A stretch of DNA of 64,000 nucleotides from Desulfobacteraceae bacterium (GTDB lineage Bacteria; Desulfobacterota; Desulfobacteria; Desulfobacterales; SURF-7). The stretch covers positions 62,001 through 126,000 of the forward strand of contig QZKS01000050.1 in assembly GCA_003599865.1 (NCBI GenBank), given 5' to 3'. The notes under the pieces are model-generated. The model did not search any database and had not been told where the DNA came from. It saw nothing but the letters and a program-made list of their open reading frames with translations. The translations under genes were made by a program, and so were the position numbers. Below are positions 1 through 64,000 of this stretch, piece by piece (the first letter of the stretch is position 1; every line of letters starts with the position of its first letter).

Positions 1-691
1 GTTCAGGCATTGGAGGCTCCATCAGGCAACCATCTTTCAGATAAATCACCCTGCCGCCGGTGTTATGTATGATCTCTTTATCATGTGTCGCAATTATGAC
101 GGTAGCCCCACGATCATGAACCCCCTTGAGCAGGCTCATGATTACATCTGCGGATTCGGAGTCAAGGCTTCCGGTTGGTTCATCTGCCAGAATAATTTTG
201 GGATCACCGACAACCGCTCTGGCAACAGCAATTCTTTGCTGCTCCCCCCCGGAAAGACTTGGCGGAAAAGCATTGATCCTTTCTTCCATCCCGACAGTAC
301 GTAAAACACTGCCCACTTTTTTCTGAATGAAACGAGTCTTCTCTCCCTTGACTTCCAGTACCAGTGCAATATTTTCATACACGGTTTTTGTCGGTATCAG
401 CTTGTAATCCTGAAAAATGATGCCGAATTGTCTTCTGACCAGCGGAATCCGGTTTTTTGAGATTCTCGACAAGTTCATTCCATCAATCAAAATCTGTCCT
501 TCCGTCAAGGCCTCCCCAAAGTACAGAAGTCTGAGCAGGGTGGATTTTCCGGCACCGCTGGGGCCGGTCACCAGAAGTAACTCATTTTGTTCAACATCCA
601 AAGTGATATCGGCCAGTGCGTTCTTTTTACCATACCGCTTATGTACATGAAACATTCGTATGATGGCGTTTTCTGCTTTATTCTCCGTCAT
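1..691 (-). CDS. ftsE: Cell division ATP-binding protein FtsE (3' end outside window)
   Basis: ABC-type ATPase that partners with the membrane protein FtsX to control peptidoglycan hydrolases at the division site. The visible ~230 residues show Walker A (GPSGAGKST), a Q-loop (FGIIFQDYKL), the signature LSGGEQQR, Walker B (IILADEP) and the switch His in ATHD, in the usual order. The short single-domain form and the N-terminal MFHVHKRYG stretch are typical of FtsE rather than of a LolD or MetN exporter ATPase, though LolD remains the main alternative. The ATG at 691 overlaps the stop of a small upstream ORF (ATGA), implying translational coupling. The gene runs off the left edge, where ftsX would be expected. 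Confidence 0.88.
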   Translation of the reverse strand, partial: MTENKAENAIIRMFHVHKRYGKKNALADITLDVEQNELLLVTGPSGAGKSTLLRLLYFGEALTEGQILIDGMNLSRISKNRIPLVRRQFGIIFQDYKLIPTKTVYENIALVLEVKGEKTRFIQKKVGSVLRTVGMEERINAFPPSLSGGEQQRIAVARAVVGDPKIILADEPTGSLDSESADVIMSLLKGVHDRGATVIIATHDKEIIHNTGGRVIYLKDGCLMEPPMPE

Positions 692-1056
692 TCAATCAAT
701 ACCTGTCTCACTGCATTGTTTTGATTTACCCGGGATGGGTTGACATAATTGAAGAGTGTTATCAACTCAACATCTGCAATTTTCAGGCCGAAAAAACCCT
801 GAACCTTTTTATCTCGCGGCCGACCATAAAAACATGACTGATGGAAATGAGCAATTGTGGGAAACGCTTGAACCATCAGCCTCCGATACAGACAGGGCTC
901 CTGTGTATCAACATTATTAGTTGTAATTCTATAATGTTGTAAGAAAGAATTCAATAGTTTTTCTTGCCTCAGCGGGTTTTGAATTGACCTGTCCACGATA
1001 AACTGATACTGCACTCCTGGATGTAAGGAGTGCTGCCAACAGTTTTCCTTATCCAT
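688..1056 (-). CDS. Small hypothetical protein coupled to ftsE
   Basis: An open frame of about 122 codons whose TGA overlaps the ftsE ATG by four bases. I take the internal ATG at 1056 as start because GGAGG precedes it, although only two bases away; a TTG at 1092 would give 134 residues. The protein is polar, rich in Gln, Asn and Arg, with no signal peptide, membrane segment or motif that I recognise. Codon choice is mixed rather than clearly like its neighbours. The overlap with ftsE is the main argument for it being real; it could also be a chance frame in the ftsE leader. Confidence 0.4.
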   Translation of the reverse strand: MDKENCWQHSLHPGVQYQFIVDRSIQNPLRQEKLLNSFLQHYRITTNNVDTQEPCLYRRLMVQAFPTIAHFHQSCFYGRPRDKKVQGFFGLKIADVELITLFNYVNPSRVNQNNAVRQVLIE

Positions 1057-1202
1057 TGCCTCCACTGGGTCCCTGACAAAGGCTTCTTCCAATTCAGTGG
1101 GGGCTTTTTATCGAATCATTGCATGAATTGCAACATTTTCTTTCAAATATAAGGTATTATAAAAGATTATCGCTTATCAAGTGCTTCCGGAGACAATTGG
1201 GA

Positions 1203-1766
1203 ATGAAAAATGAACTGATTGAAATGTTATGTAAAAAATCATTTAAATACAGCCGGACCCCTGTTTTCAAACTGGTTTCCGGTGAAATGAGTTGTTTTTA
1301 TGTCAATTGTAAACCGACGATTTTACATCCCAGAGGAATGTTTCTGACAGGACACCTGGTTTTCGAGGAGATAAAAGAATTGGGATTAGCCGGTATCGGC
1401 GGACTGACATTTGGTGCAGATCCCATAGCGATTGCCACCGCTTTTGTATCGGAAATCAAAAACAAACCGGTCAATGCTTTTTCCATTCGAAAGGAACAGA
1501 AAGATCACGGCATTATCAAATGGGTGGAAGGAGATTTACAACCGGGAGACAAAATCGCGATATTGGAGGACGTCGTCACTACCGGCGGTTCTACCATTAA
1601 AGCGATTGAACGGGCCCGATCGGAAGGGCTTGATGTGGTCAAGGTCGTTACCCTGATCGATCGACAGGAAGGCGGTATTGACAAAATCAGCGAGCATGTC
1701 AAGGATATCTCATCCATCATTACAAGAGATGAACTGATTGACGCATTTACAAAGCAATCCATGTAA
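1203..1766 (+). CDS. pyrE: Orotate phosphoribosyltransferase
   Basis: Transfers orotate onto PRPP to give OMP, the fifth step of pyrimidine synthesis. The PRPP-binding motif [12 protein letters not shown] sits near residue 120-131, preceded by the catalytic-loop region with RKEQKDHG, and the early segment [13 protein letters not shown] matches the family. Starting at ATG 1203 gives 187 residues, the usual bacterial length, with GGAG about 10 bases upstream; the frame stays open to a TTG at 1119, but the extra residues are not family-like. It is divergent from the ftsE side and convergent with queD. Confidence 0.93.
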
Positions 1767-1819
1767 ACGAGGCACTTCCGGACATTTTTTGAAATGTCAA
1801 AAAAGACCATGATTATGCA

Positions 1820-2191
1820 TTATTCCGGCATATAAGTCGCACACGCATTTTCCGATTCCCATACCGCAACCCGAGATACATATATTGCTTCCCCTTTTAA
1901 GCAATCCTGAAGTTTTGTCGCAATATAATAGGCAATATTTTCCGATGAAGGGTTCCCGCCTGCTAAAAAATCAAGTTCGTTCAAATATTTATGATCAAGA
2001 GTGTTCATGATTTCCGATAAATGGTTTTTCAGTTGCCCGAAATCAACCAGGACACCGGCCTTATTTAACTGCTTTCCGGCAAAATAGGCTTCAACCTTCC
2101 AGTTATGACCATGAAGATTTTCACATTTTTCAGCTACCATGCGCAGCTGATGTGCTGCCGCAAAATGATCCGTCACTTTTAATTCAAACAT
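1820..2191 (-). CDS. queD: 6-carboxy-5,6,7,8-tetrahydropterin synthase (QueD/PTPS family)
   Basis: Converts dihydroneopterin triphosphate to 6-carboxytetrahydropterin on the route to preQ0 and queuosine. Family signs: an early zinc His (FAAAHQL), the catalytic Cys and zinc ligands in CENLHGHNW, LDHKYLNE with the catalytic His, PSSENIA, and the C-terminal substrate Glu in WESENACATY. I chose ATG 2191 (123 residues) because AGGAG lies about 10 bases upstream; an upstream in-frame ATG at 2239 adds 16 polar residues without a ribosome site. No other queuosine gene is adjacent. Confidence 0.92.
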   Translation of the reverse strand: MFELKVTDHFAAAHQLRMVAEKCENLHGHNWKVEAYFAGKQLNKAGVLVDFGQLKNHLSEIMNTLDHKYLNELDFLAGGNPSSENIAYYIATKLQDCLKGEAIYVSRVAVWESENACATYMPE

Positions 2192-2299
2192 TGAATCGTT
2201 CTCCTGGTTTTTTGTATTTTCCGATATCTTTTTGTTCAACCAAGCATGCCCTTCATACCTTACAAAAACAGAAAACAGTAAGCATGAAATCCCACAAAA

Positions 2300-3406
2300 T
2301 CAATTGGCGGCATGCCCTTTTAGAATATTCTTGAGCTTATTCGTCAATTTGTCGGATTCCAGTTTTGAAAAATCTTTTAAGAGTGTCGCCTGTTTCTTGT
2401 TCAGGTTGGTCGGTGTGAGTATCTGTACCTGGATAATTTGATCCCCTCGTCCATAGCCCCTTAAGGACGGGATTCCTTTCCCCTCCAGACGAAAGGTCTC
2501 ACCATATTGGGTTCCCTTGGGTATCCGAAGCGTCTCTTCCCCCTCAAGCGTCTGGACCTTGATTTCATCACCAAGAGCTGCCTGGATAAAAGAAATCTGT
2601 ATGCTGCTGATAACATCCGTGTTGTTCCGTGCAAACACCTTATGGGGCTTGACGCCAATAAATACATAAAGGTCACCGGGCGGTCCTCCCATTCCGGTTT
2701 CTCCCTCACCGGTCAGTCGCAATCTCGAACCGGAGTCAACCCCTGCCGGGATTTTGACAGCCACTGTTTTATTGATCAGGACTTGTCCGGCCCCCTTACA
2801 CTCCGAACATGGACTGGTTATCTTTTTCCCCCTGCCATTGCAGGAAGGACAGGTTGTACTGACGGTAAAAAACCCCTGGGTTCTGGTCGCCTGTCCGGAC
2901 CCCCCGCAATACTGGCAGACTTCCGGTTGTGTTCCGGGTTCACATCCATTACCATTACAGGTTGGACAGGTTTCCGCTTTTTCAAGTTCGATTTTTTTTT
3001 CCGTCCCAAAAGCAGCTTCCATAAATTCAAGATTTAAATCATACCTCAGATCCGCCCCTCTTCTCACCCGGCTCCCCGAATGTCTTCGCCCCGAGCTGAA
3101 TCCAAAAAAATCTTCAAAAATATCCCCAAAGCTTGAAAAAATGTCTTCGAAGCCTCGTGCCCCGGAAAAACCGGCACCCTCAAGCCCCTGATGACCATAT
3201 TGATCATAAATTTGACGTTTCTTCTGGTCACTCAAAACCTCATAGGCTTCGGCAGCTTCCTTAAATTTTTCTTCGGCTTCTTTATCTCCCGGATTTTTAT
3301 CCGGATGAAATTGAATGGCAAGTTTTCGATAGTTTTTTTTCAACTCACTTGATGATGCGTCCCGATGAACACCAAGCACCTCATAATAATCCCGTTTCGT
3401 ACTCAT
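2300..3406 (-). CDS. dnaJ: Chaperone protein DnaJ
   Basis: Hsp40 co-chaperone that stimulates DnaK ATP hydrolysis and holds unfolded substrates. Domain order is complete: J domain (residues 1-70) with the HPD tripeptide in FHPDKNPG, a Gly/Phe-rich linker ([12 protein letters not shown]), four zinc-binding CxxCxGxG repeats ([32 protein letters not shown]) and two C-terminal substrate domains. Length is about 368 residues, normal for type I DnaJ. The ATG at 3406 precedes the canonical [11 protein letters not shown]. No dnaK or grpE is in the window, so dnaJ stands alone here, divergent from ubiE. Confidence 0.96.
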
Positions 3407-3501
3407 AGAGAAACCCAATTCATTTTATATTCTGTTTTCAAAAAAACCAAATCTTTGTTCCACCGGAAAGCAAAAAAGCGCTTCCTTTTACAATCTCGAC
3501 T

Positions 3502-3543
3502 ACCGGCGTTGCTTCCGGTATAGTGTTGCAGGCAACCGCCGGT
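3502..3543. other. Imperfect hairpin in the dnaJ-ubiE divergent region
   Basis: ACCGGCGTTGC (3502-3512) pairs with GCAACCGCCGGT (3532-3543) with one bulged base and a 19-base loop. The 218-base space between the two starts holds no other clear element. There is no T-tract, so it is not an obvious terminator; it may be a regulatory structure or chance. Confidence 0.3.
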
Positions 3544-3624
3544 TATGATACTGGCTTGTAAGAGAACGCACCGGCCCATGGGTAAAACTAACTCATAAAA
3601 CTAATACAGAAGTCCGGCTTGTCA

Positions 3625-4332
3625 ATGAAGAATATAGAGCTTCCATTCATCAGAGAGATGTTCGATTCAATCGCGCCGAGGTATGACCTGCTCAATCGTC
3701 TGCTGAGCCTTCGACAGGATGTATACTGGCGGCGGAAAATGATATCGGCAATCCTATCCACGCACCCCGAAACCGTTCTTGACATGGCCTGCGGGACCGG
3801 AGATGTGATTCTTGAAATTCACAAGCAAATGGGAGCCGGGATATCCATCATCGGATCTGATTTTTCACCGAACATGCTTCAACTGGCCAGGCAAAAAATA
3901 GCCACAACACAAGGAAAGGACAAAATTACCCTGATCGCCGGGAATGCTTTGCACATGCCTTTTAAACCAAACAGTTTTGATGCCATTACCATTGCATTCG
4001 GCATACGGAATATTGCGGATAAGGAAACCGTTTTGAAAGCCTTTTGCCACGGACTTAAAAAAGGCGGCATCCTTGCTGTTTTAGAGCTGACCACACCGCC
4101 AAAAGGAATTTTTCTTTCTCTGTATCTTTTTTATTTTCGAAAAATATTGCCGCTGATCGGCTGGCTGATCTCAGGCGACACAAAGGCTTACCAGTATCTT
4201 CCGGAATCTGTGTTGCATTTTCCGGAATCCAGAATTTTTGCCGGCATCATGAAATCTGCCGGCTTTGCCAATATCCGGTGGCGGAGGTTTACTTTTGGTA
4301 TTGTAACCCTGTATCTTGGAGAAAAATCATAA
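3625..4332 (+). CDS. ubiE: Demethylmenaquinone/ubiquinone C-methyltransferase
   Basis: SAM-dependent methyltransferase that methylates the quinone ring, producing menaquinone in anaerobes (MenG activity). The N-terminal MFDSIAPRYDLLNRLLS is the UbiE signature, motif I is VLDMACGTGD, and later motifs GSDFSPNML, FGIRNI and GDTKAYQYLPESV are all typical. Length is 235 residues from ATG 3625; a TTG two codons upstream is possible. It converges on nadB, the two stop codons being only three bases apart, so there is no room for a terminator between them. Confidence 0.94.
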   Translation: MKNIELPFIREMFDSIAPRYDLLNRLLSLRQDVYWRRKMISAILSTHPETVLDMACGTGDVILEIHKQMGAGISIIGSDFSPNMLQLARQKIATTQGKDKITLIAGNALHMPFKPNSFDAITIAFGIRNIADKETVLKAFCHGLKKGGILAVLELTTPPKGIFLSLYLFYFRKILPLIGWLISGDTKAYQYLPESVLHFPESRIFAGIMKSAGFANIRWRRFTFGIVTLYLGEKS

Positions 4333-4335
4333 CCA

Positions 4336-5976
4336 TTATCCGATAAAAGGTCGCCTGAGGATTGTATCTTTTTTCCAGAGGCTGTCATTTTTCTCCGGAT
4401 ACCCGATATTATAATGAAGCCCGCGGCTTTCTTTTCGATGCATGGCGCAACGGATGATCAGATCCGCAACGGTTGCCAGGTTTCGCAGCTCAATCAGGTC
4501 CGCAGTAATCTTAAAATCCCAATAATATTCATTTATTTCTTTTAAAATAATTTCAATGCGCCGCTTGGCCCGCTCCAGCCGTTTATCGGAACGGACAATT
4601 CCCACATAATTCCACATCAGCCGCCTGATCTCATCCCAATTGTGGCTGACCATAATCTGTTCATCACTGTCGGTTGTGCTCATCTCATCCCAGGGAGAAA
4701 TTTCCGGACATTTAAACTGATAATTTTTCAGATCTTCTATGGCCGCAGCAGAGGCTTTATGGGAATATACCAGCGCTTCCAGCAGGGAATTACTGGCCAG
4801 CCGGTTTGCTCCATGCAGTCCGGTGCAGGCCGCCTCTCCGACAACATAAAGATACCGGATATCGCTCCGTCCTTCCATATCGGTTGCGACACCACCGCAC
4901 ATATAGTGTGCAGCCGGTACCACCGGCAGCGGTTCTTTGGTCATATCAAAACCGAATTGAAGCGCTTTGCGATATAAGTTCGGAAACCGGTTCTTGATGA
5001 ACGTCTCCCCTTTATGGGATATGTCCAGAAGAACAAACTCCTTTCCGCTTTTCTTCAACTCCGTATCAATGGCCCTTGCGACAACATCCCTGCAGGCAAG
5101 ATCCTTAAGCGGATCATATTTTTCCATAAATGATTTGCCTTGTGCATCAATCAGTCTGCCGCCTTCCCCTCGTACCGCCTCTGATATTAAAAAATTTTTT
5201 GCGTCCGGATGATACAAACAGGTTGGATGAAATTGAACAAATTCAAGATTGGCAACCGTGGTTCCCGCCCGATAACCCATTGCGATCCCGTCACCGGTTG
5301 CAATATCAGGGTTGCTTGTGTACAGATAAACCTTCCCGGCCCCGCCCGTAGCCAGCAACGTAATTTTGGAACAGAATGTTTTTACGATCCTTCCGGAACG
5401 ATCAAATACATACGCCCCGCAACAATGATCCTCATGCGTTGTCGTGACAAGCCCGCGTTTCACCCTGGTTGAACAGGTAATCAAGTCAATGGCCAGATGA
5501 TTTTCATAAACGGTGATCCGGTCATTTTTCTGGATTTGTTCCAGCAGGGCGCATTCCACCGCCTCTCCCGTCATATCCTGAGCATGGACAATCCGATTCC
5601 AGGAATGCCCTCCTTCACGGCCCAGATCCAGAGTTTCCTCATTTAAAGCAATATGTTCAGGCGATGATTTGGTATTGAATTGCACGCCAAGGCGGATCAA
5701 TTCACGAATCCTTGCCGGCCCGTCTTTCACAACCATCTCGACCACATTCGGGTCACAAAGCCCGCTTCCGGAATTGAAGGTGTCCTCCATGTGGGCCTCA
5801 TAAGAGTCCAGATGATCAAATACAGAGGCGATCCCTCCCTGTGCATAGTTCGTGTTGCTTTCTGCAGCCCTTTTTTTGGTCACCAGGGCAACCGTCCCTG
5901 CCTCTGCCACCTTGAGCGCAAACATCAGGCCGGCAACTCCGCTTCCAATAATTAAAAAATCAGATTCTATCTTCAT
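4336..5976 (-). CDS. nadB: L-aspartate oxidase
   Basis: FAD enzyme that oxidises L-aspartate to iminoaspartate, the first step of de novo NAD synthesis; in anaerobes fumarate serves as the electron acceptor. The FAD dinucleotide motif IIGSGVAGL lies at the N-terminus, followed by SNTNYAQGGIA, the HPTCLYHP region, AAHYMCGGV and the C-terminal HGANRLASNSLLEALV with the catalytic Arg. About 546 residues, standard for NadB and distinct from fumarate reductase flavoproteins by these motifs. Start ATG 5976 has AGGA nine bases upstream; an ATG at 5994 is less likely. Confidence 0.95.
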   Translation of the reverse strand: MKIESDFLIIGSGVAGLMFALKVAEAGTVALVTKKRAAESNTNYAQGGIASVFDHLDSYEAHMEDTFNSGSGLCDPNVVEMVVKDGPARIRELIRLGVQFNTKSSPEHIALNEETLDLGREGGHSWNRIVHAQDMTGEAVECALLEQIQKNDRITVYENHLAIDLITCSTRVKRGLVTTTHEDHCCGAYVFDRSGRIVKTFCSKITLLATGGAGKVYLYTSNPDIATGDGIAMGYRAGTTVANLEFVQFHPTCLYHPDAKNFLISEAVRGEGGRLIDAQGKSFMEKYDPLKDLACRDVVARAIDTELKKSGKEFVLLDISHKGETFIKNRFPNLYRKALQFGFDMTKEPLPVVPAAHYMCGGVATDMEGRSDIRYLYVVGEAACTGLHGANRLASNSLLEALVYSHKASAAAIEDLKNYQFKCPEISPWDEMSTTDSDEQIMVSHNWDEIRRLMWNYVGIVRSDKRLERAKRRIEIILKEINEYYWDFKITADLIELRNLATVADLIIRCAMHRKESRGLHYNIGYPEKNDSLWKKDTILRRPFIG

Positions 5977-6094
5977 ATCATTTTTTCCTGACATTATTTT
6001 ATCCTGGATAAGTCAATATCAAAGATGGGTTCTGCAGGGATCTATAATAAATGAATATTCACCGGTCTGCTAAGGGAATTACCCTTTCCGATCA

Positions 6095-6733
6095 TTACAG
6101 CAAGGATGACCGTCTTCGCTGTTTTTTTGTGCTAAATCCAATGAGAAAACCAAAAAAGAGAACCCCGGCACCCAATAATCCGATCTTGATGTTTCTTTGC
6201 AGTAGTAGCTCGTTTAATTCCGTTGCTCTTCTGGTTTGTTTTTCAAGGTTGAGAGTAGCTTCCTCATACTTGGATTTTAATGATAGAAAATCAGCGGATT
6301 CCTGCTTCAAGGTTTCATAACTATTCGAAATTTTGTTTAAAGATGCCGTTATTTGATCGAGCTCAGACACCAGCCTTTTATTTTCTTCAACATATTTTGC
6401 ATTTTCTGCCTCCAGAACCGATGTCCGGGCCAATAATTTATCATATTTTCCCTGCAATGCATCCAGCATCAAATCGCTTGGCATTTCCGGAGAAAGAAAA
6501 CGGCTTAAAATCCATCCTTCCTTGCCGGTAGTTGAACGGACACGGCTCCAGTCTCCTCCGGGCTCCAGAACCTCTACCTCATTTCCGGTCTGAAGCATCT
6601 GAATCACCTTATGATCGGTCCCTGCCCCGGTCCTCAGCGTAACCTTAATGATATTCGTCACGTACATTTTTTCCGCATATGCATCACCGGTCAAGGCGAT
6701 CATGAGCAGCCCTAACATAGCCATATATTTCAT
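6095..6733 (-). CDS. SH3-domain, coiled-coil membrane protein (TIGR04211/YgiM-like)
   Basis: Envelope protein of unknown role. From ATG 6733 (GGAG about 10 bases upstream) it has a signal peptide ending near AYA, a bacterial SH3 domain (about residues 22-85, with VTLRTGAG and GWILSRFL), a long heptad-rich coiled coil (about 95-180), one transmembrane helix (IGLLGAGVLFFGFLIGF) and a basic tail. This order matches the 'SH3 and anchor' family to which E. coli YgiM belongs. The SH3 domain should be periplasmic and may bind peptidoglycan. It appears monocistronic. Confidence 0.8.
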   Translation of the reverse strand: MKYMAMLGLLMIALTGDAYAEKMYVTNIIKVTLRTGAGTDHKVIQMLQTGNEVEVLEPGGDWSRVRSTTGKEGWILSRFLSPEMPSDLMLDALQGKYDKLLARTSVLEAENAKYVEENKRLVSELDQITASLNKISNSYETLKQESADFLSLKSKYEEATLNLEKQTRRATELNELLLQRNIKIGLLGAGVLFFGFLIGFSTKKQRRRSSLL

Positions 6734-7125
6734 TGAATCTGTTCTCCATTGGGATATCATCATATTCTCTCTTTTTCCTTCGAAGGCCCTTTAGATCACA
6801 ACCGCAGCCAACGAATATTCACCGCACGATGGTTTTGTTTCTCAGTATATATAATCGAAAAGAAACCATAACCATCCAAAATAAATTTTTAATAATCGTT
6901 TGAAAAGCATCCGGCAAGAAATTTTTTCGTTTTCTAAACCGGTAACATCTCCTGCAGCCTGCCATAGTTATTCCAATATGATGCTGAAGTGTCAATTATG
7001 TCAATAATTTCTTTTCAATTTTCAGCCGTTATGGTATGAAACCCGTCAAGGGAAACAATCAATCAAAATATTGAATAAAATGGAAAATTTTAACATACAA
7101 AGTGCATCCAATCCGGAATGGTTAA
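6734..7125. other. Divergent intergenic region, no gene seen
   Basis: AT-rich 392-base space between two divergent genes. On the minus strand two TTGACA boxes occur nine bases apart (6990-6995 and 6999-7004) and could serve a promoter for the SH3 gene, but the -10 matches are poor. No RNA gene, repeat or terminator was recognised. Confidence 0.4.
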
Positions 7126-7554
7126 ATGATTGCATTTGATTTACAATGTGAAAACGGACATTCTTTTGAAGGATGGTTTGAAAGCAACGGCGCTTTTGAT
7201 AAACAGAAAAAAAGAGGGCTTGTTACCTGCCCGGTCTGCAACAGCATTTCCGTGTCCAAAGCATTGAGCCGGTTCGGCATTATCAAATCCAATGCCGCCT
7301 CAAAAGACATGCAGATCAATCCACAATCGGCATTGGAAAACATCAGCAAACAAATTTTTGATTTTGTAGAAAAAAACTTCGATGATGTGGGAACTGATTT
7401 TACCAAAGAAGCCTTGAAAATACATTATGGTGTAACGGAACCCAGAAACATAAAAGGTATATCCAGCAAAGAAGAAGAAAAAATGTTGAAAGAAGAGGGA
7501 GTCGACTTCATCAAGATACCAATGCCTGCTGAAAAAAACGATACGGACGCATAG
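7126..7554 (+). CDS. DUF1178 family protein
   Basis: 142-residue protein of a widespread proteobacterial family of unknown function. It opens with MIAFDLQCENGHSFEGWF and carries a CPVC pair near residue 36, so Cys11, the nearby His and the CxxC probably form a zinc site. The middle is helical and the end acidic (SSKEEEKMLKEEGVDF). It precedes cobT by about 100 bases on the same strand, but no functional tie is known. Confidence 0.85.
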   Translation: MIAFDLQCENGHSFEGWFESNGAFDKQKKRGLVTCPVCNSISVSKALSRFGIIKSNAASKDMQINPQSALENISKQIFDFVEKNFDDVGTDFTKEALKIHYGVTEPRNIKGISSKEEEKMLKEEGVDFIKIPMPAEKNDTDA

Positions 7555-7653
7555 CGTTTTTCCATCCATTCCAGCCATCATAAATGAATTGAAAATCCGT
7601 GTTGCGAATCATGATGACCGCACGTTTTTTTGATTGCAGAAGGAGAATACAGC

Positions 7654-8721
7654 ATGACCATGCTTGAAAAAACAATCCGAAATATCCATAGACCCAATAC
7701 GACAGTATATGAACAGGCAAAGGAAAGACTTCGCCGACAGGCACGTCCTGCCGGAAGCCTGGGTATTCTGGAAGATGTCGGTGCCAGGCTGGCCGGAATA
7801 TTTGAAACCCTGGATGTCAGGCTGACCCATAAAATCATCGTTACCTGTGCCGGTGATCATGGAGTCTGTGCAGAGGGAGTCAGCCTGTTTCCTTCTGAAG
7901 TGACCAGTCAGATGGTTTATAATTTTATCCACGCCGGTGCATCCATCAATGTCCTTGCAAGACATGCCAATGCGCGGGTGGAGGTTGCAGACCTGGGAGT
8001 TGCGCATGATTTTCCGGCCGATCTGCCCATCTTCCATAAAAAAGTCGGCCGGGGTACCAAAAACCTCTCGACAGGGCCCGCCATGACACGGGAAGAAGCC
8101 GTTAAAAGTATTGAAAATGGTATTGAAATAATTGACGAACTGGTTAAAAATGGGCCTGTTCACCTTCTGGGTACAGGCGACATGGGAATCGGCAATACCA
8201 CCCCATCCACAGCAATCATCGCCTGCTTTTCCCATCTACCGGTCTCGCAACTATGCGGACGCGGAACCGGTATCGATGACAATGGGCTCATGAAAAAAAT
8301 TTCCGCTATTGAAAGAGGACTCACATGCAATTCCCCAGATCCGGATGATCCCATCGACGTGCTTGCAAAGGTGGGCGGGTTTGAAATCGGCGGTCTCGCG
8401 GGCCTGGTGATCGGGGCCGCGGCAAACAACATTCCCGTAATCTGCGATGGGCTCATTTCGACTGCAGGGGCGCTGATTGCCTGCAAGCTGGCACCGGCAG
8501 CACGCAACTATCTTTTTGCCGGCCACAAATCCGTGGAGGTCGGCCATCGATTCATGCTCGAAGAATTGAATCTTGAACCCCTTCTGGACCTGCAATTCAG
8601 ACTGGGCGAAGGCACAGGGGCCGCCCTTGCTATGGAATTGATGGATGCTGCCACCAGAATTCTAATTGAAATCAAAACGTTTGAAGAAGTCGCCATTGCC
8701 GATGCCCAAGCGCAGCCATGA
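7654..8721 (+). CDS. cobT: Nicotinate-nucleotide--dimethylbenzimidazole phosphoribosyltransferase
   Basis: Makes alpha-ribazole phosphate, the activated lower ligand for cobalamin or other cobamides. Family motifs are present: RPAGSLGILE near the N-terminus, CAGDHGV, LLGTGDMGIGNTT, and the C-terminal RLGEGTGAALAM containing the catalytic Glu. About 355 residues. ATG 7654 is chosen because AGGAG precedes it; an upstream TTG at 7630 is in frame. It is the only cobamide gene in the window, and its stop overlaps the trmO start. Confidence 0.95.
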   Translation: MTMLEKTIRNIHRPNTTVYEQAKERLRRQARPAGSLGILEDVGARLAGIFETLDVRLTHKIIVTCAGDHGVCAEGVSLFPSEVTSQMVYNFIHAGASINVLARHANARVEVADLGVAHDFPADLPIFHKKVGRGTKNLSTGPAMTREEAVKSIENGIEIIDELVKNGPVHLLGTGDMGIGNTTPSTAIIACFSHLPVSQLCGRGTGIDDNGLMKKISAIERGLTCNSPDPDDPIDVLAKVGGFEIGGLAGLVIGAAANNIPVICDGLISTAGALIACKLAPAARNYLFAGHKSVEVGHRFMLEELNLEPLLDLQFRLGEGTGAALAMELMDAATRILIEIKTFEEVAIADAQAQP

Positions 8722-9425
8722 ACACCACCTTTCAACATATCGGAATCATCCACTCTTGCTTTACGGAAAAATTTGGTATCCCGAGACAATCCGGGCTAGT
8801 ATCGGAAGCGCCTGCCGAGGTGGAAATCTTCCCTCCTTATAACCGGGAAGAGGCCTTTCGCAAACTGGAAACCTTTTCCCATATCTGGATCTTGTTTGTA
8901 TTTCATGCCATAAAAATTAAAGACTGGAAACCGTGCGTTCGTCCTCCAAGATTGGGCGGGAATCAAAAGGTCGGTGTTTTTGCAACACGTTCCGGTTTTC
9001 GGCCAAACCGTATCGGAATGTCCTCGGTAAGGCTGATGAACATCAGACAAGAAGGCTCCTGTATCATATTATCGGTAAAAGGCGGTGATTTTCTGAATCA
9101 AACCCCGGTTCTGGATATCAAACCATATCTTCCCTATGCGGATATGATACCCTCTGCTGCCGGCGGTTTTGCCGCCGCAGCGCCGGAATCCGAATTGGCT
9201 GTTGAATTCTCCCCACAAGCCCTCGAAACCTGCACGGAAATAGAAAAACAAAGCTGCCCCGGCCTGTCGAAACTGATTGTTCAAACACTCTCAATTGATC
9301 CGCGGCCTGCCTACCATTCTCACAGACCGGTTCCAAAAGTATTTGGTGTAAAACTTTATAATTTTAACATAAAATGGGAAATCTCAGATGACGGCATCCT
9401 TGTCACGTCCATAGAAAACTGCTGA
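8718..9425 (+). CDS. trmO: tRNA (N6-threonylcarbamoyl-A37) methyltransferase TrmO (TsaA/YaeB family)
   Basis: SAM-dependent enzyme that methylates t6A37 in tRNA to m6t6A. The TsaA beta-barrel domain shows the family patterns IGIIHSCFTEKFGIPRQ, PPRLGGNQKVGVFATR and SGFRPNRIGMS, and the C-terminal DPRPAYH seen in TrmO. 235 residues, matching full-length E. coli-type TrmO. The ATG overlaps the cobT stop by four bases, so translation is coupled although the functions are unrelated. Confidence 0.88.
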   Translation: MNTTFQHIGIIHSCFTEKFGIPRQSGLVSEAPAEVEIFPPYNREEAFRKLETFSHIWILFVFHAIKIKDWKPCVRPPRLGGNQKVGVFATRSGFRPNRIGMSSVRLMNIRQEGSCIILSVKGGDFLNQTPVLDIKPYLPYADMIPSAAGGFAAAAPESELAVEFSPQALETCTEIEKQSCPGLSKLIVQTLSIDPRPAYHSHRPVPKVFGVKLYNFNIKWEISDDGILVTSIENC

Positions 9426-9441
9426 CGGCAGACAGTGGATT

Positions 9442-9717
9442 CTAACGCCACCGGAAACTGCTGATCACCAGCAAAAATACACCGATAATAGCAAACAGCA
9501 GAGAAAGAGGCGTTGTAACGATATAATCCATCACTTTAAACAAGGTATCGGATGGTATACCATCAATCCACGAAACAATATTTTTGTCCAGAACATCCAC
9601 CAGCAATATGGTTTTATAAGACGCTTTCGGTCCCATAACCGAAGATATCGCCTGATACCCGAAAGTCATTGCCGCGAGTATTAATGACAATATACCGGCG
9701 ATCGCAACCTTTGACAT
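9442..9717 (-). CDS. Small two-helix membrane protein
   Basis: 91 residues from ATG 9717, with AGGTGG about eight bases upstream. Two hydrophobic segments bracket a polar loop of about 35 residues: an N-terminal one (VAIAGILSLILAAMTFGY) and a C-terminal one (PLSLLFAIIGVFLLVISSF). No family recognised. It follows crcB on the same strand with a gap of about 40 bases and is probably co-transcribed with it. Confidence 0.65.
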   Translation of the reverse strand: MSKVAIAGILSLILAAMTFGYQAISSVMGPKASYKTILLVDVLDKNIVSWIDGIPSDTLFKVMDYIVTTPLSLLFAIIGVFLLVISSFRWR

Positions 9718-9759
9718 AGATGACACCACCTTTTCAATATGTGAAAAAGAACCGTTTGT

Positions 9760-10146
9760 TTATTTTCCGTGCAACATCGTCTGGGTGAACCAGATCCCGA
9801 TAAAAACCAGCATAATCCCTCCGATATTACTTACCGCAACATTCAGCGCGGCAACCATGATCGACCCGCTCCTTCCCGCCTGGAACGTTTCAAGAGCATA
9901 GGTGGAGAAAGTCGTTAAGGCTCCGATAAAACCGGTCACAAAAAAAAGCCGCCCCGTAGGACTGAACAGCTGTGTTTTATCTGCCATGGCAAGGGCGACT
10001 CCGATCAGAAAACACCCGATAAAATTCGCCAGCAAGGTTCCAACCGGAAATCGTGCCCCGAAATATTTTCCGGCTGTCACGGCAATACTGTATCGGCATA
10101 ATGCGCCAAGGCTGCCGCCAATCATAATCGCAATCAATTTCGTCAT
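9760..10146 (-). CDS. crcB: Fluoride exporter CrcB/Fluc
   Basis: Four-helix inner-membrane fluoride channel acting as an antiparallel dimer. Family motifs: GGSLGALCRY at the N-terminus, TLLANFIGCFLIG (the central Asn pore region) and GFIGALTTFSTYALET with the Phe and Thr residues of the fluoride path. 128 residues, the usual single-domain length, so a homodimer is expected. No recognisable fluoride riboswitch lies in the 140 bases upstream. Confidence 0.93.
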   Translation of the reverse strand: MTKLIAIMIGGSLGALCRYSIAVTAGKYFGARFPVGTLLANFIGCFLIGVALAMADKTQLFSPTGRLFFVTGFIGALTTFSTYALETFQAGRSGSIMVAALNVAVSNIGGIMLVFIGIWFTQTMLHGK

Positions 10147-10286
10147 ATCCCTCTAATGTGAATCCGTCTATTATCCATGAGAAATCATCAACATGTCATG
10201 TCCAACGCAGTGTTCCATATCATCATCTGAAAGGCAGTGCAAATCAATATAAAAAGATCTTATCGATACTGATAGTTATGGTTTTT

Positions 10287-11336
10287 TTATGGTTTCATGG
10301 AGATAGGGGACTCCCAGCGAAAACCGTCTTGCCTGAAAACAATTTTGCATGCGGCAACAATCTGGGGATCATATAACTTCCCGCTGTTCTCCTCGATTTC
10401 AGCAAGGGCTGCTTCCAGCCCCAGGGCCGGACGGTATGGACGGAAAGAGCTTTGCGCTTCCGTAACATCGGCTACGGCGAGAATTCTGGCCTCCAGCATG
10501 ATTTGCGTGCCGATCAGCCCGAGCGGATAACCGGAGCCATCCATTCGTTCATGATGCTGCAGCACGATATCGGCCACCGGCATGGGAAAAGGAATGGTTT
10601 TTAACAGTTCATATCCAATTTTCGGATGGATTTTCAGCAGCTCACGCTCTGTTTCCAGAAGGTCGCCGGGACGATTGATGACCGCAAGGGGAATCCGTAT
10701 TTTCCCGATATCATGAAGGATACCGGCAAGCTCGATGGCCCGGATCGTTTCCAAAGGCAAAGCCATGTGCCGTGCGATAGCGCCGGCCAGAGAAGACACC
10801 CGCTGCTGATGTCCGGCTGTGTATGGGTCACGTATCTCTGCCATTAACGTGATCACGGAAATCGTGGCATTCAGCATCTGACGAATTTCCGCTGTTTTTT
10901 GAGCCACGGTTTCCGACAAATTGCTATTCTGCTCCGCAAGCTGTTTTTGAACGGTTTTCAAAGCCAGGTGCGTGCGGATACGTATCCGCACCTCTTCTGC
11001 AATAAACGGTTTGGTGATATAATCGACTGCACCCATTTCAAAGCCCCGGGTCTTTCGTTGGATATCGTCCAGGGCCGTAATAAATATCACCGGAATATCT
11101 CGAAAAGCCGGATCCGCCTTTAATCGTTCACAGACTTCAAACCCGCTCATTTCCGGCATCATGATATCCAGCAGAACCATATCCGGCTTTTCCCGCCGGA
11201 TGTAATCCAATGCTTTCAGACCGCTTTTCGCGATTCCAAGCCGGTAATCGTTTTCGAGGGTATTGACCAATACATCGAGATTGGTCGGATTATCGTCAAC
11301 AATCAATATCAATTCCTTATCCGACATTTCCGGCAT
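10287..11336 (-). CDS. Response regulator with HD-GYP phosphodiesterase domain
   Basis: Probable c-di-GMP phosphodiesterase controlled by phosphorylation. Receiver domain at residues 8-125 with the acidic pair DD near 14, phospho-acceptor Asp57 in VLLDIMMPEM and Lys109 in ITKPF; a short coiled coil (130-155); then an HD-GYP domain with catalytic HD at 208-209 (LHDIGK), HHE at 261-263 and an intact GYP at 269-271. The start overlaps the end of the hybrid kinase gene by 20 bases (GGAGG three bases upstream), so the two are translationally coupled and the kinase is the likely phosphodonor. A second ATG at 11327 is possible. Confidence 0.92.
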   Translation of the reverse strand: MPEMSDKELILIVDDNPTNLDVLVNTLENDYRLGIAKSGLKALDYIRREKPDMVLLDIMMPEMSGFEVCERLKADPAFRDIPVIFITALDDIQRKTRGFEMGAVDYITKPFIAEEVRIRIRTHLALKTVQKQLAEQNSNLSETVAQKTAEIRQMLNATISVITLMAEIRDPYTAGHQQRVSSLAGAIARHMALPLETIRAIELAGILHDIGKIRIPLAVINRPGDLLETERELLKIHPKIGYELLKTIPFPMPVADIVLQHHERMDGSGYPLGLIGTQIMLEARILAVADVTEAQSSFRPYRPALGLEAALAEIEENSGKLYDPQIVAACKIVFRQDGFRWESPISMKP

Positions 11337-14300
11337 TTTCCTCCCGGATCATCTCTTGGACAATCACCACAGCATCTTCATAATCATATGTATCGATCCG
11401 ATGTTCAAGCATCTCATAAGCATTCGCATGCAACATCGTCTTCAGTCTGGAGAGGTATTCGCGACAGCTTTTGGGATCCGATCTTTCCAGTACGTCCAGC
11501 AGTTGCCCAAGCAATACGATCCGTTCCTTGAAATCCCCTCGGAAAACCTGTTCAAATGCCGAAGAATCGGATACGGCTGCTGCCGTTTGCGAGGAAGCGA
11601 TACGATCGATCGTTGTCATTACAGTATTCAGGGCCGCACACAATCGGTCGCACGCGTCTGATATTTCCGTTTCCGCAGGTTGGCTCCGAAGTTTGTTTTC
11701 CAGATCTTCCGCTGCCGACATCACATCGACGGCCCCGATATTCGCACTGCTGCCCTTGAGGTTATGGGCGAGCAGGCTTAATTGTTCCCAATCCTTTTCA
11801 TTCTTTGCGGTTTCTATTGCGGCACCTGTGTTCCGGTTATGGGTCGAAAATCCATTGACGATTTTAAGATATACGGCCGGTTCCAGTTGGGTTGCGGCAA
11901 GGGTTTCCCGAATATGCAGCCCCTCCGCCCGATCCGGCAAGCTCTCCGGATGGGGCGAAAATGAATTTTCTTCGGCAGGTGCCGATGCCAGGGCAGGATT
12001 CCTGTTTTTCAAAAGTCGCCACAGCAATTGAAACAATCGCGCCTGGTGGATCGGTTTTGAGATATACCCGTCCATTCCGGCTTGGATGCATTTTTCTTCA
12101 TCACCCCGCATGGCATGCGCCGTCATGGCGATAATGGGCAGTGCGTTCATTCCCAAATCCCGGCGTATCCGGCGCGTGGCCTCATAACCGTTCATTTCCG
12201 GCATTTGGATATCCATCAAAACTGCATCGAATGCCTGTGCGCGCAGTTTTTCCAATGCCATCCGGCCGTTTTCAGCTATCTCCGCAGAAATTCCGGCGCT
12301 TTCTAAGATTGCAACTGCAATTTCACTGTTGGTAGGATTGTCTTCCACGACCAGAATATGGAACCCATTCAGCTGCCGTTTGTATATCGTTGCATCCGTG
12401 CCGATGCCATCGTTCATCAATCGCTTCTTGTCGGTCTGCCGACCGAAAACATCCATGATGGCATTATACAGGGTTGAGGAGTATATGGGTTTTGTCAAAA
12501 AACAGCCGATACCGATTTTTTCAGCTGCCTTTCGTTCCGCATCTTTTCCAAATGCGGTCATCATAATGATCGGAATATCGGATTTACAAACGGTTCGAAT
12601 TTGACGGGCGGTTTCCAGCCCATCCATTCCCGGCATCCGCCAGTCGACAATTGCCAGCCCGATCGGCTGGTCATTCGCTTTATGTTCCTGTATTTTCGCA
12701 ATGGCCTCGCTGCCGGACACGGCTGTTTCGGATGTAAAATCAAATGATGCAATCATCCGGCTCACCAGTGACAGGCTCTCCCGGCAGTCATCCACGACCA
12801 GAACACGCAAACGCCGCAATTCCAAAGGTGGATTGAACTTCCCGGAAACATCCACCGGCCGGCAATCAATCCTGATGGTAAAATAAAAAGTACTGCCGGA
12901 ACCGACTGTGCTTTCCACCCAGATCCGGCCCGCCATCATCTCCACCAGCCGCTTACAAATACTCAACCCCAACCCGGTACCCTCGTATCGCCGCGTATCC
13001 GAGGCATCCGCCTGGGTAAATGGCTGAAACAGCCGTTCCAGATAGGATGACGGAATGCCCACACCGGTGTCTTGTACCTGAAATTGCAGTTCCACGTTTT
13101 GGGATGAGGAATCGGTCATCTTCACGACAATTAAAATAAAACCGCCGTTTTCCGTGAATTTGACCGAGTTCCCTACCAGATTGGTCAAAATCTGCTGCAG
13201 TCGCATGGGATCACCGATCAAAGCGCGGGGTGTTTCCGGATGGATATCCACCAGCAGTTCAATTCCTTTTTCCGAAGCGCTGTTGAAAAACAGATTGACT
13301 ACCCTGTCCAGCAGTTCGTCCAGCATAAAAGGTTTGGCATCCATGCTCATCTTGCCGGCTTCAATTTTTGAAAAATCCAGAATATCATTGATCAATCCCA
13401 GCAGGGAATGAGCACTCGTGTGAATAATTTTCACATACCGTTCAACCTTCGGCGGCAGTGTTTCACCCATGGCCAATTCTGCTGCCGCTATCACACCATT
13501 CATCGGTGTACGGATTTCATGGCTCATATTGGCCAGAAATTCACTTTTGGCCCGCGTGGCCGCTTCAGCAATTTCCTTGGCATCTTTCAAAGCCTCGTCT
13601 GTTTTGCGACGCACAGCGATCTCATCTTTCAAACGGCGATGGGAGTCCCGGATTTTGCGGTTCAACCGCAGAATAACCGCAACCGATACAGCAGAACCGA
13701 TGCAGGCCAGTGCCGCCGCCAACAGCCATCGCCAGTAAGACTGAATGACATCTCTTACCGATATCTTCCCCAGGTTCTCATACGGTCCCACTTTCAGGAA
13801 CCGGAGACATTCATGAACCGTCTGATAGTTCGCCGGTATGGTCCAGCCTGCATATCGCGCCGCTTTGGCGGCAGGGCTGTCCGGCTCCATCTGCAAAAGA
13901 GCGACGGTTATCTTTTCCGCCAGGCCATCGGCCGTTGATTGCATTTTCGCCATAGGCCATTCCGGATACAGGCGGGTGGAACACAAAAACGGCATCGGAT
14001 CTTCTTTCGGCGTTGCCCGATCGAGGATCGAAAAATCATCCAGATGAATTTTCCCCTCTGCTGCCAGCTGTTCAAGAATATCCGTACGAACGCTGCCCGC
14101 ATCCACCTGACCGCTGGAAACAGCAAGCACCACTTCCTCATGGGTAAGCCCGAAACGTAACGAACTAAAATCACGATAGGGGTCGATCTCCCTCTCTTTC
14201 AACTCCCGCCAGACGATCCGCCATCCACCCAATGAAAATTCATTGGCTGCCATGAAGCGTTTCCCTTTCAGATCCTCCCAGGTGGCGATATCGGTACGGC

Positions 14301-14688
14301 GCTTTAACCAAAAAATTACACCGCCGTATGACTTGCATATTCCATTGGAACAACGGTTTTTCAATGTCGCAATCCGGTTGGCTCCATACCAGCGCTCCAG
14401 CTCAACATAAAAAGATGGATTGGCAAGAATAAAATCAACGGAACCGCTTTTCACGGCAGTATAAATACGGTCATAGGACAACGGTATGATTTCGAAGTGC
14501 AATCCCTGAATACTGTCTTCCAGATACTGTGCTGTAGGCTGCCATTCTTCCAGGCACTCCTGAACGGACATTTTGGCGAGGACACCGATCCGAACAACAC
14601 CGCCGCCATGATCTGCCCATACCGGCCGAATGCCTGAAACAGATACGACAATAAAAAGGATGACGAGATTCTGTTTTATCATTTTCAT
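11317..14688 (-). CDS. Hybrid sensor histidine kinase with PhnD-like periplasmic sensor, two receivers and HPt
   Basis: Phosphorelay kinase of about 1120 residues. Order from the N-terminus: signal peptide, periplasmic binding domain resembling PhnD/phosphonate-binding proteins (VRIGVLAKMSVQECLEEW onward, ~270 residues), one membrane helix (WLLAAALACIGSAVSVAVI), linker, HisKA with phospho-His in NMSHEIRTPMNG, HATPase with DTGVGIP and GTGLGLSI, receiver 1 (IVDWRMPGMDG), receiver 2 (LMDIQMPEMNG) and an HPt domain with LLAHNLKGSSANIG. I place the start at ATG 14688 because a normal signal peptide follows directly; the frame is open to an ATG at 14790, and neither start has a good ribosome site. 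The ligand is unknown. It is coupled to the downstream HD-GYP regulator. Confidence 0.9.
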   Translation of the reverse strand: MKMIKQNLVILFIVVSVSGIRPVWADHGGGVVRIGVLAKMSVQECLEEWQPTAQYLEDSIQGLHFEIIPLSYDRIYTAVKSGSVDFILANPSFYVELERWYGANRIATLKNRCSNGICKSYGGVIFWLKRRTDIATWEDLKGKRFMAANEFSLGGWRIVWRELKEREIDPYRDFSSLRFGLTHEEVVLAVSSGQVDAGSVRTDILEQLAAEGKIHLDDFSILDRATPKEDPMPFLCSTRLYPEWPMAKMQSTADGLAEKITVALLQMEPDSPAAKAARYAGWTIPANYQTVHECLRFLKVGPYENLGKISVRDVIQSYWRWLLAAALACIGSAVSVAVILRLNRKIRDSHRRLKDEIAVRRKTDEALKDAKEIAEAATRAKSEFLANMSHEIRTPMNGVIAAAELAMGETLPPKVERYVKIIHTSAHSLLGLINDILDFSKIEAGKMSMDAKPFMLDELLDRVVNLFFNSASEKGIELLVDIHPETPRALIGDPMRLQQILTNLVGNSVKFTENGGFILIVVKMTDSSSQNVELQFQVQDTGVGIPSSYLERLFQPFTQADASDTRRYEGTGLGLSICKRLVEMMAGRIWVESTVGSGSTFYFTIRIDCRPVDVSGKFNPPLELRRLRVLVVDDCRESLSLVSRMIASFDFTSETAVSGSEAIAKIQEHKANDQPIGLAIVDWRMPGMDGLETARQIRTVCKSDIPIIMMTAFGKDAERKAAEKIGIGCFLTKPIYSSTLYNAIMDVFGRQTDKKRLMNDGIGTDATIYKRQLNGFHILVVEDNPTNSEIAVAILESAGISAEIAENGRMALEKLRAQAFDAVLMDIQMPEMNGYEATRRIRRDLGMNALPIIAMTAHAMRGDEEKCIQAGMDGYISKPIHQARLFQLLWRLLKNRNPALASAPAEENSFSPHPESLPDRAEGLHIRETLAATQLEPAVYLKIVNGFSTHNRNTGAAIETAKNEKDWEQLSLLAHNLKGSSANIGAVDVMSAAEDLENKLRSQPAETEISDACDRLCAALNTVMTTIDRIASSQTAAAVSDSSAFEQVFRGDFKERIVLLGQLLDVLERSDPKSCREYLSRLKTMLHANAYEMLEHRIDTYDYEDAVVIVQEMIREENAGNVG

Positions 14689-14876
14689 CCGCAACATAAG
14701 GGCAAATCCAATCCGTGTCTGCAATTTTCCTGAATAGGCGACACCTTGAAGCAGCAAGGATAATGCCAATCTCGAATCAAAAAAAGACATATAATTTCAA
14801 ATAATTGTTAACAAAAAAAGTGTCGGTGTTTCCCGTATTGTCAATTTATTTGATGGCGTGTAAAAAAAGCGGACCT

Positions 14877-15872
14877 TTATTCTGATGGTTTTAATTTCAC
14901 CTCAACTCTGCGGTTCTTCTGTTTATTTTCCTTTCCCTTGTTGGGCGCAATGGGGGTGCTTTCACCGTATCCCTTTGTCTGAATGGCAAGCCCCTGCAGA
15001 TTATAATGCTTCATAAGATATGCTTTTACAGACTCAGCCCGCTTTTTGCTGAGTTTCAGATTGTATTTTTTCGATCCATCCGAATCAGTATGACCGTTGA
15101 TCAAAAGCGTTTTTCCATTTGGCTTCAGGCTGACCAGCGCTTTGCCCAGTTCCTGAACCAGAGGTATTGAATACTTTCGAATTTTAGCAGAATTCACATC
15201 AAACTCGATGTTCAGATTCACACCTTGTCCCGAGCCATCCGGATGCAACCTTTTGGATATCCCGTCTGCGGTTGTTTCAAATCCATCCTTGCCGCTCCTT
15301 TTTTCCACTTGCGGCTCCGGAGAGGGGGCCAGCTTTAAAAGCTCATCGGAACCGAATACGATCTTTTTTACTTTTTGTATATCCAGAAAGGCCTCCCGCC
15401 ACCATTTGTTGTAACTATCATATTCCAGTATGGTCAGCCGGCTTGTTGGCTGGTCATGGCCAATATATTGGAGAAGTGTGGCATCTGATGTCTTGATCTG
15501 TTTCCCTTTTTTCGGGGTGATAATCATGGCACCATGATCATAACCATCCAGATCCGGACTTATCAGTTCAATGGAATGAATATTTTTGATAATCTGCTCC
15601 CAATCAAAAACATATTTATTGTTACCCTGATAAAAAACTAGTGCGTCAATGGACAGGGATTTGAGCTGAACATACCGGTTTAACGTGGTGAACATGCCGT
15701 CCTGATCCGTAACGGCACCTTGAAGATCAGGCGTTGTAATCACAGATCCATCTCTCAGCAACACGGAAATACGATTATGCCTGTTCTTCTCACCGGATAC
15801 GGCAGAATCCGGATGAAACAGCCCCATGAACAGTACTGCCAGAAGAAAAACACTTTTTTTGCGCATTTTCAT
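14877..15872 (-). CDS. OmpA-family cell-envelope protein
   Basis: Secreted or outer-membrane-associated protein of about 331 residues. A signal peptide (VFLLAVLFMGLF) is followed by about 190 residues of unrecognised sequence containing segments such as ISVLLRDGSVITTPDLQG that suggest a short beta domain, a basic Pro-rich linker, and a C-terminal OmpA peptidoglycan-binding domain with INGHTDSDGSKKYN and LSKKRAESVKAYL. ATG 15872 follows AGGG by about five bases; ATG 15866 is equally possible. It should tether the envelope to peptidoglycan through the OmpA domain. Confidence 0.82.
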   Translation of the reverse strand: MKMRKKSVFLLAVLFMGLFHPDSAVSGEKNRHNRISVLLRDGSVITTPDLQGAVTDQDGMFTTLNRYVQLKSLSIDALVFYQGNNKYVFDWEQIIKNIHSIELISPDLDGYDHGAMIITPKKGKQIKTSDATLLQYIGHDQPTSRLTILEYDSYNKWWREAFLDIQKVKKIVFGSDELLKLAPSPEPQVEKRSGKDGFETTADGISKRLHPDGSGQGVNLNIEFDVNSAKIRKYSIPLVQELGKALVSLKPNGKTLLINGHTDSDGSKKYNLKLSKKRAESVKAYLMKHYNLQGLAIQTKGYGESTPIAPNKGKENKQKNRRVEVKLKPSE

Positions 15873-15906
15873 TCCTGCCCTTTTCTCAAATTTGACCAAT
15901 GTTCAT

Positions 15907-17196
15907 TCACGAATTCATGATGTCTTCAATTTCCGAAGGATCGGAAGGTATGTTTCGGGTCAGGTCTACCGGCCCTTTTTCCGTGATCAGGATATCATTT
16001 TCAATACGTACCCCGATTTTTTCTTCCCGAACATAGATTCCGGGTTCACACGTCAACACCATTCCATTTTCAAATGCCCGATGCCTGTCACCTATGTCAT
16101 GGACCGACAGGCCCAGATGATGAGAAATTCCATGCATGAAGTACTTTTTATATGCCGGGTTTTCATCCTCCTCCCTGCTGATATCCTTTGATGTCAACAG
16201 GCCAAGCTGAATCAGCTCCTTTTCCACGATCTTGCCGACCTCTTTATGATACCGGTGAAAGGTGTTTCCCGGAATCAGCATTTGGATGGCCTGTTTCTGA
16301 ATCCGATGAACCGCCTCATAGATCTTTCGCTGTCTTTTTGAAAATTTGCCGCTGACCGGTATGGTTCGTGTGACATCGGAAGCATAATTGGCGTATTCCG
16401 CCCCGAAATCCATCAGCAGGACATCCCCCTTCCTGCACTGCCGGTTGTTCTCAATATAATGAAGAATGCAGGAATTTGCTCCCGAAGCAATAATGGAAGG
16501 GAAGGCCGGACCCCTTGAACGGTTTCTGATCAATTCATGAATAATTTCCGCTTCAACCTCAAACTCCCGGATTCCCGGTTTTACGACCTTCAGTACCCTC
16601 AGGAATGCCTTTTCGGCGATTCTGCAGGCTTCTTTGATCAGGTCTACTTCCATCACGGATTTGATGGATCGCAAATCCTGCATAATCGGCGCCAGTCGTT
16701 CATATTGATGCAATGGATAGGCTTCCCGGCACCATTTCAAAAATCGAATATCCCTGGTCTCAACCGTCATATCCGCCCTTGCGTGCTCATTGGTGTTCAG
16801 ATAGATCCGTTCGGATTCCAATACCATGGACCGAAATATCTTTTGAAAATCTTCCATCCAATAGACCGTCCGTATCCCGGAAATGGAGGTTCCTTGTTCC
16901 CGGGTGAGCTTATTTCCTTCCCAGATTGCGATAACGTCACTGGTCTTTCGGATAAACAATACTTCCCTGTATTTTTTTTCTTTGGCATCCGGGCAGATCA
17001 TCAAAACTGTGTCTTCCTGATCAATTCCAGATAAATAGAAAAGATCCGGATGTTGAACAAAGGGATGGGTACCATCCGCACTTGTGGGCATCATGTCGTT
17101 TGAATGAAAAACAGCAATGGCATTTTGTTTTAATTTTTTTGCGAAACGTTCTCTGTTTCCGGCAAATAAAGAGGAATCAATCGGTAAGTATCTCAT
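15907..17196 (-). CDS. pepP: Xaa-Pro aminopeptidase (aminopeptidase P, M24B)
   Basis: Cleaves N-terminal residues preceding proline. The N-terminal AMP_N domain (residues ~5-150, starting RYLPIDSSLFAGNRERF) is followed by a pita-bread catalytic domain with the five metal ligands: Asp in LLMDFGAEY, Asp in YASDVTRT, His in HGISHHLGL, Glu in CEPGIY and Glu in RIENDILI. 429 residues, similar to E. coli PepP. It is divergent from alr. Confidence 0.93.
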   Translation of the reverse strand: MRYLPIDSSLFAGNRERFAKKLKQNAIAVFHSNDMMPTSADGTHPFVQHPDLFYLSGIDQEDTVLMICPDAKEKKYREVLFIRKTSDVIAIWEGNKLTREQGTSISGIRTVYWMEDFQKIFRSMVLESERIYLNTNEHARADMTVETRDIRFLKWCREAYPLHQYERLAPIMQDLRSIKSVMEVDLIKEACRIAEKAFLRVLKVVKPGIREFEVEAEIIHELIRNRSRGPAFPSIIASGANSCILHYIENNRQCRKGDVLLMDFGAEYANYASDVTRTIPVSGKFSKRQRKIYEAVHRIQKQAIQMLIPGNTFHRYHKEVGKIVEKELIQLGLLTSKDISREEDENPAYKKYFMHGISHHLGLSVHDIGDRHRAFENGMVLTCEPGIYVREEKIGVRIENDILITEKGPVDLTRNIPSDPSEIEDIMNS

Positions 17197-17306
17197 AATA
17201 ATGAAAAAACCTTATCCATTGGCAATGAAAATAAACAACCGGCATGCAGACATCAAATCGCCGACAGGCTTGATCCGCTACCCGGAAACAAATTGAAAGT
17301 ACCCTT

Positions 17307-17372
17307 AAAAGCAGGATCAATTTATAACATTATTGTATTGATATCAATGCCTGATTGCTCTATCCTGCTTTT
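17307..17372 (+). promoter_or_regulatory. Long inverted repeat upstream of alr
   Basis: A perfect 11-base inverted repeat, AAAAGCAGGAT (17307-17317) and ATCCTGCTTTT (17362-17372), encloses 44 bases that contain the 12-base palindrome ATTGATATCAAT (17337-17348). The right arm ends in a T-run, so in RNA this could fold as a terminator-like attenuator ahead of alr; as DNA it could be a two-site operator between pepP and alr. Which applies cannot be told from sequence. Confidence 0.45.
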
Positions 17373-17428
17373 TACGCTGAACCCACTTTGATCTATTAAA
17401 CCATATCAGAAAAAAACAGGAGGCCCCG

Positions 17429-18589
17429 TTGAGTATCATCGGCACCAGGGCTGAAATACATCTTGATGCAATTGCACATAACCTTCAGGAGCTGCGCAGG
17501 ATCACCCGTCCGGAATCAAGCATCATGGCGGTTGTCAAGGCTGATGGTTATGGACACGGTGCAATGGAGATTGCAAAAACCGCTCTTAATAAAGGCGCTA
17601 ACGCGCTTGGTGTGGCAAGACTGATTGAAGGAATCAAACTCAGAGAGTCCGGCATTGACAAACCGATTCTGATATTTGGTTATACGCCGCCGGATGACAC
17701 GGACAAACTGCTCTACTATAACCTGACACAAACCATTGGATATCCGGAACTTGCGGAACGCTATTCCCATGCTGCCGGAAAGCAGGGAGCCACCTTAAAA
17801 GCTCATTTAAAAATTGACTCGGGAATGGGAAGACTTGGCTTTTTAATTGATCCCCTGTCTGCAGAAAACCAGGAAAATATGTATTCGCGCTTGATCCAAA
17901 AAATTTCCGCCATCATCCGGCTGCCGCATCTTTTTATCGAGGGAATCTATACCCATTTTGCTTCTGCGGATCACAGGGACAAGACCATTGCGATCCGGCA
18001 ATTTGCATTATTTCGCAACCTGCTGGATCAGCTCTCCCGGACAACTTCCTTCCAAGCCATGATTCACCATGCAGCCAACAGTGCGGCAATCATTGACATG
18101 CCGGAAACCCACATGGATATGGTTCGGGCGGGGATTGCACTATACGGCTTATATCCGTCTCAGGAAATGGATCGGGAAAAAATTAACTTACGGCCCGTGA
18201 TGGAACTGAAAACCAACATCCTGCATCTGAAAAAGGTCCCCAAAGGTTTTTCCGTGAGTTATGGCGGTACATGGAAGGCCCCAAAACAAACCATCATTGC
18301 CACCATCCCCCTGGGCTATGCAGATGGTTACAGCAGGCTTCTCTCCTCCAAGGGGTTCATGCTGGTGTGCGGGAAAAAGGCCCCTGTTGTCGGAAGGGTG
18401 TGTATGGACCTGATCATGCTGGATGTCGGAGAAATACCGGAAGCATGTATCAATGACGAAGTGGTTGTTTTTGGAAAGCAGAACGCAGCAAGCATTGCCG
18501 TGGATGAAATTGCCGAAACCATCGGCACCATAAACTATGAAATCGTTTCCACCATTTCATCAAGGGTCCCAAGAATATTTCATGAGTAG
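17429..18589 (+). CDS. alr: Alanine racemase
   Basis: PLP enzyme making D-alanine for peptidoglycan. The PLP lysine is Lys37 in VVKADGYGHG, the SGMGRLGF motif is present, and the C-terminal half has the catalytic Tyr region VSYGGTW and GRVCMDLIMLD. 386 residues. The start is TTG at 17429, supported by AGGAGG about five bases upstream; no in-frame ATG precedes the conserved TRAEIHLDAIAHN. Confidence 0.95.
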   Translation: MSIIGTRAEIHLDAIAHNLQELRRITRPESSIMAVVKADGYGHGAMEIAKTALNKGANALGVARLIEGIKLRESGIDKPILIFGYTPPDDTDKLLYYNLTQTIGYPELAERYSHAAGKQGATLKAHLKIDSGMGRLGFLIDPLSAENQENMYSRLIQKISAIIRLPHLFIEGIYTHFASADHRDKTIAIRQFALFRNLLDQLSRTTSFQAMIHHAANSAAIIDMPETHMDMVRAGIALYGLYPSQEMDREKINLRPVMELKTNILHLKKVPKGFSVSYGGTWKAPKQTIIATIPLGYADGYSRLLSSKGFMLVCGKKAPVVGRVCMDLIMLDVGEIPEACINDEVVVFGKQNAASIAVDEIAETIGTINYEIVSTISSRVPRIFHE

Positions 18590-18615
18590 CTTCTATGAAC
18601 AGTCGAAAAAAAGCA

Positions 18616-18647
18616 GAGAGGCAGATTCCTTTCCGAATCTGCCTCTC
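18616..18647 (-). terminator. Rho-independent terminator of the PEP-CTERM gene
   Basis: A perfect 13-base stem (GAGAGGCAGATTC with GAATCTGCCTCTC) and a 6-base loop. On the minus strand it is followed after two bases by a run of seven T, so it terminates the leftward PEP-CTERM transcript. It may also stop the convergent alr transcript, but there is no T-run on that side. Confidence 0.85.
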
Positions 18648-18691
18648 CGTGCTATGTCTGATGATTAAAACAGACAGATAATTCTGCCGGA

Positions 18692-19273
18692 TTATTTTTT
18701 CAACTTTCTTCTGCTGAATCCGGCCAGTCCGACAAGGCCTGTTCCCAAGAGGAACATTGTGGCGGGCTCGGGTACCGGTGCAGTACCGTCATCACCATGG
18801 GCAGCCAACGTTGAAGAAGCCACCATGAAATCTCCACACCAGGATGAAATGGTGACGTTTATTTTACCATCCATCAAGATGTCAAGAATCCCCAGAATAT
18901 TGCCCTCAAATGTATTGGAGGTTAAAGCAAAATCATATGAATAAATTCCGCCCGATGTACCGATGATTGCCGCTTCGGAACCATCAGGAATGTTATACGG
19001 TATGAATCCCAGAAAATAACCTTTGGTACCCAAGTTATCATCATAGATATCAACTTTTAGTTCATATGAATCAATCCAGTCATTACCGCCCATGAAAGGG
19101 CTTGAGAAACCGTCATCTGAAATATCATGAGTATATTTCAAAGTCGGCGGGACTAAAATGTCAGGATTGAAATCGATAAAATCCGTCCATGTCATCGGAG
19201 CTGAAAAAGCAATTCCGGAAGCGCCCAATAAAATAAGAATTGAGCTTATAAACACTGCTAATATTTTTTTCAT
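18692..19273 (-). CDS. PEP-CTERM sorting-signal protein
   Basis: Secreted protein of about 193 residues destined for exosortase processing. It has an N-terminal signal peptide (ILAVFISSILILLGASGIAFS), a beta-rich middle domain of unknown function with many Asp, Gly and Ser, and a C-terminal tripartite sorting signal: VPEPAT, a hydrophobic helix (MFLLGTGLVGLAGF) and a basic tail SRRKLKK. ATG 19273 follows AGAGGACTT. A sigma-54-like promoter lies about 155 bases upstream and a strong terminator follows. No exosortase gene is in the window. Such proteins are usually tied to exopolysaccharide or biofilm matrix. Confidence 0.9.
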   Translation of the reverse strand: MKKILAVFISSILILLGASGIAFSAPMTWTDFIDFNPDILVPPTLKYTHDISDDGFSSPFMGGNDWIDSYELKVDIYDDNLGTKGYFLGFIPYNIPDGSEAAIIGTSGGIYSYDFALTSNTFEGNILGILDILMDGKINVTISSWCGDFMVASSTLAAHGDDGTAPVPEPATMFLLGTGLVGLAGFSRRKLKK

Positions 19274-19437
19274 AAGTCCTCTCATCAATCAATTTATGCT
19301 GTTAAATAAAATTATTGCCTCAATTAATGGTTTTGTTTTAATTTATTTATCCCCTTTCCTCCTTTCTGATTTTTAATTTGAGTGGTTAAAAAAAATTTAT
19401 GCTTGCCATTAATCGCAAATAAAAACGATGTTCCCTT

Positions 19438-19454
19438 AAGCATAAAATGTGCCT
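19438..19454 (-). promoter_or_regulatory. Putative sigma-54 (-24/-12) promoter
   Basis: On the minus strand the sequence reads AGGCACATTTTATGCTT. The invariant GG and GC are present with exactly ten bases between them, and CAC follows the GG as in the TGGCAC-N5-TTGC consensus. The expected transcript would start near 19428 and lead into the PEP-CTERM gene. PEP-CTERM genes in several Gram-negatives are known to be associated with a sigma-54-dependent PrsK/PrsR system, which fits. Confidence 0.55.
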
Positions 19455-19527
19455 ACAACAAAAAAAATATATTAACATGCTAAATTTAAATAATTTTCTA
19501 ATTTATATAGCCCCCCCCCAAAGAACT

Positions 19528-19555
19528 ATAATTATGAAATATTATTCATAATTAT
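19528..19555. promoter_or_regulatory. Perfect 11-base inverted repeat, possible activator site
   Basis: ATAATTATGAA (19528-19538) and TTCATAATTAT (19545-19555) are separated by six bases. Its centre is about 88 bases upstream of the -24 element of the putative sigma-54 promoter, where enhancer-binding proteins usually bind. The local A/T richness makes chance palindromes more likely than usual. Confidence 0.45.
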
Positions 19556-19647
19556 GAGCATTTAAGTATATAGCTATAATAAAATATAGAAGGATTGATT
19601 CTGCCGGTAAGCGCAGGTTGAAAAAAATAACGAAAGGCCGCGAAGGT

Positions 19648-20412
19648 TTATCGATGCGGAACGGCAAACTCCCGTTGAATCACTTCATACAGTTCCCGCC
19701 CGATGGCAAGCCCTGTATCAATAAATTGCGGACCGAACTTCATGCCGGTTTTGGTGCGAAAGGAAGTCCTGATTTTTTGCAGTGCCAGCATTCCTTTGGG
19801 ATAATGGTTGACGAATTCGGTAAAAGGTACTCCGGCTGATTCAATCATATCCCATACGGTATACATAAAATTATCCGGACCCCAGCGGAATTTATCTGCA
19901 TCATAAAGGCAATTGGACACCAGTTCATTTTCAATGGTTTTGCTTGGTTTCTGCTTGGTAAAGGCCTCATGATTTTGTATCGCACACGCGATACACACCA
20001 CCTCTTCCGGAGCAAACGAGTCCCAGGAGTCCAGCGTCTTTTTTACAAAAACCGCTCCTTTTTCAGCGTGTTGCTTTTGAGACCGTTTGACATCGTGCAG
20101 GAGCCCGGCACATTGCGCCAGAAACACATAGCGGTGAATACGAGACTCCGCGTATCCAGCCGACGTTCCCTCAATAAACATCAGTGCCCCGGCATCCAGA
20201 GTGACCTTGATGGCATGATCCATGCCATGCCCCAGGTTGTTTGCCATATTTTGTTCAACTAAATCAATAAGCTTTTTAATAACCGGATGTTTATCAAACA
20301 GATTGCGTGATTGTTGAACCGCATGATCATTTTCCTGATAGAATGGCTGCCGGGGATAAGTCGAAACAATCTGACGAGCCCGCTCCCGTATCTGGAGAAA
20401 TATTTTTTCCAT
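19648..20412 (-). CDS. HD-domain phosphohydrolase
   Basis: Metal-dependent phosphohydrolase of the HD superfamily, substrate unknown. Expected ligands are visible: His in GHGMDHAIKV, the HD doublet in AGLLHDVKRS, a later His in CAIQNHEAF and Asp in YDADKFRWGPD. 254 residues, soluble, no membrane segment. The WGPDN and KTGMKFGPQFID segments are lineage-specific as far as I can tell. ATG 20412 starts MEKIFLQIRERAR. It is not an HD-GYP protein, since no GYP motif follows. Confidence 0.78.
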   Translation of the reverse strand: MEKIFLQIRERARQIVSTYPRQPFYQENDHAVQQSRNLFDKHPVIKKLIDLVEQNMANNLGHGMDHAIKVTLDAGALMFIEGTSAGYAESRIHRYVFLAQCAGLLHDVKRSQKQHAEKGAVFVKKTLDSWDSFAPEEVVCIACAIQNHEAFTKQKPSKTIENELVSNCLYDADKFRWGPDNFMYTVWDMIESAGVPFTEFVNHYPKGMLALQKIRTSFRTKTGMKFGPQFIDTGLAIGRELYEVIQREFAVPHR

Positions 20413-20458
20413 ACTTAAAAAATATCATGGAATACTGTATTGCACAAGTTGTATCCGG

Positions 20459-21472
20459 TCAGGATACTTCTCGCTCAAGCCCTTTAGAATCCACCGGCTT
20501 GCCGTAATACTTGATCAACAAATATTCCATATCCTCTTTTACGCTTGCACCCCTGCTGATACCGAAACAATACTGAATCATACCTTTGGTAACAACGTAA
20601 AGAACAACCAGAAAAGTCAGAGGAAATATTATACAATCAAATAAATACCCTGCAATCAATTTTATGGTCCACACCGAAACCTGTTTTGTTCTTTCTGCAA
20701 AATATTCCTGCAATGCCGTAAAACGCTGTTTCACTCTTTCCAGATTTTCAGAAAAATTCATGGCAGAATACCAGTTCTTTTCTTTCAGATTCTGGCCTGA
20801 AAACAGCTTTTTTTGAATCCCTCCGGGTGAAAATTCCTCCTTAATTTGTGCAAAACTTGCCTGGGTTTCCTGGATCAGAGGCTGGGATATTTTTGCAGAT
20901 AAAAAAGAGGCGGCTTTAATGGACAACGGCAGAATGAAATACAAACTCATCGTGATCACGATCAAAAACAAAACCGCCTCTCTTAAAAACCGGGATATCT
21001 GAATTGCCTTGGGCAGAATCCATTTCACCATCATGTACATCAAAAAGAAAAAAAGCGTAACGGATAGAAAATAATGGTCAATGGCCGCAACCGCATCCAG
21101 GGTCAGGCGTGTCAGCATCAAAATGGTCCCACCGGCAAGAACGGTTTTCCAGGCAATATCCACATAATCATATAATGACTGAACAATATCCCCCAGCTCA
21201 AGATTGAAACCAACCCCGATTTGAGAACCTTCAATGACGGCAAGCCCGCTTTTAATAACAGATAAAACCAGAAAACCGGCAGTAGCGCGATCAAATGACT
21301 GCTGCAGATAATGTTGATTCGAATCGATTATCGTCCTCATTCCGATTTCGTGGAAACATCGATCAACATACTCTCCGCCCGCCGCAAGGATGCTGACTGA
21401 AAGCACAATAAATACGATAAGCTTGATGATAGTATTTCGAATCACAATTCCACCGTTTATCATTTCGGTCAT
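20459..21472 (-). CDS. Polytopic membrane protein of unknown function
   Basis: About 337 residues with roughly five or six membrane helices (for example IIKLIVFIVLSVSILAAGG, VTLFFFLMYMMVKWI, AVLFLIVITMSLYFILPL and FPLTFLVVLYVVTKGMI) and a polar, helical region of about 80 residues before the last helix. The start is uncertain: ATG 21472, ATG 21463 or GTG 21445, the last having GGTGGA just upstream. I do not recognise the family. It ends about 45 bases before the HD hydrolase gene on the same strand and may be co-transcribed with it. Confidence 0.65.
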   Translation of the reverse strand: MTEMINGGIVIRNTIIKLIVFIVLSVSILAAGGEYVDRCFHEIGMRTIIDSNQHYLQQSFDRATAGFLVLSVIKSGLAVIEGSQIGVGFNLELGDIVQSLYDYVDIAWKTVLAGGTILMLTRLTLDAVAAIDHYFLSVTLFFFLMYMMVKWILPKAIQISRFLREAVLFLIVITMSLYFILPLSIKAASFLSAKISQPLIQETQASFAQIKEEFSPGGIQKKLFSGQNLKEKNWYSAMNFSENLERVKQRFTALQEYFAERTKQVSVWTIKLIAGYLFDCIIFPLTFLVVLYVVTKGMIQYCFGISRGASVKEDMEYLLIKYYGKPVDSKGLEREVS

Positions 21473-21580
21473 TTGAAAAAAGAGAATATACAAAACAGAT
21501 ACTGATGTATATTCCAAAACATATGATCAAATCAAGCATTCGATAAAACACAACAGGAGTTTATCAAGTCCTAAAGCAAA

Positions 21581-21613
21581 AAAACCGGGCAGCAAAAACG
21601 GCTGCCCGGTTTT
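21581..21613 (-). terminator. Rho-independent terminator of the DUF4382 lipoprotein gene
   Basis: A perfect 13-base stem (AAAACCGGGCAGC with GCTGCCCGGTTTT) and a 7-base loop; on the minus strand the stem runs into a stretch of T. It lies about 45 bases past the stop of the lipoprotein gene. Confidence 0.85.
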
Positions 21614-21658
21614 ACGGATTTTCATCGGAAAAAGCTTTGCAGCCAATTCCGGTTCAAG

Positions 21659-23515
21659 CTATTTGATTCTGAACTCAATGCAATCCGCTGTCAGGATTGC
21701 ACTGGCCGGATCAAACAAACCGGTGGCAAACAAATTATGAACCTTTTTTCCATCTTCAAGATGGTTTTCCAATCTCGTGATGAAGGATTCAAATGTTGTA
21801 AAAAATTGACGGCTTTCCCGGTATTGGATCAAAAATCTTCCCTGTGTCGCGGATTGGGGCTGAATCGTAGTTTCAGCGGCCATATCATCCAGGTCAACAA
21901 TGACCCCGGCCCGTCCGAGGTGATGGAATTTTCCATGATTATCTTTTGTTAATACGATCTTTTCCGATGACAGGGCCTGAAAAGGTGCGGTCGAAGGTGG
22001 CGCCCAGGTAACCCGCATAAAGGATCGCACATTGGCCACATCCACGATAGTTTGCGCGGTAAAATCAGCCGGTGCCTGGCCAAACCCGTTTACAAACCCT
22101 CTTGCTTTCAGGGTATCATTTGTTCCATACGAGGATAGATCCAGGGTTCCGGTATTGACTTCATAGTGGTCCGGATCGGTATCATGATCGACATCGATAC
22201 CGGTGCCGGAGAAATCAAATATACTGATTCTCCGGGCATCGATGGATTGCAGATCAAGTGTCAGTACCGGGGTGTCGCTCACAACCGTGCCTCTTACGGT
22301 CGTCAGCAGCATGCGAATATACCCCTGATTTTCTCCGGTTGCATCCAACTCTAGTGAATCGATATCACTGCTGGTCAACACCCCGAAAACTGTCAACCGC
22401 TGCCCCACGGAGATATCACGGATGGAAAATTCATCCTTTGACAACTGCCGTTTTACGGTCGTCGCATCATCGATCAGAACCGTCAGGATATCATGAAAAA
22501 CAACACTGCCGTCATTTCGGATCAGCGTTGCACCTTTCACCACAACCGTGTTGCCTTCTCTGCTGATGACATTGCCGGTGACGGCATCCAAACTGCCGCC
22601 CGGCACGCTGGTGCCGGTAGTGACCTCGGTTGCCTCAAACCGGTAGGGATTGAACTTCAAATCCCCGATCACCACCACAGCCGTATAGGCTGTCAAATCA
22701 TCCATAGCCGTCAAACCGGCCGAACCTTCATACTGCCGGCCATTGATATCATACACCGTGCTTTCCAGCGTTGTTACCATCAAGGAACCAAACCGCCGGT
22801 CGTTCCCGGCAATCACATGATAAAAAGGCCGCAGCATCAATTCAAATGTTCCGGCCGCGACATCGACCCTGCCCAACGGGCCGCGCATGCGATGGGTTTT
22901 GGGATTTTCCGGATCAATATCGGCAATCAAAATGGGTTCGACCGTCAGTACGGATGTCCCATCATTGGCAAACGTCACCTTGTTGGAAGAGGTCAAATCA
23001 AAGTCAAGGGTAAGGTGGGCAGGAATGCCCGGTGCAATCAGCAGAGAATTGTCATCTTCCAGATGTACGGAAACGGTCATGGTGGTAATGGGATTACCGT
23101 CTTCGTCAACGATTGTATTCACCTTGACCAGACCACCGTCGTCATTCTCCACCCAGATATCCGCATTCTGATAATCCAAGGTAAGACTTGCCTCGGTATA
23201 TACACCGGATGGAATGGTGCCGACAGTCAGAAATTCAGTCATCTCCGTATATTGTGCGAAATCCACTCTTGTGGTTACCGGCAGGGTGCTGACCACCGAA
23301 CCGTTTTGTTTAGTAAGATTGATAGACAAAACATCAACCGTATAACTGGAAAAATCTCCCTCGGCATCGGTCAGGCTGATGACTAGTTCACCGTTTTCCG
23401 TTGTTGCCGAATCCGAAGCCTGATCACTGGAACAGCCGGTCAGGCCCATGATACCCAGCAATAGTCCGATTCCAAACCAGCCGAAAACTTTTCGAAAAAT
23501 ATTCTTACGCTTCAT
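21659..23515 (-). CDS. DUF4382-containing lipoprotein
   Basis: 618-residue secreted lipoprotein. The signal peptide ends in the lipobox GLTGC (Cys28). Residues ~42-200 form a DUF4382 domain, starting ELVISLTDAEGDFSSY, with the SLTLDYQNADIWV and LTLDFDLTSS strands. The remaining ~400 residues look like repeated small beta units with VTGNVISREGNTVVVKG and RGTVVSDTPVLTLDLQS patterns, similar to DUF5666-type OB-like repeats (inference). ATG 23515 has a strong AGGAGG. It is divergent from a beta-barrel gene. Function unknown; a surface or periplasmic binding role is plausible. Confidence 0.82.
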   Translation of the reverse strand: MKRKNIFRKVFGWFGIGLLLGIMGLTGCSSDQASDSATTENGELVISLTDAEGDFSSYTVDVLSINLTKQNGSVVSTLPVTTRVDFAQYTEMTEFLTVGTIPSGVYTEASLTLDYQNADIWVENDDGGLVKVNTIVDEDGNPITTMTVSVHLEDDNSLLIAPGIPAHLTLDFDLTSSNKVTFANDGTSVLTVEPILIADIDPENPKTHRMRGPLGRVDVAAGTFELMLRPFYHVIAGNDRRFGSLMVTTLESTVYDINGRQYEGSAGLTAMDDLTAYTAVVVIGDLKFNPYRFEATEVTTGTSVPGGSLDAVTGNVISREGNTVVVKGATLIRNDGSVVFHDILTVLIDDATTVKRQLSKDEFSIRDISVGQRLTVFGVLTSSDIDSLELDATGENQGYIRMLLTTVRGTVVSDTPVLTLDLQSIDARRISIFDFSGTGIDVDHDTDPDHYEVNTGTLDLSSYGTNDTLKARGFVNGFGQAPADFTAQTIVDVANVRSFMRVTWAPPSTAPFQALSSEKIVLTKDNHGKFHHLGRAGVIVDLDDMAAETTIQPQSATQGRFLIQYRESRQFFTTFESFITRLENHLEDGKKVHNLFATGLFDPASAILTADCIEFRIK

Positions 23516-23757
23516 AATAAACCTCCTGAATTCAATATTCGTTTAACACATGCTGTGATATTTGTTTAACCTGTTTGCATCGATGTTTGGTTTCTTAAAC
23601 ACACTCAGATGGAAAAAGTTGCACCAATTTTGATTTTTTCCATAACCATTTGATAATAAATGATGTTGACCTTGGCGGTTCATTCCTGCTACAAACGCGC
23701 AAATTTCATTTTTTTTGAAAGCACATCAATAAAACCACGTAAATTGGTTTGCCCAAC

Positions 23758-25077
23758 ATGATTCAATATATTCCGAAAATCAACACCATCATCCTTTGTA
23801 TGCTGATACTGTTGCCGGCAGCGGCTTTTCCACTGGAATACCAGGCCGGGATCATGTTGGACCAGCAACTCACATTGGAAAACAATTATTTCAACTCAAT
23901 CACCGGAAATTTTAATCAAAGCGACCCTTTTCATATCATCACCATTTCTCCGGATCTGCACGTGTCGGAAGGCAATCTGTTCAGCCTCTACCTGCTTGCC
24001 GATCTGACCTGGGACCACACCTGGAATGAAGAAGATACCGATGAGCTTTCCGCCGAATTTGCCAACGCCTATGTGAGCCTCCGTAAATTTGATCTGATTT
24101 CCGATATCGGCATCCAGTCGTTCCGCCTTGGCAGGGGCTATATCATGGCCGGCAATGAGCCGGGCATAACAGCCCAGTATCAATTCACACGCAAACTTTC
24201 CGGCAAGCTGGAGGCGGCTGAAATCATCCATATCTCCCCGATACTGTCCACAACAATTGATTATCAAATCGGATTTCTAGAAAAGTTGAGCATCTTCGGT
24301 GCCTGGTTTCACGATAATGATAATGGTTTTGCCGACATGCTCAATTATCAGGATCAAGTGCTGTTAAACCAATGGCTGTATTCTCGAAACCGGACTCTCT
24401 GGTTGCTGGATCAAACCGATCTGTTGAATTTTTCAAATAGCAAGGGCGACCTATTCTGGTATGGCCTGAGCGGCGATATTTTTCTGGGTGATTTTTTCCT
24501 GTCCGGGATTATGATTCTGGAAACAGGAAGCGGTACAGTCACCCTGGAATACCCCCACAGGGATTGGGAATTCACCGTGTCTTCCTACCTGATCGACATG
24601 GATCTTACTTACACGATGAACAATTCCTTTTCTGCCGGAACCTTTCTTTTTATAACCGGCGGAACCGATGCAAGGCAGAAAAACTTCAATACATTTATTG
24701 CTCCCATGCCGCAAAATAACCGAACCGCCATTTTTTTCAGTCCACGCTTCAGCAATCAAATTGAGGAAGATTTTCTGTCCAAGGGCGGCATTTATTGGGC
24801 CGGTGTTATTGCACCCGGAATAAAAATTCAATATGATCCATCTGAAAACTGGCAAACCGCCTTCACCCTGGCCACTTTTTTTCCGGAAGATAAACCCGCA
24901 AAGGAACGAAACTGGTATGGATGGGAAGCAGACTTTGATGTGTCTTATACCCTTCACAACAACTATACCTTATTTTGTGAATCCGGATGGTTCCAGCATG
25001 GCAATTTTTATGAATACCAGGGGAAAACTCCGGACCCGGCCACCAGATTCACAATTGGTATCAATGCCTTTTTTTAA
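23758..25077 (+). CDS. Predicted outer-membrane beta-barrel protein
   Basis: About 439 residues. A signal peptide (TIILCMLILLPAAAFPLEY) is followed by alternating amphipathic strands throughout and a C-terminal strand ending in Phe (FTIGINAFF), the usual BAM recognition signal. It is rich in aromatic residues and Asn, Asp and Thr. No named porin family recognised; the layout resembles alginate/AlgE-like or DUF1302-type barrels only in general character. A TTG at 23749 is an alternative start. It lies 48 bases upstream of the ECF sigma gene on the same strand, so it may belong to that operon or regulon. Confidence 0.72.
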   Translation: MIQYIPKINTIILCMLILLPAAAFPLEYQAGIMLDQQLTLENNYFNSITGNFNQSDPFHIITISPDLHVSEGNLFSLYLLADLTWDHTWNEEDTDELSAEFANAYVSLRKFDLISDIGIQSFRLGRGYIMAGNEPGITAQYQFTRKLSGKLEAAEIIHISPILSTTIDYQIGFLEKLSIFGAWFHDNDNGFADMLNYQDQVLLNQWLYSRNRTLWLLDQTDLLNFSNSKGDLFWYGLSGDIFLGDFFLSGIMILETGSGTVTLEYPHRDWEFTVSSYLIDMDLTYTMNNSFSAGTFLFITGGTDARQKNFNTFIAPMPQNNRTAIFFSPRFSNQIEEDFLSKGGIYWAGVIAPGIKIQYDPSENWQTAFTLATFFPEDKPAKERNWYGWEADFDVSYTLHNNYTLFCESGWFQHGNFYEYQGKTPDPATRFTIGINAFF

Positions 25078-25125
25078 CAACCAAAATCGAAACTTTTTCC
25101 TGCGACCGGTGTTTGAAATAAAAAA

Positions 25126-25713
25126 ATGAGAGCAGATCCTGATTCACAATATATGTTGCGGTTCCAAAACGGAGACCGGGATGGTTTTCGAATTCTGTTC
25201 ACCAAATATTCGAAAAAAATCATCAATTTCTGCTATCGTTTTTGTGGAGACCGGGCAATGGCGGAAGAACTGGCACAGGAAGTATTTCTCCGGGTTTACA
25301 AGGCAGCGCCCCGGTACCGGCCGGAGGCCAAATTTTCAACCTGGCTGTTCCGGATCGCCACCAATGTTTGTTTGAATGAGATGCGCAAATATCGATATCG
25401 CGTTGTTACGGAAAATATGGATATGCCATTTCAAACAGACTCCGGTTCGGTGAAGCCGGAGATGGCAGATCCGGACATCCCCCATCCGCAGGAACGGATG
25501 GAAAAAAAAGATGAGGACCGGATACTGAAACGAGCCCTGAAATCGCTGCCCAAAAAACAACGAACCGCATTGCTGCTGAAAGTATATAATGATTTTTCAT
25601 ACCAGGAGATCGGCCAACAGATGAAACACTCGGAGAGCGCGGTCAAATCCTTGATTCACAGGGCCCGGCAAACCCTTATGAAGATAATTGAGAACACCGA
25701 CAGGAGTATTTGA
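25126..25713 (+). CDS. ECF RNA polymerase sigma factor (RpoE-like)
   Basis: 195 residues. Sigma region 2 (~20-90) has the DRAMAEELAQEVFLRVY and FSTWLFRIATNVCLNEMRK core-binding and -10 motifs; region 4 (~140-190) has LPKKQRTALLLKVYNDFSY and YQEIGQQMKHSESAVKSLI as the -35 helix-turn-helix. The insert between them is acidic and Pro-rich. It is followed one base later by a zinc-finger anti-sigma gene, a typical ECF pair. The start at ATG 25126 has no strong ribosome site. Confidence 0.93.
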   Translation: MRADPDSQYMLRFQNGDRDGFRILFTKYSKKIINFCYRFCGDRAMAEELAQEVFLRVYKAAPRYRPEAKFSTWLFRIATNVCLNEMRKYRYRVVTENMDMPFQTDSGSVKPEMADPDIPHPQERMEKKDEDRILKRALKSLPKKQRTALLLKVYNDFSYQEIGQQMKHSESAVKSLIHRARQTLMKIIENTDRSI

Positions 25714-25714
25714 A

Positions 25715-26188
25715 TTGAAATCAACATGTCCGGACAGCCTGCAGATATCGGCCTTCATGGATGCCGAACTCCCGGAGCATCAGATGGAAGCGTTTCGTTC
25801 GCATCTTACCAAATGTGAACATTGTTGGGAACAACTGGCCACGCTGCAACAGGCTGATCGATTGATCCATGATATGCCGGAAATAGAACCATCCCGGCAA
25901 TTTGAAATCAACTTCTGGAAAAACGTCCGTGCCATGGAAGAACAACGGCACAAGTGGTCGTTTTTCACTTTTTTTCCATTTCGTTATAAACCCTTGGCCG
26001 CAGCCATATTGAGCGCCATGATCCTTGTCGGTCTGGCTCTGTGGAAACATCAGCCTCCATCCTCCATTGAAATGGATGAAATTGTCATTGCGGAGAATCT
26101 GGAAATGCTCCGAAATTTTCAGGAAATCGATCGGCTGGAGCTTCTGGAAAACTTGGAAACCATTATCAATATGGATGAGAAATCCTAA
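25715..26188 (+). CDS. Zinc-finger anti-sigma factor, membrane-anchored
   Basis: 157 residues from TTG 25715, chosen because AGGAG lies eight bases upstream and the sigma stop is one base before it. The N-terminal ASD/zinc finger has His30, Cys34 and Cys37 (HLTKCEHC), a single membrane helix spans about 93-110 (PLAAAILSAMILVGLALW), and the periplasmic tail (111-157) is a short acidic, leucine-rich helix. It should hold the ECF sigma at the membrane. The tail resembles the next gene's product (see findings). Confidence 0.88.
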   Translation: MKSTCPDSLQISAFMDAELPEHQMEAFRSHLTKCEHCWEQLATLQQADRLIHDMPEIEPSRQFEINFWKNVRAMEEQRHKWSFFTFFPFRYKPLAAAILSAMILVGLALWKHQPPSSIEMDEIVIAENLEMLRNFQEIDRLELLENLETIINMDEKS

Positions 26189-26419
26189 ATGAAATCGATT
26201 TTTTTACTGCTGTGGATGGTACTTTTATTTCAGCCGGTACTGCCCGCCCATTCCGAAGAAAGCCAAACAGAAACCAATGTCGTCCGGATATCCGAAGAGG
26301 ATCTTGAAATCATAAAGGTTTTAGAAATCCTGAAAATGATGGCTCTGATGGAAAATTATGACATCGTGAAAGACATGGAAATACTTACCGAGGAAAATGC
26401 CGATGAAAATAAAAAATAA
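26189..26419 (+). CDS. Small secreted acidic protein resembling the anti-sigma tail
   Basis: 76 residues starting immediately after the anti-sigma stop. A signal peptide (FLLLWMVLLFQPVLPA) leaves a mature part of about 55 residues, strongly acidic and Leu/Ile/Met-rich. Residues 32-60 align without gaps in hydrophobic pattern with residues 122-150 of the anti-sigma factor, sharing the LE and MEN/LEN positions. No named family recognised. Its place between the anti-sigma and the DUF3106 gene suggests a part in the same periplasmic signalling step. Confidence 0.72.
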   Translation: MKSIFLLLWMVLLFQPVLPAHSEESQTETNVVRISEEDLEIIKVLEILKMMALMENYDIVKDMEILTEENADENKK

Positions 26420-26903
26420 TCTCGTGATGATGTTCGCATTCCTGCTTGTTACAATCGCTGCCGCTCATGCGTCGGATCAACCATCATCCGCAACGGACGA
26501 GTGGATGTCCATGACGGCTGAGGAAAAGCAGGCGTTCCGCAACCGGTATCATAACTGGAAATCGTTGCCGGAACCTGAAAGGAATAAGATCAGACAAAAC
26601 CTTGCGACATTTAAAAAGCTTCCAGCGGATGAAAAAAAGCGGATCATTGAAAATTATTCCCGTTTCCAATCCCTTTCGCCGGATCAGAAACAATCGCTCC
26701 GAAAAAATTTCAAACGATGGCAACAGCTTCCTCCGGAAAGAAAAAGACAGCTGCGGGAAAACCTTATAAAATTTCAAGGGCTCCGACCGGAACAGAAAAA
26801 AAGCCTGATCAACCGTTATCAAAACTGGCGGAAATTATCCCCGACAGAAAAGAAAACACGCAAAGATATCATTCGAGAAAAGAGAAGAAACCGGGATTCA
26901 TAA
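26403..26903 (+). CDS. DUF3106 protein built of 18-residue basic repeats
   Basis: 166 residues: a signal peptide ending near AHASD, then seven tandem 18-residue repeats from about residue 37, each beginning LPxExK/R with a Trp or Phe at position 16 (for example LPEPERNKIRQNLATFKK and LPADEKKRIIENYSRFQS). The mature protein is very basic. ATG 26403 is preferred over 26397 because AGGA is then eight bases upstream; the gene overlaps the end of the small acidic gene by 17 bases. DUF3106 proteins are commonly found at the end of ECF sigma operons; molecular function unknown. Confidence 0.85.
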   Translation: MKIKNNLVMMFAFLLVTIAAAHASDQPSSATDEWMSMTAEEKQAFRNRYHNWKSLPEPERNKIRQNLATFKKLPADEKKRIIENYSRFQSLSPDQKQSLRKNFKRWQQLPPERKRQLRENLIKFQGLRPEQKKSLINRYQNWRKLSPTEKKTRKDIIREKRRNRDS

Positions 26904-27140
26904 AACACGGATTATAAGATACGTGTGATTTCATCGTTCCTTCAGCGGCAATTCTTTTCGTGATCCACCAGATCCCCCTCCTGCATCTTTCGCTTATCGA
27001 TCAGTATTCAGACAGATTTAAATGAAAGAGTTGAATTGCTGACATTTTATTGATAGAGATACAAAACAACAGATGTCGGACATGAAATACCAATCAGATA
27101 CCGGAAACAAATGGTACCGGTATCACCAAAAAACTTCTGA

Positions 27141-29444
27141 ATGGCGGAAAAACACGAAAATACGCAAGCTCTTCCGGAAAAACCACCCGGGCACTCAACT
27201 GTCTCCATGCCGGATACCGCATGGTTCACGGATGTTATCAATGAACTGAACATTACCCGTAAAAATGTGCTGATCTATCCGGATGAACACATCCAGATAC
27301 AAAACAGCATGAAACGATCTTTCCGTGCATTGAACCTGATTTTCTCATCCATTCCCAAATTAGTCATCACCATCACAGACAAAAAATTGATTGTGGGAAA
27401 TGAAACCTTTGATCCTCAGAACAGACGATTTAAAGAATTTGCAGACGCTATCCGGCAGCATGAAATTATTTCGGTTATTTTTCTGAAAGGGATTGAAACA
27501 GAAGAGCTGCTAAGATTTCTCCGCATCATCGCCACCAAACCGGAAACCATCAGAAGCATGGGTGGTATTGAAAAAACGGCAAGAGACAACTCCCTTTTCA
27601 ATATTGAAATCAAAACCATTGACTTCAGCAAACTCCACCTCACAGAAGAAACCAATATTGTCGTTGATCAGGCAGGCAAAAAAACAGATGCCGACCCAAA
27701 GAGCGTATGGGATAATCTGGTCATGAACCTGGTATCCGGTTCCATCACCGATTCCGACATGGGTGTCGACCTTTTTGTCGCAAACAAAATTACACCGACG
27801 GAACTTGCCGGATTTCTGAACGACCAAAATCCGGATTCAATGCGCTCCATAAGGCTGTTTGAGAATTTGTTCCGGATAAGCCTTTCAAAAATTGAAACCC
27901 ATGAAGAGGACAGCGAGCAGGCTTCCAGGCATTTCAATAACGTCAACCTGCTCCTGCAGGAACTGAATCCGGAGATGCGTCAACAGTTTCTATCCGTTAC
28001 CCTGCAGCACTGCAATGATGAATCCGATCCGCAGAAATCCCGGACAATCATCAGCGGCTTGCAGGAAAAATTTATCATTGAAATGATGCGACAGGCCAAT
28101 GATCGAGGGCAGGAAATTTCACCATCCTTAATTGAATTTACAAAAAAAATAGCCAATATCAAAGGCTTGCCCCCATCTTCATTCGGGAATACCAATCCTG
28201 ACGCGCTGGAAAACGATTCGGCAATACAAACGAAAGAGGCAGAGACCTTATTCAAGCGGGAGTCCTTTGAACAATATGTTACCAAGGAATATGAGGAAAT
28301 GCTGTCCGGTCTTGCCTCAACCGAACAATTGGAAATCGTATCGGATCCGGAACGGTTTTCCATTGAAGACCATCTGAAAACACTGGAAGAAAAAAATCTG
28401 GATATCCAGATTGCCAGAGTTCTCATCGCATTCATCAATGAAAACATTGAACTGGATGAGTATCTGGATTATTCCAAACGGCTGATCTCCATCTGCAATG
28501 AAATCAGCATTTCAAGGAATGAAGATTTTCTTTTCCTGAAAGAAATCTTTTTTACCTTTAAACTACATGCCATCCATAAATCCAACCCGGAACTGCGATC
28601 CATTGCCGGAATCTGTTTGGAAGAGATTGAAAAACCACTGTTCTTCGCCAGGGCAGTGGATGCTTTTGACAAGCTGGGAAAACAGGAAAACAATGAGGCC
28701 ATTGATTTTCTGGTTCTGCTTGGACCGAAAATTGTTCCTGAAGTGGTTAATCTGTTTGCCAAATATGAATATCCGGAAAACGGAAAGCACCTGATAAACC
28801 TTCTCTCCAACTTCAGTGAAGCGGCATGCAATGAGGTTAAGAAAAGAATTCATGACCCAAGGCCATCCTATGTTAAAAATCTCGTTATCCTGACCCGGGA
28901 AATCGGAAATAAGGAGATTGCATCCTACCTGGATTATCTGCTGGATCATAAAGATCAGACCATCCAGCTGGAAACGCTATCCGCACTGTTAAAATTTCAT
29001 CATCCAAAGGCAGGCCACCTTCTCTGCCGCCTACTAGACGCAAGCCAGCCTGAAATCGTTTCTCAGGCAATTCAATTGTCCGGGCAATACAAAGTACAGG
29101 AAACAGCGGAACACCTTGTCAAAATGCTGAAAAGTCCGGCCATCACAAGAACAACTATCCAAAAAAATGAAGAACTGATCCTCGCACTGGGCAACATCGG
29201 TAATCCTGTTGCCATACCATTTCTGGAAAAACTGGTCAGAACCTACTTCACACTTTTCCCCAAAACATTGTTAAAAATGAAACAGACCATTTTCGAAACC
29301 CTTGATAGCTATCCGGATATAGAAGTCTCTTCTTTGTTGAAAATCGGAATTCGAATGGAGAACCCCAAAATAAAAAAGATATGTCAACATTATCTTAAAG
29401 ATGTTCAAAACAAGAACAAACCTGACTATCATGATATGCCATGA
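27141..29444 (+). CDS. HEAT-repeat-like protein with shared N-terminal domain
   Basis: 767 residues, no signal peptide or membrane helix, so cytoplasmic. Residues ~33-135 form an alpha/beta domain (RKNVLIYPDEH, KLVITITDKKLIVGNETF, FLRIIATKP) that resembles the N-terminus of the next protein. A long helical middle follows, and from about 540 to 750 a run of helical pairs resembling HEAT/Armadillo repeats (EAIDFLVLLGPKIVPEVVNLF, LLDHKDQTIQLETLSALLKF, ELILALGNIGNPVAIPFLEKL). Probable scaffold or partner of the downstream HD-GYP protein, 17 bases away. Start ATG 27141 has no clear ribosome site. Confidence 0.75.
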   Translation: MAEKHENTQALPEKPPGHSTVSMPDTAWFTDVINELNITRKNVLIYPDEHIQIQNSMKRSFRALNLIFSSIPKLVITITDKKLIVGNETFDPQNRRFKEFADAIRQHEIISVIFLKGIETEELLRFLRIIATKPETIRSMGGIEKTARDNSLFNIEIKTIDFSKLHLTEETNIVVDQAGKKTDADPKSVWDNLVMNLVSGSITDSDMGVDLFVANKITPTELAGFLNDQNPDSMRSIRLFENLFRISLSKIETHEEDSEQASRHFNNVNLLLQELNPEMRQQFLSVTLQHCNDESDPQKSRTIISGLQEKFIIEMMRQANDRGQEISPSLIEFTKKIANIKGLPPSSFGNTNPDALENDSAIQTKEAETLFKRESFEQYVTKEYEEMLSGLASTEQLEIVSDPERFSIEDHLKTLEEKNLDIQIARVLIAFINENIELDEYLDYSKRLISICNEISISRNEDFLFLKEIFFTFKLHAIHKSNPELRSIAGICLEEIEKPLFFARAVDAFDKLGKQENNEAIDFLVLLGPKIVPEVVNLFAKYEYPENGKHLINLLSNFSEAACNEVKKRIHDPRPSYVKNLVILTREIGNKEIASYLDYLLDHKDQTIQLETLSALLKFHHPKAGHLLCRLLDASQPEIVSQAIQLSGQYKVQETAEHLVKMLKSPAITRTTIQKNEELILALGNIGNPVAIPFLEKLVRTYFTLFPKTLLKMKQTIFETLDSYPDIEVSSLLKIGIRMENPKIKKICQHYLKDVQNKNKPDYHDMP

Positions 29445-29461
29445 GTCAATACAAAACCTGA

Positions 29462-30622
29462 ATGTCACTTTTCAAGACGGCTGAAATGGAACATAAAAAA
29501 GAACTGTTACAGATTATCAAAACCTTTAATGCGGCAATTGTCAATTCACGCCTGTACTCCTTTGAACATCCCCAGGTCAAACGATATATCGAAGAAACGT
29601 TTATCGAACTTGATCGTCTTCTGATGATTCTGCAGGAGATCACCCTGATTGTTGTCGGTACAAATCTGGTTTTCCGGAACCAGACTATTCAGGGAAGCGG
29701 GCCGAATATCAAACAATTTATCAGTATCTTGCAGGATAATAAAATTGATCGCATTTCATTTCTTTCCCATCTTCCCAAATCCTCTTTTTATGAACTGATA
29801 CAAAAACTCTCTTCTTCTGAAACAAGGGAATTGAACAGCACCGAATATGTTAAGCTTGGAAAGGTTGAAATCAGGATTGAGGATAATCCGTTTTCCCAGA
29901 ATCAACTGTCTTCTGATGAATATTCGGAAAAAATGGATCAGTTGTTATCCCTCCGAGACGAAACCCTGCAGGAAATTAAAGAAATTTATAATGGTATAAA
30001 AAAATATAAAAAACAAATTGATGTCCGTGGTATCGAAACCATGGTGAAAACATTTATCAAGGGATTCTCACACGGCATCAACCCCATCAGCATGCTGGCC
30101 TCACTGAAATCGGCGGATGAATACACCTTCACCCATGTGATCAATGTCTGTATTCTTACCATGAGCCAGGCGGAAGCTCTCGGCTTTTCAGGCGAAAAGC
30201 TTTACCAGATCGGAATTGCCTCGGTTATGCATGATGCGGGAAAGCTCTTCATCCCGGAAGAAATACTGAACAAGCCAGGCATGTTGACAACAGAAGAAAG
30301 AGCGATCATTGAAACCCACACAACAAAAGGAGCCCGATATATTCTTGGACTTGAAAATATCCCCCAGATCGCTGTGCTGGGTGCCCTGGAACACCATATC
30401 AAATATAACGGAACCGGCTATCCTGTCATGCAAAAGAAATGGACTCCGAATATCGTCAGTCAGATGATTTCCATTGCCGATGTATTTGATGCCATGAGAA
30501 GCCGCAGGGCCTATAAAGAACCAAAGCCAAAAGAATTGATCATCCAAATTTTAAACGAGGAAAAAGGCACATCCTTTAACCCGTTTCTTGTGGATCATTT
30601 TATCAAGCTGATAAAAGGTTAG
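29462..30622 (+). CDS. HD-GYP domain phosphodiesterase
   Basis: 386 residues. The N-terminal domain (~20-120) matches the pattern of the upstream HEAT protein's N-terminus (SRLYSFEHPQVKRYI, LIVVGTNLVFRNQTI). A short helical linker leads to an HD-GYP domain with His225 in FTHVINVC, the HD doublet at 257-258 (MHDAGK), HH at 311-312 and an intact GYP at 319-321 in NGTGYP. Predicted c-di-GMP or cGAMP phosphodiesterase. There is no receiver domain, so control is likely through the N-terminal domain or the HEAT partner. Confidence 0.9.
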   Translation: MSLFKTAEMEHKKELLQIIKTFNAAIVNSRLYSFEHPQVKRYIEETFIELDRLLMILQEITLIVVGTNLVFRNQTIQGSGPNIKQFISILQDNKIDRISFLSHLPKSSFYELIQKLSSSETRELNSTEYVKLGKVEIRIEDNPFSQNQLSSDEYSEKMDQLLSLRDETLQEIKEIYNGIKKYKKQIDVRGIETMVKTFIKGFSHGINPISMLASLKSADEYTFTHVINVCILTMSQAEALGFSGEKLYQIGIASVMHDAGKLFIPEEILNKPGMLTTEERAIIETHTTKGARYILGLENIPQIAVLGALEHHIKYNGTGYPVMQKKWTPNIVSQMISIADVFDAMRSRRAYKEPKPKELIIQILNEEKGTSFNPFLVDHFIKLIKG

Positions 30623-30673
30623 GAAGACCCTCACAGCGTGAGGAAAGAAACAAGCTGCTTGAAATATTTTTCT

Positions 30674-30696
30674 GATCTCCGGTAAGATCTTTTTTT
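30674..30696 (+). terminator. Weak rho-independent terminator after the HD-GYP gene
   Basis: A 5-base stem GATCT/AGATC with a 6-base loop is followed by a run of seven T. It lies about 50 bases past the HD-GYP stop. The stem is short, so efficiency is doubtful. Confidence 0.4.
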
Positions 30697-31051
30697 ACTT
30701 GAACACAGCAATAATCTCATAGCATTGCTTTTCATAAAAATCATTACCGATAAAGAAGACATCCCCTTCTGAAATAAAAAAATCATTCAGATCTTTGTCA
30801 AAAACAACAGACAGCGGATGATATTCACTGGAGAGCTGTCTGGCTAATTTGATGGCCTCTGTTTTTGTCATTTTATGCAACTTTTTGTTATCCATGATGA
30901 AAATATTGAACAAATCGTACCTGATAGGAGATGACTTCAGCAAGAACAGTGCCATAGGAAGGGTGTCGTGATACGAAAAACAGAAAATCGGGTTCAGGAG
31001 CCGTTGTTCAACGTTCACAAGTTCCGAAATCCCTATGAACAACGTAAGCAA
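30695..31051 (-). CDS. Small hypothetical protein
   Basis: An open frame of up to 118 codons from TTG 31051. The more protein-like part begins at ATG 30895 (66 residues: TKTEAIKLARQLSSEYHPL, then a beta-like C-terminus with VVFDKDLNDFFISEGDVFFIG). Neither start has a convincing ribosome site. No family recognised. It is convergent with the HD-GYP gene. Confidence 0.45.
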   Translation of the reverse strand: MLTLFIGISELVNVEQRLLNPIFCFSYHDTLPMALFLLKSSPIRYDLFNIFIMDNKKLHKMTKTEAIKLARQLSSEYHPLSVVFDKDLNDFFISEGDVFFIGNDFYEKQCYEIIAVFK

Positions 31052-31098
31052 CCGGTCTCACGATAGGAAAAAAAATAATGAAATAAAGGAATTCTATG

Positions 31099-31665
31099 TC
31101 ATGTTTTCTTTTTGATCTTTCGCAGCTTGACCTGTAGCCAATCTTTGAAACGATCCATTGTACCGGGAGCCTCAAACTGAATAACACATTCTGCTTTTTT
31201 ACCGGATTTTACACTTTCCGCTTTGATTACATATGCACCCGGCGGAATGGTATCCCGGACGATGATTGGTTTGCGGTCCGATGGATCAAGATCCAGTCGT
31301 AACAATTCCATCATCTTTATTTCTTTGCTGACGAGAAGTTTGAACGATCCCGTATCGCTGACAAGCCAGGAATCCACTGGAATGGAAACCCGGTTGTTAC
31401 CTGTTCCGCCGACGATATCGACAAAAACAGAATCCCCGGGATCAAAACCCAACCCGCCAATCTGGATCGGTGTTTTTAATAATGTTGATATGCCCAATTT
31501 CACAATATATGGCTCCACAGCAATCTGGGGGCCGGGATAATCGGTATAGATACCTTCAATTTCCTTATTTTTCGGTGCACAACCAAAGACAACAAACATC
31601 AGAATGGCAAGCAGCCCGAGTTTGAATCCATTATTTTTCCTTACGATATATTGAAAAATAGACAT
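31099..31665 (-). CDS. Hypothetical lipoprotein
   Basis: 188 residues; signal peptide (LGLLAILMFVV) with lipobox VFGC (Cys29). The mature part is a single beta-rich domain, probably immunoglobulin-like: IGGLGFDPGDSVFVDIVGG, GSFKLLVSKEI, IPPGAYVIKAESV. A basic tail ends in RKIKKKT. GGGAG precedes ATG 31665. No named family recognised; likely periplasm-facing. It lies about 90 bases past the uspA-like gene on the same strand. Confidence 0.72.
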   Translation of the reverse strand: MSIFQYIVRKNNGFKLGLLAILMFVVFGCAPKNKEIEGIYTDYPGPQIAVEPYIVKLGISTLLKTPIQIGGLGFDPGDSVFVDIVGGTGNNRVSIPVDSWLVSDTGSFKLLVSKEIKMMELLRLDLDPSDRKPIIVRDTIPPGAYVIKAESVKSGKKAECVIQFEAPGTMDRFKDWLQVKLRKIKKKT

Positions 31666-31754
31666 TGCTTTCTCCCGGTGTCCGGTAATCCCGGATCAAC
31701 CTTGCCGGATATCAACTCATCAAGTACTCATTGATATGTTCCATGGTTTGATCA

Positions 31755-32228
31755 CTAATTTACAATCAGCACGGATATGTTTTTTACAGAATGAATCACT
31801 TTTTGTGAAACACTTCCCAGAAAAAATTCCTGGATTCCGGAAAGGCCCCTTCTCCCCAATACAATAATGTCGTAGCCGGATGAAAAATCGATAATATCCC
31901 GGGCGATCTCTTTTTTTTGAATCTGTGCTTCCACTATAATATTTTCCGTTCGAAAACCTGCCTCTAACAGAATGGAACGGGCCTTCTGCTGCGCCTTCTC
32001 CACAATGGTTTTTTGCTGTTCCGCAATCTCCGTAAAACTTGCCTGCTGTGCCAGGAAGTAAGGGGTTAATTCCGGATGATTCATCGAAAAAACAGAAATG
32101 GTATCCTGAAGAACGCTGAACAGTGTAACCTGATTTTCAGGATTAAAAAACAATGCCACATGCTCCACTGCACGCATGGCATTTTCCGAATCGTCAAATG
32201 CAATTAATATTTTATTGGTTTTCGCCAT
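31755..32228 (-). CDS. Universal stress protein, UspA family
   Basis: 157 residues. A Rossmann-like fold begins KILIAFDDSENAMRAVEHV, and the C-terminal nucleotide-binding motif G-x2-G-x9-G-S is intact in GRRGLSGIQEFFLGSV, placing it in the ATP-binding subgroup. AGGAGG precedes ATG 32228. Divergent from hypA. Function is general stress adaptation; the specific trigger is unknown. Confidence 0.9.
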   Translation of the reverse strand: MAKTNKILIAFDDSENAMRAVEHVALFFNPENQVTLFSVLQDTISVFSMNHPELTPYFLAQQASFTEIAEQQKTIVEKAQQKARSILLEAGFRTENIIVEAQIQKKEIARDIIDFSSGYDIIVLGRRGLSGIQEFFLGSVSQKVIHSVKNISVLIVN

Positions 32229-32305
32229 AGCCCCCTCCTGATAAACCGTTTTTGGAATAATCTGCCATTTTCAACCAATCGTGGTTCAAACCGGTCCGTG
32301 TCAAA

Positions 32306-32316
32306 ATGATTATCAT
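32306..32316. promoter_or_regulatory. Fur-like palindrome between uspA and hypA
   Basis: ATGATTATCAT is a perfect palindrome around a central T and resembles the core of a Fur box. It lies about 155 bases upstream of hypA and 80 upstream of the uspA-like gene, inside a 243-base divergent region. A single A/T-rich 11-mer is weak evidence. Confidence 0.3.
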
Positions 32317-32471
32317 CAATTTCCCGGAAAGTATCAAGAAATTTATTTTTCACAACTTCTGAAAAACCTGATTTCGCCGGAAAAAATCTGCCTGGAAAAT
32401 CCAAGCCAAAAAATAAGGTTGAAATCCATTTCACCCGGCTCTATAAACAGAATCAAAATAAAGGAATCCCC

Positions 32472-32822
32472 ATGCACGAACTTCAAGTGACGGAAAGCAT
32501 TTTAAACATCGCGCTCAAACATTCTCCGCCGGACAAGGTAAAAAAAATCATCGCGATTCATCTAACCATCGGCGAACTCTCCGAACTGGAAGATGAATGG
32601 CTCCAGCATTATTTTGATTATCTGAGCAAAAACACACTTGCTCAAGGCGCCAAACTGGTCATTGAGCGGTCTCCGATTCGTATGGAATGCAATTCATGCA
32701 ATCATCGGTTTCGAATCAAACGGGATGGTATCAAACATATTGAATGCCCTCAATGCCGCCATCAGCAATGTACCCTTATTTCAGGCAGAGAATATCATAT
32801 CAAGCATCTGGAGGTTTTATAA
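32472..32822 (+). CDS. hypA: Hydrogenase maturation nickel metallochaperone HypA
   Basis: Delivers nickel to [NiFe]-hydrogenase with HypB. The mature N-terminus MHELQ carries the nickel-binding His2, and the zinc site is formed by Cys73/Cys76 and Cys92/Cys95 (CNSC and CPQC). 116 residues, normal. AAGGA precedes the ATG. The stop overlaps the hypB start by one base. No other hyp or hydrogenase gene is in the window. Confidence 0.94.
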   Translation: MHELQVTESILNIALKHSPPDKVKKIIAIHLTIGELSELEDEWLQHYFDYLSKNTLAQGAKLVIERSPIRMECNSCNHRFRIKRDGIKHIECPQCRHQQCTLISGREYHIKHLEVL

Positions 32823-33496
32823 TGGAAGAGATCCGGCTCATTGAAATCAAGGAAGAGATCCACGCAGACAATACCGAAAAAGCAAACCTGCTGAGAACCC
32901 AATTATCAAAATCAAAAACCTTTTTGCTCAACCTCATGTCTTCCCCGGGTGCCGGAAAAACAACGACCATTCTAAAAACAATCGAAACCATGCAGGGCAA
33001 AATCCGTACGGGTGTGATTGAGGCTGATATTGATTCCATGGTTGACGCAGAAAAGATCGCAGCAATAGGTATTGAGGCTGTTCAATTGAGAACCGGCGGG
33101 TTCTGTCATCTTGACGCCTTCATGGTTGAGAAGGGCCTGGAAGGCCTGAATCTTGATAACCTGGATCTGGTCATTATTGAAAATGTGGGGAATCTGGTAT
33201 GTCCGGCGGAATTTGATACAGGGGCTATTAAAAATGTCATGATATTAAGTGTGCCGGAAGGCGATGACAAACCGCTCAAATACCCCCTGATGTTCACCGT
33301 ATGCGATGTCCTGCTGATCAATAAAATTGATTATTTGTCTCTTTCCGATTTCAATGTTGATGCGGCAATCGCAAGGGCGAAGAATCTGAATCCGGATATT
33401 GAAATATTCACCATCTCATCCAGAACAGGAGAAGGGATTGAAAAGTGGACAGAGTGGCTCGTCAAAGAAGTAAATTATTTTATTCATCAACAATAA
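32822..33496 (+). CDS. hypB: Hydrogenase nickel incorporation GTPase HypB
   Basis: GTPase supplying nickel to hydrogenase maturation together with HypA. The G1 loop is MSSPGAGKTTT, the metal-binding switch region is GGFCHLDA, followed by IIENVGNLVCP and the NKID guanine motif. About 224 residues from ATG 32822, with GGAGG upstream. It lacks the His-rich N-terminal nickel-storage stretch found in some homologues, and I see no CxxCGC motif at the N-terminus. Confidence 0.94.
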   Translation: MEEIRLIEIKEEIHADNTEKANLLRTQLSKSKTFLLNLMSSPGAGKTTTILKTIETMQGKIRTGVIEADIDSMVDAEKIAAIGIEAVQLRTGGFCHLDAFMVEKGLEGLNLDNLDLVIIENVGNLVCPAEFDTGAIKNVMILSVPEGDDKPLKYPLMFTVCDVLLINKIDYLSLSDFNVDAAIARAKNLNPDIEIFTISSRTGEGIEKWTEWLVKEVNYFIHQQ

Positions 33497-33541
33497 AAAC
33501 CGTTTCCCCGGTCATAAAGCACGATATTGCATTTCACATGG

Positions 33542-36412
33542 CTAGAAGGTATAGCCAATTGAAAAATATAATCGACCGTTGTTTTTATCGGATTCCTGCC
33601 TGTCAAGCATATAGCCGTACTGTATGCCTACGGGAAAATAAGGTGTAATATATCGCAGACTGAGACCCGTAGAAGAGCGAAATGAATCCTCTCCTTCTTC
33701 CGTTAAGGCGTTACGAACACTGCCGATGTCATAAAATGGAGCCAATTCCAGATTGAAACCAATATCAAAACGGACTTCCATACTTCCGAGAAGCTCTGTC
33801 CGTCCTCCCATGGCCGCCCCTTCCCGGTCTATCCTGAGTCGATTTTCATCATACCCCCTGACACTGGAAAGACCGCCCAGAAAGAAAAGCTGATCTTCGG
33901 GAATTACGCTTTTTTCTCCTGATGGAACAATATGACCGGCACGACCTCTTACGGCAAAAACAATGCGATTGTATATTTGAGAATACATGCGGATTTCAGA
34001 ACGGTAGGTGATAAAATTATCCAAGGAATTCTCAAGACCCCGGGAAAAATCCATTCCGATGGAAGTGAACATACCCTTTTGCGGCCGGATAAAAGAATCG
34101 ACGGAATTATAAACAATCGAGGGGCTAGTGACCAAAATACCTCTGGGATCATACGCTTCTTGATCATCGTCGGAAAAAGATTCACCGTCACGCAAATACT
34201 GCTCTTTTCTTTCATAACCGATTGCCAGCCTGGCAGACATGTTATACGGCAGCTTTCGTATAAATGAAACCGTCAAACCGTAACCCTCGGTGCCGAAACC
34301 GACATTCAACTCTTCCCGTTTTTCCCAGAAAAGATTGGCGGATGCGGAAATACGGGTATCCAACAAACGAGGTTCCGTCAGTCCAATCTCACCACGATTT
34401 CCAATCTGGCTGCCCTCCAGCTCAACCCATGCTTCCTTGTTTAATCCCATCAGGTTCAGATCACTTAATCGAGAATTCAGAAACAATTTTTTGGAAGTAT
34501 CATAACCAATACTGGCTTCCAGAGCGTATGGTTTTTTTTCCTCAACCTCCACCAGAAAATCAACCTTCTCCGATATTTCTTTCAAACCGAGCGGCTTGAC
34601 CCTTGCTGATTTAAACGCATTGATATTTTGTATATTTCTCTGGCCCTCAATCATATTCATCATGGAAAACGGGGCTCCTTCCTCGAGAGTAAACTCTGCA
34701 TCAATAACTTTTTTCCTGGTCCTGAAATTGCCGACGGTTAACAATTCTCCTGTTTTCACATAGGGACCTTGAGATATTTCATAGGTTATCTCCGCTTCTG
34801 CTGTTTCCGGGTTTATTGTCTTTTTTTCCTGAATCCGGACATGAGGGTAACCGGCTTCGGAAATATGCATTGCCAGGTTATTTTTATCACTCTGAATCAT
34901 ATATTCCCGAAAGGGATCACCTGGCTTCATGTCCAGTTTGTCCATGGCCCATTCTTCAGAAAGTCCGGATAACCCATCGAATAGCACCGATGAAACAGTA
35001 ATTTTTTGCCCCTCCGTAATTTTGAATATGATATCTGCATATTTTTCATGATGTTCCTTGTCCTCTGTCCAGGAAATCTCTTCTTCTACTTTAACATACG
35101 GGTATCCTTTTTTCAGATATAGGGTAATCACGCCTCGGATATCATCATCCAGTATCTGCCGGACGAATTCTCCGCTTGAAAATACCCCTTCTATCTCAGT
35201 GATGATCTGTTTTTGAATTTTATCCTCCGGAATAGATGAATTCCCGATGATTTTCAAATCCCTGACAATGGATCGTTTTCCTTCTTCAATGATGAAATAG
35301 ACCTTTCGTTCCATTCCGATAGGACTTTCAGGTTCAATCTCCATACGCACCCGACAATCCACATACCCTTTTTTAAAATATCGCTCTCTTATTGTACGTG
35401 CGGTTTTTCGAACCCAATAATCATTTGCCGCTCCTTCTCTGAACACCTGCAAATCATCCCGCAACGTCCAGTCCCAGAACTGATCGTTACCCTTGAAGCC
35501 GATTTCGTATAAGGGGCCTTCTGATATGTGCAAGACAATCCGAACCTTCTGGGCAGCTTCATCCATTACGACCCGGGGAGTAATTTTCACCTCAGGAAAA
35601 TGACTTTTCCGATAGAAGGCTGTTAAATTTCTTACATCCTCATCGAGTTCCTTTTTTTGATAGCGGCTCATGCCTCCCGGCAAAAAAGAAGATTTCCACA
35701 TGTTCAGCCGAGACTTGATACGAATACCCGTAAATGAACGATTTCCCTCTATTTCAAAATGATCCACACGAAAAAAAGGACCTTTGTGGAGTTCCACATG
35801 AAGTATATAGTGACCGCTCTTTCTATCCTGCCATGGATGGAGACTAACTTTCGGAGAAATATATCCCTGGTCTTTTAACAATCGAACAATCAAGGACTGC
35901 TGTTGCGAAATGATTTCTTTCTGAAATGCATCTCCTGTATAAATCGTCATGGCATTGAGGATTTCCCGCTCAAATACAGGGAAGTTGCCCGTAATTTTAA
36001 TCTCCTGTATTCGAGGCATGATTCTTAATTGAAAATGAATATCCAAATTACCGGTTTCATTTTTCCTTGTTTCCATTTTTTCGACTGTAAACAATCCGGT
36101 GGACTTCAGATTGGCTTCCATCTGATCTATTTTTTCAGATGAAATGATGGTTCCTTCCGGAATGGCTATCAGATTTTCTGCCGCTCTTTTCCAATGATCC
36201 GAATCATTGCCTGTTCCCAGGATTTCAATATGAATCCTTCCGACCAAGAATCCTTCATTATTTATGGCATGAAGATCATTTGATTGAGCACAAACGTCAA
36301 AAAGAAAAATACTTCCAACAGACAACCACAATAATATGCTGATGAATCGTCTTTTGCTCAGGCGCGATCGGTTTTGATCACTTTCGTTATGGCAGGAAAT
36401 AGTCCACCCCAT
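33542..36412 (-). CDS. tamA: BamA/TamA-family outer membrane protein with seven POTRA domains
   Basis: 956-residue Omp85 protein. After a signal region (ISILLWLSVGSIFLFDVCA), seven POTRA-like units can be counted, starting near residues 55, 133, 211, 298, 380, 464 and 547, each opening with a strand and a GN or G-x turn (IKITGNF, FEIEGNR, IGFKGND, LKIIGNS, LFDGLSG, LTVGNFR). The barrel (from ~630) contains the loop-6 motif SSVRGYDENR and ends in FSIGYTF. Two bases separate it from tamB upstream, so I call it the TamA partner; the POTRA count is unlike E. coli TamA (three) or BamA (five). Confidence 0.88.
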   Translation of the reverse strand: MGWTISCHNESDQNRSRLSKRRFISILLWLSVGSIFLFDVCAQSNDLHAINNEGFLVGRIHIEILGTGNDSDHWKRAAENLIAIPEGTIISSEKIDQMEANLKSTGLFTVEKMETRKNETGNLDIHFQLRIMPRIQEIKITGNFPVFEREILNAMTIYTGDAFQKEIISQQQSLIVRLLKDQGYISPKVSLHPWQDRKSGHYILHVELHKGPFFRVDHFEIEGNRSFTGIRIKSRLNMWKSSFLPGGMSRYQKKELDEDVRNLTAFYRKSHFPEVKITPRVVMDEAAQKVRIVLHISEGPLYEIGFKGNDQFWDWTLRDDLQVFREGAANDYWVRKTARTIRERYFKKGYVDCRVRMEIEPESPIGMERKVYFIIEEGKRSIVRDLKIIGNSSIPEDKIQKQIITEIEGVFSSGEFVRQILDDDIRGVITLYLKKGYPYVKVEEEISWTEDKEHHEKYADIIFKITEGQKITVSSVLFDGLSGLSEEWAMDKLDMKPGDPFREYMIQSDKNNLAMHISEAGYPHVRIQEKKTINPETAEAEITYEISQGPYVKTGELLTVGNFRTRKKVIDAEFTLEEGAPFSMMNMIEGQRNIQNINAFKSARVKPLGLKEISEKVDFLVEVEEKKPYALEASIGYDTSKKLFLNSRLSDLNLMGLNKEAWVELEGSQIGNRGEIGLTEPRLLDTRISASANLFWEKREELNVGFGTEGYGLTVSFIRKLPYNMSARLAIGYERKEQYLRDGESFSDDDQEAYDPRGILVTSPSIVYNSVDSFIRPQKGMFTSIGMDFSRGLENSLDNFITYRSEIRMYSQIYNRIVFAVRGRAGHIVPSGEKSVIPEDQLFFLGGLSSVRGYDENRLRIDREGAAMGGRTELLGSMEVRFDIGFNLELAPFYDIGSVRNALTEEGEDSFRSSTGLSLRYITPYFPVGIQYGYMLDRQESDKNNGRLYFSIGYTF

Positions 36413-36414
36413 TG

Positions 36415-39400
36415 TTATCGAAACTCCAGCCGGTATTGCAATTCGCCACCGTAATCCCCTTCTGAATTCTGATATGCTTCCAGCATTACATTCTCAAGAA
36501 AACGGTATTCGGTTATGGCTCGCTGAACAGCCTTACCTTTCACCGTCTCTACAGCATATTTCACGGTAATCTGCGGGGAAAGGTCTTTGCCCAATTCCAC
36601 GTTTACCCGACTGGAATCTGATTCTGTTTCAATACTCTGATATCCCACTTGGACAGAATCCAATCCTGTGGCCTCCTTGACATCTTTTTGAAGCCGCTCC
36701 GTAATCAGGCTTGCAAGAAGTTCTTCAGGGGATGATGATTGCCCTCCTTCTCCTTCGATAAATTCCTGAACGGTTTTTCCGAAAACGAGCAAAGAAAGGA
36801 TATCCCCATCCTGGAGATCCGGCTCTGATCGCAATGTAATTTTCAAATTTTCCGGCACCCCGGCTATTTCCAAAAAAATTGTCCATTCACGAATTTGCGT
36901 TTTGCCTTCCAATTCAATACGAGGCTCAATCTGATACGGATTGATAAAATCAACAACCCCTCTGGTGACATCAAACTCCTTTCTCTGATAAAAAATCATT
37001 CCCGACTCCACCTCTGCCCGACCGGTAAATACCGGCCGATTTATATCTCCGCGAATATGAAAATTCGGCTTTAATTGTAAAAGTGAAATATTGTTATCGA
37101 CCACAAAAGGATTCCTGTTCTTCACATCAATATCCAATGCAATCCGGTTAATCAGGGAGGGTTCCGTCGGCTCCATTACCAGTTCCTCTGCCCGTGATCG
37201 CCCGGTCACAATACGGATCGGATTTAAATCAACATTCCGGGAATACAGACCTTCTAGAATAACCACCTCTCCGGATAACAATTTTTCATCCTGATCCATT
37301 TTCAATGTGATATCCGTATTCAGCAAAAGATTCAGATCCGGTATCTCGACCGGAAGTGCATGGCTGCTCAATTGAAGATTTGCCGTCAGATCAGGATAAT
37401 TCCGTAAACCAATGGTTCCATTCAAAGAGGCCCGGCCGGACCCGAAAAGACCATGAATTTCTTTCAGGCTGATCATCTCAGGCGTGATATTTATGGTGCC
37501 GTTCATCTCCCGGAGATCTTCCGAAATATAGGGAAGTTTCCCCTGGACTTTTCGAATCTCAACAGACGATTGGATCAGTGGTTTTTCCAACATCCCGTCT
37601 ATGCTTGCCGTGACCTGTAAAAGCCCTTTTACTCCGGTAATCTCCTCGGTAAATATTTCGATCATCTTTGCGGGCACTTGTCCTGCACACTTGACATCAA
37701 TCGGCCCTGATAAATCAGCGTTTCCCACAAGATCCAAGAAACCATCTTCTGAAAAAAACAATCGGCTTTTTGGAATGTTGAATTTTCCTTTTTCCATTTC
37801 CAGGAAAAGATTGTCTGCATAGAGCAATTCATTTTGATCCCAGAAAATTTTCAAGTCCGAAAAAACCGCGTGCATAAAAATATTTTCGAGTTCAGGATAT
37901 TGTCCTGTAATCTGCAAATCCAAGCCCATTTGGCCGGAAAGATCATCCATTCCTGCAAGTTTTAACCAGGGAGCTAACTGAATCTGTTTCAGGCGGACCT
38001 GAGCATTTACCTCTTTGGATTTCAAATCCACTTCCGCACTCAGGGCTTTATTTCGTTTTTCATACACTTCTATTGTCCAGTCGGAAAAACGAATATCCGT
38101 CTCAAACGGATCAAACTGATTTCCGCTTAACTCTAGAGACGTAACACCAACCTCTCCGGAACACTTCGGGTTTTCAAAATTCCCTTCTCCGGAGATTGAA
38201 AAATACAGCTTTGCCGGGCCCCAATCCAGCCGGGATACATTTTCCAAATGGTTCAGGGAGATGCCCTTTGAAAAAACACGGAAATCATACTGTTCCTGAT
38301 AAAAAGAGACCCACCCATCCATTTGGATCTCTTCGTCTTCAGAAATCACTATCGTGTTTTGGTCGATATATAATTTTTCCTTATCCGCATGTACTTTCAG
38401 ATCGGCCGATTTTACTTTTTGTCCATATATATTGAAACTTTCTCCCGTGATCTCAACGTTTCCCTCCGGATGGGTCACCTCTCCAAAAACCGATCCTTTT
38501 ATACGTAAAACGCCTGTCAGTTCCGGCAAAAAATCTTCCAGCAGGATTTCATCGCCATGGATGGAAAAATCCATATGGGGTGCCGTTTCCAGCCTGTTGG
38601 AATCGAACAGACGCAAAACACCGGACAGACTTAGCATGGATTGCCGGTTTTGAATCCGGACACTGTCAAAATAAATTTTTTCACCGGAAAACGTAAAATC
38701 GGTTATTACGCTTTCCAGGCAATAGTCCTGATAGGCAAGATCATTCGCTTGAAAAAAGCCTTTGATCATTATCTCTTCCAGTGTACCGGATATGCTCGCC
38801 GTCAGATTCAAATTGCCATTCAGATTTTCAACTGATGAAATGGATAGTTCTTTCATCGGCCAATGTATTGTGGATGAAACTTCTCCTTCCATCGATCCTG
38901 AAGTGAGATCTACCCTGCCGACTCCCGATAAGCTGTTCTCTCCTCCTATCTGAAGCGCAAGCTCCAAAATATCGATCTGCTCCTTTTCATACTCGATAAT
39001 TGAGGATAACGATGCATCCGATATCCTGAAAACACCATCCTTTCTCATATCGCGAATCAATAATTTCTGTGAAATCCTCCCGGAGCGTGCTGCTGCGGAT
39101 AAACCCTTTCCTTCTATTGTAAACACCGATCGGGCAGAGCCTGTTACTCCTTTGAGAAAACTCGCCTGCATATCGGTCTCTGTTGAAATCAAGGATCCGG
39201 ACAATCGATACGCTGTTGCATCCCCATCTGCATTTTCAGATAAAAATCCATTGGGTAAGACTTTCTGCAAATCGACATCTCCCGTTACTTTTAAAACACC
39301 GACAGGTGAATGCAGAGAGGCGCTCTCAATAACTACCTTCCCGTTGTCCAGACTGCAGGCAATTTCCGCAAGGTCAAATTGGGTTCCCGAAACATCTGCA

Positions 39401-40323
39401 TTCCGGTATCCGGCCACAAGGCGGATACCGGGATTATCCAGCGATCCTTTTATGGAGGCCTTGCCGGAAAGGATTCCGGATGCTTTGTCATATAAGGAAA
39501 AAGATCCCAGGATATCATCCATTTCTCCATTGATCTCAACGTCCAGTTCCGGCTGGAAACGATGGAAAATGTCCAGGATACGCCCGGACACCTTTATATT
39601 GCTTCCGGCTTTGGTGGTCAGATTCATGCCAATCCCGGACAACCGGTCTCGAGTAAGCGTAGCTTTCACAGACAGATCGGTAAACAATGTTCTAAATTCA
39701 TCAAAAGATACTTCTCCGTTAAAAAGTTTTCCGGATAGGGAAACCTTCCTTCTCCATAAATTCCCCTGGTTGATTTCCATATCAATTTTCGGCAACAGGA
39801 TTCGGCTATCCGGTCCTGCATGATACTGGAAACCACCTCTCCGAATGACCGCTTTTTGAATCATGATATTAAAAGGCAAACCCGGGCCGGAAGGTGGTTT
39901 TTCATCAGACACGCCTTCCTCAGACAGACCTTCATCAGACAGACTACTGACCAGATTCAGGCGGCCTGTCTCATCTTCGGATAAATATACTTTTGGATCG
40001 TCCAGAATGATTGAATCAAACATCAGGATTCCGCGTGGAATATCCCACCAGGAAATTTTCAATGACAGGTATGGCAGAAAAACGACATCCTCTCCTGCCT
40101 GATCCTTCAGCGATACATTTTCCATTATCAAACTCCCTGAAAAAACAGAGAGCTTATATTTTTTCCATTGTAACGTACCGGGAATATTATCATTGATTTT
40201 TGTTTGAAGGAACATGCCGGCAACCTCTGTATGCAGGAAACCGATTGCCGCAACAAAAAGCAGCGATAATACGGCTGATAAAATGATATTGCAAACCAGA
40301 ATAATTTTTATCAGCTTAGCCAA
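36415..40323 (-). CDS. tamB: Translocation and assembly module protein TamB (DUF490)
   Basis: 1302 residues. One N-terminal signal anchor (IILVCNIILSAVLSLLFVAAIGF) is followed by a very long beta-rich periplasmic part of AsmA/TamB type and a C-terminal DUF490 domain (~950-1300) with DIDVKNRNPFVVDNNI, FHIRGDINRPVFTGRAEV, GDILSLLVFGK and the final LEAYQNSEGDYGGELQYR. Such proteins form a hydrophobic groove linking inner and outer membranes. An acidic low-complexity stretch (SDEGLSEEGVSDE) near residue 130 is made of short DNA repeats. First gene of the tamB-tamA operon. Confidence 0.9.
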   Translation of the reverse strand: MAKLIKIILVCNIILSAVLSLLFVAAIGFLHTEVAGMFLQTKINDNIPGTLQWKKYKLSVFSGSLIMENVSLKDQAGEDVVFLPYLSLKISWWDIPRGILMFDSIILDDPKVYLSEDETGRLNLVSSLSDEGLSEEGVSDEKPPSGPGLPFNIMIQKAVIRRGGFQYHAGPDSRILLPKIDMEINQGNLWRRKVSLSGKLFNGEVSFDEFRTLFTDLSVKATLTRDRLSGIGMNLTTKAGSNIKVSGRILDIFHRFQPELDVEINGEMDDILGSFSLYDKASGILSGKASIKGSLDNPGIRLVAGYRNADVSGTQFDLAEIACSLDNGKVVIESASLHSPVGVLKVTGDVDLQKVLPNGFLSENADGDATAYRLSGSLISTETDMQASFLKGVTGSARSVFTIEGKGLSAAARSGRISQKLLIRDMRKDGVFRISDASLSSIIEYEKEQIDILELALQIGGENSLSGVGRVDLTSGSMEGEVSSTIHWPMKELSISSVENLNGNLNLTASISGTLEEIMIKGFFQANDLAYQDYCLESVITDFTFSGEKIYFDSVRIQNRQSMLSLSGVLRLFDSNRLETAPHMDFSIHGDEILLEDFLPELTGVLRIKGSVFGEVTHPEGNVEITGESFNIYGQKVKSADLKVHADKEKLYIDQNTIVISEDEEIQMDGWVSFYQEQYDFRVFSKGISLNHLENVSRLDWGPAKLYFSISGEGNFENPKCSGEVGVTSLELSGNQFDPFETDIRFSDWTIEVYEKRNKALSAEVDLKSKEVNAQVRLKQIQLAPWLKLAGMDDLSGQMGLDLQITGQYPELENIFMHAVFSDLKIFWDQNELLYADNLFLEMEKGKFNIPKSRLFFSEDGFLDLVGNADLSGPIDVKCAGQVPAKMIEIFTEEITGVKGLLQVTASIDGMLEKPLIQSSVEIRKVQGKLPYISEDLREMNGTINITPEMISLKEIHGLFGSGRASLNGTIGLRNYPDLTANLQLSSHALPVEIPDLNLLLNTDITLKMDQDEKLLSGEVVILEGLYSRNVDLNPIRIVTGRSRAEELVMEPTEPSLINRIALDIDVKNRNPFVVDNNISLLQLKPNFHIRGDINRPVFTGRAEVESGMIFYQRKEFDVTRGVVDFINPYQIEPRIELEGKTQIREWTIFLEIAGVPENLKITLRSEPDLQDGDILSLLVFGKTVQEFIEGEGGQSSSPEELLASLITERLQKDVKEATGLDSVQVGYQSIETESDSSRVNVELGKDLSPQITVKYAVETVKGKAVQRAITEYRFLENVMLEAYQNSEGDYGGELQYRLEFR

Positions 40324-40337
40324 AAGACACCTGCCAT

Positions 40338-40367
40338 ATCATGCTTTCCGGCCATCATGCTTTCCGG
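40338..40367. repeat. Two tandem copies of a 14-base repeat upstream of tamB
   Basis: ATCATGCTTTCCGG occurs at 40338-40351 and again at 40354-40367, two bases apart, giving a 16-base period. It lies 15-44 bases ahead of the tamB ATG, within its leader or promoter. Confidence 0.7.
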
Positions 40368-40611
40368 AACGATCAATACACATACACGTCATCCCTTACC
40401 CATGATTGGAATAAACCGGTTTCCGTGATTCCCCAATCTTGATCTATATCATATAACATCAGGATTTTAAAATTGATACTCTTGGAATTCCGCATTACCG
40501 ATCCTGATCATTCAAACCCCGTTAATGATTACAATTCATGATACGGTTTTCGTCAACCCATTCTGCTTTTTGAACATATCGTCTATTCAGCTGTTTTTCC
40601 GCTCTCAAATA

Positions 40612-40658
40612 CTATATATTGTAAAAAAAATTGACAACCATCTATATATTGTTATAGT
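40612..40658 (+). promoter_or_regulatory. Sigma-70 promoter with duplicated CTATATATTGT element
   Basis: TTGACA (40631-40636) and TATAGT (40653-40658) are 16 bases apart, close to consensus. CTATATATTGT occurs at 40612-40622 and again at 40642-40652, exactly 30 bases apart, one copy upstream of the -35 box and one filling the spacer up to the -10. This layout suggests a repressor or activator site on one helix face. The 54-residue gene begins about 30 bases after the expected transcript start. Confidence 0.65.
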
Positions 40659-40694
40659 GTCCGACTCAATCTATAATCAATCGAAGGAGTCATC

Positions 40695-40859
40695 ATGATC
40701 ACCGCTGACGAACTCAGGGTTTTGAATCACATCATTGAGGACATGGAAGATCATCCGGAATGCAACCAGCTTTCCCCCGAAGAAATGGACAACATACTGG
40801 AAGAGTATAATCAGGTTAATATCAGGGAACAGTGCTATCGCAATATCCGATCTTTTTAA
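40695..40859 (+). CDS. Small hypothetical protein, 54 residues
   Basis: MITADELRVLNHII starts an acidic, helical 54-residue protein with two Cys (23 and 47) and no signal peptide or membrane helix. The start has AAGGAG five to six bases upstream and a near-consensus sigma-70 promoter ahead, which argues that it is expressed. No family recognised. The composition (LSPEEMDNILEEYNQ) suggests a compact helical regulator or adaptor. The next gene is on the opposite strand, 35 bases away. Confidence 0.72.
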   Translation: MITADELRVLNHIIEDMEDHPECNQLSPEEMDNILEEYNQVNIREQCYRNIRSF

Positions 40860-40894
40860 CCGACGTCTTTTGGGTTACAGATATCCCATAAGCT

Positions 40895-41701
40895 TTAGCC
40901 GGTTTCAAACAGGCTGAACACATCCTTGAGATACGCAAGGCTCGGCCAAAGATCCTTCTCTTCATGGGGTTCCAGCGTAATAATGGGGAGGGCATGTCTA
41001 TTTCGTAAAAAATGAATGATCGGGGAAAAATCAATATCTCCCTTTCCCAAAGGAAGATGTTCATCTCTTTCCCCCCGATTGTCATGTAAATGAATTTGTC
41101 CGATATACAGCCCAAGGATTTTCATCCAGGAAGACAAAGGAACCTTTCCAAAAACAGCCTGATGCCCGACGTCCAGACAAAAACCAACCTGATGCTGCTG
41201 CAACCGCTGAAAAAACGGAAGCATGTCATCGGGCAGGTGTTCATAGACATTCTCAATCATCAGGCAGGAACCGGCCTTTCGGAGTTCTTCACCAAACCAA
41301 GCCCACATCGTAAGGCTCTTTTCAAACCAGGTCTCCTTGATATACCCATAGCGGTCTTCTTCATAACCCAGATGGCAGACCACGGATTTTGGCTTCAAAA
41401 CAGAAACAAATGTCAAGAGCTGTCCAAAACGATGACGGGTGATTTCCCGTATCGCCGGATCAGGTGAACCGGGAGACAGATCAAGGAAGGGGCCATGAAC
41501 TGTTATAGACCGGTTTTTCCGATGGAATGGAAGAACGATCTCTTTAACTTCCAAGACTGAAAAATTTTCCAATGCATCCGCATCAAGGCCGATCTCAGGA
41601 TTCAACCCAAATTTTAAAAATACATCAGAATAGGTTTCATATAACATCCTTAATGGGACATTTACCTGCACTGCATCGAGCACTCTTCTGTCAATATTCA
41701 T
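40895..41701 (-). CDS. TIM-barrel sugar phosphate isomerase/epimerase-like protein
   Basis: 268 residues from ATG 41701 of the AP endonuclease 2 / xylose isomerase-like superfamily. Metal-site motifs are visible: VHGPFLDLSPGS, VCHLGYEED, Glu in LMIENVYEH, FCLDVGHQ, IGQIHLHDNRGERDEH and a final ITLEPHEE. Substrate not deducible; sugar isomerase, endonuclease and CbiR-type cobamide hydrolase members share this fold. GGAAG precedes ATG 41701. The frame continues upstream to an ATG at 41794, adding a 31-residue hydrophobic segment that could be a membrane anchor, or chance. Confidence 0.78.
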   Translation of the reverse strand: MNIDRRVLDAVQVNVPLRMLYETYSDVFLKFGLNPEIGLDADALENFSVLEVKEIVLPFHRKNRSITVHGPFLDLSPGSPDPAIREITRHRFGQLLTFVSVLKPKSVVCHLGYEEDRYGYIKETWFEKSLTMWAWFGEELRKAGSCLMIENVYEHLPDDMLPFFQRLQQHQVGFCLDVGHQAVFGKVPLSSWMKILGLYIGQIHLHDNRGERDEHLPLGKGDIDFSPIIHFLRNRHALPIITLEPHEEKDLWPSLAYLKDVFSLFETG

Positions 41702-42018
41702 TTCACGACTTCCATGCCTTTTTTCCGCATATGTAAAGAAAAGGACAACCAATAAGAATATTATAAGCAGATACGTTTCAATAAAGAAGGCCATAAGTCA
41801 AGAGATAAATCCCGATGATGATTGAATTGCCGGTATCCTATCCGGACTCCGGTTTATTTGATATGCTTGAAAGAATAACCGGCCGCTGCTTCCCCCCTGT
41901 TTTTGATTCGACCATTCTGAACATTAGCACAAATTGGCTTGACAAAAATAATGAATGTGATTAATTGCGGTTATGTAATAATCATATGCACAAACGGTTA
42001 CCGGTAAAGGCTGACAGT

Positions 42019-42483
42019 ATGACATTCAGGCACCCCCTGCTATATTTGACATGTATTATTACAATTTTAAGCTTATGCGGATGTTTTCCTGCAAAACAGG
42101 CCGCTCAACAAATAGTTGGAGATGATGACGCACCGCCAATTATTACCAATGTTCAGTCCTGCAGGATCATTGCCAATCATTATATTGCCAGCACATCCCT
42201 TAATGTAGGAGAAAAAGGTACCTTCCGAATTACGGTTATTGATCAGAATCTCGATATTAAAAAACTGTATATCCGAGGTTATTTTCCCAGGGAATCGGAA
42301 ACACCTGCCATCGAATATGGGCCATTTGAAGTTGAACCTCAGGACAAAAAACGAATCAGTTTTTACATGAAAGATCCGATCGCTTTTGAAGGTGAGCCGG
42401 GTGACTGGTTGTTCGAAGTCCAGATTGAAGATGAAAACAACAATTTGAGCAACAAATACCGCTTCCATGTAATTCTTCATTAA
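42019..42483 (+). CDS. Hypothetical lipoprotein
   Basis: 154 residues from ATG 42019 (AAGG eight bases upstream). The signal peptide ends in lipobox SLCGC. The mature domain of about 110 residues is beta-rich and likely immunoglobulin-like (GEKGTFRITVIDQNLDIKKLYI, GDWLFEVQIEDENNNLS). No named family recognised. A TTG at 41965 or ATG at 41986 would extend the N-terminus without improving the signal peptide. Monocistronic, followed by the marR promoter. Confidence 0.72.
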   Translation: MTFRHPLLYLTCIITILSLCGCFPAKQAAQQIVGDDDAPPIITNVQSCRIIANHYIASTSLNVGEKGTFRITVIDQNLDIKKLYIRGYFPRESETPAIEYGPFEVEPQDKKRISFYMKDPIAFEGEPGDWLFEVQIEDENNNLSNKYRFHVILH

Positions 42484-42549
42484 AAAACTTTCCGCATTTT
42501 TTCACAGTCAAAACCATACAGCATAAAATCCATCCCCTGAAAATCTTTC

Positions 42550-42592
42550 TTGACAACCCGAAAGTCTTAGTCAATTATATTTTGTATACAAA
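42550..42592 (+). promoter_or_regulatory. marR promoter with 12-base palindromic operator
   Basis: TTGACA (42550-42555) with a weak AATTAT -10 about 17 bases on. TTTGTATACAAA (42581-42592) is a perfect 12-base palindrome ending just before the ribosome site of marR, where a bound repressor would block transcription. A 10-of-12 match occurs ahead of the next gene. Confidence 0.55.
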
Positions 42593-42603
42593 GGAAATGG
42601 ATC

Positions 42604-43014
42604 ATGACTCAATACATGGACTGCATTGTCTTTCTGTTGGCAAAGGCATACCAGAAATCCCAGAATCATCTGAAAACAAGATTACGTCCATATGGCCTGA
42701 CTTCTGTTCAGGCGCTCCTTCTGGAAGCGCTTTGGGAAGAACAAGGCCTTACGGCCGGCGAAATCGGAAAACGTCTTGCACTGGACAACGCCACCGTTTC
42801 CGGTGTTTTGGAACGGCTGGCAGACGCCCGGTGGATTATTAAAAAAAACGACCCGGCAGATAAACGGGTTATCAGAGTCTATCTTTCCACCAAAGCAATG
42901 AAGCACGAAGCTTCACTAATTCAGGAAAGGACCACCGCAAACGATGAAATACTCCATGGATTCAGTGATGCTGAAAAGATTTTGTTAAAACGTTTTTTAA
43001 AAGACCTGTTATGA
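42604..43014 (+). CDS. MarR-family transcriptional regulator
   Basis: 136 residues. The winged helix-turn-helix occupies about residues 30-100: LTSVQALLLEALWEEQGLTAGEIG, the recognition helix LDNATVSGVLERLADARWI, and the wing with DPADKRVIRVYLS, containing the conserved D-x-R. Dimerisation helices lie at both ends. AAGGA precedes the ATG. It sits 66 bases ahead of an OYE-type reductase gene on the same strand and the two share an operator-like sequence, so it probably autoregulates and controls that gene in response to the reductase substrate. Confidence 0.9.
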   Translation: MTQYMDCIVFLLAKAYQKSQNHLKTRLRPYGLTSVQALLLEALWEEQGLTAGEIGKRLALDNATVSGVLERLADARWIIKKNDPADKRVIRVYLSTKAMKHEASLIQERTTANDEILHGFSDAEKILLKRFLKDLL

Positions 43015-43043
43015 ACAATGAGGCCATTGCGTTCACAGACTAT

Positions 43044-43055
43044 TTAGTGTACAAA
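43044..43055. promoter_or_regulatory. Second MarR-type operator candidate
   Basis: On the minus strand the site reads TTTGTACACTAA, matching the palindrome ahead of marR at 10 of 12 positions. It lies 26 bases before the reductase ATG. Confidence 0.45.
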
Positions 43056-43080
43056 CTATCATTTTTTCAAAGGGGGTGCC

Positions 43081-45084
43081 ATGAAAGATCCGATTTTCAT
43101 TCCAATTCAGATCAACAAGCTTGAAATCAAAAACCGAATTTACATGCCGGCCATGCATCTTGGTATGGCAGACAATTTTCATATCACCGATCAACTGGTA
43201 GATTTTTATGCAGAGAGAGCAAAAGGCGGTGCCGGCATGATCACCGTCGGGTATGCTACCATCGACGAACTTTCCGGCAACCCCCAAGTGATTGGAGCTC
43301 ATGATGACAAATTTCTTCCAGGACTTACCCGGCTTGCAGACGCCATCAATAAAAACGGTGCCAGGTCTGCGGTTCAGCTGAATCATTCCGGCCGTTACAA
43401 CCATTCTTTTTTCCTGAACGGAAAACAGCCGGTAGCCCCGTCTGCCATCGCCTCCCGGCTGACCCGTGAAACTCCGAAAGAACTGAATAAAGAGGAAATA
43501 AAAGAAATCATCAACCGGTTTGCCCAGGCAGCAGAACGGGTCCAAAAGGCCGGCTTTACCGCAGTAGAAGTTCTCAGCGGTACCGGATATCTGATCAGTG
43601 AATTTCTTTCTCCTCTGACCAATAAAAGAGAAGATGAATATGGCGGATCTCTTGAAAACAGGATGCGGTTTGGCCTTGAAATCATGACTTCCATTCGGAA
43701 AAAGGTCGGCCCGGATTTTCCATTAATCGTTCGGATGAACGGCAATGATTTCATGCCGGGCGGCCAAGGGCGTCTGGAACTTATAACCTATGCAAAAGCA
43801 CTTTCCACATTGGGAAGCGTCAATGCCCTCTGTATCAACGTAGGATGGCATGAAGCCCGGGTACCGCAAATCGTGACATCCGTACCTCGCGGTGTCTTTG
43901 GATATTTGAGCCGTGGCATTAAAGAACAGGTCGCGATACCGGTGATTGCAAGCCACCGGATCAATGATCCCAAAACCGCCCGAGAAATGATCGGTAATGG
44001 AATGTGTGATATGGTTGCCATGGGCAGAAGCCTGATCGCCGATCCCTATTTACCGGAAAAAATTCAATCCGGACGGGAAAATGAAATGATCCACTGCATC
44101 GCCTGTGCCCAGGGCTGTTTTGATAATTTATTCAAATTGAAAGCCGTGGAATGCCTCTGCAATCCAAGGGCAGGCCGTGAAAAAGAAACAAAAATCACCC
44201 GTACCGATAAACCCAAAAAAGTGATGGTGATCGGTGGCGGTGCAGCCGGAATGAGTGCGGCCCTGGCAGCCTGTGAACGAGGCCATCAGGTTACACTTTA
44301 TGAAAAGTCGGATCGCCTTGGCGGACAATTGCATCTGGCAGCCGCCCCTCCAGGACGATCGGAGTTTTCCGTATTGGCCAATGATCTTTCCAAACAGGTA
44401 AGTTTAAGCAGCATACGGACCATCTTTAATACAGAAGTAAACGAAAATATTCTGGGCCAGGAAAAACCGGATGAAGTCATACTTGCAACAGGAGCGGAAC
44501 CCATTACACCCCCCATACCCGGCCTGGAACTTCCCCATGTAGTACAGGCCTGGGATGTTCTGCAGGATAGGGTTTCCACTGGAAAGAATGTTGTTGTGAT
44601 CGGCGGGGGAGCTGTCGGTGTTGAGACTGCCATGTTTCTTGCGGAAAAGGGAACTCTTTCCGGAGAGGATGTCAAATTTCTGTTAATCAATCATGCAGAA
44701 GATCCTGAAACCCTCCGCGACCTGGCGACAAGGGGCACAAAAAATATTATTCTGATTGAAATGATGGATCAAATCGGAAAAGATATCGGAAAATCCACAA
44801 AGTGGTGCATGTTTCAGGAAATGGAACGGAGTAAAATCGACCGTCGAATCGGCACCAAAGCACTTGCCATTACAAAAACAGGTGTGAAAGCTGAATCAGG
44901 TGATACCGTTGAAGAGATACCTGCGGATACGGTTGTGATTGCCGCCGGCTCCAAACCGCTGAATTCTCTTACTCAATTACTAAAGATAAAAAATATACCA
45001 TTTCGAACTACAGGTGATGCCGATCATGTTGCGCAGGCAATCGATGCCATACATAACGGGTTTTCCGCCGGTAAAAGTATCTAA
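43081..45084 (+). CDS. NADH:flavin oxidoreductase, 2,4-dienoyl-CoA reductase/enoate reductase type
   Basis: 667-residue FMN, FAD and Fe-S enzyme. The OYE barrel (1-350) includes LEIKNRIYMPAMHLG, VQLNHSGRY and EFLSPLTNKREDEYGGS; a [4Fe-4S] motif follows with Cys in CIACAQGC and a fourth Cys in CLCNP; then FAD/NAD Rossmann domains (VMVIGGGAAGMSAALA, VVVIGGGAVGVETAMFLA). It matches the FadH/enoate reductase/trimethylamine dehydrogenase class. The substrate is probably an unsaturated acyl-CoA or enoate. GGGGG precedes the ATG. Likely controlled by the adjacent MarR. Confidence 0.92.
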   Translation: MKDPIFIPIQINKLEIKNRIYMPAMHLGMADNFHITDQLVDFYAERAKGGAGMITVGYATIDELSGNPQVIGAHDDKFLPGLTRLADAINKNGARSAVQLNHSGRYNHSFFLNGKQPVAPSAIASRLTRETPKELNKEEIKEIINRFAQAAERVQKAGFTAVEVLSGTGYLISEFLSPLTNKREDEYGGSLENRMRFGLEIMTSIRKKVGPDFPLIVRMNGNDFMPGGQGRLELITYAKALSTLGSVNALCINVGWHEARVPQIVTSVPRGVFGYLSRGIKEQVAIPVIASHRINDPKTAREMIGNGMCDMVAMGRSLIADPYLPEKIQSGRENEMIHCIACAQGCFDNLFKLKAVECLCNPRAGREKETKITRTDKPKKVMVIGGGAAGMSAALAACERGHQVTLYEKSDRLGGQLHLAAAPPGRSEFSVLANDLSKQVSLSSIRTIFNTEVNENILGQEKPDEVILATGAEPITPPIPGLELPHVVQAWDVLQDRVSTGKNVVVIGGGAVGVETAMFLAEKGTLSGEDVKFLLINHAEDPETLRDLATRGTKNIILIEMMDQIGKDIGKSTKWCMFQEMERSKIDRRIGTKALAITKTGVKAESGDTVEEIPADTVVIAAGSKPLNSLTQLLKIKNIPFRTTGDADHVAQAIDAIHNGFSAGKSI

Positions 45085-45094
45085 CACCCATACA

Positions 45095-45137
45095 ATCGTA
45101 AGCCACATCCATCAATCATCCGGATATGGCTTACGAT
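45095..45137. terminator. Hairpin between convergent reductase and atpF genes
   Basis: ATCGTAAGCCACATCC (45095-45110) pairs with GGATATGGCTTACGAT (45122-45137) at 15 of 16 positions, with an 11-base loop. There is no T-run on either side, so it is not a classical intrinsic terminator, but its place 11 bases past the reductase stop and before the end of atpF suggests a shared 3' end structure. Confidence 0.55.
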
Positions 45138-45156
45138 ATGATAACAAATTGCCTTT

Positions 45157-45738
45157 TTATTTCAGTCCGGCCAGAAAATTTCCAACAAGTACCTGATTGT
45201 CTTTATCTGTAATCTCTTTGGGCAATCTTTCCATGGCAAGCGCAATAGCCGCTTCTACAAGTTCTGTCCGGAAAGCATGTTCTGCCTGAAGAATCCGGCT
45301 GCCCAGACGATGCTTGGCATTTTCAAGCATAAAGCGACTCTGGGCAAGGGCATCATTAATCATTTTTTCTTTTTCCGCCTCACCCTGCTCAATGATTCTT
45401 ACCTTGATGTTTTCAATGTGCGATTCCCCTTGCTTTAACAGCGCCATTGTTTCCCGGCTTTTCATTTCCGCCTTTTGCTTTTGATCCTCAAGATTTTTAA
45501 TATCTCTTGCAAGTGTCTCACCCCGTAAAGTGAGAAAATCCACAAGTGGTTTTTTTAAGAACTTAAAAAACAGAAACACAAGAATGGCGAAGTTTACATA
45601 CAACATAATAGAATCATAACGGGCTCGCCAGCCATTACCGCCCTCTGCTCCCAAGGCATCCAAAGTGGTAAAAACAAGAAAAAAAATAACAAAAAATAGA
45701 TACCGTGGAAGTGTCCCGGTTTTGGGGGTAGTTCTCAT
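45157..45738 (-). CDS. atpF: ATP synthase Fo subunit b
   Basis: 193 residues. Possible signal-like hydrophobic segment (YLFFVIFFLVFTTLDALGA), then the true membrane helix (IMLYVNFAILVFLFFKFLKKPL) followed by a long helical stalk rich in Glu, Lys, Arg and Ala that binds F1. Length and layout fit subunit b. Its start shares one base with the stop of the preceding b'-type gene. Last gene of the Fo operon; no F1 gene follows. Confidence 0.88.
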   Translation of the reverse strand: MRTTPKTGTLPRYLFFVIFFLVFTTLDALGAEGGNGWRARYDSIMLYVNFAILVFLFFKFLKKPLVDFLTLRGETLARDIKNLEDQKQKAEMKSRETMALLKQGESHIENIKVRIIEQGEAEKEKMINDALAQSRFMLENAKHRLGSRILQAEHAFRTELVEAAIALAMERLPKEITDKDNQVLVGNFLAGLK

Positions 45739-46190
45739 CAGGATAACCTCCGGTTCAGAATTTTTTCCATAATACCAGCAGCCAGCATTTCCGATTCAGC
45801 CTGAAGAGATTCTCTTGCTTGACGAATCTGTGCGTTAACCTCATTTTCCGTTTCCTGTTTTTGCTGCACGATTTCGTTCCTGGCTGCGGAATAAATCTCA
45901 TCCGCCTTCTTCGAGGCTTCCTCTTCCAACTTTTTTCTGAACACCATTGCATCATGTCTTGCCGCAGACTCTTTTTCCGTCAGCTCATTGGTAAGACGGA
46001 TGACTTCCTGATCGGCATCCATGGCGCTTTGCTTCAGCCCGTCCATATAATCAACCCGCCCATGCATCACATTTCCGAGCGGCCGGAACATGATGCGGTT
46101 AATGAGAAATAAAAAAATCAGGAAAGAAATCAATTGGACAAACAGCGTCTCATTAATACTGATTAAAGCGATATTACTGATAATTTCCAT
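45738..46190 (-). CDS. ATP synthase Fo subunit b' (second b-type subunit)
   Basis: 150 residues. A single N-terminal membrane helix (FVQLISFLIFLFLINRIMF) with the RPLG turn typical of b/b', then a coiled-coil stalk (DADQEVIRLTNELTEKES onward). Two different b-type genes in tandem imply a heterodimeric peripheral stalk, as in phototrophs and other Desulfobacterota. Confidence 0.85.
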   Translation of the reverse strand: MEIISNIALISINETLFVQLISFLIFLFLINRIMFRPLGNVMHGRVDYMDGLKQSAMDADQEVIRLTNELTEKESAARHDAMVFRKKLEEEASKKADEIYSAARNEIVQQKQETENEVNAQIRQARESLQAESEMLAAGIMEKILNRRLS

Positions 46191-46215
46191 GAGATATCAT
46201 CCCGTTTTATTTTCA

Positions 46216-46464
46216 TTAAACCACAAACAAAAGAAGAAGTGCAATAACCAGGGAATAGATACCGGTAGACTCCGATACAGCCTGTCCTACCAGCATGGTT
46301 CGTGTGAGAAGACCTGCCTCTTTTGCATTCTTTCCAATCGCTTCACAAGCTTTTGCCGCAGCCATTCCTTCACCGACGCCCGGTCCGATCGCTCCCAGTC
46401 CCATACATATACCTGCACCTAAAAATGCTGCTGCCTTTACGATATCTGCGCCTTCGATAGCCAT
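46216..46464 (-). CDS. atpE: ATP synthase Fo subunit c, sodium-type
   Basis: 82 residues, two helices. The N-terminal helix has GPGVGEG with Glu32; the C-terminal helix has GQAVSESTGIYSLVIA with Glu65, Ser66 and Thr67 and a Tyr at 70. Glu65-Ser66-Thr67 with Gln or Glu at 32 is the sodium-binding set known from Ilyobacter, Propionigenium and Fusobacterium c-rings. AGGAG six bases upstream gives a strong start, suggesting high expression. It lies directly after the four-hairpin c gene. Confidence 0.93.
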   Translation of the reverse strand: MAIEGADIVKAAAFLGAGICMGLGAIGPGVGEGMAAAKACEAIGKNAKEAGLLTRTMLVGQAVSESTGIYSLVIALLLLFVV

Positions 46465-46593
46465 TTTTTTCTCCTAACTTGATATGATTGTATTTTAATT
46501 TTGGGAAGGTGCCAAAACGGTTCCATTCCCAATTCACATTATATAGATCCCTGCTGCATAAAAAAATAACTTATTATTCAAAACATAAACCGG

Positions 46594-47568
46594 CTAGACA
46601 ACAAAAATCAGAACCAACGCGATTACCAGTGAATAAATACCGGTTGATTCCGATACCGCCTGTCCCACCAACATGACGCGGGTAATGTCGGCAGTATGAT
46701 TTTCATTTCTGGCGATCCAGGTTACGGCACTTCTAGCCGTAAATCCTTCTCCGATACCCGGTCCGATCGCACCGATCCCCATGCATAAACCTGCTGCAAG
46801 CAGAGCCATGGCCGGTGCAAGGGCGTCTGTTGCAGGAACCTCCCTGAATATCAAAATGAAACTGACCAGCAGGCCGTAAATGGCTGTCGTCTCCGTAACC
46901 GCCATTCCCAGAAACATGGTGCTCAGCGTTGTCTTGGCAGCCAATGGCTGACGTGCCGCTCCTTCACAGGCAGCTCCGGCTACAAGGCCATCCCCGAGAC
47001 CGGAACCGACGGCTCCGAATCCGGCTGCAAATCCGGCGCCTAGAATAGCTGCCCATGTAGGCGAAACCGGATGGCTGGAAAAATCAGAAAAAATCAGAAT
47101 CAGGGAGGTTACCAATGAAAATATAGCCGGCGTCTGGGCAACGCTGGAACCAACCAGCATGTTCATCTGAATGGAATCTTTAAATCCGGGTTGTCTTGCC
47201 AGTCCCTTGCAGGCCGAACCAGCCGTTATACCCGATCCGATACCCGATCCGATCGCCCCAAGCCCCATAGAAATCCCTGAAGCAAGCAGAACACTTACCG
47301 TAATCCATGTTTGATGGGGGAACTTTGAAAACAGCAGCATCATGGCGATCACGAGACCGAAAATGGATGCCGACTCCGCTACGGCCTGCCCCATTAACAT
47401 CATCTTTAAAATGTCATCGGATATTTTAGGATTCCTTGAAATTGCAACGGTTGCCTCAGATGCGGTATACCCCTCACCGACCGCTGATCCGATAGCTCCG
47501 AATCCCATCGCCAGCCCTGCGCCGATATATGATGCCATGGGCACCCAGTCTTGAAGATAAAATTCCAT
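46594..47568 (-). CDS. Four-hairpin fused ATP synthase subunit c (eight helices)
   Basis: 324 residues made of four tandem c-type hairpins at about 9-80, 87-160, 170-241 and 250-324. Helix-2 sites: Glu65-Ser66 (hairpin 1), Gln145-Thr146 (hairpin 2, carboxylate lost), Glu226-Thr227-Thr228 (hairpin 3), Glu307-Ser308-Thr309 (hairpin 4). Helix-1 partners: Glu32, Ser112, Asp193, Glu274. Polar loops keep RNP/RQP patterns. Each unit has GAIG or GAVG glycine motifs. It lies between atpB and the single-hairpin atpE, so it is probably part of the same ring. It is not a V-type K subunit: the surrounding operon is F-type. Confidence 0.9.
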   Translation of the reverse strand: MEFYLQDWVPMASYIGAGLAMGFGAIGSAVGEGYTASEATVAISRNPKISDDILKMMLMGQAVAESASIFGLVIAMMLLFSKFPHQTWITVSVLLASGISMGLGAIGSGIGSGITAGSACKGLARQPGFKDSIQMNMLVGSSVAQTPAIFSLVTSLILIFSDFSSHPVSPTWAAILGAGFAAGFGAVGSGLGDGLVAGAACEGAARQPLAAKTTLSTMFLGMAVTETTAIYGLLVSFILIFREVPATDALAPAMALLAAGLCMGIGAIGPGIGEGFTARSAVTWIARNENHTADITRVMLVGQAVSESTGIYSLVIALVLIFVV

Positions 47569-47572
47569 AAGT

Positions 47573-48247
47573 CTACTTTACCTGTAACGAAATATAAACG
47601 GTAGTTAGCATTGTAAATACAAATGCCTGGATTGTCCCTACAAAAAGGCCAAAAAATGCATTCAAAAACGGCGGTAACAGTACGCTGTATGTAAGGTACG
47701 ATACTACCAGAATGATAATTGAGCCTCCCATGATATTACCGAAAAGACGAAAGGATATGGAAACAACGTTTGCCAATTCTCCTATTATATTCAATGGAAG
47801 CATAAAAACAAAAGGTTCGATGTATCCTTTCAGGTAAGCTTTGATCCCCCGGGTTTTTATCCCGGAATAATGCGCGATAAAAAAACCCATGAGCCCCAGA
47901 CTAAGGGGAGTGTTCAGGTCTTTGGTGGGCTCTTCCAGGTGAGGGATGATTCCCAGCCAGTTTGACAATACCAGAAACATGAACAAGGCACATATCAAAG
48001 GCCCAAATTTTTTGGCCATCTCCTTGTCCAGGGTATCTTCGACAAGACCAAACAGATTTTCAATAAACAGTTCACCCATGACCTGCAAGGGACCTGGAAC
48101 CATGCTTTTTCTGCGACTGGATAATATACCGAATAAAAGCAGGATGGCGATGACAATCCAGGTATGTCCGATAACCCCAAGATTGAATGTGAGGGTGTAA
48201 TCGCCTAAATGAACAAGCAGTTGATGTACTTTTCCTAACTCCTCCAT
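47573..48247 (-). CDS. atpB: ATP synthase Fo subunit a
   Basis: 224 residues with about six membrane helices. The essential stator Arg is in the fourth or fifth helix within SISFRLFGNIMGG, preceded by PLNIIGELANVV; LSNWLGIIPHLEEPT and the C-terminal QAFVFTMLTTVYI are also family motifs. It faces the c-ring and carries the ion half-channels. Four bases separate its stop from the fused c gene. Confidence 0.94.
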   Translation of the reverse strand: MEELGKVHQLLVHLGDYTLTFNLGVIGHTWIVIAILLLFGILSSRRKSMVPGPLQVMGELFIENLFGLVEDTLDKEMAKKFGPLICALFMFLVLSNWLGIIPHLEEPTKDLNTPLSLGLMGFFIAHYSGIKTRGIKAYLKGYIEPFVFMLPLNIIGELANVVSISFRLFGNIMGGSIIILVVSYLTYSVLLPPFLNAFFGLFVGTIQAFVFTMLTTVYISLQVK

Positions 48248-48258
48248 GGTTTTGCATC

Positions 48259-48645
48259 CTAATTTTTATATTTAATCCGATCCTTAAAAAATTTCAGCAG
48301 ATGATCGGCCAGCAGCATCAATTGAACCATAAAAATACCGATGATCACCGCAAACAAATCATACTGCTCATATCTGATGGCCATGACAATCGGAATTGCC
48401 ATGAGCAAGTATCTGAAAAAAATCGATCCAAGCGCGATGACAAAGACGCTGCGTTTTGATCGATCAATCCTCATCGGCAGCGTTTCACCCATGAGGACAA
48501 AATTCAATATACTGAAAAGAGTGCCGAGAATCAGTCCCTTGCAGATCGGGACCAATCCAACCAGATAAAAGATAAAACCGGTTATGATGGCAAATGAAAG
48601 TGCGGCTGAGCCGTATTTTTTCTGAGTCTGCCTAATCCCTTCCAT
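48259..48645 (-). CDS. atpI: ATP synthase accessory membrane protein AtpI-like
   Basis: 128 residues, four membrane helices (ALSFAIITGFIFYLVGLV, LILGTLFSILNFVLMGE, FVIALGSIFFRYLLMAIPIV, AVIIGIFMVQLMLLADH). The ILGTLFSILNFVLMG pattern matches the ATP-synt_I family. Known AtpI proteins help c-ring assembly, notable next to an unusual c gene. It overlaps the atpZ end by 14 bases. Confidence 0.8.
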   Translation of the reverse strand: MEGIRQTQKKYGSAALSFAIITGFIFYLVGLVPICKGLILGTLFSILNFVLMGETLPMRIDRSKRSVFVIALGSIFFRYLLMAIPIVMAIRYEQYDLFAVIIGIFMVQLMLLADHLLKFFKDRIKYKN

Positions 48646-48898
48646 TAACCGGCCTGTCTTTTTGATCCTTTTTGGTCTTTGTCACTGCCATGATTTGTCG
48701 GTATACGACATTTGCTCCGCCCAGAACGCCCAGAATGGTAAAAACTGTAATAAATATTCCTTTTGTTCCGATCCAATCATCCAGCTTCAGACCGATAAAA
48801 AAGCAGAATCCAATACAGCCGGCCATGGTAAGGCCGATCTGCATGATAATCTGTAAGTTTTCTGCCCAGACTTGATTTTTTTTAAAATCAAAAAACAT
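48632..48898 (-). CDS. atpZ: ATP synthase accessory protein AtpZ-like
   Basis: 88 residues, two membrane helices: IGLTMAGCIGFCFFIGLKLDDWIGTKG and IFITVFTILGVLGGANVVYRQI (shown in part), with the conserved D-x-W-x-GT turn of the AtpZ family (formerly linked to Ca/Mg transport). First gene of the Fo operon. Confidence 0.8.
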   Translation of the reverse strand: MFFDFKKNQVWAENLQIIMQIGLTMAGCIGFCFFIGLKLDDWIGTKGIFITVFTILGVLGGANVVYRQIMAVTKTKKDQKDRPVNGRD

Positions 48899-48911
48899 TC
48901 CGGATACTCCC

Positions 48912-48954
48912 CTGAAAAATACTACAACCTACTGAAAAATATTGTAATATTTTT
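48912..48954. promoter_or_regulatory. Direct and inverted repeats upstream of the Fo operon
   Basis: CTGAAAAATA occurs at 48912 and 48932, 20 bases apart, and AAAAATATT/AATATTTTT (48935-48943, 48946-48954) forms a 9-base inverted repeat with a 2-base spacer. The region is immediately upstream of atpZ and is A/T rich. Confidence 0.35.
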
Positions 48955-49106
48955 ATCAAATCAAGCCCATCTTTGAAAAAGGCTATATAACAATATTATA
49001 AAATGCAGTCAAGAATTAAAAAAATGTTATTGAAATGAAAAAACCATCCCCCTATTATCCATATTATTCTGAACATCGGAAACGCAATATTGTGGAAAAA
49101 ATATTA

Positions 49107-49907
49107 ATGGCTGAAACCGGCAAAACACAATTTGTGGTAACCATATTGGGATCCGGGACTTGTGTTCCTTCCTTGACACGAAGCTCCTGTTCCATCCTGA
49201 TGGAAATCGGTCATCAGAAATTATTATTTGATTCCGGACCGGGAACCATGAGGCGATTGCTGGAAGCAGGCGTCACGATCTATGACATTACACATCTGTT
49301 TTATACCCACCTGCACCCCGATCATACCGGCGAACTGGTTCCTTTCTTATTTGCCACAAAATATTCCCATGCAGGCCAAAGAAAAATCCCTTTGACGCTT
49401 ATCGCCGGAAACGGTTTCCTGCATTTTTTTCAAAAGCTGAAATCCGTTTACGGGCAATGGATCCACTTTGAAAATGAATTTCTGAATATTTTAGAAATGG
49501 ATAACACGAATTCGGATCTTATCCGGTTCCCCGATTTCTCTGTTCATTCCATTCCCATGTCCCACAATCCGGAAAGCATCGCATTTAAAATCACAACGAC
49601 CGCTCATCAATCCGTCGTTTTATCAGGAGATACCGACTATACCAGCAATCTGATCGATATCGCGGCCGGCGTCGATCTTCTGATCTGTGAATCCGCTACG
49701 CCGGATGACATGAAAATTCCCGGCCACCTCACGCCATCCCTCGCAGGGAAGATTGCATCAGCATCCCGAGCCAAAAAACTGGTTCTTACCCATTTTTATC
49801 CGGAATGCGAACAGGTTGATATTGCAAAAGAGTGCCGTAAAACTTATAGTGGCGATCTTTTACTTGCAGAGGACTTGATGAAAATTGAAATACATACCAT
49901 CATTTAA
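49107..49907 (+). CDS. Metallo-beta-lactamase fold hydrolase, ribonuclease Z-like
   Basis: About 266 residues. The MBL motif HxHxDH is present (YTHLHPDHTGEL); further ligands are the Asp in LSGDTDYT and the His in LTHFYPEC, plus SHNPESIAFK typical of RNase Z-related proteins. The start FVVTILGSGTCVPS is characteristic. ATG 49107 is favoured over 49035 since the core begins eight residues later. It may be a tRNA 3' nuclease or another phosphodiesterase; the flexible-arm exosite of true RNase Z is not evident. Confidence 0.82.
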   Translation: MAETGKTQFVVTILGSGTCVPSLTRSSCSILMEIGHQKLLFDSGPGTMRRLLEAGVTIYDITHLFYTHLHPDHTGELVPFLFATKYSHAGQRKIPLTLIAGNGFLHFFQKLKSVYGQWIHFENEFLNILEMDNTNSDLIRFPDFSVHSIPMSHNPESIAFKITTTAHQSVVLSGDTDYTSNLIDIAAGVDLLICESATPDDMKIPGHLTPSLAGKIASASRAKKLVLTHFYPECEQVDIAKECRKTYSGDLLLAEDLMKIEIHTII

Positions 49908-49928
49908 TAACCAACTTATTGAAAAAGA

Positions 49929-50597
49929 ATGAAATATTATCCAGTCAATCTGAATATCCGTGATCGGAAATGCCTTGTCGTAGGCGGCGGGACGGTCGGA
50001 ACAAGGAAAGTGGCCACACTCGTTACATGCGGAGCAAAGGTTACCGTTGTAAGCCCCGTCATTTCATCTGCGCTGTCGGATCTCGCGGCAAAGGGAGTAA
50101 TCCGGGTCTACCAGCGAGAGTTCTGTCCATCGGATTTAAATGATATATTTCTTGTCATCGGTGCAACCAGCAATGAGGAACTGAACCGCCGGATCAGTGA
50201 AGATGCCGAACAGCGAAACCTTCTGTGCAACATTGCCGATGTACCGAAAGCATGCAATTTCATTTTACCGGCGGTTATTGCAAGAGGAGATCTGATCATT
50301 GCGATTTCCACTTCCGGAAACAGCCCTGCGTTTGCCAAAAAACTACGGGAAAAACTGGAAAATCAGTTTGGAGAAGAATACGGCTACCTTCTCCATCTGA
50401 TGGGTGCCGTTCGAAAAAAACTCCTTGCACACAAACACGAACCCGAAGCGCATAAGCATCTATTTGAGAACATTCTTGATGCGGGCCTGCTGGACATGAT
50501 ACGGGAGGAAAGAATAGAAGATATCAACGCCCTGCTGTTGAAAACCTTTGGAAAGGGATATACACTTGAAGAGTTGCTTCCTGAACAAAAAAAGTGA
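49929..50597 (+). CDS. Precorrin-2 dehydrogenase/sirohydrochlorin ferrochelatase (Met8/CysG N-terminal type)
   Basis: 222 residues. An NAD-binding Rossmann motif CLVVGGGTVGTRK, the central domain with NLLCNIADVPKACNFILPA (containing the catalytic Asp), and STSGNSPAFAKKLREKLE match the N-terminal half of CysG. There is no methyltransferase half, so precorrin-2 must come from a separate CobA. Product is siroheme, needed for sulfite reductases and for siroheme-dependent heme synthesis in many anaerobes. Upstream of ccsA and hemA. Confidence 0.92.
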   Translation: MKYYPVNLNIRDRKCLVVGGGTVGTRKVATLVTCGAKVTVVSPVISSALSDLAAKGVIRVYQREFCPSDLNDIFLVIGATSNEELNRRISEDAEQRNLLCNIADVPKACNFILPAVIARGDLIIAISTSGNSPAFAKKLREKLENQFGEEYGYLLHLMGAVRKKLLAHKHEPEAHKHLFENILDAGLLDMIREERIEDINALLLKTFGKGYTLEELLPEQKK

Positions 50598-50611
50598 ATA
50601 AATGAGGGGCT

Positions 50612-51433
50612 ATGGAAAGCGTCATCTTGATTGTAATTTTGTTTTATGCTGCCGGCACGGCATTCTATACAGCTTACTTTGCGAAACAAAAAGAAATTTG
50701 GCATCAGACAGGCTATTATCTTTTGCTTGCGGGATTCCTGATTCATTTTCTGAACATCGGCATTCAGCACATGCAAACCGGTATTTTTCCAGCAGGCAAT
50801 CTGAACGAGAACCTGTCCATTGCAAGCGGAGCGGTTGCCGGTGTTTATTTGCTGTTGCGGTATAAATTTAATATTAAAATTTTAGGATTTTTTGCCGCCC
50901 CATTATCTGCAATCGTATTGATGATTTCTTTTTTTTTACCCAGCGGCCCCTCCCCCGAACCCAGCCCGGTGTTTAAAAATATCTGGTTGATTATTCATGT
51001 AATCGTTATTTTTATCGGGGAAGCGTCTTTTGCACTGGCATGCGGGGTCGGCATCCTGTATCTGGCCCAGGAGCATGCCATTAAAACAAAAAATCATGGT
51101 TTTTTTTACAAACGTCTGCCCTCTCTGGAATTAATTGATTCCACCGGATATGCCTGTATTGTCGTCGGGTTTACCCTGCTGACCATTGGTCTTATCATCG
51201 GATCCGTGTATGCAAAATTTGTTTGGGGACGATTCTGGTCCTGGGATCCGAAAGAGGTATGGTCTCTGATCTCTTGGCTTCTCTATGCAGCACTCCTCCA
51301 TCAGCGCCTGACCATGGGATGGAGAGGACGAAAGGCAGCGATCATGTCCATTGTCGGTTTTGCAGCACTGATGTTCACTTTTTTCGGGGTAAATTTTTTC
51401 TTAACCGGTCATCACGGCGAATTTACAAAATGA
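50612..51433 (+). CDS. Cytochrome c biogenesis protein CcsA/HemX type
   Basis: 273 residues, about eight membrane helices. The heme-handling signature WGRFWSWDPKEVWSLISW is present, flanked by conserved His (IIHVIVIFIGEASF and LHQRLTMGWRGR). The short form lying beside hemA matches both CcsA-like proteins and HemX; a cytochrome c assembly or hemA-regulating role cannot be separated from sequence. Confidence 0.85.
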   Translation: MESVILIVILFYAAGTAFYTAYFAKQKEIWHQTGYYLLLAGFLIHFLNIGIQHMQTGIFPAGNLNENLSIASGAVAGVYLLLRYKFNIKILGFFAAPLSAIVLMISFFLPSGPSPEPSPVFKNIWLIIHVIVIFIGEASFALACGVGILYLAQEHAIKTKNHGFFYKRLPSLELIDSTGYACIVVGFTLLTIGLIIGSVYAKFVWGRFWSWDPKEVWSLISWLLYAALLHQRLTMGWRGRKAAIMSIVGFAALMFTFFGVNFFLTGHHGEFTK

Positions 51434-51487
51434 TATATGCAGGAAACCGGCTGAGTTTCGATTCAGCCCATATGAAAAAATAAAAAC

Positions 51488-52756
51488 ATGAATGAAATCG
51501 TATTACTGGGATTAAATCACACGACAGCACCTGTGGCATTACGGGAATGCCTGGCATTTTCCAACCAGGAGGCTGTTGAATCACTGGCCCAGCTCGGTAA
51601 AGATCCGGCGGTTGATGAACTTCTCATTTTCTCCACCTGCAATCGTGTCGAAATTCTGATGACATCCAATAACATATCTGCAGCGGTTGATGCGGCCAAA
51701 AAACACATTTCAACATTCAAACGCATTCATCCGGAAGAATATGAAAAGGCATTATACACTCTTCAAGGAGAAGATGCCGTCAAACATGTGTTTCGGGTGG
51801 CATCCAGCCTGGATTCCATGATCATCGGCGAACCTCAGATCCTGGGACAAATCAAGGAAGCCTACCGGGTCGCTACGGAAAATAAAACATCCGGGGTTAT
51901 TCTCAACCGGCTGCTTCACCGCACCTTTTTTGTCGCTAAAAAAGTCAGGACCGAAACCGGAATCGGAGGAAGTGCTGTTTCCATAAGCTATGCTGCCGTG
52001 GAGCTCGGGAAAAAAATCTTCGGCAGTCTTGAAGAGAAAAAAGTTCTCCTGATCGGTGCCGGTGAAATGGCGGAACTGGCTGTTGAACATATCATTCAAA
52101 ACCGAGCATCCGATATCTATGTGGCGAACAGGACTTTTCGAAGAGCGGTTGCGCTTGCGGATCGTTTTCAGGGAAAGGCTGTCCATTTTGAAGAAATCCA
52201 GGATGTATTGAAATCCGTTGACATCATTATCAGTTCAACAGGCTCACCGAGCTTTATCATCTCCCATGAGATGGTCAAAAGCTGCATGAAAATGCGGAAA
52301 AATCGTCCCATTTTTTTTATTGATATTGCCGTTCCGCGCGATATCGATCCTGCGGTCAATCGCATCAGCAATTCCTATGTGTATGATATCGATGACCTAA
52401 AAAGTGTCATTGATGAAAATATAGAAGAACGAAAAAAAGAAGCGATTAAAGGGGAAAGAATTGTCGATGAAGCAGTCATCAAATTTATGGAATGGTATCA
52501 GAATCTGGAAGTAATACCAACAATTGTATCCATCAAAAACAAACTGGATACCATTGTAAAATCAGAGCTTGAAAAAACCCGATCTTCTTTGAAACACCTG
52601 CCTGAGCCGGATCTGAAAACCGTAACGCGCATGACGGATTCCATCATTAAAAAATTCATGCATGATCCGACCCTTTTTCTGAAAGGGAACGGATGCCACG
52701 GTGATAAGGCATTTTACCTGGATGCCGCACGCAAACTTTTCAAGCTGGATGACTGA
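51488..52756 (+). CDS. hemA: Glutamyl-tRNA reductase
   Basis: 422 residues. Reduces glutamyl-tRNA to glutamate-1-semialdehyde, the first step of C5 tetrapyrrole synthesis. The catalytic Cys51 lies in FSTCNRVE, GLNHTTAP at the N-terminus, and GEPQILGQIKEAY, the NADPH-binding VLLIGAGEMAELA and FFIDIAVPRDIDP follow. Third gene of a tetrapyrrole/cytochrome cluster with the Met8-type enzyme and ccsA. Confidence 0.96.
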   Translation: MNEIVLLGLNHTTAPVALRECLAFSNQEAVESLAQLGKDPAVDELLIFSTCNRVEILMTSNNISAAVDAAKKHISTFKRIHPEEYEKALYTLQGEDAVKHVFRVASSLDSMIIGEPQILGQIKEAYRVATENKTSGVILNRLLHRTFFVAKKVRTETGIGGSAVSISYAAVELGKKIFGSLEEKKVLLIGAGEMAELAVEHIIQNRASDIYVANRTFRRAVALADRFQGKAVHFEEIQDVLKSVDIIISSTGSPSFIISHEMVKSCMKMRKNRPIFFIDIAVPRDIDPAVNRISNSYVYDIDDLKSVIDENIEERKKEAIKGERIVDEAVIKFMEWYQNLEVIPTIVSIKNKLDTIVKSELEKTRSSLKHLPEPDLKTVTRMTDSIIKKFMHDPTLFLKGNGCHGDKAFYLDAARKLFKLDD

Positions 52757-52902
52757 ACCGTTATGGGGCCGTATTTGCGAATGTCATGCGGCCTCCATCA
52801 AAATTGAATCAAATACAGAACTCATTTTTATTCTTTACAAAAATGCATTTAATTGATAGCTTTCATGATTTATTACTCCGGCAATTCATTACACCAAGGT
52901 TT

Positions 52903-52966
52903 GTCATTCCGGAGAACGCTGGCATCCAGACAGCTACTGGATGCCGGATCAGGTTCGGCATGACGG
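52903..52966. repeat. REP-like nested palindromic repeat
   Basis: Outer arms GTCAT (52903-52907) and ATGAC (52960-52964) surround a 10-of-11 inner stem CTGGCATCCAG/CTGGATGCCGG (52919-52929, 52937-52947). The wording GTCATTCCGG...CTGGATGCCGGATCAGGT...GGCATGACGG matches a widespread class of intergenic repeats in proteobacteria and Desulfobacterota. The rest of the 285-base gap between hemA and dksA shows nothing. Confidence 0.7.
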
Positions 52967-53041
52967 AATTCCTGTATTTGTTTGCCGGGCTAATATCATG
53001 CTTGATATATAATTCCTAATCAAAATGTAAAGGTTTTTGCC

Positions 53042-53404
53042 ATGAAAAAAAAAGATCTTGATTTTTTTAAAGAGCTTCTGACAAAAAGACTGGAAGACCT
53101 TTTAGAGCAGGCAGATGATACGGTTTCCGGTATGACCGATCAAAAGGAAAACTTTCCGGATCCCACAGACAGAGCATCCCATGAAGCAAATCGCAATTTT
53201 ATGCTCCGAATACGAGACCGGGAGCATAAACTCATCAAGAAAATAAAGGGCGCTCTGGAACGTATTGAGAATGGAACCTTTGGAATCTGCGAGCAATGCG
53301 AAGAGGAAATTTCCATTGAACGGCTGAAAGCACGGCCGGTAACCACACAATGTATTGATTGCAAGAGCAAAGAGGAGGCGTTAGAGAAAGCCCTTGGATT
53401 ATGA
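53042..53404 (+). CDS. dksA: DksA/TraR-family RNA polymerase-binding regulator
   Basis: 120 residues. N-terminal coiled coil with the tip motif DPTDRAS (Asp40, Asp43) and a C4 zinc finger, Cys83, Cys86, Cys104 and Cys107 (CEQC and CIDC). Binds the secondary channel of RNA polymerase and potentiates the ppGpp response. Slightly shorter than E. coli DksA (151). Its end overlaps the PHP gene by 11 bases. Confidence 0.92.
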   Translation: MKKKDLDFFKELLTKRLEDLLEQADDTVSGMTDQKENFPDPTDRASHEANRNFMLRIRDREHKLIKKIKGALERIENGTFGICEQCEEEISIERLKARPVTTQCIDCKSKEEALEKALGL

Positions 53405-54269
53405 TGAACCGAAAAGAATCGATCTTCATATCCATTCCACCGCATCTGACGGCACACTGACACCTCATGAAATTCTATTGCTGGCGGAACAACTCGGCAT
53501 CAGCGCAATTTCCATAACCGACCACGATACGATGGAAGGTTCAGAGCAAGCCGTTTTATATAAAAAGTCCTCGTCACTTGAAGTGATCACCGGTGTTGAA
53601 ATCAGTTCCAATCCTCCCTTTTCTCTACCATCTACGGGGAGTCTCCATATTCTGGGGTATGGCATCCAAACCAACCATTCCGGACTAAAAAAGGCATTGG
53701 ATCGTCTCCAGGCTGCAAGAAAAAACAGAAATCCGCAGATACTCGAAAAACTTGCCAGCATGGGAATCTCAATTACCCCTGAAGAGATTCTGGAAACCGT
53801 TGGCCCGGGCCGGATTGGAAGACCACATATTGCCGGAGTTTTAATCGCCAGGGGGATCGTGAAAGATATGGATGATGCATTTGACACCTATCTGGGTAAA
53901 AACCGTCCTGCCTATATTGATAAATATCGAATTGCCTGTGAGGATGCGATTCATCTGATTTTACATGCCGGAGGCATACCGGTTCTGGCCCATCCCGGTA
54001 TCATCAGGACATCTGAACCGGACGGTTTGGAAACGCTTGTCGAAACCTTGAAGGAAATGGGACTGATGGGCATCGAGGTCTATTATCCAGGTCATTCGGA
54101 CACCCAGACAAAACTGTATCTGCAAATTGCACGAAAAAATGACCTTCTGGTAACCGGTGGTACGGATTTCCATGGTGGCATGCATCCGGATATTCAGATG
54201 GGAAGCGGCCGGGGCGATACGTTTATTCCTTATTCCCTTTATGAAAAATTGATTCAAAAGTTATCCTGA
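53394..54269 (+). CDS. PHP-domain phosphoesterase (YciV/RnaAM-like)
   Basis: 291 residues. The PHP metal site is complete: RIDLHIHSTASDGTLTP, SITDHDTMEG, GVEIS, RPHIAGVL, LAHPGI and a C-terminal GTDFHGG. Family members hydrolyse 3',5'-nucleoside bisphosphates or act as 5'-3' exonuclease on small RNA. The only in-frame start is TTG 53394, overlapping dksA. Confidence 0.88.
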   Translation: MDYDEPKRIDLHIHSTASDGTLTPHEILLLAEQLGISAISITDHDTMEGSEQAVLYKKSSSLEVITGVEISSNPPFSLPSTGSLHILGYGIQTNHSGLKKALDRLQAARKNRNPQILEKLASMGISITPEEILETVGPGRIGRPHIAGVLIARGIVKDMDDAFDTYLGKNRPAYIDKYRIACEDAIHLILHAGGIPVLAHPGIIRTSEPDGLETLVETLKEMGLMGIEVYYPGHSDTQTKLYLQIARKNDLLVTGGTDFHGGMHPDIQMGSGRGDTFIPYSLYEKLIQKLS

Positions 54270-54270
54270 C

Positions 54271-54972
54271 ATGAACATTTCAGAATTGGAAAAAAACATC
54301 CATTACACCTTTGCCGACAAACACTATTTACATACGGCACTTTGTCATAGCTCCTATATCAACGAACAAACGGACGAAGCGCTGGTGGATAATGAAAAGC
54401 TGGAGTTTCTGGGAGATGCGGTTTTAAACCTGTCCGCCGGACATATGCTGATGGATCATTTTCCGGATCTGAATGAAGGAGATCTGTCCAGGATGCGGGC
54501 CAGTCTTGTCAACGAAACCAGACTGGCCTCCATTGCCAGATCCATCCATCTCGGGGAATTTCTAAAACTGGGAAAAGGTGAAATCCAAACCCAGGGGCAT
54601 GAAAAAAATTCCATTCTGGCAGATGCCTACGAGGCCCTTATTGCCGCCGTTTACCTGGACAAAGGGTTTGATGAGGCATTTCAACTCGTGAAATCACACT
54701 TTTCCCCCTTGCTGCACGCCATTGCAAAGCCTGCCGCTAATATGGATTATAAAAGCAGGCTGCAGGAAATCGTCCAGGTTTCACAAAAATCCATTCCTTC
54801 CTATCAGATTATTGAAGAAAGCGGACCGGACCATGACAAAACCTTTGTTGCCCAACTCAGGGTGAAGGGTTTTATCACCCAGGGCACCGGCAAAAGCAAA
54901 AAAATGGCTGAGCAGGAGGCGGCAAAAGAAGCCCTTGCCATATTGGAACAAATGACTCCCGATGGACCATAA
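54271..54972 (+). CDS. rnc: Ribonuclease III
   Basis: 233 residues. Endonuclease domain with the catalytic motif NEKLEFLGDAVLNL and the second acidic cluster LADAYEALIAAVYLDKG; a C-terminal double-stranded RNA-binding domain (MDYKSRLQEIVQ ... AEQEAAKEAL). Starts two bases after the PHP stop and overlaps the radical SAM gene by 11 bases. Confidence 0.96.
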   Translation: MNISELEKNIHYTFADKHYLHTALCHSSYINEQTDEALVDNEKLEFLGDAVLNLSAGHMLMDHFPDLNEGDLSRMRASLVNETRLASIARSIHLGEFLKLGKGEIQTQGHEKNSILADAYEALIAAVYLDKGFDEAFQLVKSHFSPLLHAIAKPAANMDYKSRLQEIVQVSQKSIPSYQIIEESGPDHDKTFVAQLRVKGFITQGTGKSKKMAEQEAAKEALAILEQMTPDGP

Positions 54973-55999
54973 AAAATCATTGCTGATCATACCCATATTT
55001 CTGCCTCATCAGGGATGCCCTCATCAGTGTTCTTTTTGTAACCAGAATAAGATTTCCAATACCCCATCCAGGTTGCCGTCAACCTCTTTCATGAATAGAG
55101 AAATCAACCGGTATCTTTCGTTTAAACGGGACCCGGACACGCCGGTCCAGATTGCCTTTTATGGCGGAAATTTTTTGGGAATCCCTTTTTCCTCCATCAT
55201 CATGCTGCTAGATGAGGCAGCTGCCTTCGTTCATGCCGGAAAGGCGGACAGCATACGATTCTCAACAAGGCCGGATACCATCAGCAACGAAATCCTGGAC
55301 AAATTGGAACCATACAGGATATCAACAATCGAACTCGGTGCCCAATCCATGGATGACCGGATTTTGTCCCTTTCAAACCGGGGGCATACCGCAGAAGATA
55401 CGGCAAGGGCGGCATCGACAATCAAACAGCGCAACATTCAACTCGGCATTCAGATGATGACCGGCCTTCCGGGAGATGAGGGAAGACAGTCCATTGAAAC
55501 CGCCAACAAGATCATCGGACTGTCTCCCGACTTTGTCAGAATTTATCCGACCCTTGTCCTTTCAAAAAGCCCGCTGGAAAAATCCTATACAAGAGGTGAA
55601 TATTCACCCATGTCTCTTGAAAACAGCGTAAAGCTGGCGGCAAAGATCTATTGTCTGTTTACGAAAAGCGGTATTCCGGTCATTCGCATGGGACTGCAGG
55701 CTTCCGATGGTCTGGAGAAAAATGAAGGCCTCGTGGCCGGGCCCTTTCATCCGGCATTCGGGCATTTGGTATTGTCGGAAATTTTTCTGGAAAAAGTCAA
55801 AGAACGGTTACAATGCAGACAAAACGTTAGGGACAAAGAGGCAGTGATTCATGTCCATGCAACAGGGATCTCAAAAATGAGAGGTCTGAAAAATCAAAAC
55901 ATCCATGCTTTACAACGAATGTTCAGGTTGAAAGCGGTTCATATCTTATCGGATGATACCTTACGGAAGGATCAAGTTATGGTGAACATCCGTGACTAA
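54962..55999 (+). CDS. Radical SAM protein, Elp3-related
   Basis: 345 residues. An N-terminal [4Fe-4S] motif C-x3-C-x2-C in GCPHQCSFCNQ, then IAFYGGNFLG, STRPDTI and GIQMMTGLPGDEG as in the Elp3/HemN-like radical SAM branch. No acetyltransferase domain is attached. Proteins of this type are often found after rnc; the substrate is unknown, with tRNA a reasonable guess. Confidence 0.85.
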   Translation: MDHKKSLLIIPIFLPHQGCPHQCSFCNQNKISNTPSRLPSTSFMNREINRYLSFKRDPDTPVQIAFYGGNFLGIPFSSIIMLLDEAAAFVHAGKADSIRFSTRPDTISNEILDKLEPYRISTIELGAQSMDDRILSLSNRGHTAEDTARAASTIKQRNIQLGIQMMTGLPGDEGRQSIETANKIIGLSPDFVRIYPTLVLSKSPLEKSYTRGEYSPMSLENSVKLAAKIYCLFTKSGIPVIRMGLQASDGLEKNEGLVAGPFHPAFGHLVLSEIFLEKVKERLQCRQNVRDKEAVIHVHATGISKMRGLKNQNIHALQRMFRLKAVHILSDDTLRKDQVMVNIRD

Positions 56000-56025
56000 A
56001 CGATATCACGTGCTTCAACAAAACG

Positions 56026-56559
56026 TCAGGCCCCATCTTTCGGCAACCGGACCATCATCACCGGGACATTGGACCTTCGTAATACCTGCTCGACCGTAGC
56101 GCCAATCCCTTTATCGGTATCATTGACCTGCCCATACCCGCCAATAACAATCAGTCCACAATCTTTTTCATCTGCCTGCCCAAGAATTACATCTACGGGA
56201 TTCCCGGATTTGATCAGGATCTCATCTTTGATAAATCCCTGTTCGCCAAAGCAGGCATTCTCCCCCTGACAAAAATGGCTGAGGACCCTTCGGATGGTTT
56301 CGCTCTGTTTTTTTTTGCCGATCAGCGCTTCCCGTGCATTAATCCTGCCTTGCTGTTTTACTTCCTCCCACCGTTTTTCACCTTCATCACCTGCCAGCTT
56401 CTCATTCAGACCAGGCTCATTGGACTCCACATGCAGAATGATTAATTGAGCTTCATATAAATTTGCCAGACTGACCGCATACGCAAAAGCGTGGCGCGCA
56501 TTTTCGGAAAGATCTGTTGCAAAAAGGATTCTGTCGATTTCAACCTTGGGAAGCGCCAT
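56026..56559 (-). CDS. Universal stress protein, UspA family
   Basis: 177 residues. The N-terminus IDRILFATDLSENARHAFAYAV is typical. The C-terminal loop is GGYGQVNDTDKGIGATVEQ: G-x2-G is not clean and the terminal GS/T is replaced by GA, so ATP binding is less certain than in the copy at 31755-32228. A middle insertion with three Cys-containing stretches (HFCQGENACFGEQG) is unusual. Confidence 0.85.
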   Translation of the reverse strand: MALPKVEIDRILFATDLSENARHAFAYAVSLANLYEAQLIILHVESNEPGLNEKLAGDEGEKRWEEVKQQGRINAREALIGKKKQSETIRRVLSHFCQGENACFGEQGFIKDEILIKSGNPVDVILGQADEKDCGLIVIGGYGQVNDTDKGIGATVEQVLRRSNVPVMMVRLPKDGA

Positions 56560-56685
56560 TCATATTCTCCTGCTTGTCATGGAAATACCATCCTTGCATT
56601 TTTTTCCTCGTACATCCGATCTTGAGTTATCAAGTTTGGTGCCTTGCTTCAATAGGAATTTAGAAAAATTTACTGAAAGGCAATC

Positions 56686-59091
56686 CTAAAAGTCGGTTTT
56701 AAAAAACTGCTCTGCCTCTGTCATGGAATCCGGCTTCTGGGTGACCTCCGTCGGTACGGTTCCCTCTTTGAAACACTCAAATACAGTCCTCCTGGACTCA
56801 GGAATCGGCAATTTCCCCGTATCCGCATCTATTTTCACAAATACAACGTCATTGGGGACCTCAAAAACACGAACCGGCTTGTCCTCCAGTATCCGCTGCA
56901 TAAAACCAAGCCAGATGGGACTCGCCGCTCGTGAACCGGTTTCACCCTTTCCCATATTCTGTTCTTCATCATACCCGACCCAGGTGCCGGTAACATAATT
57001 CGGAGTATATCCCACAAACCAGGCATCGAACAGGTTGTTCGTTGTTCCGGTCTTACCGGCGACCGGTCGTTTGAGTTCTCTCACCCGACGGCCCGTTCCG
57101 CTTTTCACAACGCCCTCCAGCAGATTCGTCATGATATATGCGGTGCTTTCACTGATCACTCTTTCCCTTGTCGGCAGATTTTCTTCCAGAACAATCCCTT
57201 CACGGTCCACAATTTTCGTGACAAAAATCGGATCCACCCGGTTTCCGGCATTGGCAAATACAGAATAGGCATTGACGATTTCCAGAAGAGAAACACCGGA
57301 AGATCCTAATGCAATGGACAAATCCCTGCTTAATTTTGAAGTGATTCCGAGTTTTGACGCATATTGGATCGCATAATCAACCCCGATGTCCTGCAGGATT
57401 TTAATGGTCACGATGTTATGAGATTGTTCCAGTGCGTTTCGAAGCAGCGTACGACCGAAAAATTTATCCTCGTAATTTTTGGGTTTCCACGTAAAATCCC
57501 GTTCCGTATCCTTGAAAACAATGGGCGTATCTAAAATTTCCGTTGCCGCCGTATATCCTTTGTCCAGTGCCGCCGCATAGATAATCGGCTTAAACGCGGA
57601 ACCCGGCTGTCGTCTGGACTGGAAAGCCCTGTTGAACTGACTTTCTTGAAAACTTTTACCTCCGATCATCACCTTGACATAACCGGTTTCCGCTTCAATA
57701 CACAAAAGAGCGGACTCCACGATCGGATCTTGCTCCAGTGCGCACTCCCACAACTCCTCATCGGAAGACATTCCTTTTAACAAAACCTTGATCACGTCAC
57801 CGATTCGAACTGCATCTCCGGGCCTTTTGAGCCTGTCCGCGTAGTAGGCCACATCCGGATTCGGTTTCCTTGCCCAGGACATATCCTCAATGTTGATCCT
57901 GCCAAGCCCGTTGCCCAGCCGAACGGTCACATAATTATTGCTGTTGTCGACCGCGATGACAACAGCCCGGACAACCGATCCGATCTCCAGCGGTTCCTGA
58001 TCTATCGCGTCTTGAAGTTCTTTGGCAAACCCTTCGATTTCCTCAGGAGAAAGATGCCGGATCGGGCCGCGATATCCCTGGCGCTTGTCCAGTTCTTTGA
58101 GACCCTTCTCCATCTCCTCTTTTGCTATTCTCTGCATGTCGACATTGACCGCCGTATAGATTTTCAAACCCTGATTGTACAGGGCCTCTTTTCCATATTT
58201 TTTCTCGACATGACGCCGGACATGTTCCGTATACCAGGGAACTTCCTCGATATACCAGTTTTTACGCGGTTTGATATCCAATTTTGTATTGATGGCTTCG
58301 GTGGCCTGAATGTTGGTGATGTAACCTTCCGCCAGCATACGGTTCAAGACATATATCTGTCTTTTCCTCGCCCGATCCGGAAACCGGAATGGAGAAAATT
58401 TGCTCGGCGCCTGAGGCAATCCTGCCAGTACCGCGCATTCTGCAAGGTTTAATTCCTGTACGGATTTTCCGAAATAATTTTCCGCAGCGGCTTCGATTCC
58501 ATACGCGCCGTGCCCGAGATAGATCTGATTCAAATACAGATACAGGATCTCCTCTTTGGAAAACTTCCGGTCGATCCGGTAGGAAAGAATCGCCTCTTTT
58601 ATTTTTCGCGTATAGCTCCGTTCCGGTGTCAGGAGAAACGACTTGGTGACCTGCTGTGTAATCGTACTACCGCCCTGCACAATCGTACCGGCCTCGAGAT
58701 TCTTAAACATTGCCCGGATCACACTGAAAAAATCAATGCCCGTATGCTTGTAAAACCTTGCATCTTCAGCAGCAACAAACGCATCGATCAACATCTGCGG
58801 TGTTTCGGAAAGGGGAACCAATATGCGGCGCTCCTTGTAAAACTCGGCAACCTTATGCCCGTCATCGGAATATACCGTTGTGATAATCGGTGGAAGATAA
58901 TCTCCGAGAGAGGTTATCTTGGGGAGATTCTCCTGAAGATAATAATAATATCCTGTGGCGGCCAGCCCTCCGCTGATTGCCAAAAAGATGCTCATATACA
59001 GAAACAATCGAAAAAATCTTGCTCCAATACCCTGTGTTTCCTTTCGGGCACGCTTTTCCAGTATTTGTGACGTACTTTTCCTCTTTATCAT
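56686..59091 (-). CDS. mrcA: Penicillin-binding protein 1A (bifunctional)
   Basis: 801 residues. One N-terminal membrane helix (~26-48), glycosyltransferase GT51 with AAEDARFYKHTGID (catalytic Glu109) and GGSTITQQ, an OB-like insert (~370-440), and a transpeptidase with SAFK (498-501), SHN and KTGTT motifs. Makes and cross-links peptidoglycan. Length matches class A PBP1a. Divergent from hisI. Confidence 0.94.
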   Translation of the reverse strand: MIKRKSTSQILEKRARKETQGIGARFFRLFLYMSIFLAISGGLAATGYYYYLQENLPKITSLGDYLPPIITTVYSDDGHKVAEFYKERRILVPLSETPQMLIDAFVAAEDARFYKHTGIDFFSVIRAMFKNLEAGTIVQGGSTITQQVTKSFLLTPERSYTRKIKEAILSYRIDRKFSKEEILYLYLNQIYLGHGAYGIEAAAENYFGKSVQELNLAECAVLAGLPQAPSKFSPFRFPDRARKRQIYVLNRMLAEGYITNIQATEAINTKLDIKPRKNWYIEEVPWYTEHVRRHVEKKYGKEALYNQGLKIYTAVNVDMQRIAKEEMEKGLKELDKRQGYRGPIRHLSPEEIEGFAKELQDAIDQEPLEIGSVVRAVVIAVDNSNNYVTVRLGNGLGRINIEDMSWARKPNPDVAYYADRLKRPGDAVRIGDVIKVLLKGMSSDEELWECALEQDPIVESALLCIEAETGYVKVMIGGKSFQESQFNRAFQSRRQPGSAFKPIIYAAALDKGYTAATEILDTPIVFKDTERDFTWKPKNYEDKFFGRTLLRNALEQSHNIVTIKILQDIGVDYAIQYASKLGITSKLSRDLSIALGSSGVSLLEIVNAYSVFANAGNRVDPIFVTKIVDREGIVLEENLPTRERVISESTAYIMTNLLEGVVKSGTGRRVRELKRPVAGKTGTTNNLFDAWFVGYTPNYVTGTWVGYDEEQNMGKGETGSRAASPIWLGFMQRILEDKPVRVFEVPNDVVFVKIDADTGKLPIPESRRTVFECFKEGTVPTEVTQKPDSMTEAEQFFKTDF

Positions 59092-59221
59092 AAATCAATA
59101 TCCTGCATGAAAGATCCGAATAACCAGAAAGACTCACGGAAAACAAATTGACATTAACCCAAATATCGCTTAAAAAAAAGGTTTTTTAAAAAAAGAAGGG
59201 ATTTATGATACAAAGGGGTGT

Positions 59222-59605
59222 ATGATGACAATTAAACTTGATTTCAGCAAACTGAACGGTTTGCTTCCGGCGGTTGTGCAGGATGATGAAACCGGTGAAG
59301 TCCTGATGCTGGCATTCATGAATGAAGAGGCGTGGGAATCGACACTGGCAACCGGAAAGGCGACATACTACAGCCGAAGCCGTAAAAAACTCTGGATCAA
59401 GGGAGAAACATCCGGTCATGTGCAAATGGTCAGGGAAATCCGAATTGACTGTGATAATGATACGGTTCTTCTGAAAGTCAAGCAGGTGGGAGGTGCCGCC
59501 TGCCATACCGGATATCAATCCTGTTTTCATAAAAAAATTGAAGACGGCGCCATTCGGATTTCAGGGGAAAAGGTCTTCAACCCTGAGGAGGTTTACCAAA
59601 AATGA
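59222..59605 (+). CDS. hisI: Phosphoribosyl-AMP cyclohydrolase
   Basis: 127 residues, third step of histidine synthesis. Motifs [34 protein letters not shown] and [11 protein letters not shown] carry the zinc and magnesium ligands. No fused HisE pyrophosphohydrolase domain. AGGGG precedes the ATG. The stop overlaps the hisG start (ATGA). Confidence 0.95.
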
Positions 59606-60477
59606 ACAATATCTTAAAACTAGGCATCCCCAAAGGAAGCCTTCAGGATGCCACGATCGCGCTGTTCCGGCGCTCAGGATGGAAAATTACCGTCAGCGGA
59701 AGGAGTTATTTTCCGGAAATCAATGATGAGTCAATCAGTTGTGCACTGTGCAGAGCGCAGGAGATGTCCATCAATGTTGAAAGTGGAACGCTTGACGCCG
59801 GACTGACCGGAAAGGACTGGATTGCGGAAAACAAGTCGGACATTCATGTTGTCTCCGATCTTGTTTATTCCAAGGTCAGCGCCCGCCCGGCACGATGGGT
59901 GCTCGCCGTGGCATATGACTCTCCGGTAAAAACCCTGAAAGACCTGGAAGGGAAAAAAATATCCACGGAACTGGTCGGCTTTACAAAACGATATTTTGCA
60001 GAACGGGGCATCCATGTTAAGGTTGAATTCTCCTGGGGTGCCACGGAGGCCAAAGTGGTTTCCGGCCTTGCGGATGCCATTGTGGAGATTACCGAAACCG
60101 AAAGCACGATCAAGGCCCATGGACTCCGCATTATCCACGACCTCATGCAGACCAACACCCAGTTGATTGCAAATCATGATTCCTGGAAGGATCCCTGTAA
60201 AAGAGAAAAAATCGAACAGATTGCCCTGCTACTGAAAGGCGCTCTTTTGGGTGAAAAACTGGTTGGCCTTAAAATGAATGTCCCGGAAACAAAAATCAAA
60301 GCGGTTGTCAATTTACTTCCCAGCCTCAATGCGCCTACCGTTGCCCACCTGTATCAGTCCGACTGGTTTTCGGTGGAAACCGTCGTTGATTCCGGCGAGG
60401 TCAGAAAGCTGATCCCCAAATTACTGAAAGAGGGAGCAGAAGGCATCATCGAATACCCGCTGAACAAGGTGGTATAA
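59602..60477 (+). CDS. hisG: ATP phosphoribosyltransferase, long form
   Basis: 291 residues, first step of histidine synthesis. Catalytic part with [20 protein letters not shown] and [14 protein letters not shown], and the PRPP loop [20 protein letters not shown]; the C-terminal ~75 residues form the ACT-like regulatory domain ([20 protein letters not shown]), so it is the hexameric histidine-inhibited form that needs no HisZ. AGGAGG lies upstream inside hisI. Confidence 0.95.
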
Positions 60478-60508
60478 TCCGGCCACTTCAAGCCTACGGG
60501 AGGAAACC

Positions 60509-61654
60509 ATGAACCAGATTGCAAAGAGGGCGACGGAAATGCCGCCTTTCATTGTCATGGATGTTCTGGAACGGGCTCAGGAAATAGAACGTGAAGGAAT
60601 TCGTGTCATCCACCTGGAAGTCGGCGAGCCGGATTTTGATACCCCCCGATGCATCCGGGAACGCGCATTCCGGGCTTTTGAGGAAGGTCACACCCATTAT
60701 ACCCACAGCCTCGGAAACATTACACTCCGGGAAGCGATTTGTGCATATTACCACAGAACCTATCAGGTAAAGATCGAACCGGACCGGATTCTGGTCACCT
60801 CCGGCACGTCCCCGGCCATGTTCCTTCTCTTTTCCGCTCTGCTGGATCCGGGTGATGAGGTGATTGTTTCCGATCCCCATTATGCCTGCTATCCCAATTT
60901 TATTCGTTTTCTGCAAGGCCGGCCCGTATTTGTGCCGGTATATGAAGATGACGGATTTCAATACCGGCCGGATGAGATCCGACAAAAAATCTCTCCCGGA
61001 ACAAAAGCTGTTTTTATCAATTCACCATCCAATCCAACCGGAAACCTGCTCTCTGAAAAACGGATGAAGGCGATCGCGGAATTTTCCCCGTTCATCATTT
61101 CCGATGAAATTTATCATGGCCTGGTATATGAAGGCCGCGCCCATTCCATTCTTGAATTTACGGAAAACTGTTTTGTGCTGAACGGTTTTTCCAAGCTGTA
61201 TGCCATGACCGGATTGAGACTGGGTTACATCATCGCTCCCCGCCCGTTCATCCGTCCCATGCAGAAAATTCAGCAGAATTTTTTTATCTCCGCAAATTCA
61301 ATTGTCCAGCAAGCCGGGATTGCCGCTCTGGAGCAGGCGGATGATGATGTGAAAAAAATGAAAGCCATTTACAATGAACGCAGATTGTATATGATCAACC
61401 GGCTTCAAAAAATGGGTTTCGGCATTACCGTACCCCCGACCGGAGCATTTTACATATTTGCCAATGCCAAACAATTTTCAAACGATTCTTATCAACTGGC
61501 CTTTCATATACTGGAAAAAGCCCATGTCGGCGTCACACCCGGCATTGATTTTGGAAAAAACGGCGAGGGATACATCCGGTTTTCCTATGCCAGCTCCATG
61601 GAAAACATCGTTGAAGGCATGGACCGGATTGAAAACTACCTTAACCAGTTATAA
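60509..61654 (+). CDS. Class I/II pyridoxal phosphate aminotransferase
   Basis: 381 residues. PLP-binding Lys in NGFSKLYAMTGLRLGY, Asn and Asp in SPSNPTGN and ISDEIYHG, and the substrate Arg in IRFSYASS. Resembles aspartate/aromatic aminotransferases of subgroup I-gamma. Position next to hisG suggests a role in amino acid synthesis, but the substrate is not certain. GGGAGG precedes the ATG. Confidence 0.88.
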   Translation: MNQIAKRATEMPPFIVMDVLERAQEIEREGIRVIHLEVGEPDFDTPRCIRERAFRAFEEGHTHYTHSLGNITLREAICAYYHRTYQVKIEPDRILVTSGTSPAMFLLFSALLDPGDEVIVSDPHYACYPNFIRFLQGRPVFVPVYEDDGFQYRPDEIRQKISPGTKAVFINSPSNPTGNLLSEKRMKAIAEFSPFIISDEIYHGLVYEGRAHSILEFTENCFVLNGFSKLYAMTGLRLGYIIAPRPFIRPMQKIQQNFFISANSIVQQAGIAALEQADDDVKKMKAIYNERRLYMINRLQKMGFGITVPPTGAFYIFANAKQFSNDSYQLAFHILEKAHVGVTPGIDFGKNGEGYIRFSYASSMENIVEGMDRIENYLNQL

Positions 61655-61663
61655 TGGGACCAC

Positions 61664-62284
61664 ATGATCATCAAATCCGCTGAATTTGTCACAAGTGCCG
61701 TAAAGAAAAATCATTATCCGCCTGCCGAGCACCCGGAAATCGCTTTTGCCGGAAGATCCAATGTGGGAAAATCATCCCTGATCAATACCCTGTTAAACCG
61801 GAAACATCTGGTCAAAACCAGCTCGACTCCCGGAAGAACGCAGCTCATCAATTTCTTTATGATCAATGCATCCCTGATGTTTGTCGATCTGCCGGGTTTC
61901 GGATATGCCAGGGTCCCCCAGAAAATTCAAAAAGAATGGGGCCCCATGATTGAAACCTATCTTTTAAACCGGGAAACCTTGCGGGGAGTTGTCCTGATCA
62001 TGGACATCCGGAGAAATCCGGGACAGTATGAATTTGATCTGATCAACTGGCTGTCCCATCACGGCATACCCTGTCTTCCGGTGATGACCAAAGCGGACAA
62101 GCTCAAAAAAAACCAACAGACCCTGCAACACAAACAGGCTGCAGAAACACTTGGCATGGATCCAAAAGACCTTCTTCTTTTTTCCGCAAAAACCCGTCAG
62201 GGCAAGGAGATGATCTGGACGGAGATCACACGCCTGGTTCAACCCGAGATTCAGCCGCAAACCCTTCAGGAAGATCATGAATAA
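61664..62284 (+). CDS. engB: Ribosome biogenesis GTPase YihA/YsxC/EngB
   Basis: 206 residues. G1 GRSNVGKSSLI, G3 VDLPGFGYA, G4 TKADKLKKN and G5 SAKTRQG are in order. TRAFAC-class GTPase required for assembly of the 50S subunit. Begins nine bases after the aminotransferase stop. Confidence 0.95.
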   Translation: MIIKSAEFVTSAVKKNHYPPAEHPEIAFAGRSNVGKSSLINTLLNRKHLVKTSSTPGRTQLINFFMINASLMFVDLPGFGYARVPQKIQKEWGPMIETYLLNRETLRGVVLIMDIRRNPGQYEFDLINWLSHHGIPCLPVMTKADKLKKNQQTLQHKQAAETLGMDPKDLLLFSAKTRQGKEMIWTEITRLVQPEIQPQTLQEDHE

Positions 62285-62299
62285 CAAAAGGCAATCCAT

Positions 62300-63211
62300 A
62301 TGAATAACCCCATTCCATCAAAAACGGGTTTCAAGTCCGGATTTATCACCATAACCGGGGCTCCCAATGCCGGCAAGTCAACTCTTTTAAACCATCTTCT
62401 GGGAGAAAAAATTTCCATCACCTCCAAAAAACCGCAGACCACCCGGAACCGTATCCTCGGAGTGGTACACCGCCCCATGTCCCAATTGATTTTTCTGGAC
62501 ACGCCGGGTGTTCACCGGCCCAGAGACCCGCTTGGCACCAGAATGGTGGATGAAGCCATTGCCGCCATCAATGATGGAGATGTGGTTCTGATGATCGTGG
62601 ATGTTTCAAAACCATTACCGGACGAGGAGGCCTTCCTGATCCGGCAGATCAAATCCGTACATAAGCCGGTCGTGCTGGCCCTGAACAAAATCGATCTGAT
62701 TGAAAAAAATCAGATTCTTGTATTCATTAAAAGATGGTCGGAAGCCTATTCCTTTGAAGCGATTATCCCGATTTCCGCCAAACACGGCATTCAGATGGAT
62801 GATCTGTTGTCCCGGATGGAAACCCTTCTGCCGGAAGGTCCTCCTTTCTTTCCGGAAGAAACCCTGACCGATGCCCCGGAACGGTTTATCACCGCTGAAA
62901 TGATCCGGGAAAAGGTGTTCCGGCTTACCGGTCAGGAAGTTCCGTATTCCACGGCAGTGACCATTGATCAGTTTTCGGAAGAAAAAAATGGAGAACTGAT
63001 CCGAATACACGCCACGATCCATGTGGAAAGAGATTCCCAGAAAGGCATCATCATCGGTAAAAGCGGAAGCAAGCTGAAAAAGATCGGTGAAGATGCCAGA
63101 AAAGATATCGAACGGATGCTGGGAACAAAAGTTTTTCTAAAACTGTTTGTCCGCATTCAGAAAAACTGGAGCAAGGATACCAGAGCCTTGCGTAAATTCG
63201 GCTATTCATGA
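62300..63211 (+). CDS. era: GTPase Era
   Basis: 303 residues. GTPase domain with TGAPNAGKSTLL, LDTPGVHRP and LNKIDLIEK; C-terminal KH domain with the GxxG loop in IIGKSGSKLKKIGEDAR, which binds the 3' end of 16S rRNA. Involved in 30S maturation. Fifteen bases after engB; the stop overlaps the next gene (ATGA). Confidence 0.96.
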   Translation: MNNPIPSKTGFKSGFITITGAPNAGKSTLLNHLLGEKISITSKKPQTTRNRILGVVHRPMSQLIFLDTPGVHRPRDPLGTRMVDEAIAAINDGDVVLMIVDVSKPLPDEEAFLIRQIKSVHKPVVLALNKIDLIEKNQILVFIKRWSEAYSFEAIIPISAKHGIQMDDLLSRMETLLPEGPPFFPEETLTDAPERFITAEMIREKVFRLTGQEVPYSTAVTIDQFSEEKNGELIRIHATIHVERDSQKGIIIGKSGSKLKKIGEDARKDIERMLGTKVFLKLFVRIQKNWSKDTRALRKFGYS

Positions 63212-64000
63212 TCCTGTCGTTTCACCCATGTTTTGAGTCTGATCGGAACATCCTCTGTGCCGGACGGCTTCCGGACGAATCGGACCTGTCTGCCATTCAG
63301 GGGGCGGATGCGGTGATTCTTCCCCAGGGATGCCGGAAGGAGCTTTTTGAAATGGCCGCCCGGAACTGCCGTCATGTTTTCCCGGATTATCGTACACGGT
63401 TTCAGTATCCGGGCAAAATCGGACAGATCCGACTGTTCCGGGAAATGAATGTCCCTTGTCCCCGGACGATCACTTTTGACAATATCAACCAGTATCATCA
63501 ACAAAACCAATCCGGTTCCGTCGAGACTTTTTTTTCCTTTCCGGTTGTCTTCAAATTCAACTGGGGCGGTGAAGGGGAAACCGTTTTTCTCATCAACAAC
63601 CCCCATGAATTGCGAAAACTGGTCAACAGAGCGGAACAGCTCGAGAAAGCCAACCCAAAAGGTTTCCTGATTCAGGAGTATATTCCAACCGATCAGGCGG
63701 TTCTCCGGGTGGTTGTGATCGGAAACGAAGTTCGGTCATACTGGCGGATTCAGGACAACCCGGACTGTTTCATGGCCAACCTTTCGACCGGCGCCCGGAT
63801 TGACTATGAAAAAGATCCGGACCTGCAACAAAAAGCCATTCTTGACATCAAAGCCTTTTGTCAAAAAACCGGAATCAACATGGCCGGATTTGACCTTCTC
63901 TTTTCGACAAAAGATCCTGATCAAACCCCGCTGTTTCTGGAGATCAACTACTTTTTCGGGCGCAAAGGCCTGGGCGGTTCCAAGCGGTTATATCAAATTT
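63208..64000 (+). CDS. ATP-grasp family protein (3' end outside window)
   Basis: The first 264 codons are visible. The ATG at 63208 overlaps the era stop. The N-terminus (MILSFHPCFESDRN) is a pre-ATP-grasp domain; from about residue 90 an ATP-grasp core appears with FPVVFKFNWGGEGETVF (phosphate loop region), FLIQEYI, LRVVVIGNEV, MANLSTGA and FLEINYFFGRKGLGG (metal-binding Glu and Asn). RimK- or D-Ala-D-Ala-ligase-like. Substrate unknown. Truncated by the window edge. Confidence 0.82.
   Translation, partial: MILSFHPCFESDRNILCAGRLPDESDLSAIQGADAVILPQGCRKELFEMAARNCRHVFPDYRTRFQYPGKIGQIRLFREMNVPCPRTITFDNINQYHQQNQSGSVETFFSFPVVFKFNWGGEGETVFLINNPHELRKLVNRAEQLEKANPKGFLIQEYIPTDQAVLRVVVIGNEVRSYWRIQDNPDCFMANLSTGARIDYEKDPDLQQKAILDIKAFCQKTGINMAGFDLLFSTKDPDQTPLFLEINYFFGRKGLGGSKRLYQI

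Follow-up and report, generated by a model that had tools for sequence, protein, structure and literature searches.

In the envelope stress system RpoE-RseA-RseB of E. coli, RseA has a periplasmic domain to which RseB binds (PMC8103513). In the window analysed here, a stretch of 64,000 nucleotides from a Desulfobacteraceae bacterium, an ECF sigma factor and a membrane anti-sigma factor are encoded together with a DUF3106 protein, which by analogy is likely the periplasmic partner of the anti-sigma tail, as RseB is for RseA. The two systems differ in several respects. The DUF3106 protein matched no RseB-type Pfam family and is predicted to form an all-helical repeat array. Furthermore, the anti-sigma factor belongs to the zf-HC2 type and its acidic tail is short, and the cluster codes for an additional protein that resembles a soluble copy of this tail.

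The N-terminal zinc finger is shared with RsrA (zf-HC2, ZAS-type), and the RsrA model TIGR03988 matched weakly (2.2e-6, below the cut-off). Unlike RsrA, the anti-sigma factor of the window is anchored in the membrane and carries an acidic hexad-repeat tail outside. A similar arrangement was observed in DUF3619-DUF3106 operons, where genes for a sigma factor, an acidic-tailed membrane protein, often a small secreted protein, and DUF3106 follow one another in the same order. In these operons, however, DUF3619 replaces zf-HC2 and the small protein has another sequence (LEFLGEWETDDGQWVDP), which did not pass the shuffle test against the tail of its own locus. Five loci (L076, L102, L121, L123 and L125) were assigned to this type, with DUF3619 tested in one of them. 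Neither DUF3106 nor DUF3619 was named in the literature searched.

The four-gene cluster

The cluster is compact, with all genes on the plus strand in the order ECF sigma factor, zf-HC2 anti-sigma factor, 76-residue secreted protein and DUF3106. The sigma factor (25126..25713, 195 aa) is a short protein with sigma-70 regions 2 and 4, for which both Pfam models scored above their cut-offs (Sigma70_r2, 2.6e-21; Sigma70_r4_2, 1.6e-16). It reached 120 bits with TIGR02937 (cut-off 42.9) and is 52% identical to the sigma factor of a Desulfobacterales MAG. One nucleotide downstream of its stop codon, the anti-sigma gene (25715..26188) begins with a TTG start preceded by AGGAG. The encoded protein of 157 aa matched zf-HC2 above the cut-off (PF13490, 4e-5, 24.1 versus 22.2 bits), contains the HxxxCxxC motif as HLTKCEHC and has one transmembrane segment, the hydrophobic stretch PLAAAILSAMILVGLALW. 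Gene order suggests that this protein would bind and inhibit the sigma factor.

The small-protein gene (26189..26419) starts immediately after the anti-sigma stop codon, which bears out the adjacency described in the first-pass annotation. Its product is acidic, carries a signal peptide and has no family match in Pfam or NCBIfam. The gene overlaps the last one of the cluster (26397..26903, alternative ATG start at 26403), which codes for a periplasmic DUF3106 protein of 168 aa with seven basic helical repeats of 18 residues (PF11304, 1.9e-27; 96.2 bits versus a cut-off of 24.3). Near-zero spacing and overlap make co-translation of the cluster likely. Four simple patterns for an autoregulatory promoter of the ECF type were tried and revealed no clear enrichment over shuffles. 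A gene for a predicted exported protein (23749-25077) ends 49 nt upstream of the sigma gene. Two loci of the same genus (L061 and L063) show this gene end in the corresponding place ahead of sigma, so the gene may be part of the unit. Elsewhere in the window, a HEAT-repeat protein (27141-29444) adjoins an HD-domain protein of the HD-GYP type (29462-30622), and the N-terminal ~96 residues of the two are weakly similar (20% identity, E 1e-4).

The acidic hexad repeat of tail and small protein

The ungapped alignment of anti-sigma residues 122-150 with residues 32-60 of the small protein, proposed from the window alone, proved exact to the residue. The identical LE (129-130 and 39-40) and EN (145-146 and 55-56) positions were confirmed together with E127/E37 and L143/L53, giving 6 identities in 29 positions and a BLOSUM62 score of 32. 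Tail and small protein are indeed both acidic, with net charges of -9 and -10, respectively. The leucine/isoleucine pattern is also common to both, but it recurs every six residues and fits neither one helix face nor a heptad. In the same register, the best ungapped local alignment of the tail with the mature small protein scored 42, where shuffles averaged 27.7 (p 0.018), while a gapped alignment of the pair yielded p 0.039 against shuffles. Judged on these two sequences only, the likeness is marginal. A stringent profile of tails from other loci found neither the tail nor the small protein of the window genome-wide at E <= 1, which likewise marks this pair as weak by itself. Given such modest support, the test was moved to relatives.

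A first set of 120 DUF3106 loci was assembled and their genes read, with start codons and small genes called by our own script. Sigma and anti-sigma genes are present in 110 of these loci, 101 of which are of the zf-HC2 type. A small secreted protein is encoded upstream of DUF3106 in 41 of the 110 loci and belongs to the window type in 36. The small protein is thus kept in position and sequence in 36/101 zf-HC2-type loci and absent from 65, which characterizes it as an accessory component that is dispensable to the arrangement. In locus L119 the small gene was cleanly lost, though the locus sits inside the clade of small-protein carriers. The anti-sigma factor ends in a hydrophobic residue (YV, YA, HA etc.) in 43/65 loci of the first set without the small protein compared to 11/36 loci with it; such an ending could be recognised by a protease or a PDZ domain.

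Tails and small proteins are both built from the hexad unit [DN]-[LM]-[ED]-[LIV]-[LI]-x, usually in three to five copies, and the consensus D/N-L-E/D-L-L-E covers most of the mature small protein as well as the extracytoplasmic tail of the anti-sigma factor. Autocorrelation peaked at 3, 6 and 12 and showed no peak at 7, the heptad periodicity of coiled coils. Comparison of cognate tails and small proteins resulted in p < 0.05 versus shuffles for 28/36 pairs. A tail profile constructed from loci without the small protein, window excluded, placed 30/31 small proteins above the 99% point of the shuffles (median 18.6 bits compared to 0.4 bits for shuffles), whereas only 5/31 reversed sequences passed. 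The small protein of the window obtained 18.8 bits with a tail profile that contained neither small proteins nor the window, a score attained by 0/30 of its own shuffles. In the reverse test, a small-protein profile ranked 97/101 tails above 99% of the shuffles, and hhalign aligned tails with small proteins at probabilities of 95.7-96.4%. The likeness is therefore conserved in the profile-HMM comparison across homologous operons that the first-pass annotation had put forward as a check, and at the level of sequence it is strong, far beyond chance. Tails accompanied by a small protein, tails without one and the small proteins themselves are about equally alike. The small protein thus looks like a copy detached from the tail, although so short a repeat might also have converged.

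Linkage to DUF3106 and properties of the repeat array

DUF3106 genes were present in 80/395 genomes of the phylum and 73/389 genomes of the order. The motif profile A2, which includes rows from the window, located the acidic repeat in the extramembrane tail of the anti-sigma factor (26072..26179, plus strand, E 6.6e-9 in its own genome) and in the small protein (26288..26386, plus strand, E 8.5e-8). Across the 395 genomes this profile, short as all our motif profiles, gave 56 matches in 46 genomes, all 56 at most 1.7 kb away from DUF3106. Counted by genome, matches occurred in 46/80 genomes with DUF3106 versus 0/315 genomes without it; the rows of A2 all derive from DUF3106 loci, and 31 of the 46 matching genomes contributed no row. 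With a strict tail-only profile devoid of small proteins and of the window, searched in 30 genomes, all matches below 1e-3 were situated in DUF3106 operons, and the small proteins of four genomes (G034, G294, G267 and G332) were recovered at genome-wide E-values from 4e-6 to 5e-5. Another zf-HC2 anti-sigma factor, sought as a control, was absent from the genome of the window. A second set of 60 loci came mainly from another order; here the profiles detected the tail motif in 48/48 usable zf-HC2-type loci, together with 20 small proteins. No natural fusion of motif and DUF3106 was found; the two candidates, L119 and L068, turned out to be signal-peptide matches. Two DUF3106 genes deviate from the common arrangement: in L133 (G011), DUF3106 forms the end of a 517-residue protein with a front that is FecR-like by eye, and L062 (G474, same genus) is a second DUF3106 gene with no sigma gene within the fetched 3 kb.

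The charge of DUF3106 is opposite to that of the motif. In the window, the net charge is +20 in the mature DUF3106 protein, as opposed to -9 in the tail and -10 in the small protein. The medians across loci are +15 for DUF3106, -8 for tails and -12 for small proteins. AlphaFold2 predicted DUF3106 with a mean pLDDT of 86.8 as regular 15-residue helices joined by three-residue turns, with a period of 18. Foldseek returned nothing under E 5 for this model, and no fold match in the PDB was convincing. The DUF3106 profile had weak matches only among PDB sequences (best E 0.015), none of them a solved relative, and TrpR was rejected as a fold relative, since the best VIA-align Z, 5.1 to TrpR, is not meaningful for helical repeats. 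A prediction for the small protein fused to DUF3106, taken from a one-frame locus with the stop read as Q, had a pTM of 0.56 and no contact information and was set aside as evidence. Its small-protein part was modelled as helices with pLDDT 67-75. A larger alignment for this prediction was discarded because small-protein rows had aligned to DUF3106.

The number of DUF3106 repeats was found post hoc, with no prior prediction, to be associated with the small protein. Small-protein loci of the first set had 6-10 repeats (mean 7.1), at least 6 in 36/36, and the remaining loci had 3-8 (mean 4.6; U test, 1e-12). After correction for relatedness the association was modest (independent contrasts, r 0.40, p 0.008). 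It exists mostly between lineages, as supported branches yielded just 2 independent pairs. The effect was weaker in the second set, where 6.05 repeats with the small protein compared to 5.2 without it (p 4e-4, relatedness ignored) and most loci without the small protein still had 5-6 repeats. The association is most safely stated in the form that arrays of 3-4 repeats were confined, in both sets, to loci lacking the small protein.

Possible roles of the small protein

The occurrence of the motif only beside DUF3106 and the opposite charge of DUF3106 make a common partner of tail and small protein plausible, and DUF3106 is the best candidate for it. In our proposal, the anti-sigma tail and the small protein would each attach, in the periplasm, to the basic helical 18-residue repeats that make up DUF3106. 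In the manner of RseB, DUF3106 would hold or shield the tail from the periplasmic side, and the small protein, as a soluble copy of the tail, would fill further repeats of the same array. Its occupancy would set the amount of DUF3106 free for the anti-sigma factor and could thereby affect sigma release. We consider this reading as a whole, a shared DUF3106 array with the small protein as tuner, to have an even chance of being correct. A more specific version, in which the array counts acidic hexads on the anti-sigma factor and on its soluble mimic so that sigma release depends on the proportions in which the two occupy a single scaffold, is tentative.

The first-pass annotation had suggested that the small protein and the anti-sigma tail may be rivals for one partner. 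The common partner has gained plausibility, while the role of a decoy is one of two live readings. As a decoy, the small protein would contest a single DUF3106 site with the tail; wherever it prevailed, the tail would be exposed to proteolysis and the sigma factor set free. The presence of the same motif in both proteins and its linkage to DUF3106 only agree with this scheme. The small-protein gene, however, is flanked almost without gaps by those for the anti-sigma factor and DUF3106, and its product is probably made along with theirs in a roughly constant manner and not as an inducible competitor. The longer arrays in small-protein loci suggest added sites instead of one contested site and fit joint docking no less well than competition. 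We regard the decoy as possible yet doubtful and prefer extra places on a longer array over a single contested place, although the data are compatible with either.

Other explanations assign the small protein no part in sigma regulation or DUF3106 no part in binding. An acidic chaperone that merely neutralises the basic array during export and storage would account for the opposite charges, the direct neighbourhood of the two genes and the company of longer arrays; neutralisation, however, would need neither the leucine pattern nor the hexad register common to the anti-sigma tail, and this role appears unlikely. Tail and small protein could also associate with each other at the membrane through the leucine-rich repeats they share, with DUF3106 not being the partner. 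Both are strongly acidic, though, their period is 6 and not the 7 of coiled coils, and it would be left unexplained why the motif is tied exclusively to DUF3106 even where the small protein is missing, which renders such an assembly quite improbable. Finally, acidic repeats this short could arise by convergence, leaving two periplasmic segments alike in composition and without common function. The p-values of 0.02-0.04 for the window pair by itself would permit this; the profile tests across the family, controlled by shuffled and reversed sequences, the genome-wide specificity of the matches and the recovery of the motif in further loci largely refute it, and we consider it very unlikely.

The cluster represents a widespread new element within a known kind of switch, consisting of an ECF sigma factor, a membrane anti-sigma factor and a periplasmic partner, whose mechanism we infer. 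The common motif points to a testable role, in which DUF3106 would be the partner of the anti-sigma tail and the soluble tail copy would tune this interaction. Such a role would account for the purpose of a gene neighbourhood common in these bacteria, with DUF3106 encoded in 80 of the 395 sampled genomes of the phylum.

Follow-up and report, generated by a model that had tools for sequence, protein, structure and literature searches.

Behind an ECF sigma factor gene and its anti-sigma factor gene, a Desulfobacteraceae genome encodes a small acidic protein and a strongly basic repeat protein of the DUF3106 family (PF11304), which raises the question of what such a protein does beside a sigma factor. 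We analyzed this locus in a 64,000-nucleotide stretch of contig QZKS01000050.1, referred to here as the window, and its features are collected in Table 1. A first-pass annotation of the same DNA had suggested that charge-driven binding in the periplasm could tune the sigma response. The reading we favor, with a probability of about 60%, is that the sigma factor, the anti-sigma factor, the small secreted protein and the DUF3106 protein make up one regulatory module, in which DUF3106 would dock on a motif in the anti-sigma tail.

Table 1. Features of the DUF3106 locus, in window positions.
Feature	Positions	Strand	Remarks
Outer-membrane beta-barrel-like protein, 442 aa	23749..25077	+	48 nt upstream of sigma gene
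ECF sigma factor, 195 aa	25126..25713	+	Sigma70_r2 2.6e-21, Sigma70_r4_2 1.6e-16, TIGR02937 7.1e-35
Zinc-finger membrane anti-sigma factor, 157 aa	25715..26188	+	zf-HC2 4e-5, over cut-off; start TTG 25715
Hx3Cx2C zinc-finger signature HLTKCEHC	25802..25825	+	sequence reading; zf-HC2
Anti-sigma single transmembrane helix	25988..26044	+	19-residue hydropathy maximum 1.9
Periplasmic anti-sigma tail, 47 aa, net -8, pI 4.2	26045..26185	+	
Four acidic tail hexads LEMLRN FQEIDR LELLEN LETIIN	26099..26170	+	hexad run of 4
Small acidic, probably secreted protein, 76 aa	26189..26419	+	signal-peptide-like N-terminus read by eye
Small-protein hexad region LEIIKV LEILKM MALMEN YDIVKD MEILTE	26303..26392	+	anti-sigma tail profile recognises 23 of 24 small proteins
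DUF3106 protein, 166 aa	26403..26903	+	PF11304 E 1.8e-27; alternative ATG 26397; start overlaps small-gene end
Probable Sec signal peptide of DUF3106	26403..26474	+	ends near AAAHAS; read by eye; N-terminal helix low-confidence in AlphaFold2 model
Seven 18-residue units: six canonical, last degenerate	26511..26888	+	residues 37 to 162

The cognate sigma factor gene lies directly upstream of the anti-sigma gene (sigma stop at 25713, anti-sigma start at 25715), and a longer anti-sigma start at TTG 25688 is also possible. The zf-HC2 match of the anti-sigma factor reaches 24.1 bits over a cut-off of 22.2 and is the sole match to this family in the genome. Passages of a published study give Hx3Cx2C as the signature of class I zinc anti-sigma factors (PMC7406223), and the window protein carries it within an N-terminal zinc-finger domain, as a candidate member of this class. 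The ATG of the small protein follows directly after the anti-sigma stop codon, and no Pfam or NCBIfam family matches the small protein at cut-off. Both the anti-sigma tail and this neighbor had been described as strongly acidic, in agreement with net charges of -8 over 47 residues for the tail and -10 over 54 residues (pI 4.15) for the small protein once its signal is removed.

In a Pfam profile search the DUF3106 reading frame matches PF11304 at 96.3 bits, against a gathering cut-off of 24.3. Its signal-peptide-like N-terminus, read by eye, indicates that the protein is probably secreted, and without the signal it carries a net charge of +20 over 142 residues (pI 10.7), as expected from its earlier description as strongly basic. 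Starting at residue 37, the repeat units are MTAEEKQAFRNRYHNWKS, LPEPERNKIRQNLATFKK, LPADEKKRIIENYSRFQS, LSPDQKQSLRKNFKRWQQ, LPPERKRQLRENLIKFQG, LRPEQKKSLINRYQNWRK and LSPTEKKTRKDIIREKRR. An exact period of 18 residues had been proposed and was borne out by BLOSUM62 autocorrelation, which at lag 18 lies 10.4 SD above 2000 shuffles (9.4 at lag 36) and shows no rise above the shuffles at lags 16, 17 and 19. Conserved unit positions are 1 (L/M), 6 (K/R), 9 (L/I/F), 13 (Y/F/L) and 16 (W/F), and the hydrophobic residues at 1, 9, 13 and 16 together with K/R at 6 are present in all six of the first units. The seventh unit is without the hydrophobic residues at positions 9 and 16, so that the initial count of seven repeats amounts to six canonical units and a degenerate one. 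Likewise, the consensus LPxExK...[WF]Kx turned out to be loose, with P, S, T or R at position 2 and K, Q or R at position 17. W34, invariant in 13 aligned sequences, is located at position 16 of a would-be preceding half unit.

The helical repeat is seen in a predicted model built with AlphaFold2 from the 13-sequence alignment (mean pLDDT 85.7, pTM 0.52). Each unit is predicted to fold as a 15-residue helix followed by a 3-residue turn, with helices at residues 39-53, 57-71, 75-89, 93-107, 111-125, 129-143 and 147-165. This gives about four turns and a break per unit, rather than the five alpha-helical turns first described. No significant relative was found in the PDB by fold (best Foldseek E 1.4, best VIA Z 3.4). 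The best match of a sequence profile against the PDB, a phosphatase and actin regulator at E 0.022, was taken as chance and rejected.

DUF3106 was detected in 24 of 96 relatives, 82 of 394 genomes of the phylum and 58 of 252 genomes of the window's order, the last set overlapping the other two; named relatives of the window are Desulfosudis, Desulfobacterium and Desulforapulum MAGs. It was also present in 78 of 276 genomes of a class sample drawn around a gammaproteobacterial relative, a Thalassocella MAG that we take to belong to Gammaproteobacteria on the strength of its genus name. A search of a plasmid collection gave no match. Family-wide, 561 units were counted in 108 proteins, with 426 of 454 gaps measuring exactly 18 residues and a background of 0.10 matches per shuffled protein. 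Gene order bears out the suggested tie between DUF3106 and an ECF sigma factor. Of 107 phylum loci (27 from relatives, 80 from the phylum), 102 have a sigma gene upstream of DUF3106 and on its strand, as do 29 of the 30 gammaproteobacterial and 16 of the 18 hold-out loci. Among the phylum loci without it, L035 and L066 are at contig ends and L059, L072 and L136 have enough upstream DNA; the gammaproteobacterial exception starts at a contig end, and in the two hold-out misses the upstream DNA is 422 and 298 nt long. On the downstream side of DUF3106 the genes are diverse across loci. On the upstream side FecR/DUF6600 genes were found in 3 of 57 scanned, and a genome search for DUF6600 had little bearing on the DUF3106 loci.

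The anti-sigma tails and the small protein have in common tandem acidic hexads of the form hydrophobic-[DE]-x-hydrophobic-x-x. Runs of at least two hexads occur in 75 of 85 DUF3106-linked tails and in 1 of 34 control tails, a comparison that is not blind, as the rule was drafted after inspecting linked and control tails. By set, 24 of 25 tails from relatives and 51 of 60 from the phylum follow the rule; nine of the ten linked tails that fail it are from phylum loci, mostly with a short form of the motif. Controls were zf-HC2 anti-sigma factors of the same phylum without DUF3106 nearby, reduced from 40 to 34 by dropping those whose membrane helix was not clear or whose tail was short. A tail profile built from loci without the small protein scored at least 10 bits in 23 of 24 small proteins, in none of 39 control tails (each longer than 20 residues) and in none of 960 shuffles. 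With rule and profiles frozen, at least 10 bits were reached by 14 of 15 new tails and by 16 of 20 gammaproteobacterial picks, and the hexad rule held in 12 of 15 and 15 of 20 respectively, the gammaproteobacterial tails having been seen beforehand. Loci that yielded no pick are outside these denominators: three of the 18 in the order set and ten of the 30 gammaproteobacterial ones. Four picks are the small protein and not the tail (L244, L226, L227 and L228); the first three were counted as misses, and L228 is among the 16 gammaproteobacterial matches (10.2 bits with the small-protein profile), leaving 15 true gammaproteobacterial tails.

A search of 198 whole genomes with the small-protein profile returned 24 matches in 23 genomes, and 23 of the 24 matches lie 92-483 nt from a DUF3106 match. 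Seven of these 23 are rows of the profile and the other 16 come from outside it. The 24th match is a simple-repeat open reading frame with neither sigma gene nor DUF3106 and was set aside as an artefact. At the level of sequence, the motif is shared by tail and small protein and is exclusive to the vicinity of DUF3106 genome-wide. The opposite-charge pairing proposed at the outset holds across the family, but charge alone fails to describe the partners, because the specific hexad motif they have in common occurs only beside DUF3106 genome-wide.

Partner properties were compared across 86 loci including the window, after loci without an automatic anti-sigma pick, at least 17 in number, had been left out. 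The small protein is encoded in 26 of them, two of which (L055 and L094) were missed by the small-protein rule and added by hand. All 26 have a DUF3106 protein with 6-8 units, against a median of 4 units in the 60 loci without the small protein (Mann-Whitney p 1.4e-9). The association of array length with the small protein persists in independent contrasts on the sigma tree (r 0.39, p 2e-4), on which locus type changes five times by parsimony. Homologues of the barrel gene occur in 14 other loci, and, with the window counted, each of the 15 loci belongs to the small-protein type; weak Alginate_exp similarity was seen in 6 of 13 barrel members (best 3.5e-5), and the barrel profile had no match among PDB sequences. 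DUF3106 is positively charged in 86 of 86 loci and the anti-sigma tail negatively in 82 of 86, with tail acidity rising with DUF3106 basicity (raw rho -0.40; sigma-tree contrasts r -0.31, p 0.004, n = 85). Together with the CpxP precedent discussed below, these trends lend indirect support to the idea of charge-driven binding. Binding of one unit per hexad was rejected in its simple form because unit count is unrelated to the length of the tail hexad run (rho ~0, n = 86).

In the module that we propose, the cytoplasmic zinc-finger domain of the anti-sigma factor would hold the sigma factor, and a single membrane pass would expose the short acidic hexad tail to the periplasm. DUF3106, a putative periplasmic string of short basic helices, would dock on this tail by hydrophobic and charge contacts, and such physical docking is probable. 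Once docked, it would decide whether proteases cut the tail, comparable to RseB on RseA; we see about even chances, by analogy, that DUF3106 protects the tail and keeps the sigma factor off in resting cells. The small protein may reproduce the tail motif in free form and share, or compete for, the same docking surface; it could then act as a decoy or buffer, setting the threshold of the response. That it competes for DUF3106 is a tentative part of the scheme. Slightly more speculative still is that it is secreted as a soluble imitation of the tail of its own anti-sigma factor, forming a competitive guard-plus-decoy timer. Expressed from the common operon, it would under that scheme build up after the sigma factor is switched on and titrate the DUF3106 guard or be titrated itself, and guard, tail and decoy tail would read each other via an acidic hexad code on the 18-residue helical repeat. 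The barrel gene adjoining the module hints at envelope stress, or a cue related to the barrel, as the signal.

The proposed roles, DUF3106 as a guard of the tail and the small protein as a tuner of that guard, follow the analogy with RseB, FoxA and CpxP. In excerpts of one report, the periplasmic protein RseB, encoded in the same operon, binds RseA on its periplasmic side, blocks its cleavage and must leave before DegS cuts (PMC8103513). On that partial account, the sigma-E system of E. coli resembles the window in its ECF sigma factor, single-pass anti-sigma factor and same-operon periplasmic protein, whereas the DUF3106 module differs in having an 18-residue helical repeat, a short acidic hexad tail and an extra secreted protein with the tail motif. 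CpxP is described, in sections of another report, as a basic all-helical periplasmic protein whose charge restrains CpxA until salt or misfolded pilin displaces it (PMC4160245). As far as those sections go, DUF3106 is similar in being basic, putatively periplasmic and (by prediction) helical; unlike the histidine kinase CpxA, however, its putative target is an anti-sigma factor. Among the 19 Pfam families listed at E up to 1, DUF3106 matched neither the MucB/RseB family nor the CpxP/Spy (LTXXQ) family, and comparison of CpxP (3itf) with the DUF3106 model was not significant (E 8.2 in Foldseek; in VIA, Z 3.1 over 62 residues with an rmsd of 12.3). The FoxA signaling domain, according to portions of a third report, binds the C-terminal domain of FoxR when no signal is present and protects it from proteolysis (PMC11637429); the partner described there is a domain of a TonB-dependent transducer, whereas in the DUF3106 module it would be a separate repeat protein. 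No TonB or plug family, as looked for in a FecA/FecR-type system, appeared among the Pfam matches of the co-encoded barrel and its homologues.

A similar gene order, sigma-DUF3619-DUF3106, is found in proteobacteria and was the same in our gammaproteobacterial loci, whereas the anti-sigma factor of the window lineage is of the zf-HC2 type. One gammaproteobacterial anti-sigma factor matches DUF3619 over cut-off (L225, 2.7e-7), another falls just below it (L221), and L231 and L239 give no match. Since DUF3106 is paired there with a DUF3619-like anti-sigma factor, this gene order may be visible in annotation. In the gammaproteobacterial loci L212-L241 the place between the anti-sigma gene and DUF3106 is taken by another kind of small secreted protein, in which an ELLEFLGxWE..DP-like motif is conserved; those scanned had no Pfam or NCBIfam match.

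Other arrangements of the same parts have to be weighed against this module. The small protein and the tail could bind DUF3106 side by side as a three-part sensor, with the small protein as a co-ligand or a bridge, for example to the barrel, and its loss freeing the tail. Arrays of 6-8 units in small-protein loci would fit two simultaneous ligands, and the restriction of the barrel to small-protein loci (15 of 15) points the same way. However, the likeness between the motifs of small protein and tail fits one common site equally well, and no structural sign of simultaneous binding came from an AlphaFold2 model of locus L134, in which a single read-through chain joins the small protein to DUF3106. 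We regard this arrangement as rather unlikely. The L134 model, which came without inter-domain error or coordinates, showed no confident docking (pTM 0.51, hexad pLDDT ~59-67).

This lack of docking is in line with a further alternative, in which DUF3106 serves the sigma regulon as an effector or chaperone and binds polyanions such as LPS or misfolded acidic proteins, while the tail senses something else. Conserved adjacency could then be mere co-regulation. The strong positive charge of DUF3106 would suit polyanion binding, and two helical proteins of the periplasm, Spy and CpxP, act as chaperones or accessory factors (for CpxP, sections of PMC4160245). Such a role would nevertheless leave unexplained why the hexad motif is found only beside DUF3106 and, bar 1 of 34, is absent from control anti-sigma tails, and why charges and array length change in step with the partners, and we consider it improbable. 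Highly charged secreted proteins are common, and the basic and acidic compositions might be unrelated accidents among operon neighbors. Conservation of a specific motif across two phyla argues strongly against such coincidence, as does the motif search of 198 genomes, and we give it very little credence. The module with DUF3106 docking on the tail motif is the reading we retain.

Pairs of ECF sigma and anti-sigma factors that have an accessory protein in the periplasm are an already known kind of system. In the literature searched, the motif common to tail and small protein, the likeness of the small protein to the tail and the link to array length appear undescribed. No paper naming DUF3106, PF11304 or DUF3619 was found in a search that left aside supplementary files and most subscription papers, and no title or abstract opening in the literature on anti-sigma co-regulators, decoys and acidic tails describes the module. 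The putative signaling module is widespread in bacteria and apparently unstudied so far. Through the shared motif, DUF3106, which has no assigned function, and an undescribed family of small secreted proteins gain a testable role and a candidate peptide ligand. If the decoy reading is true, the small protein would offer a new way of setting the threshold of an ECF response or the time for which it lasts, and guard plus decoy would add a new regulatory logic to those of ECF sigma factors.

Several further observations concern individual loci and the flanks of the module. Fusion of anti-sigma factor and DUF3106, considered by reading-frame length in nine GC-rich loci (L070, L071, L080, L084, L105, L118, L119, L123 and L124), was rejected because these frames cover the upstream gene out of its own reading frame and then reach a second start with a signal-peptide-like sequence. 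A real fusion was found at L073:2807-4360 (+), where a 517-residue open reading frame joins a FecR domain (2.4e-14) to DUF3106 (5.8e-20); genes for an anti-sigma factor and a small hexad protein lie upstream of it. Locus L059 has an acidic small open reading frame with FLEYLGTFQ just upstream of DUF3106. A second DUF3106 gene in a genome of the same genus (G002) lies near a contig start with no visible sigma gene (L035:367-861, +). On the upstream side of the window locus, a divergent gene at 21659-23515 (-) encodes a 618-residue lipoprotein-like protein with a DUF4382 domain. The intergenic DNA between this gene and the barrel gene probably holds shared control elements, because it aligns well with the same region in L041 and L154. 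Downstream of the module, a HEAT-repeat protein and then an HD_5 protein are encoded at 27141-30622 (+), and the HEAT gene recurs only in two loci of the same genus, L036 and L041.
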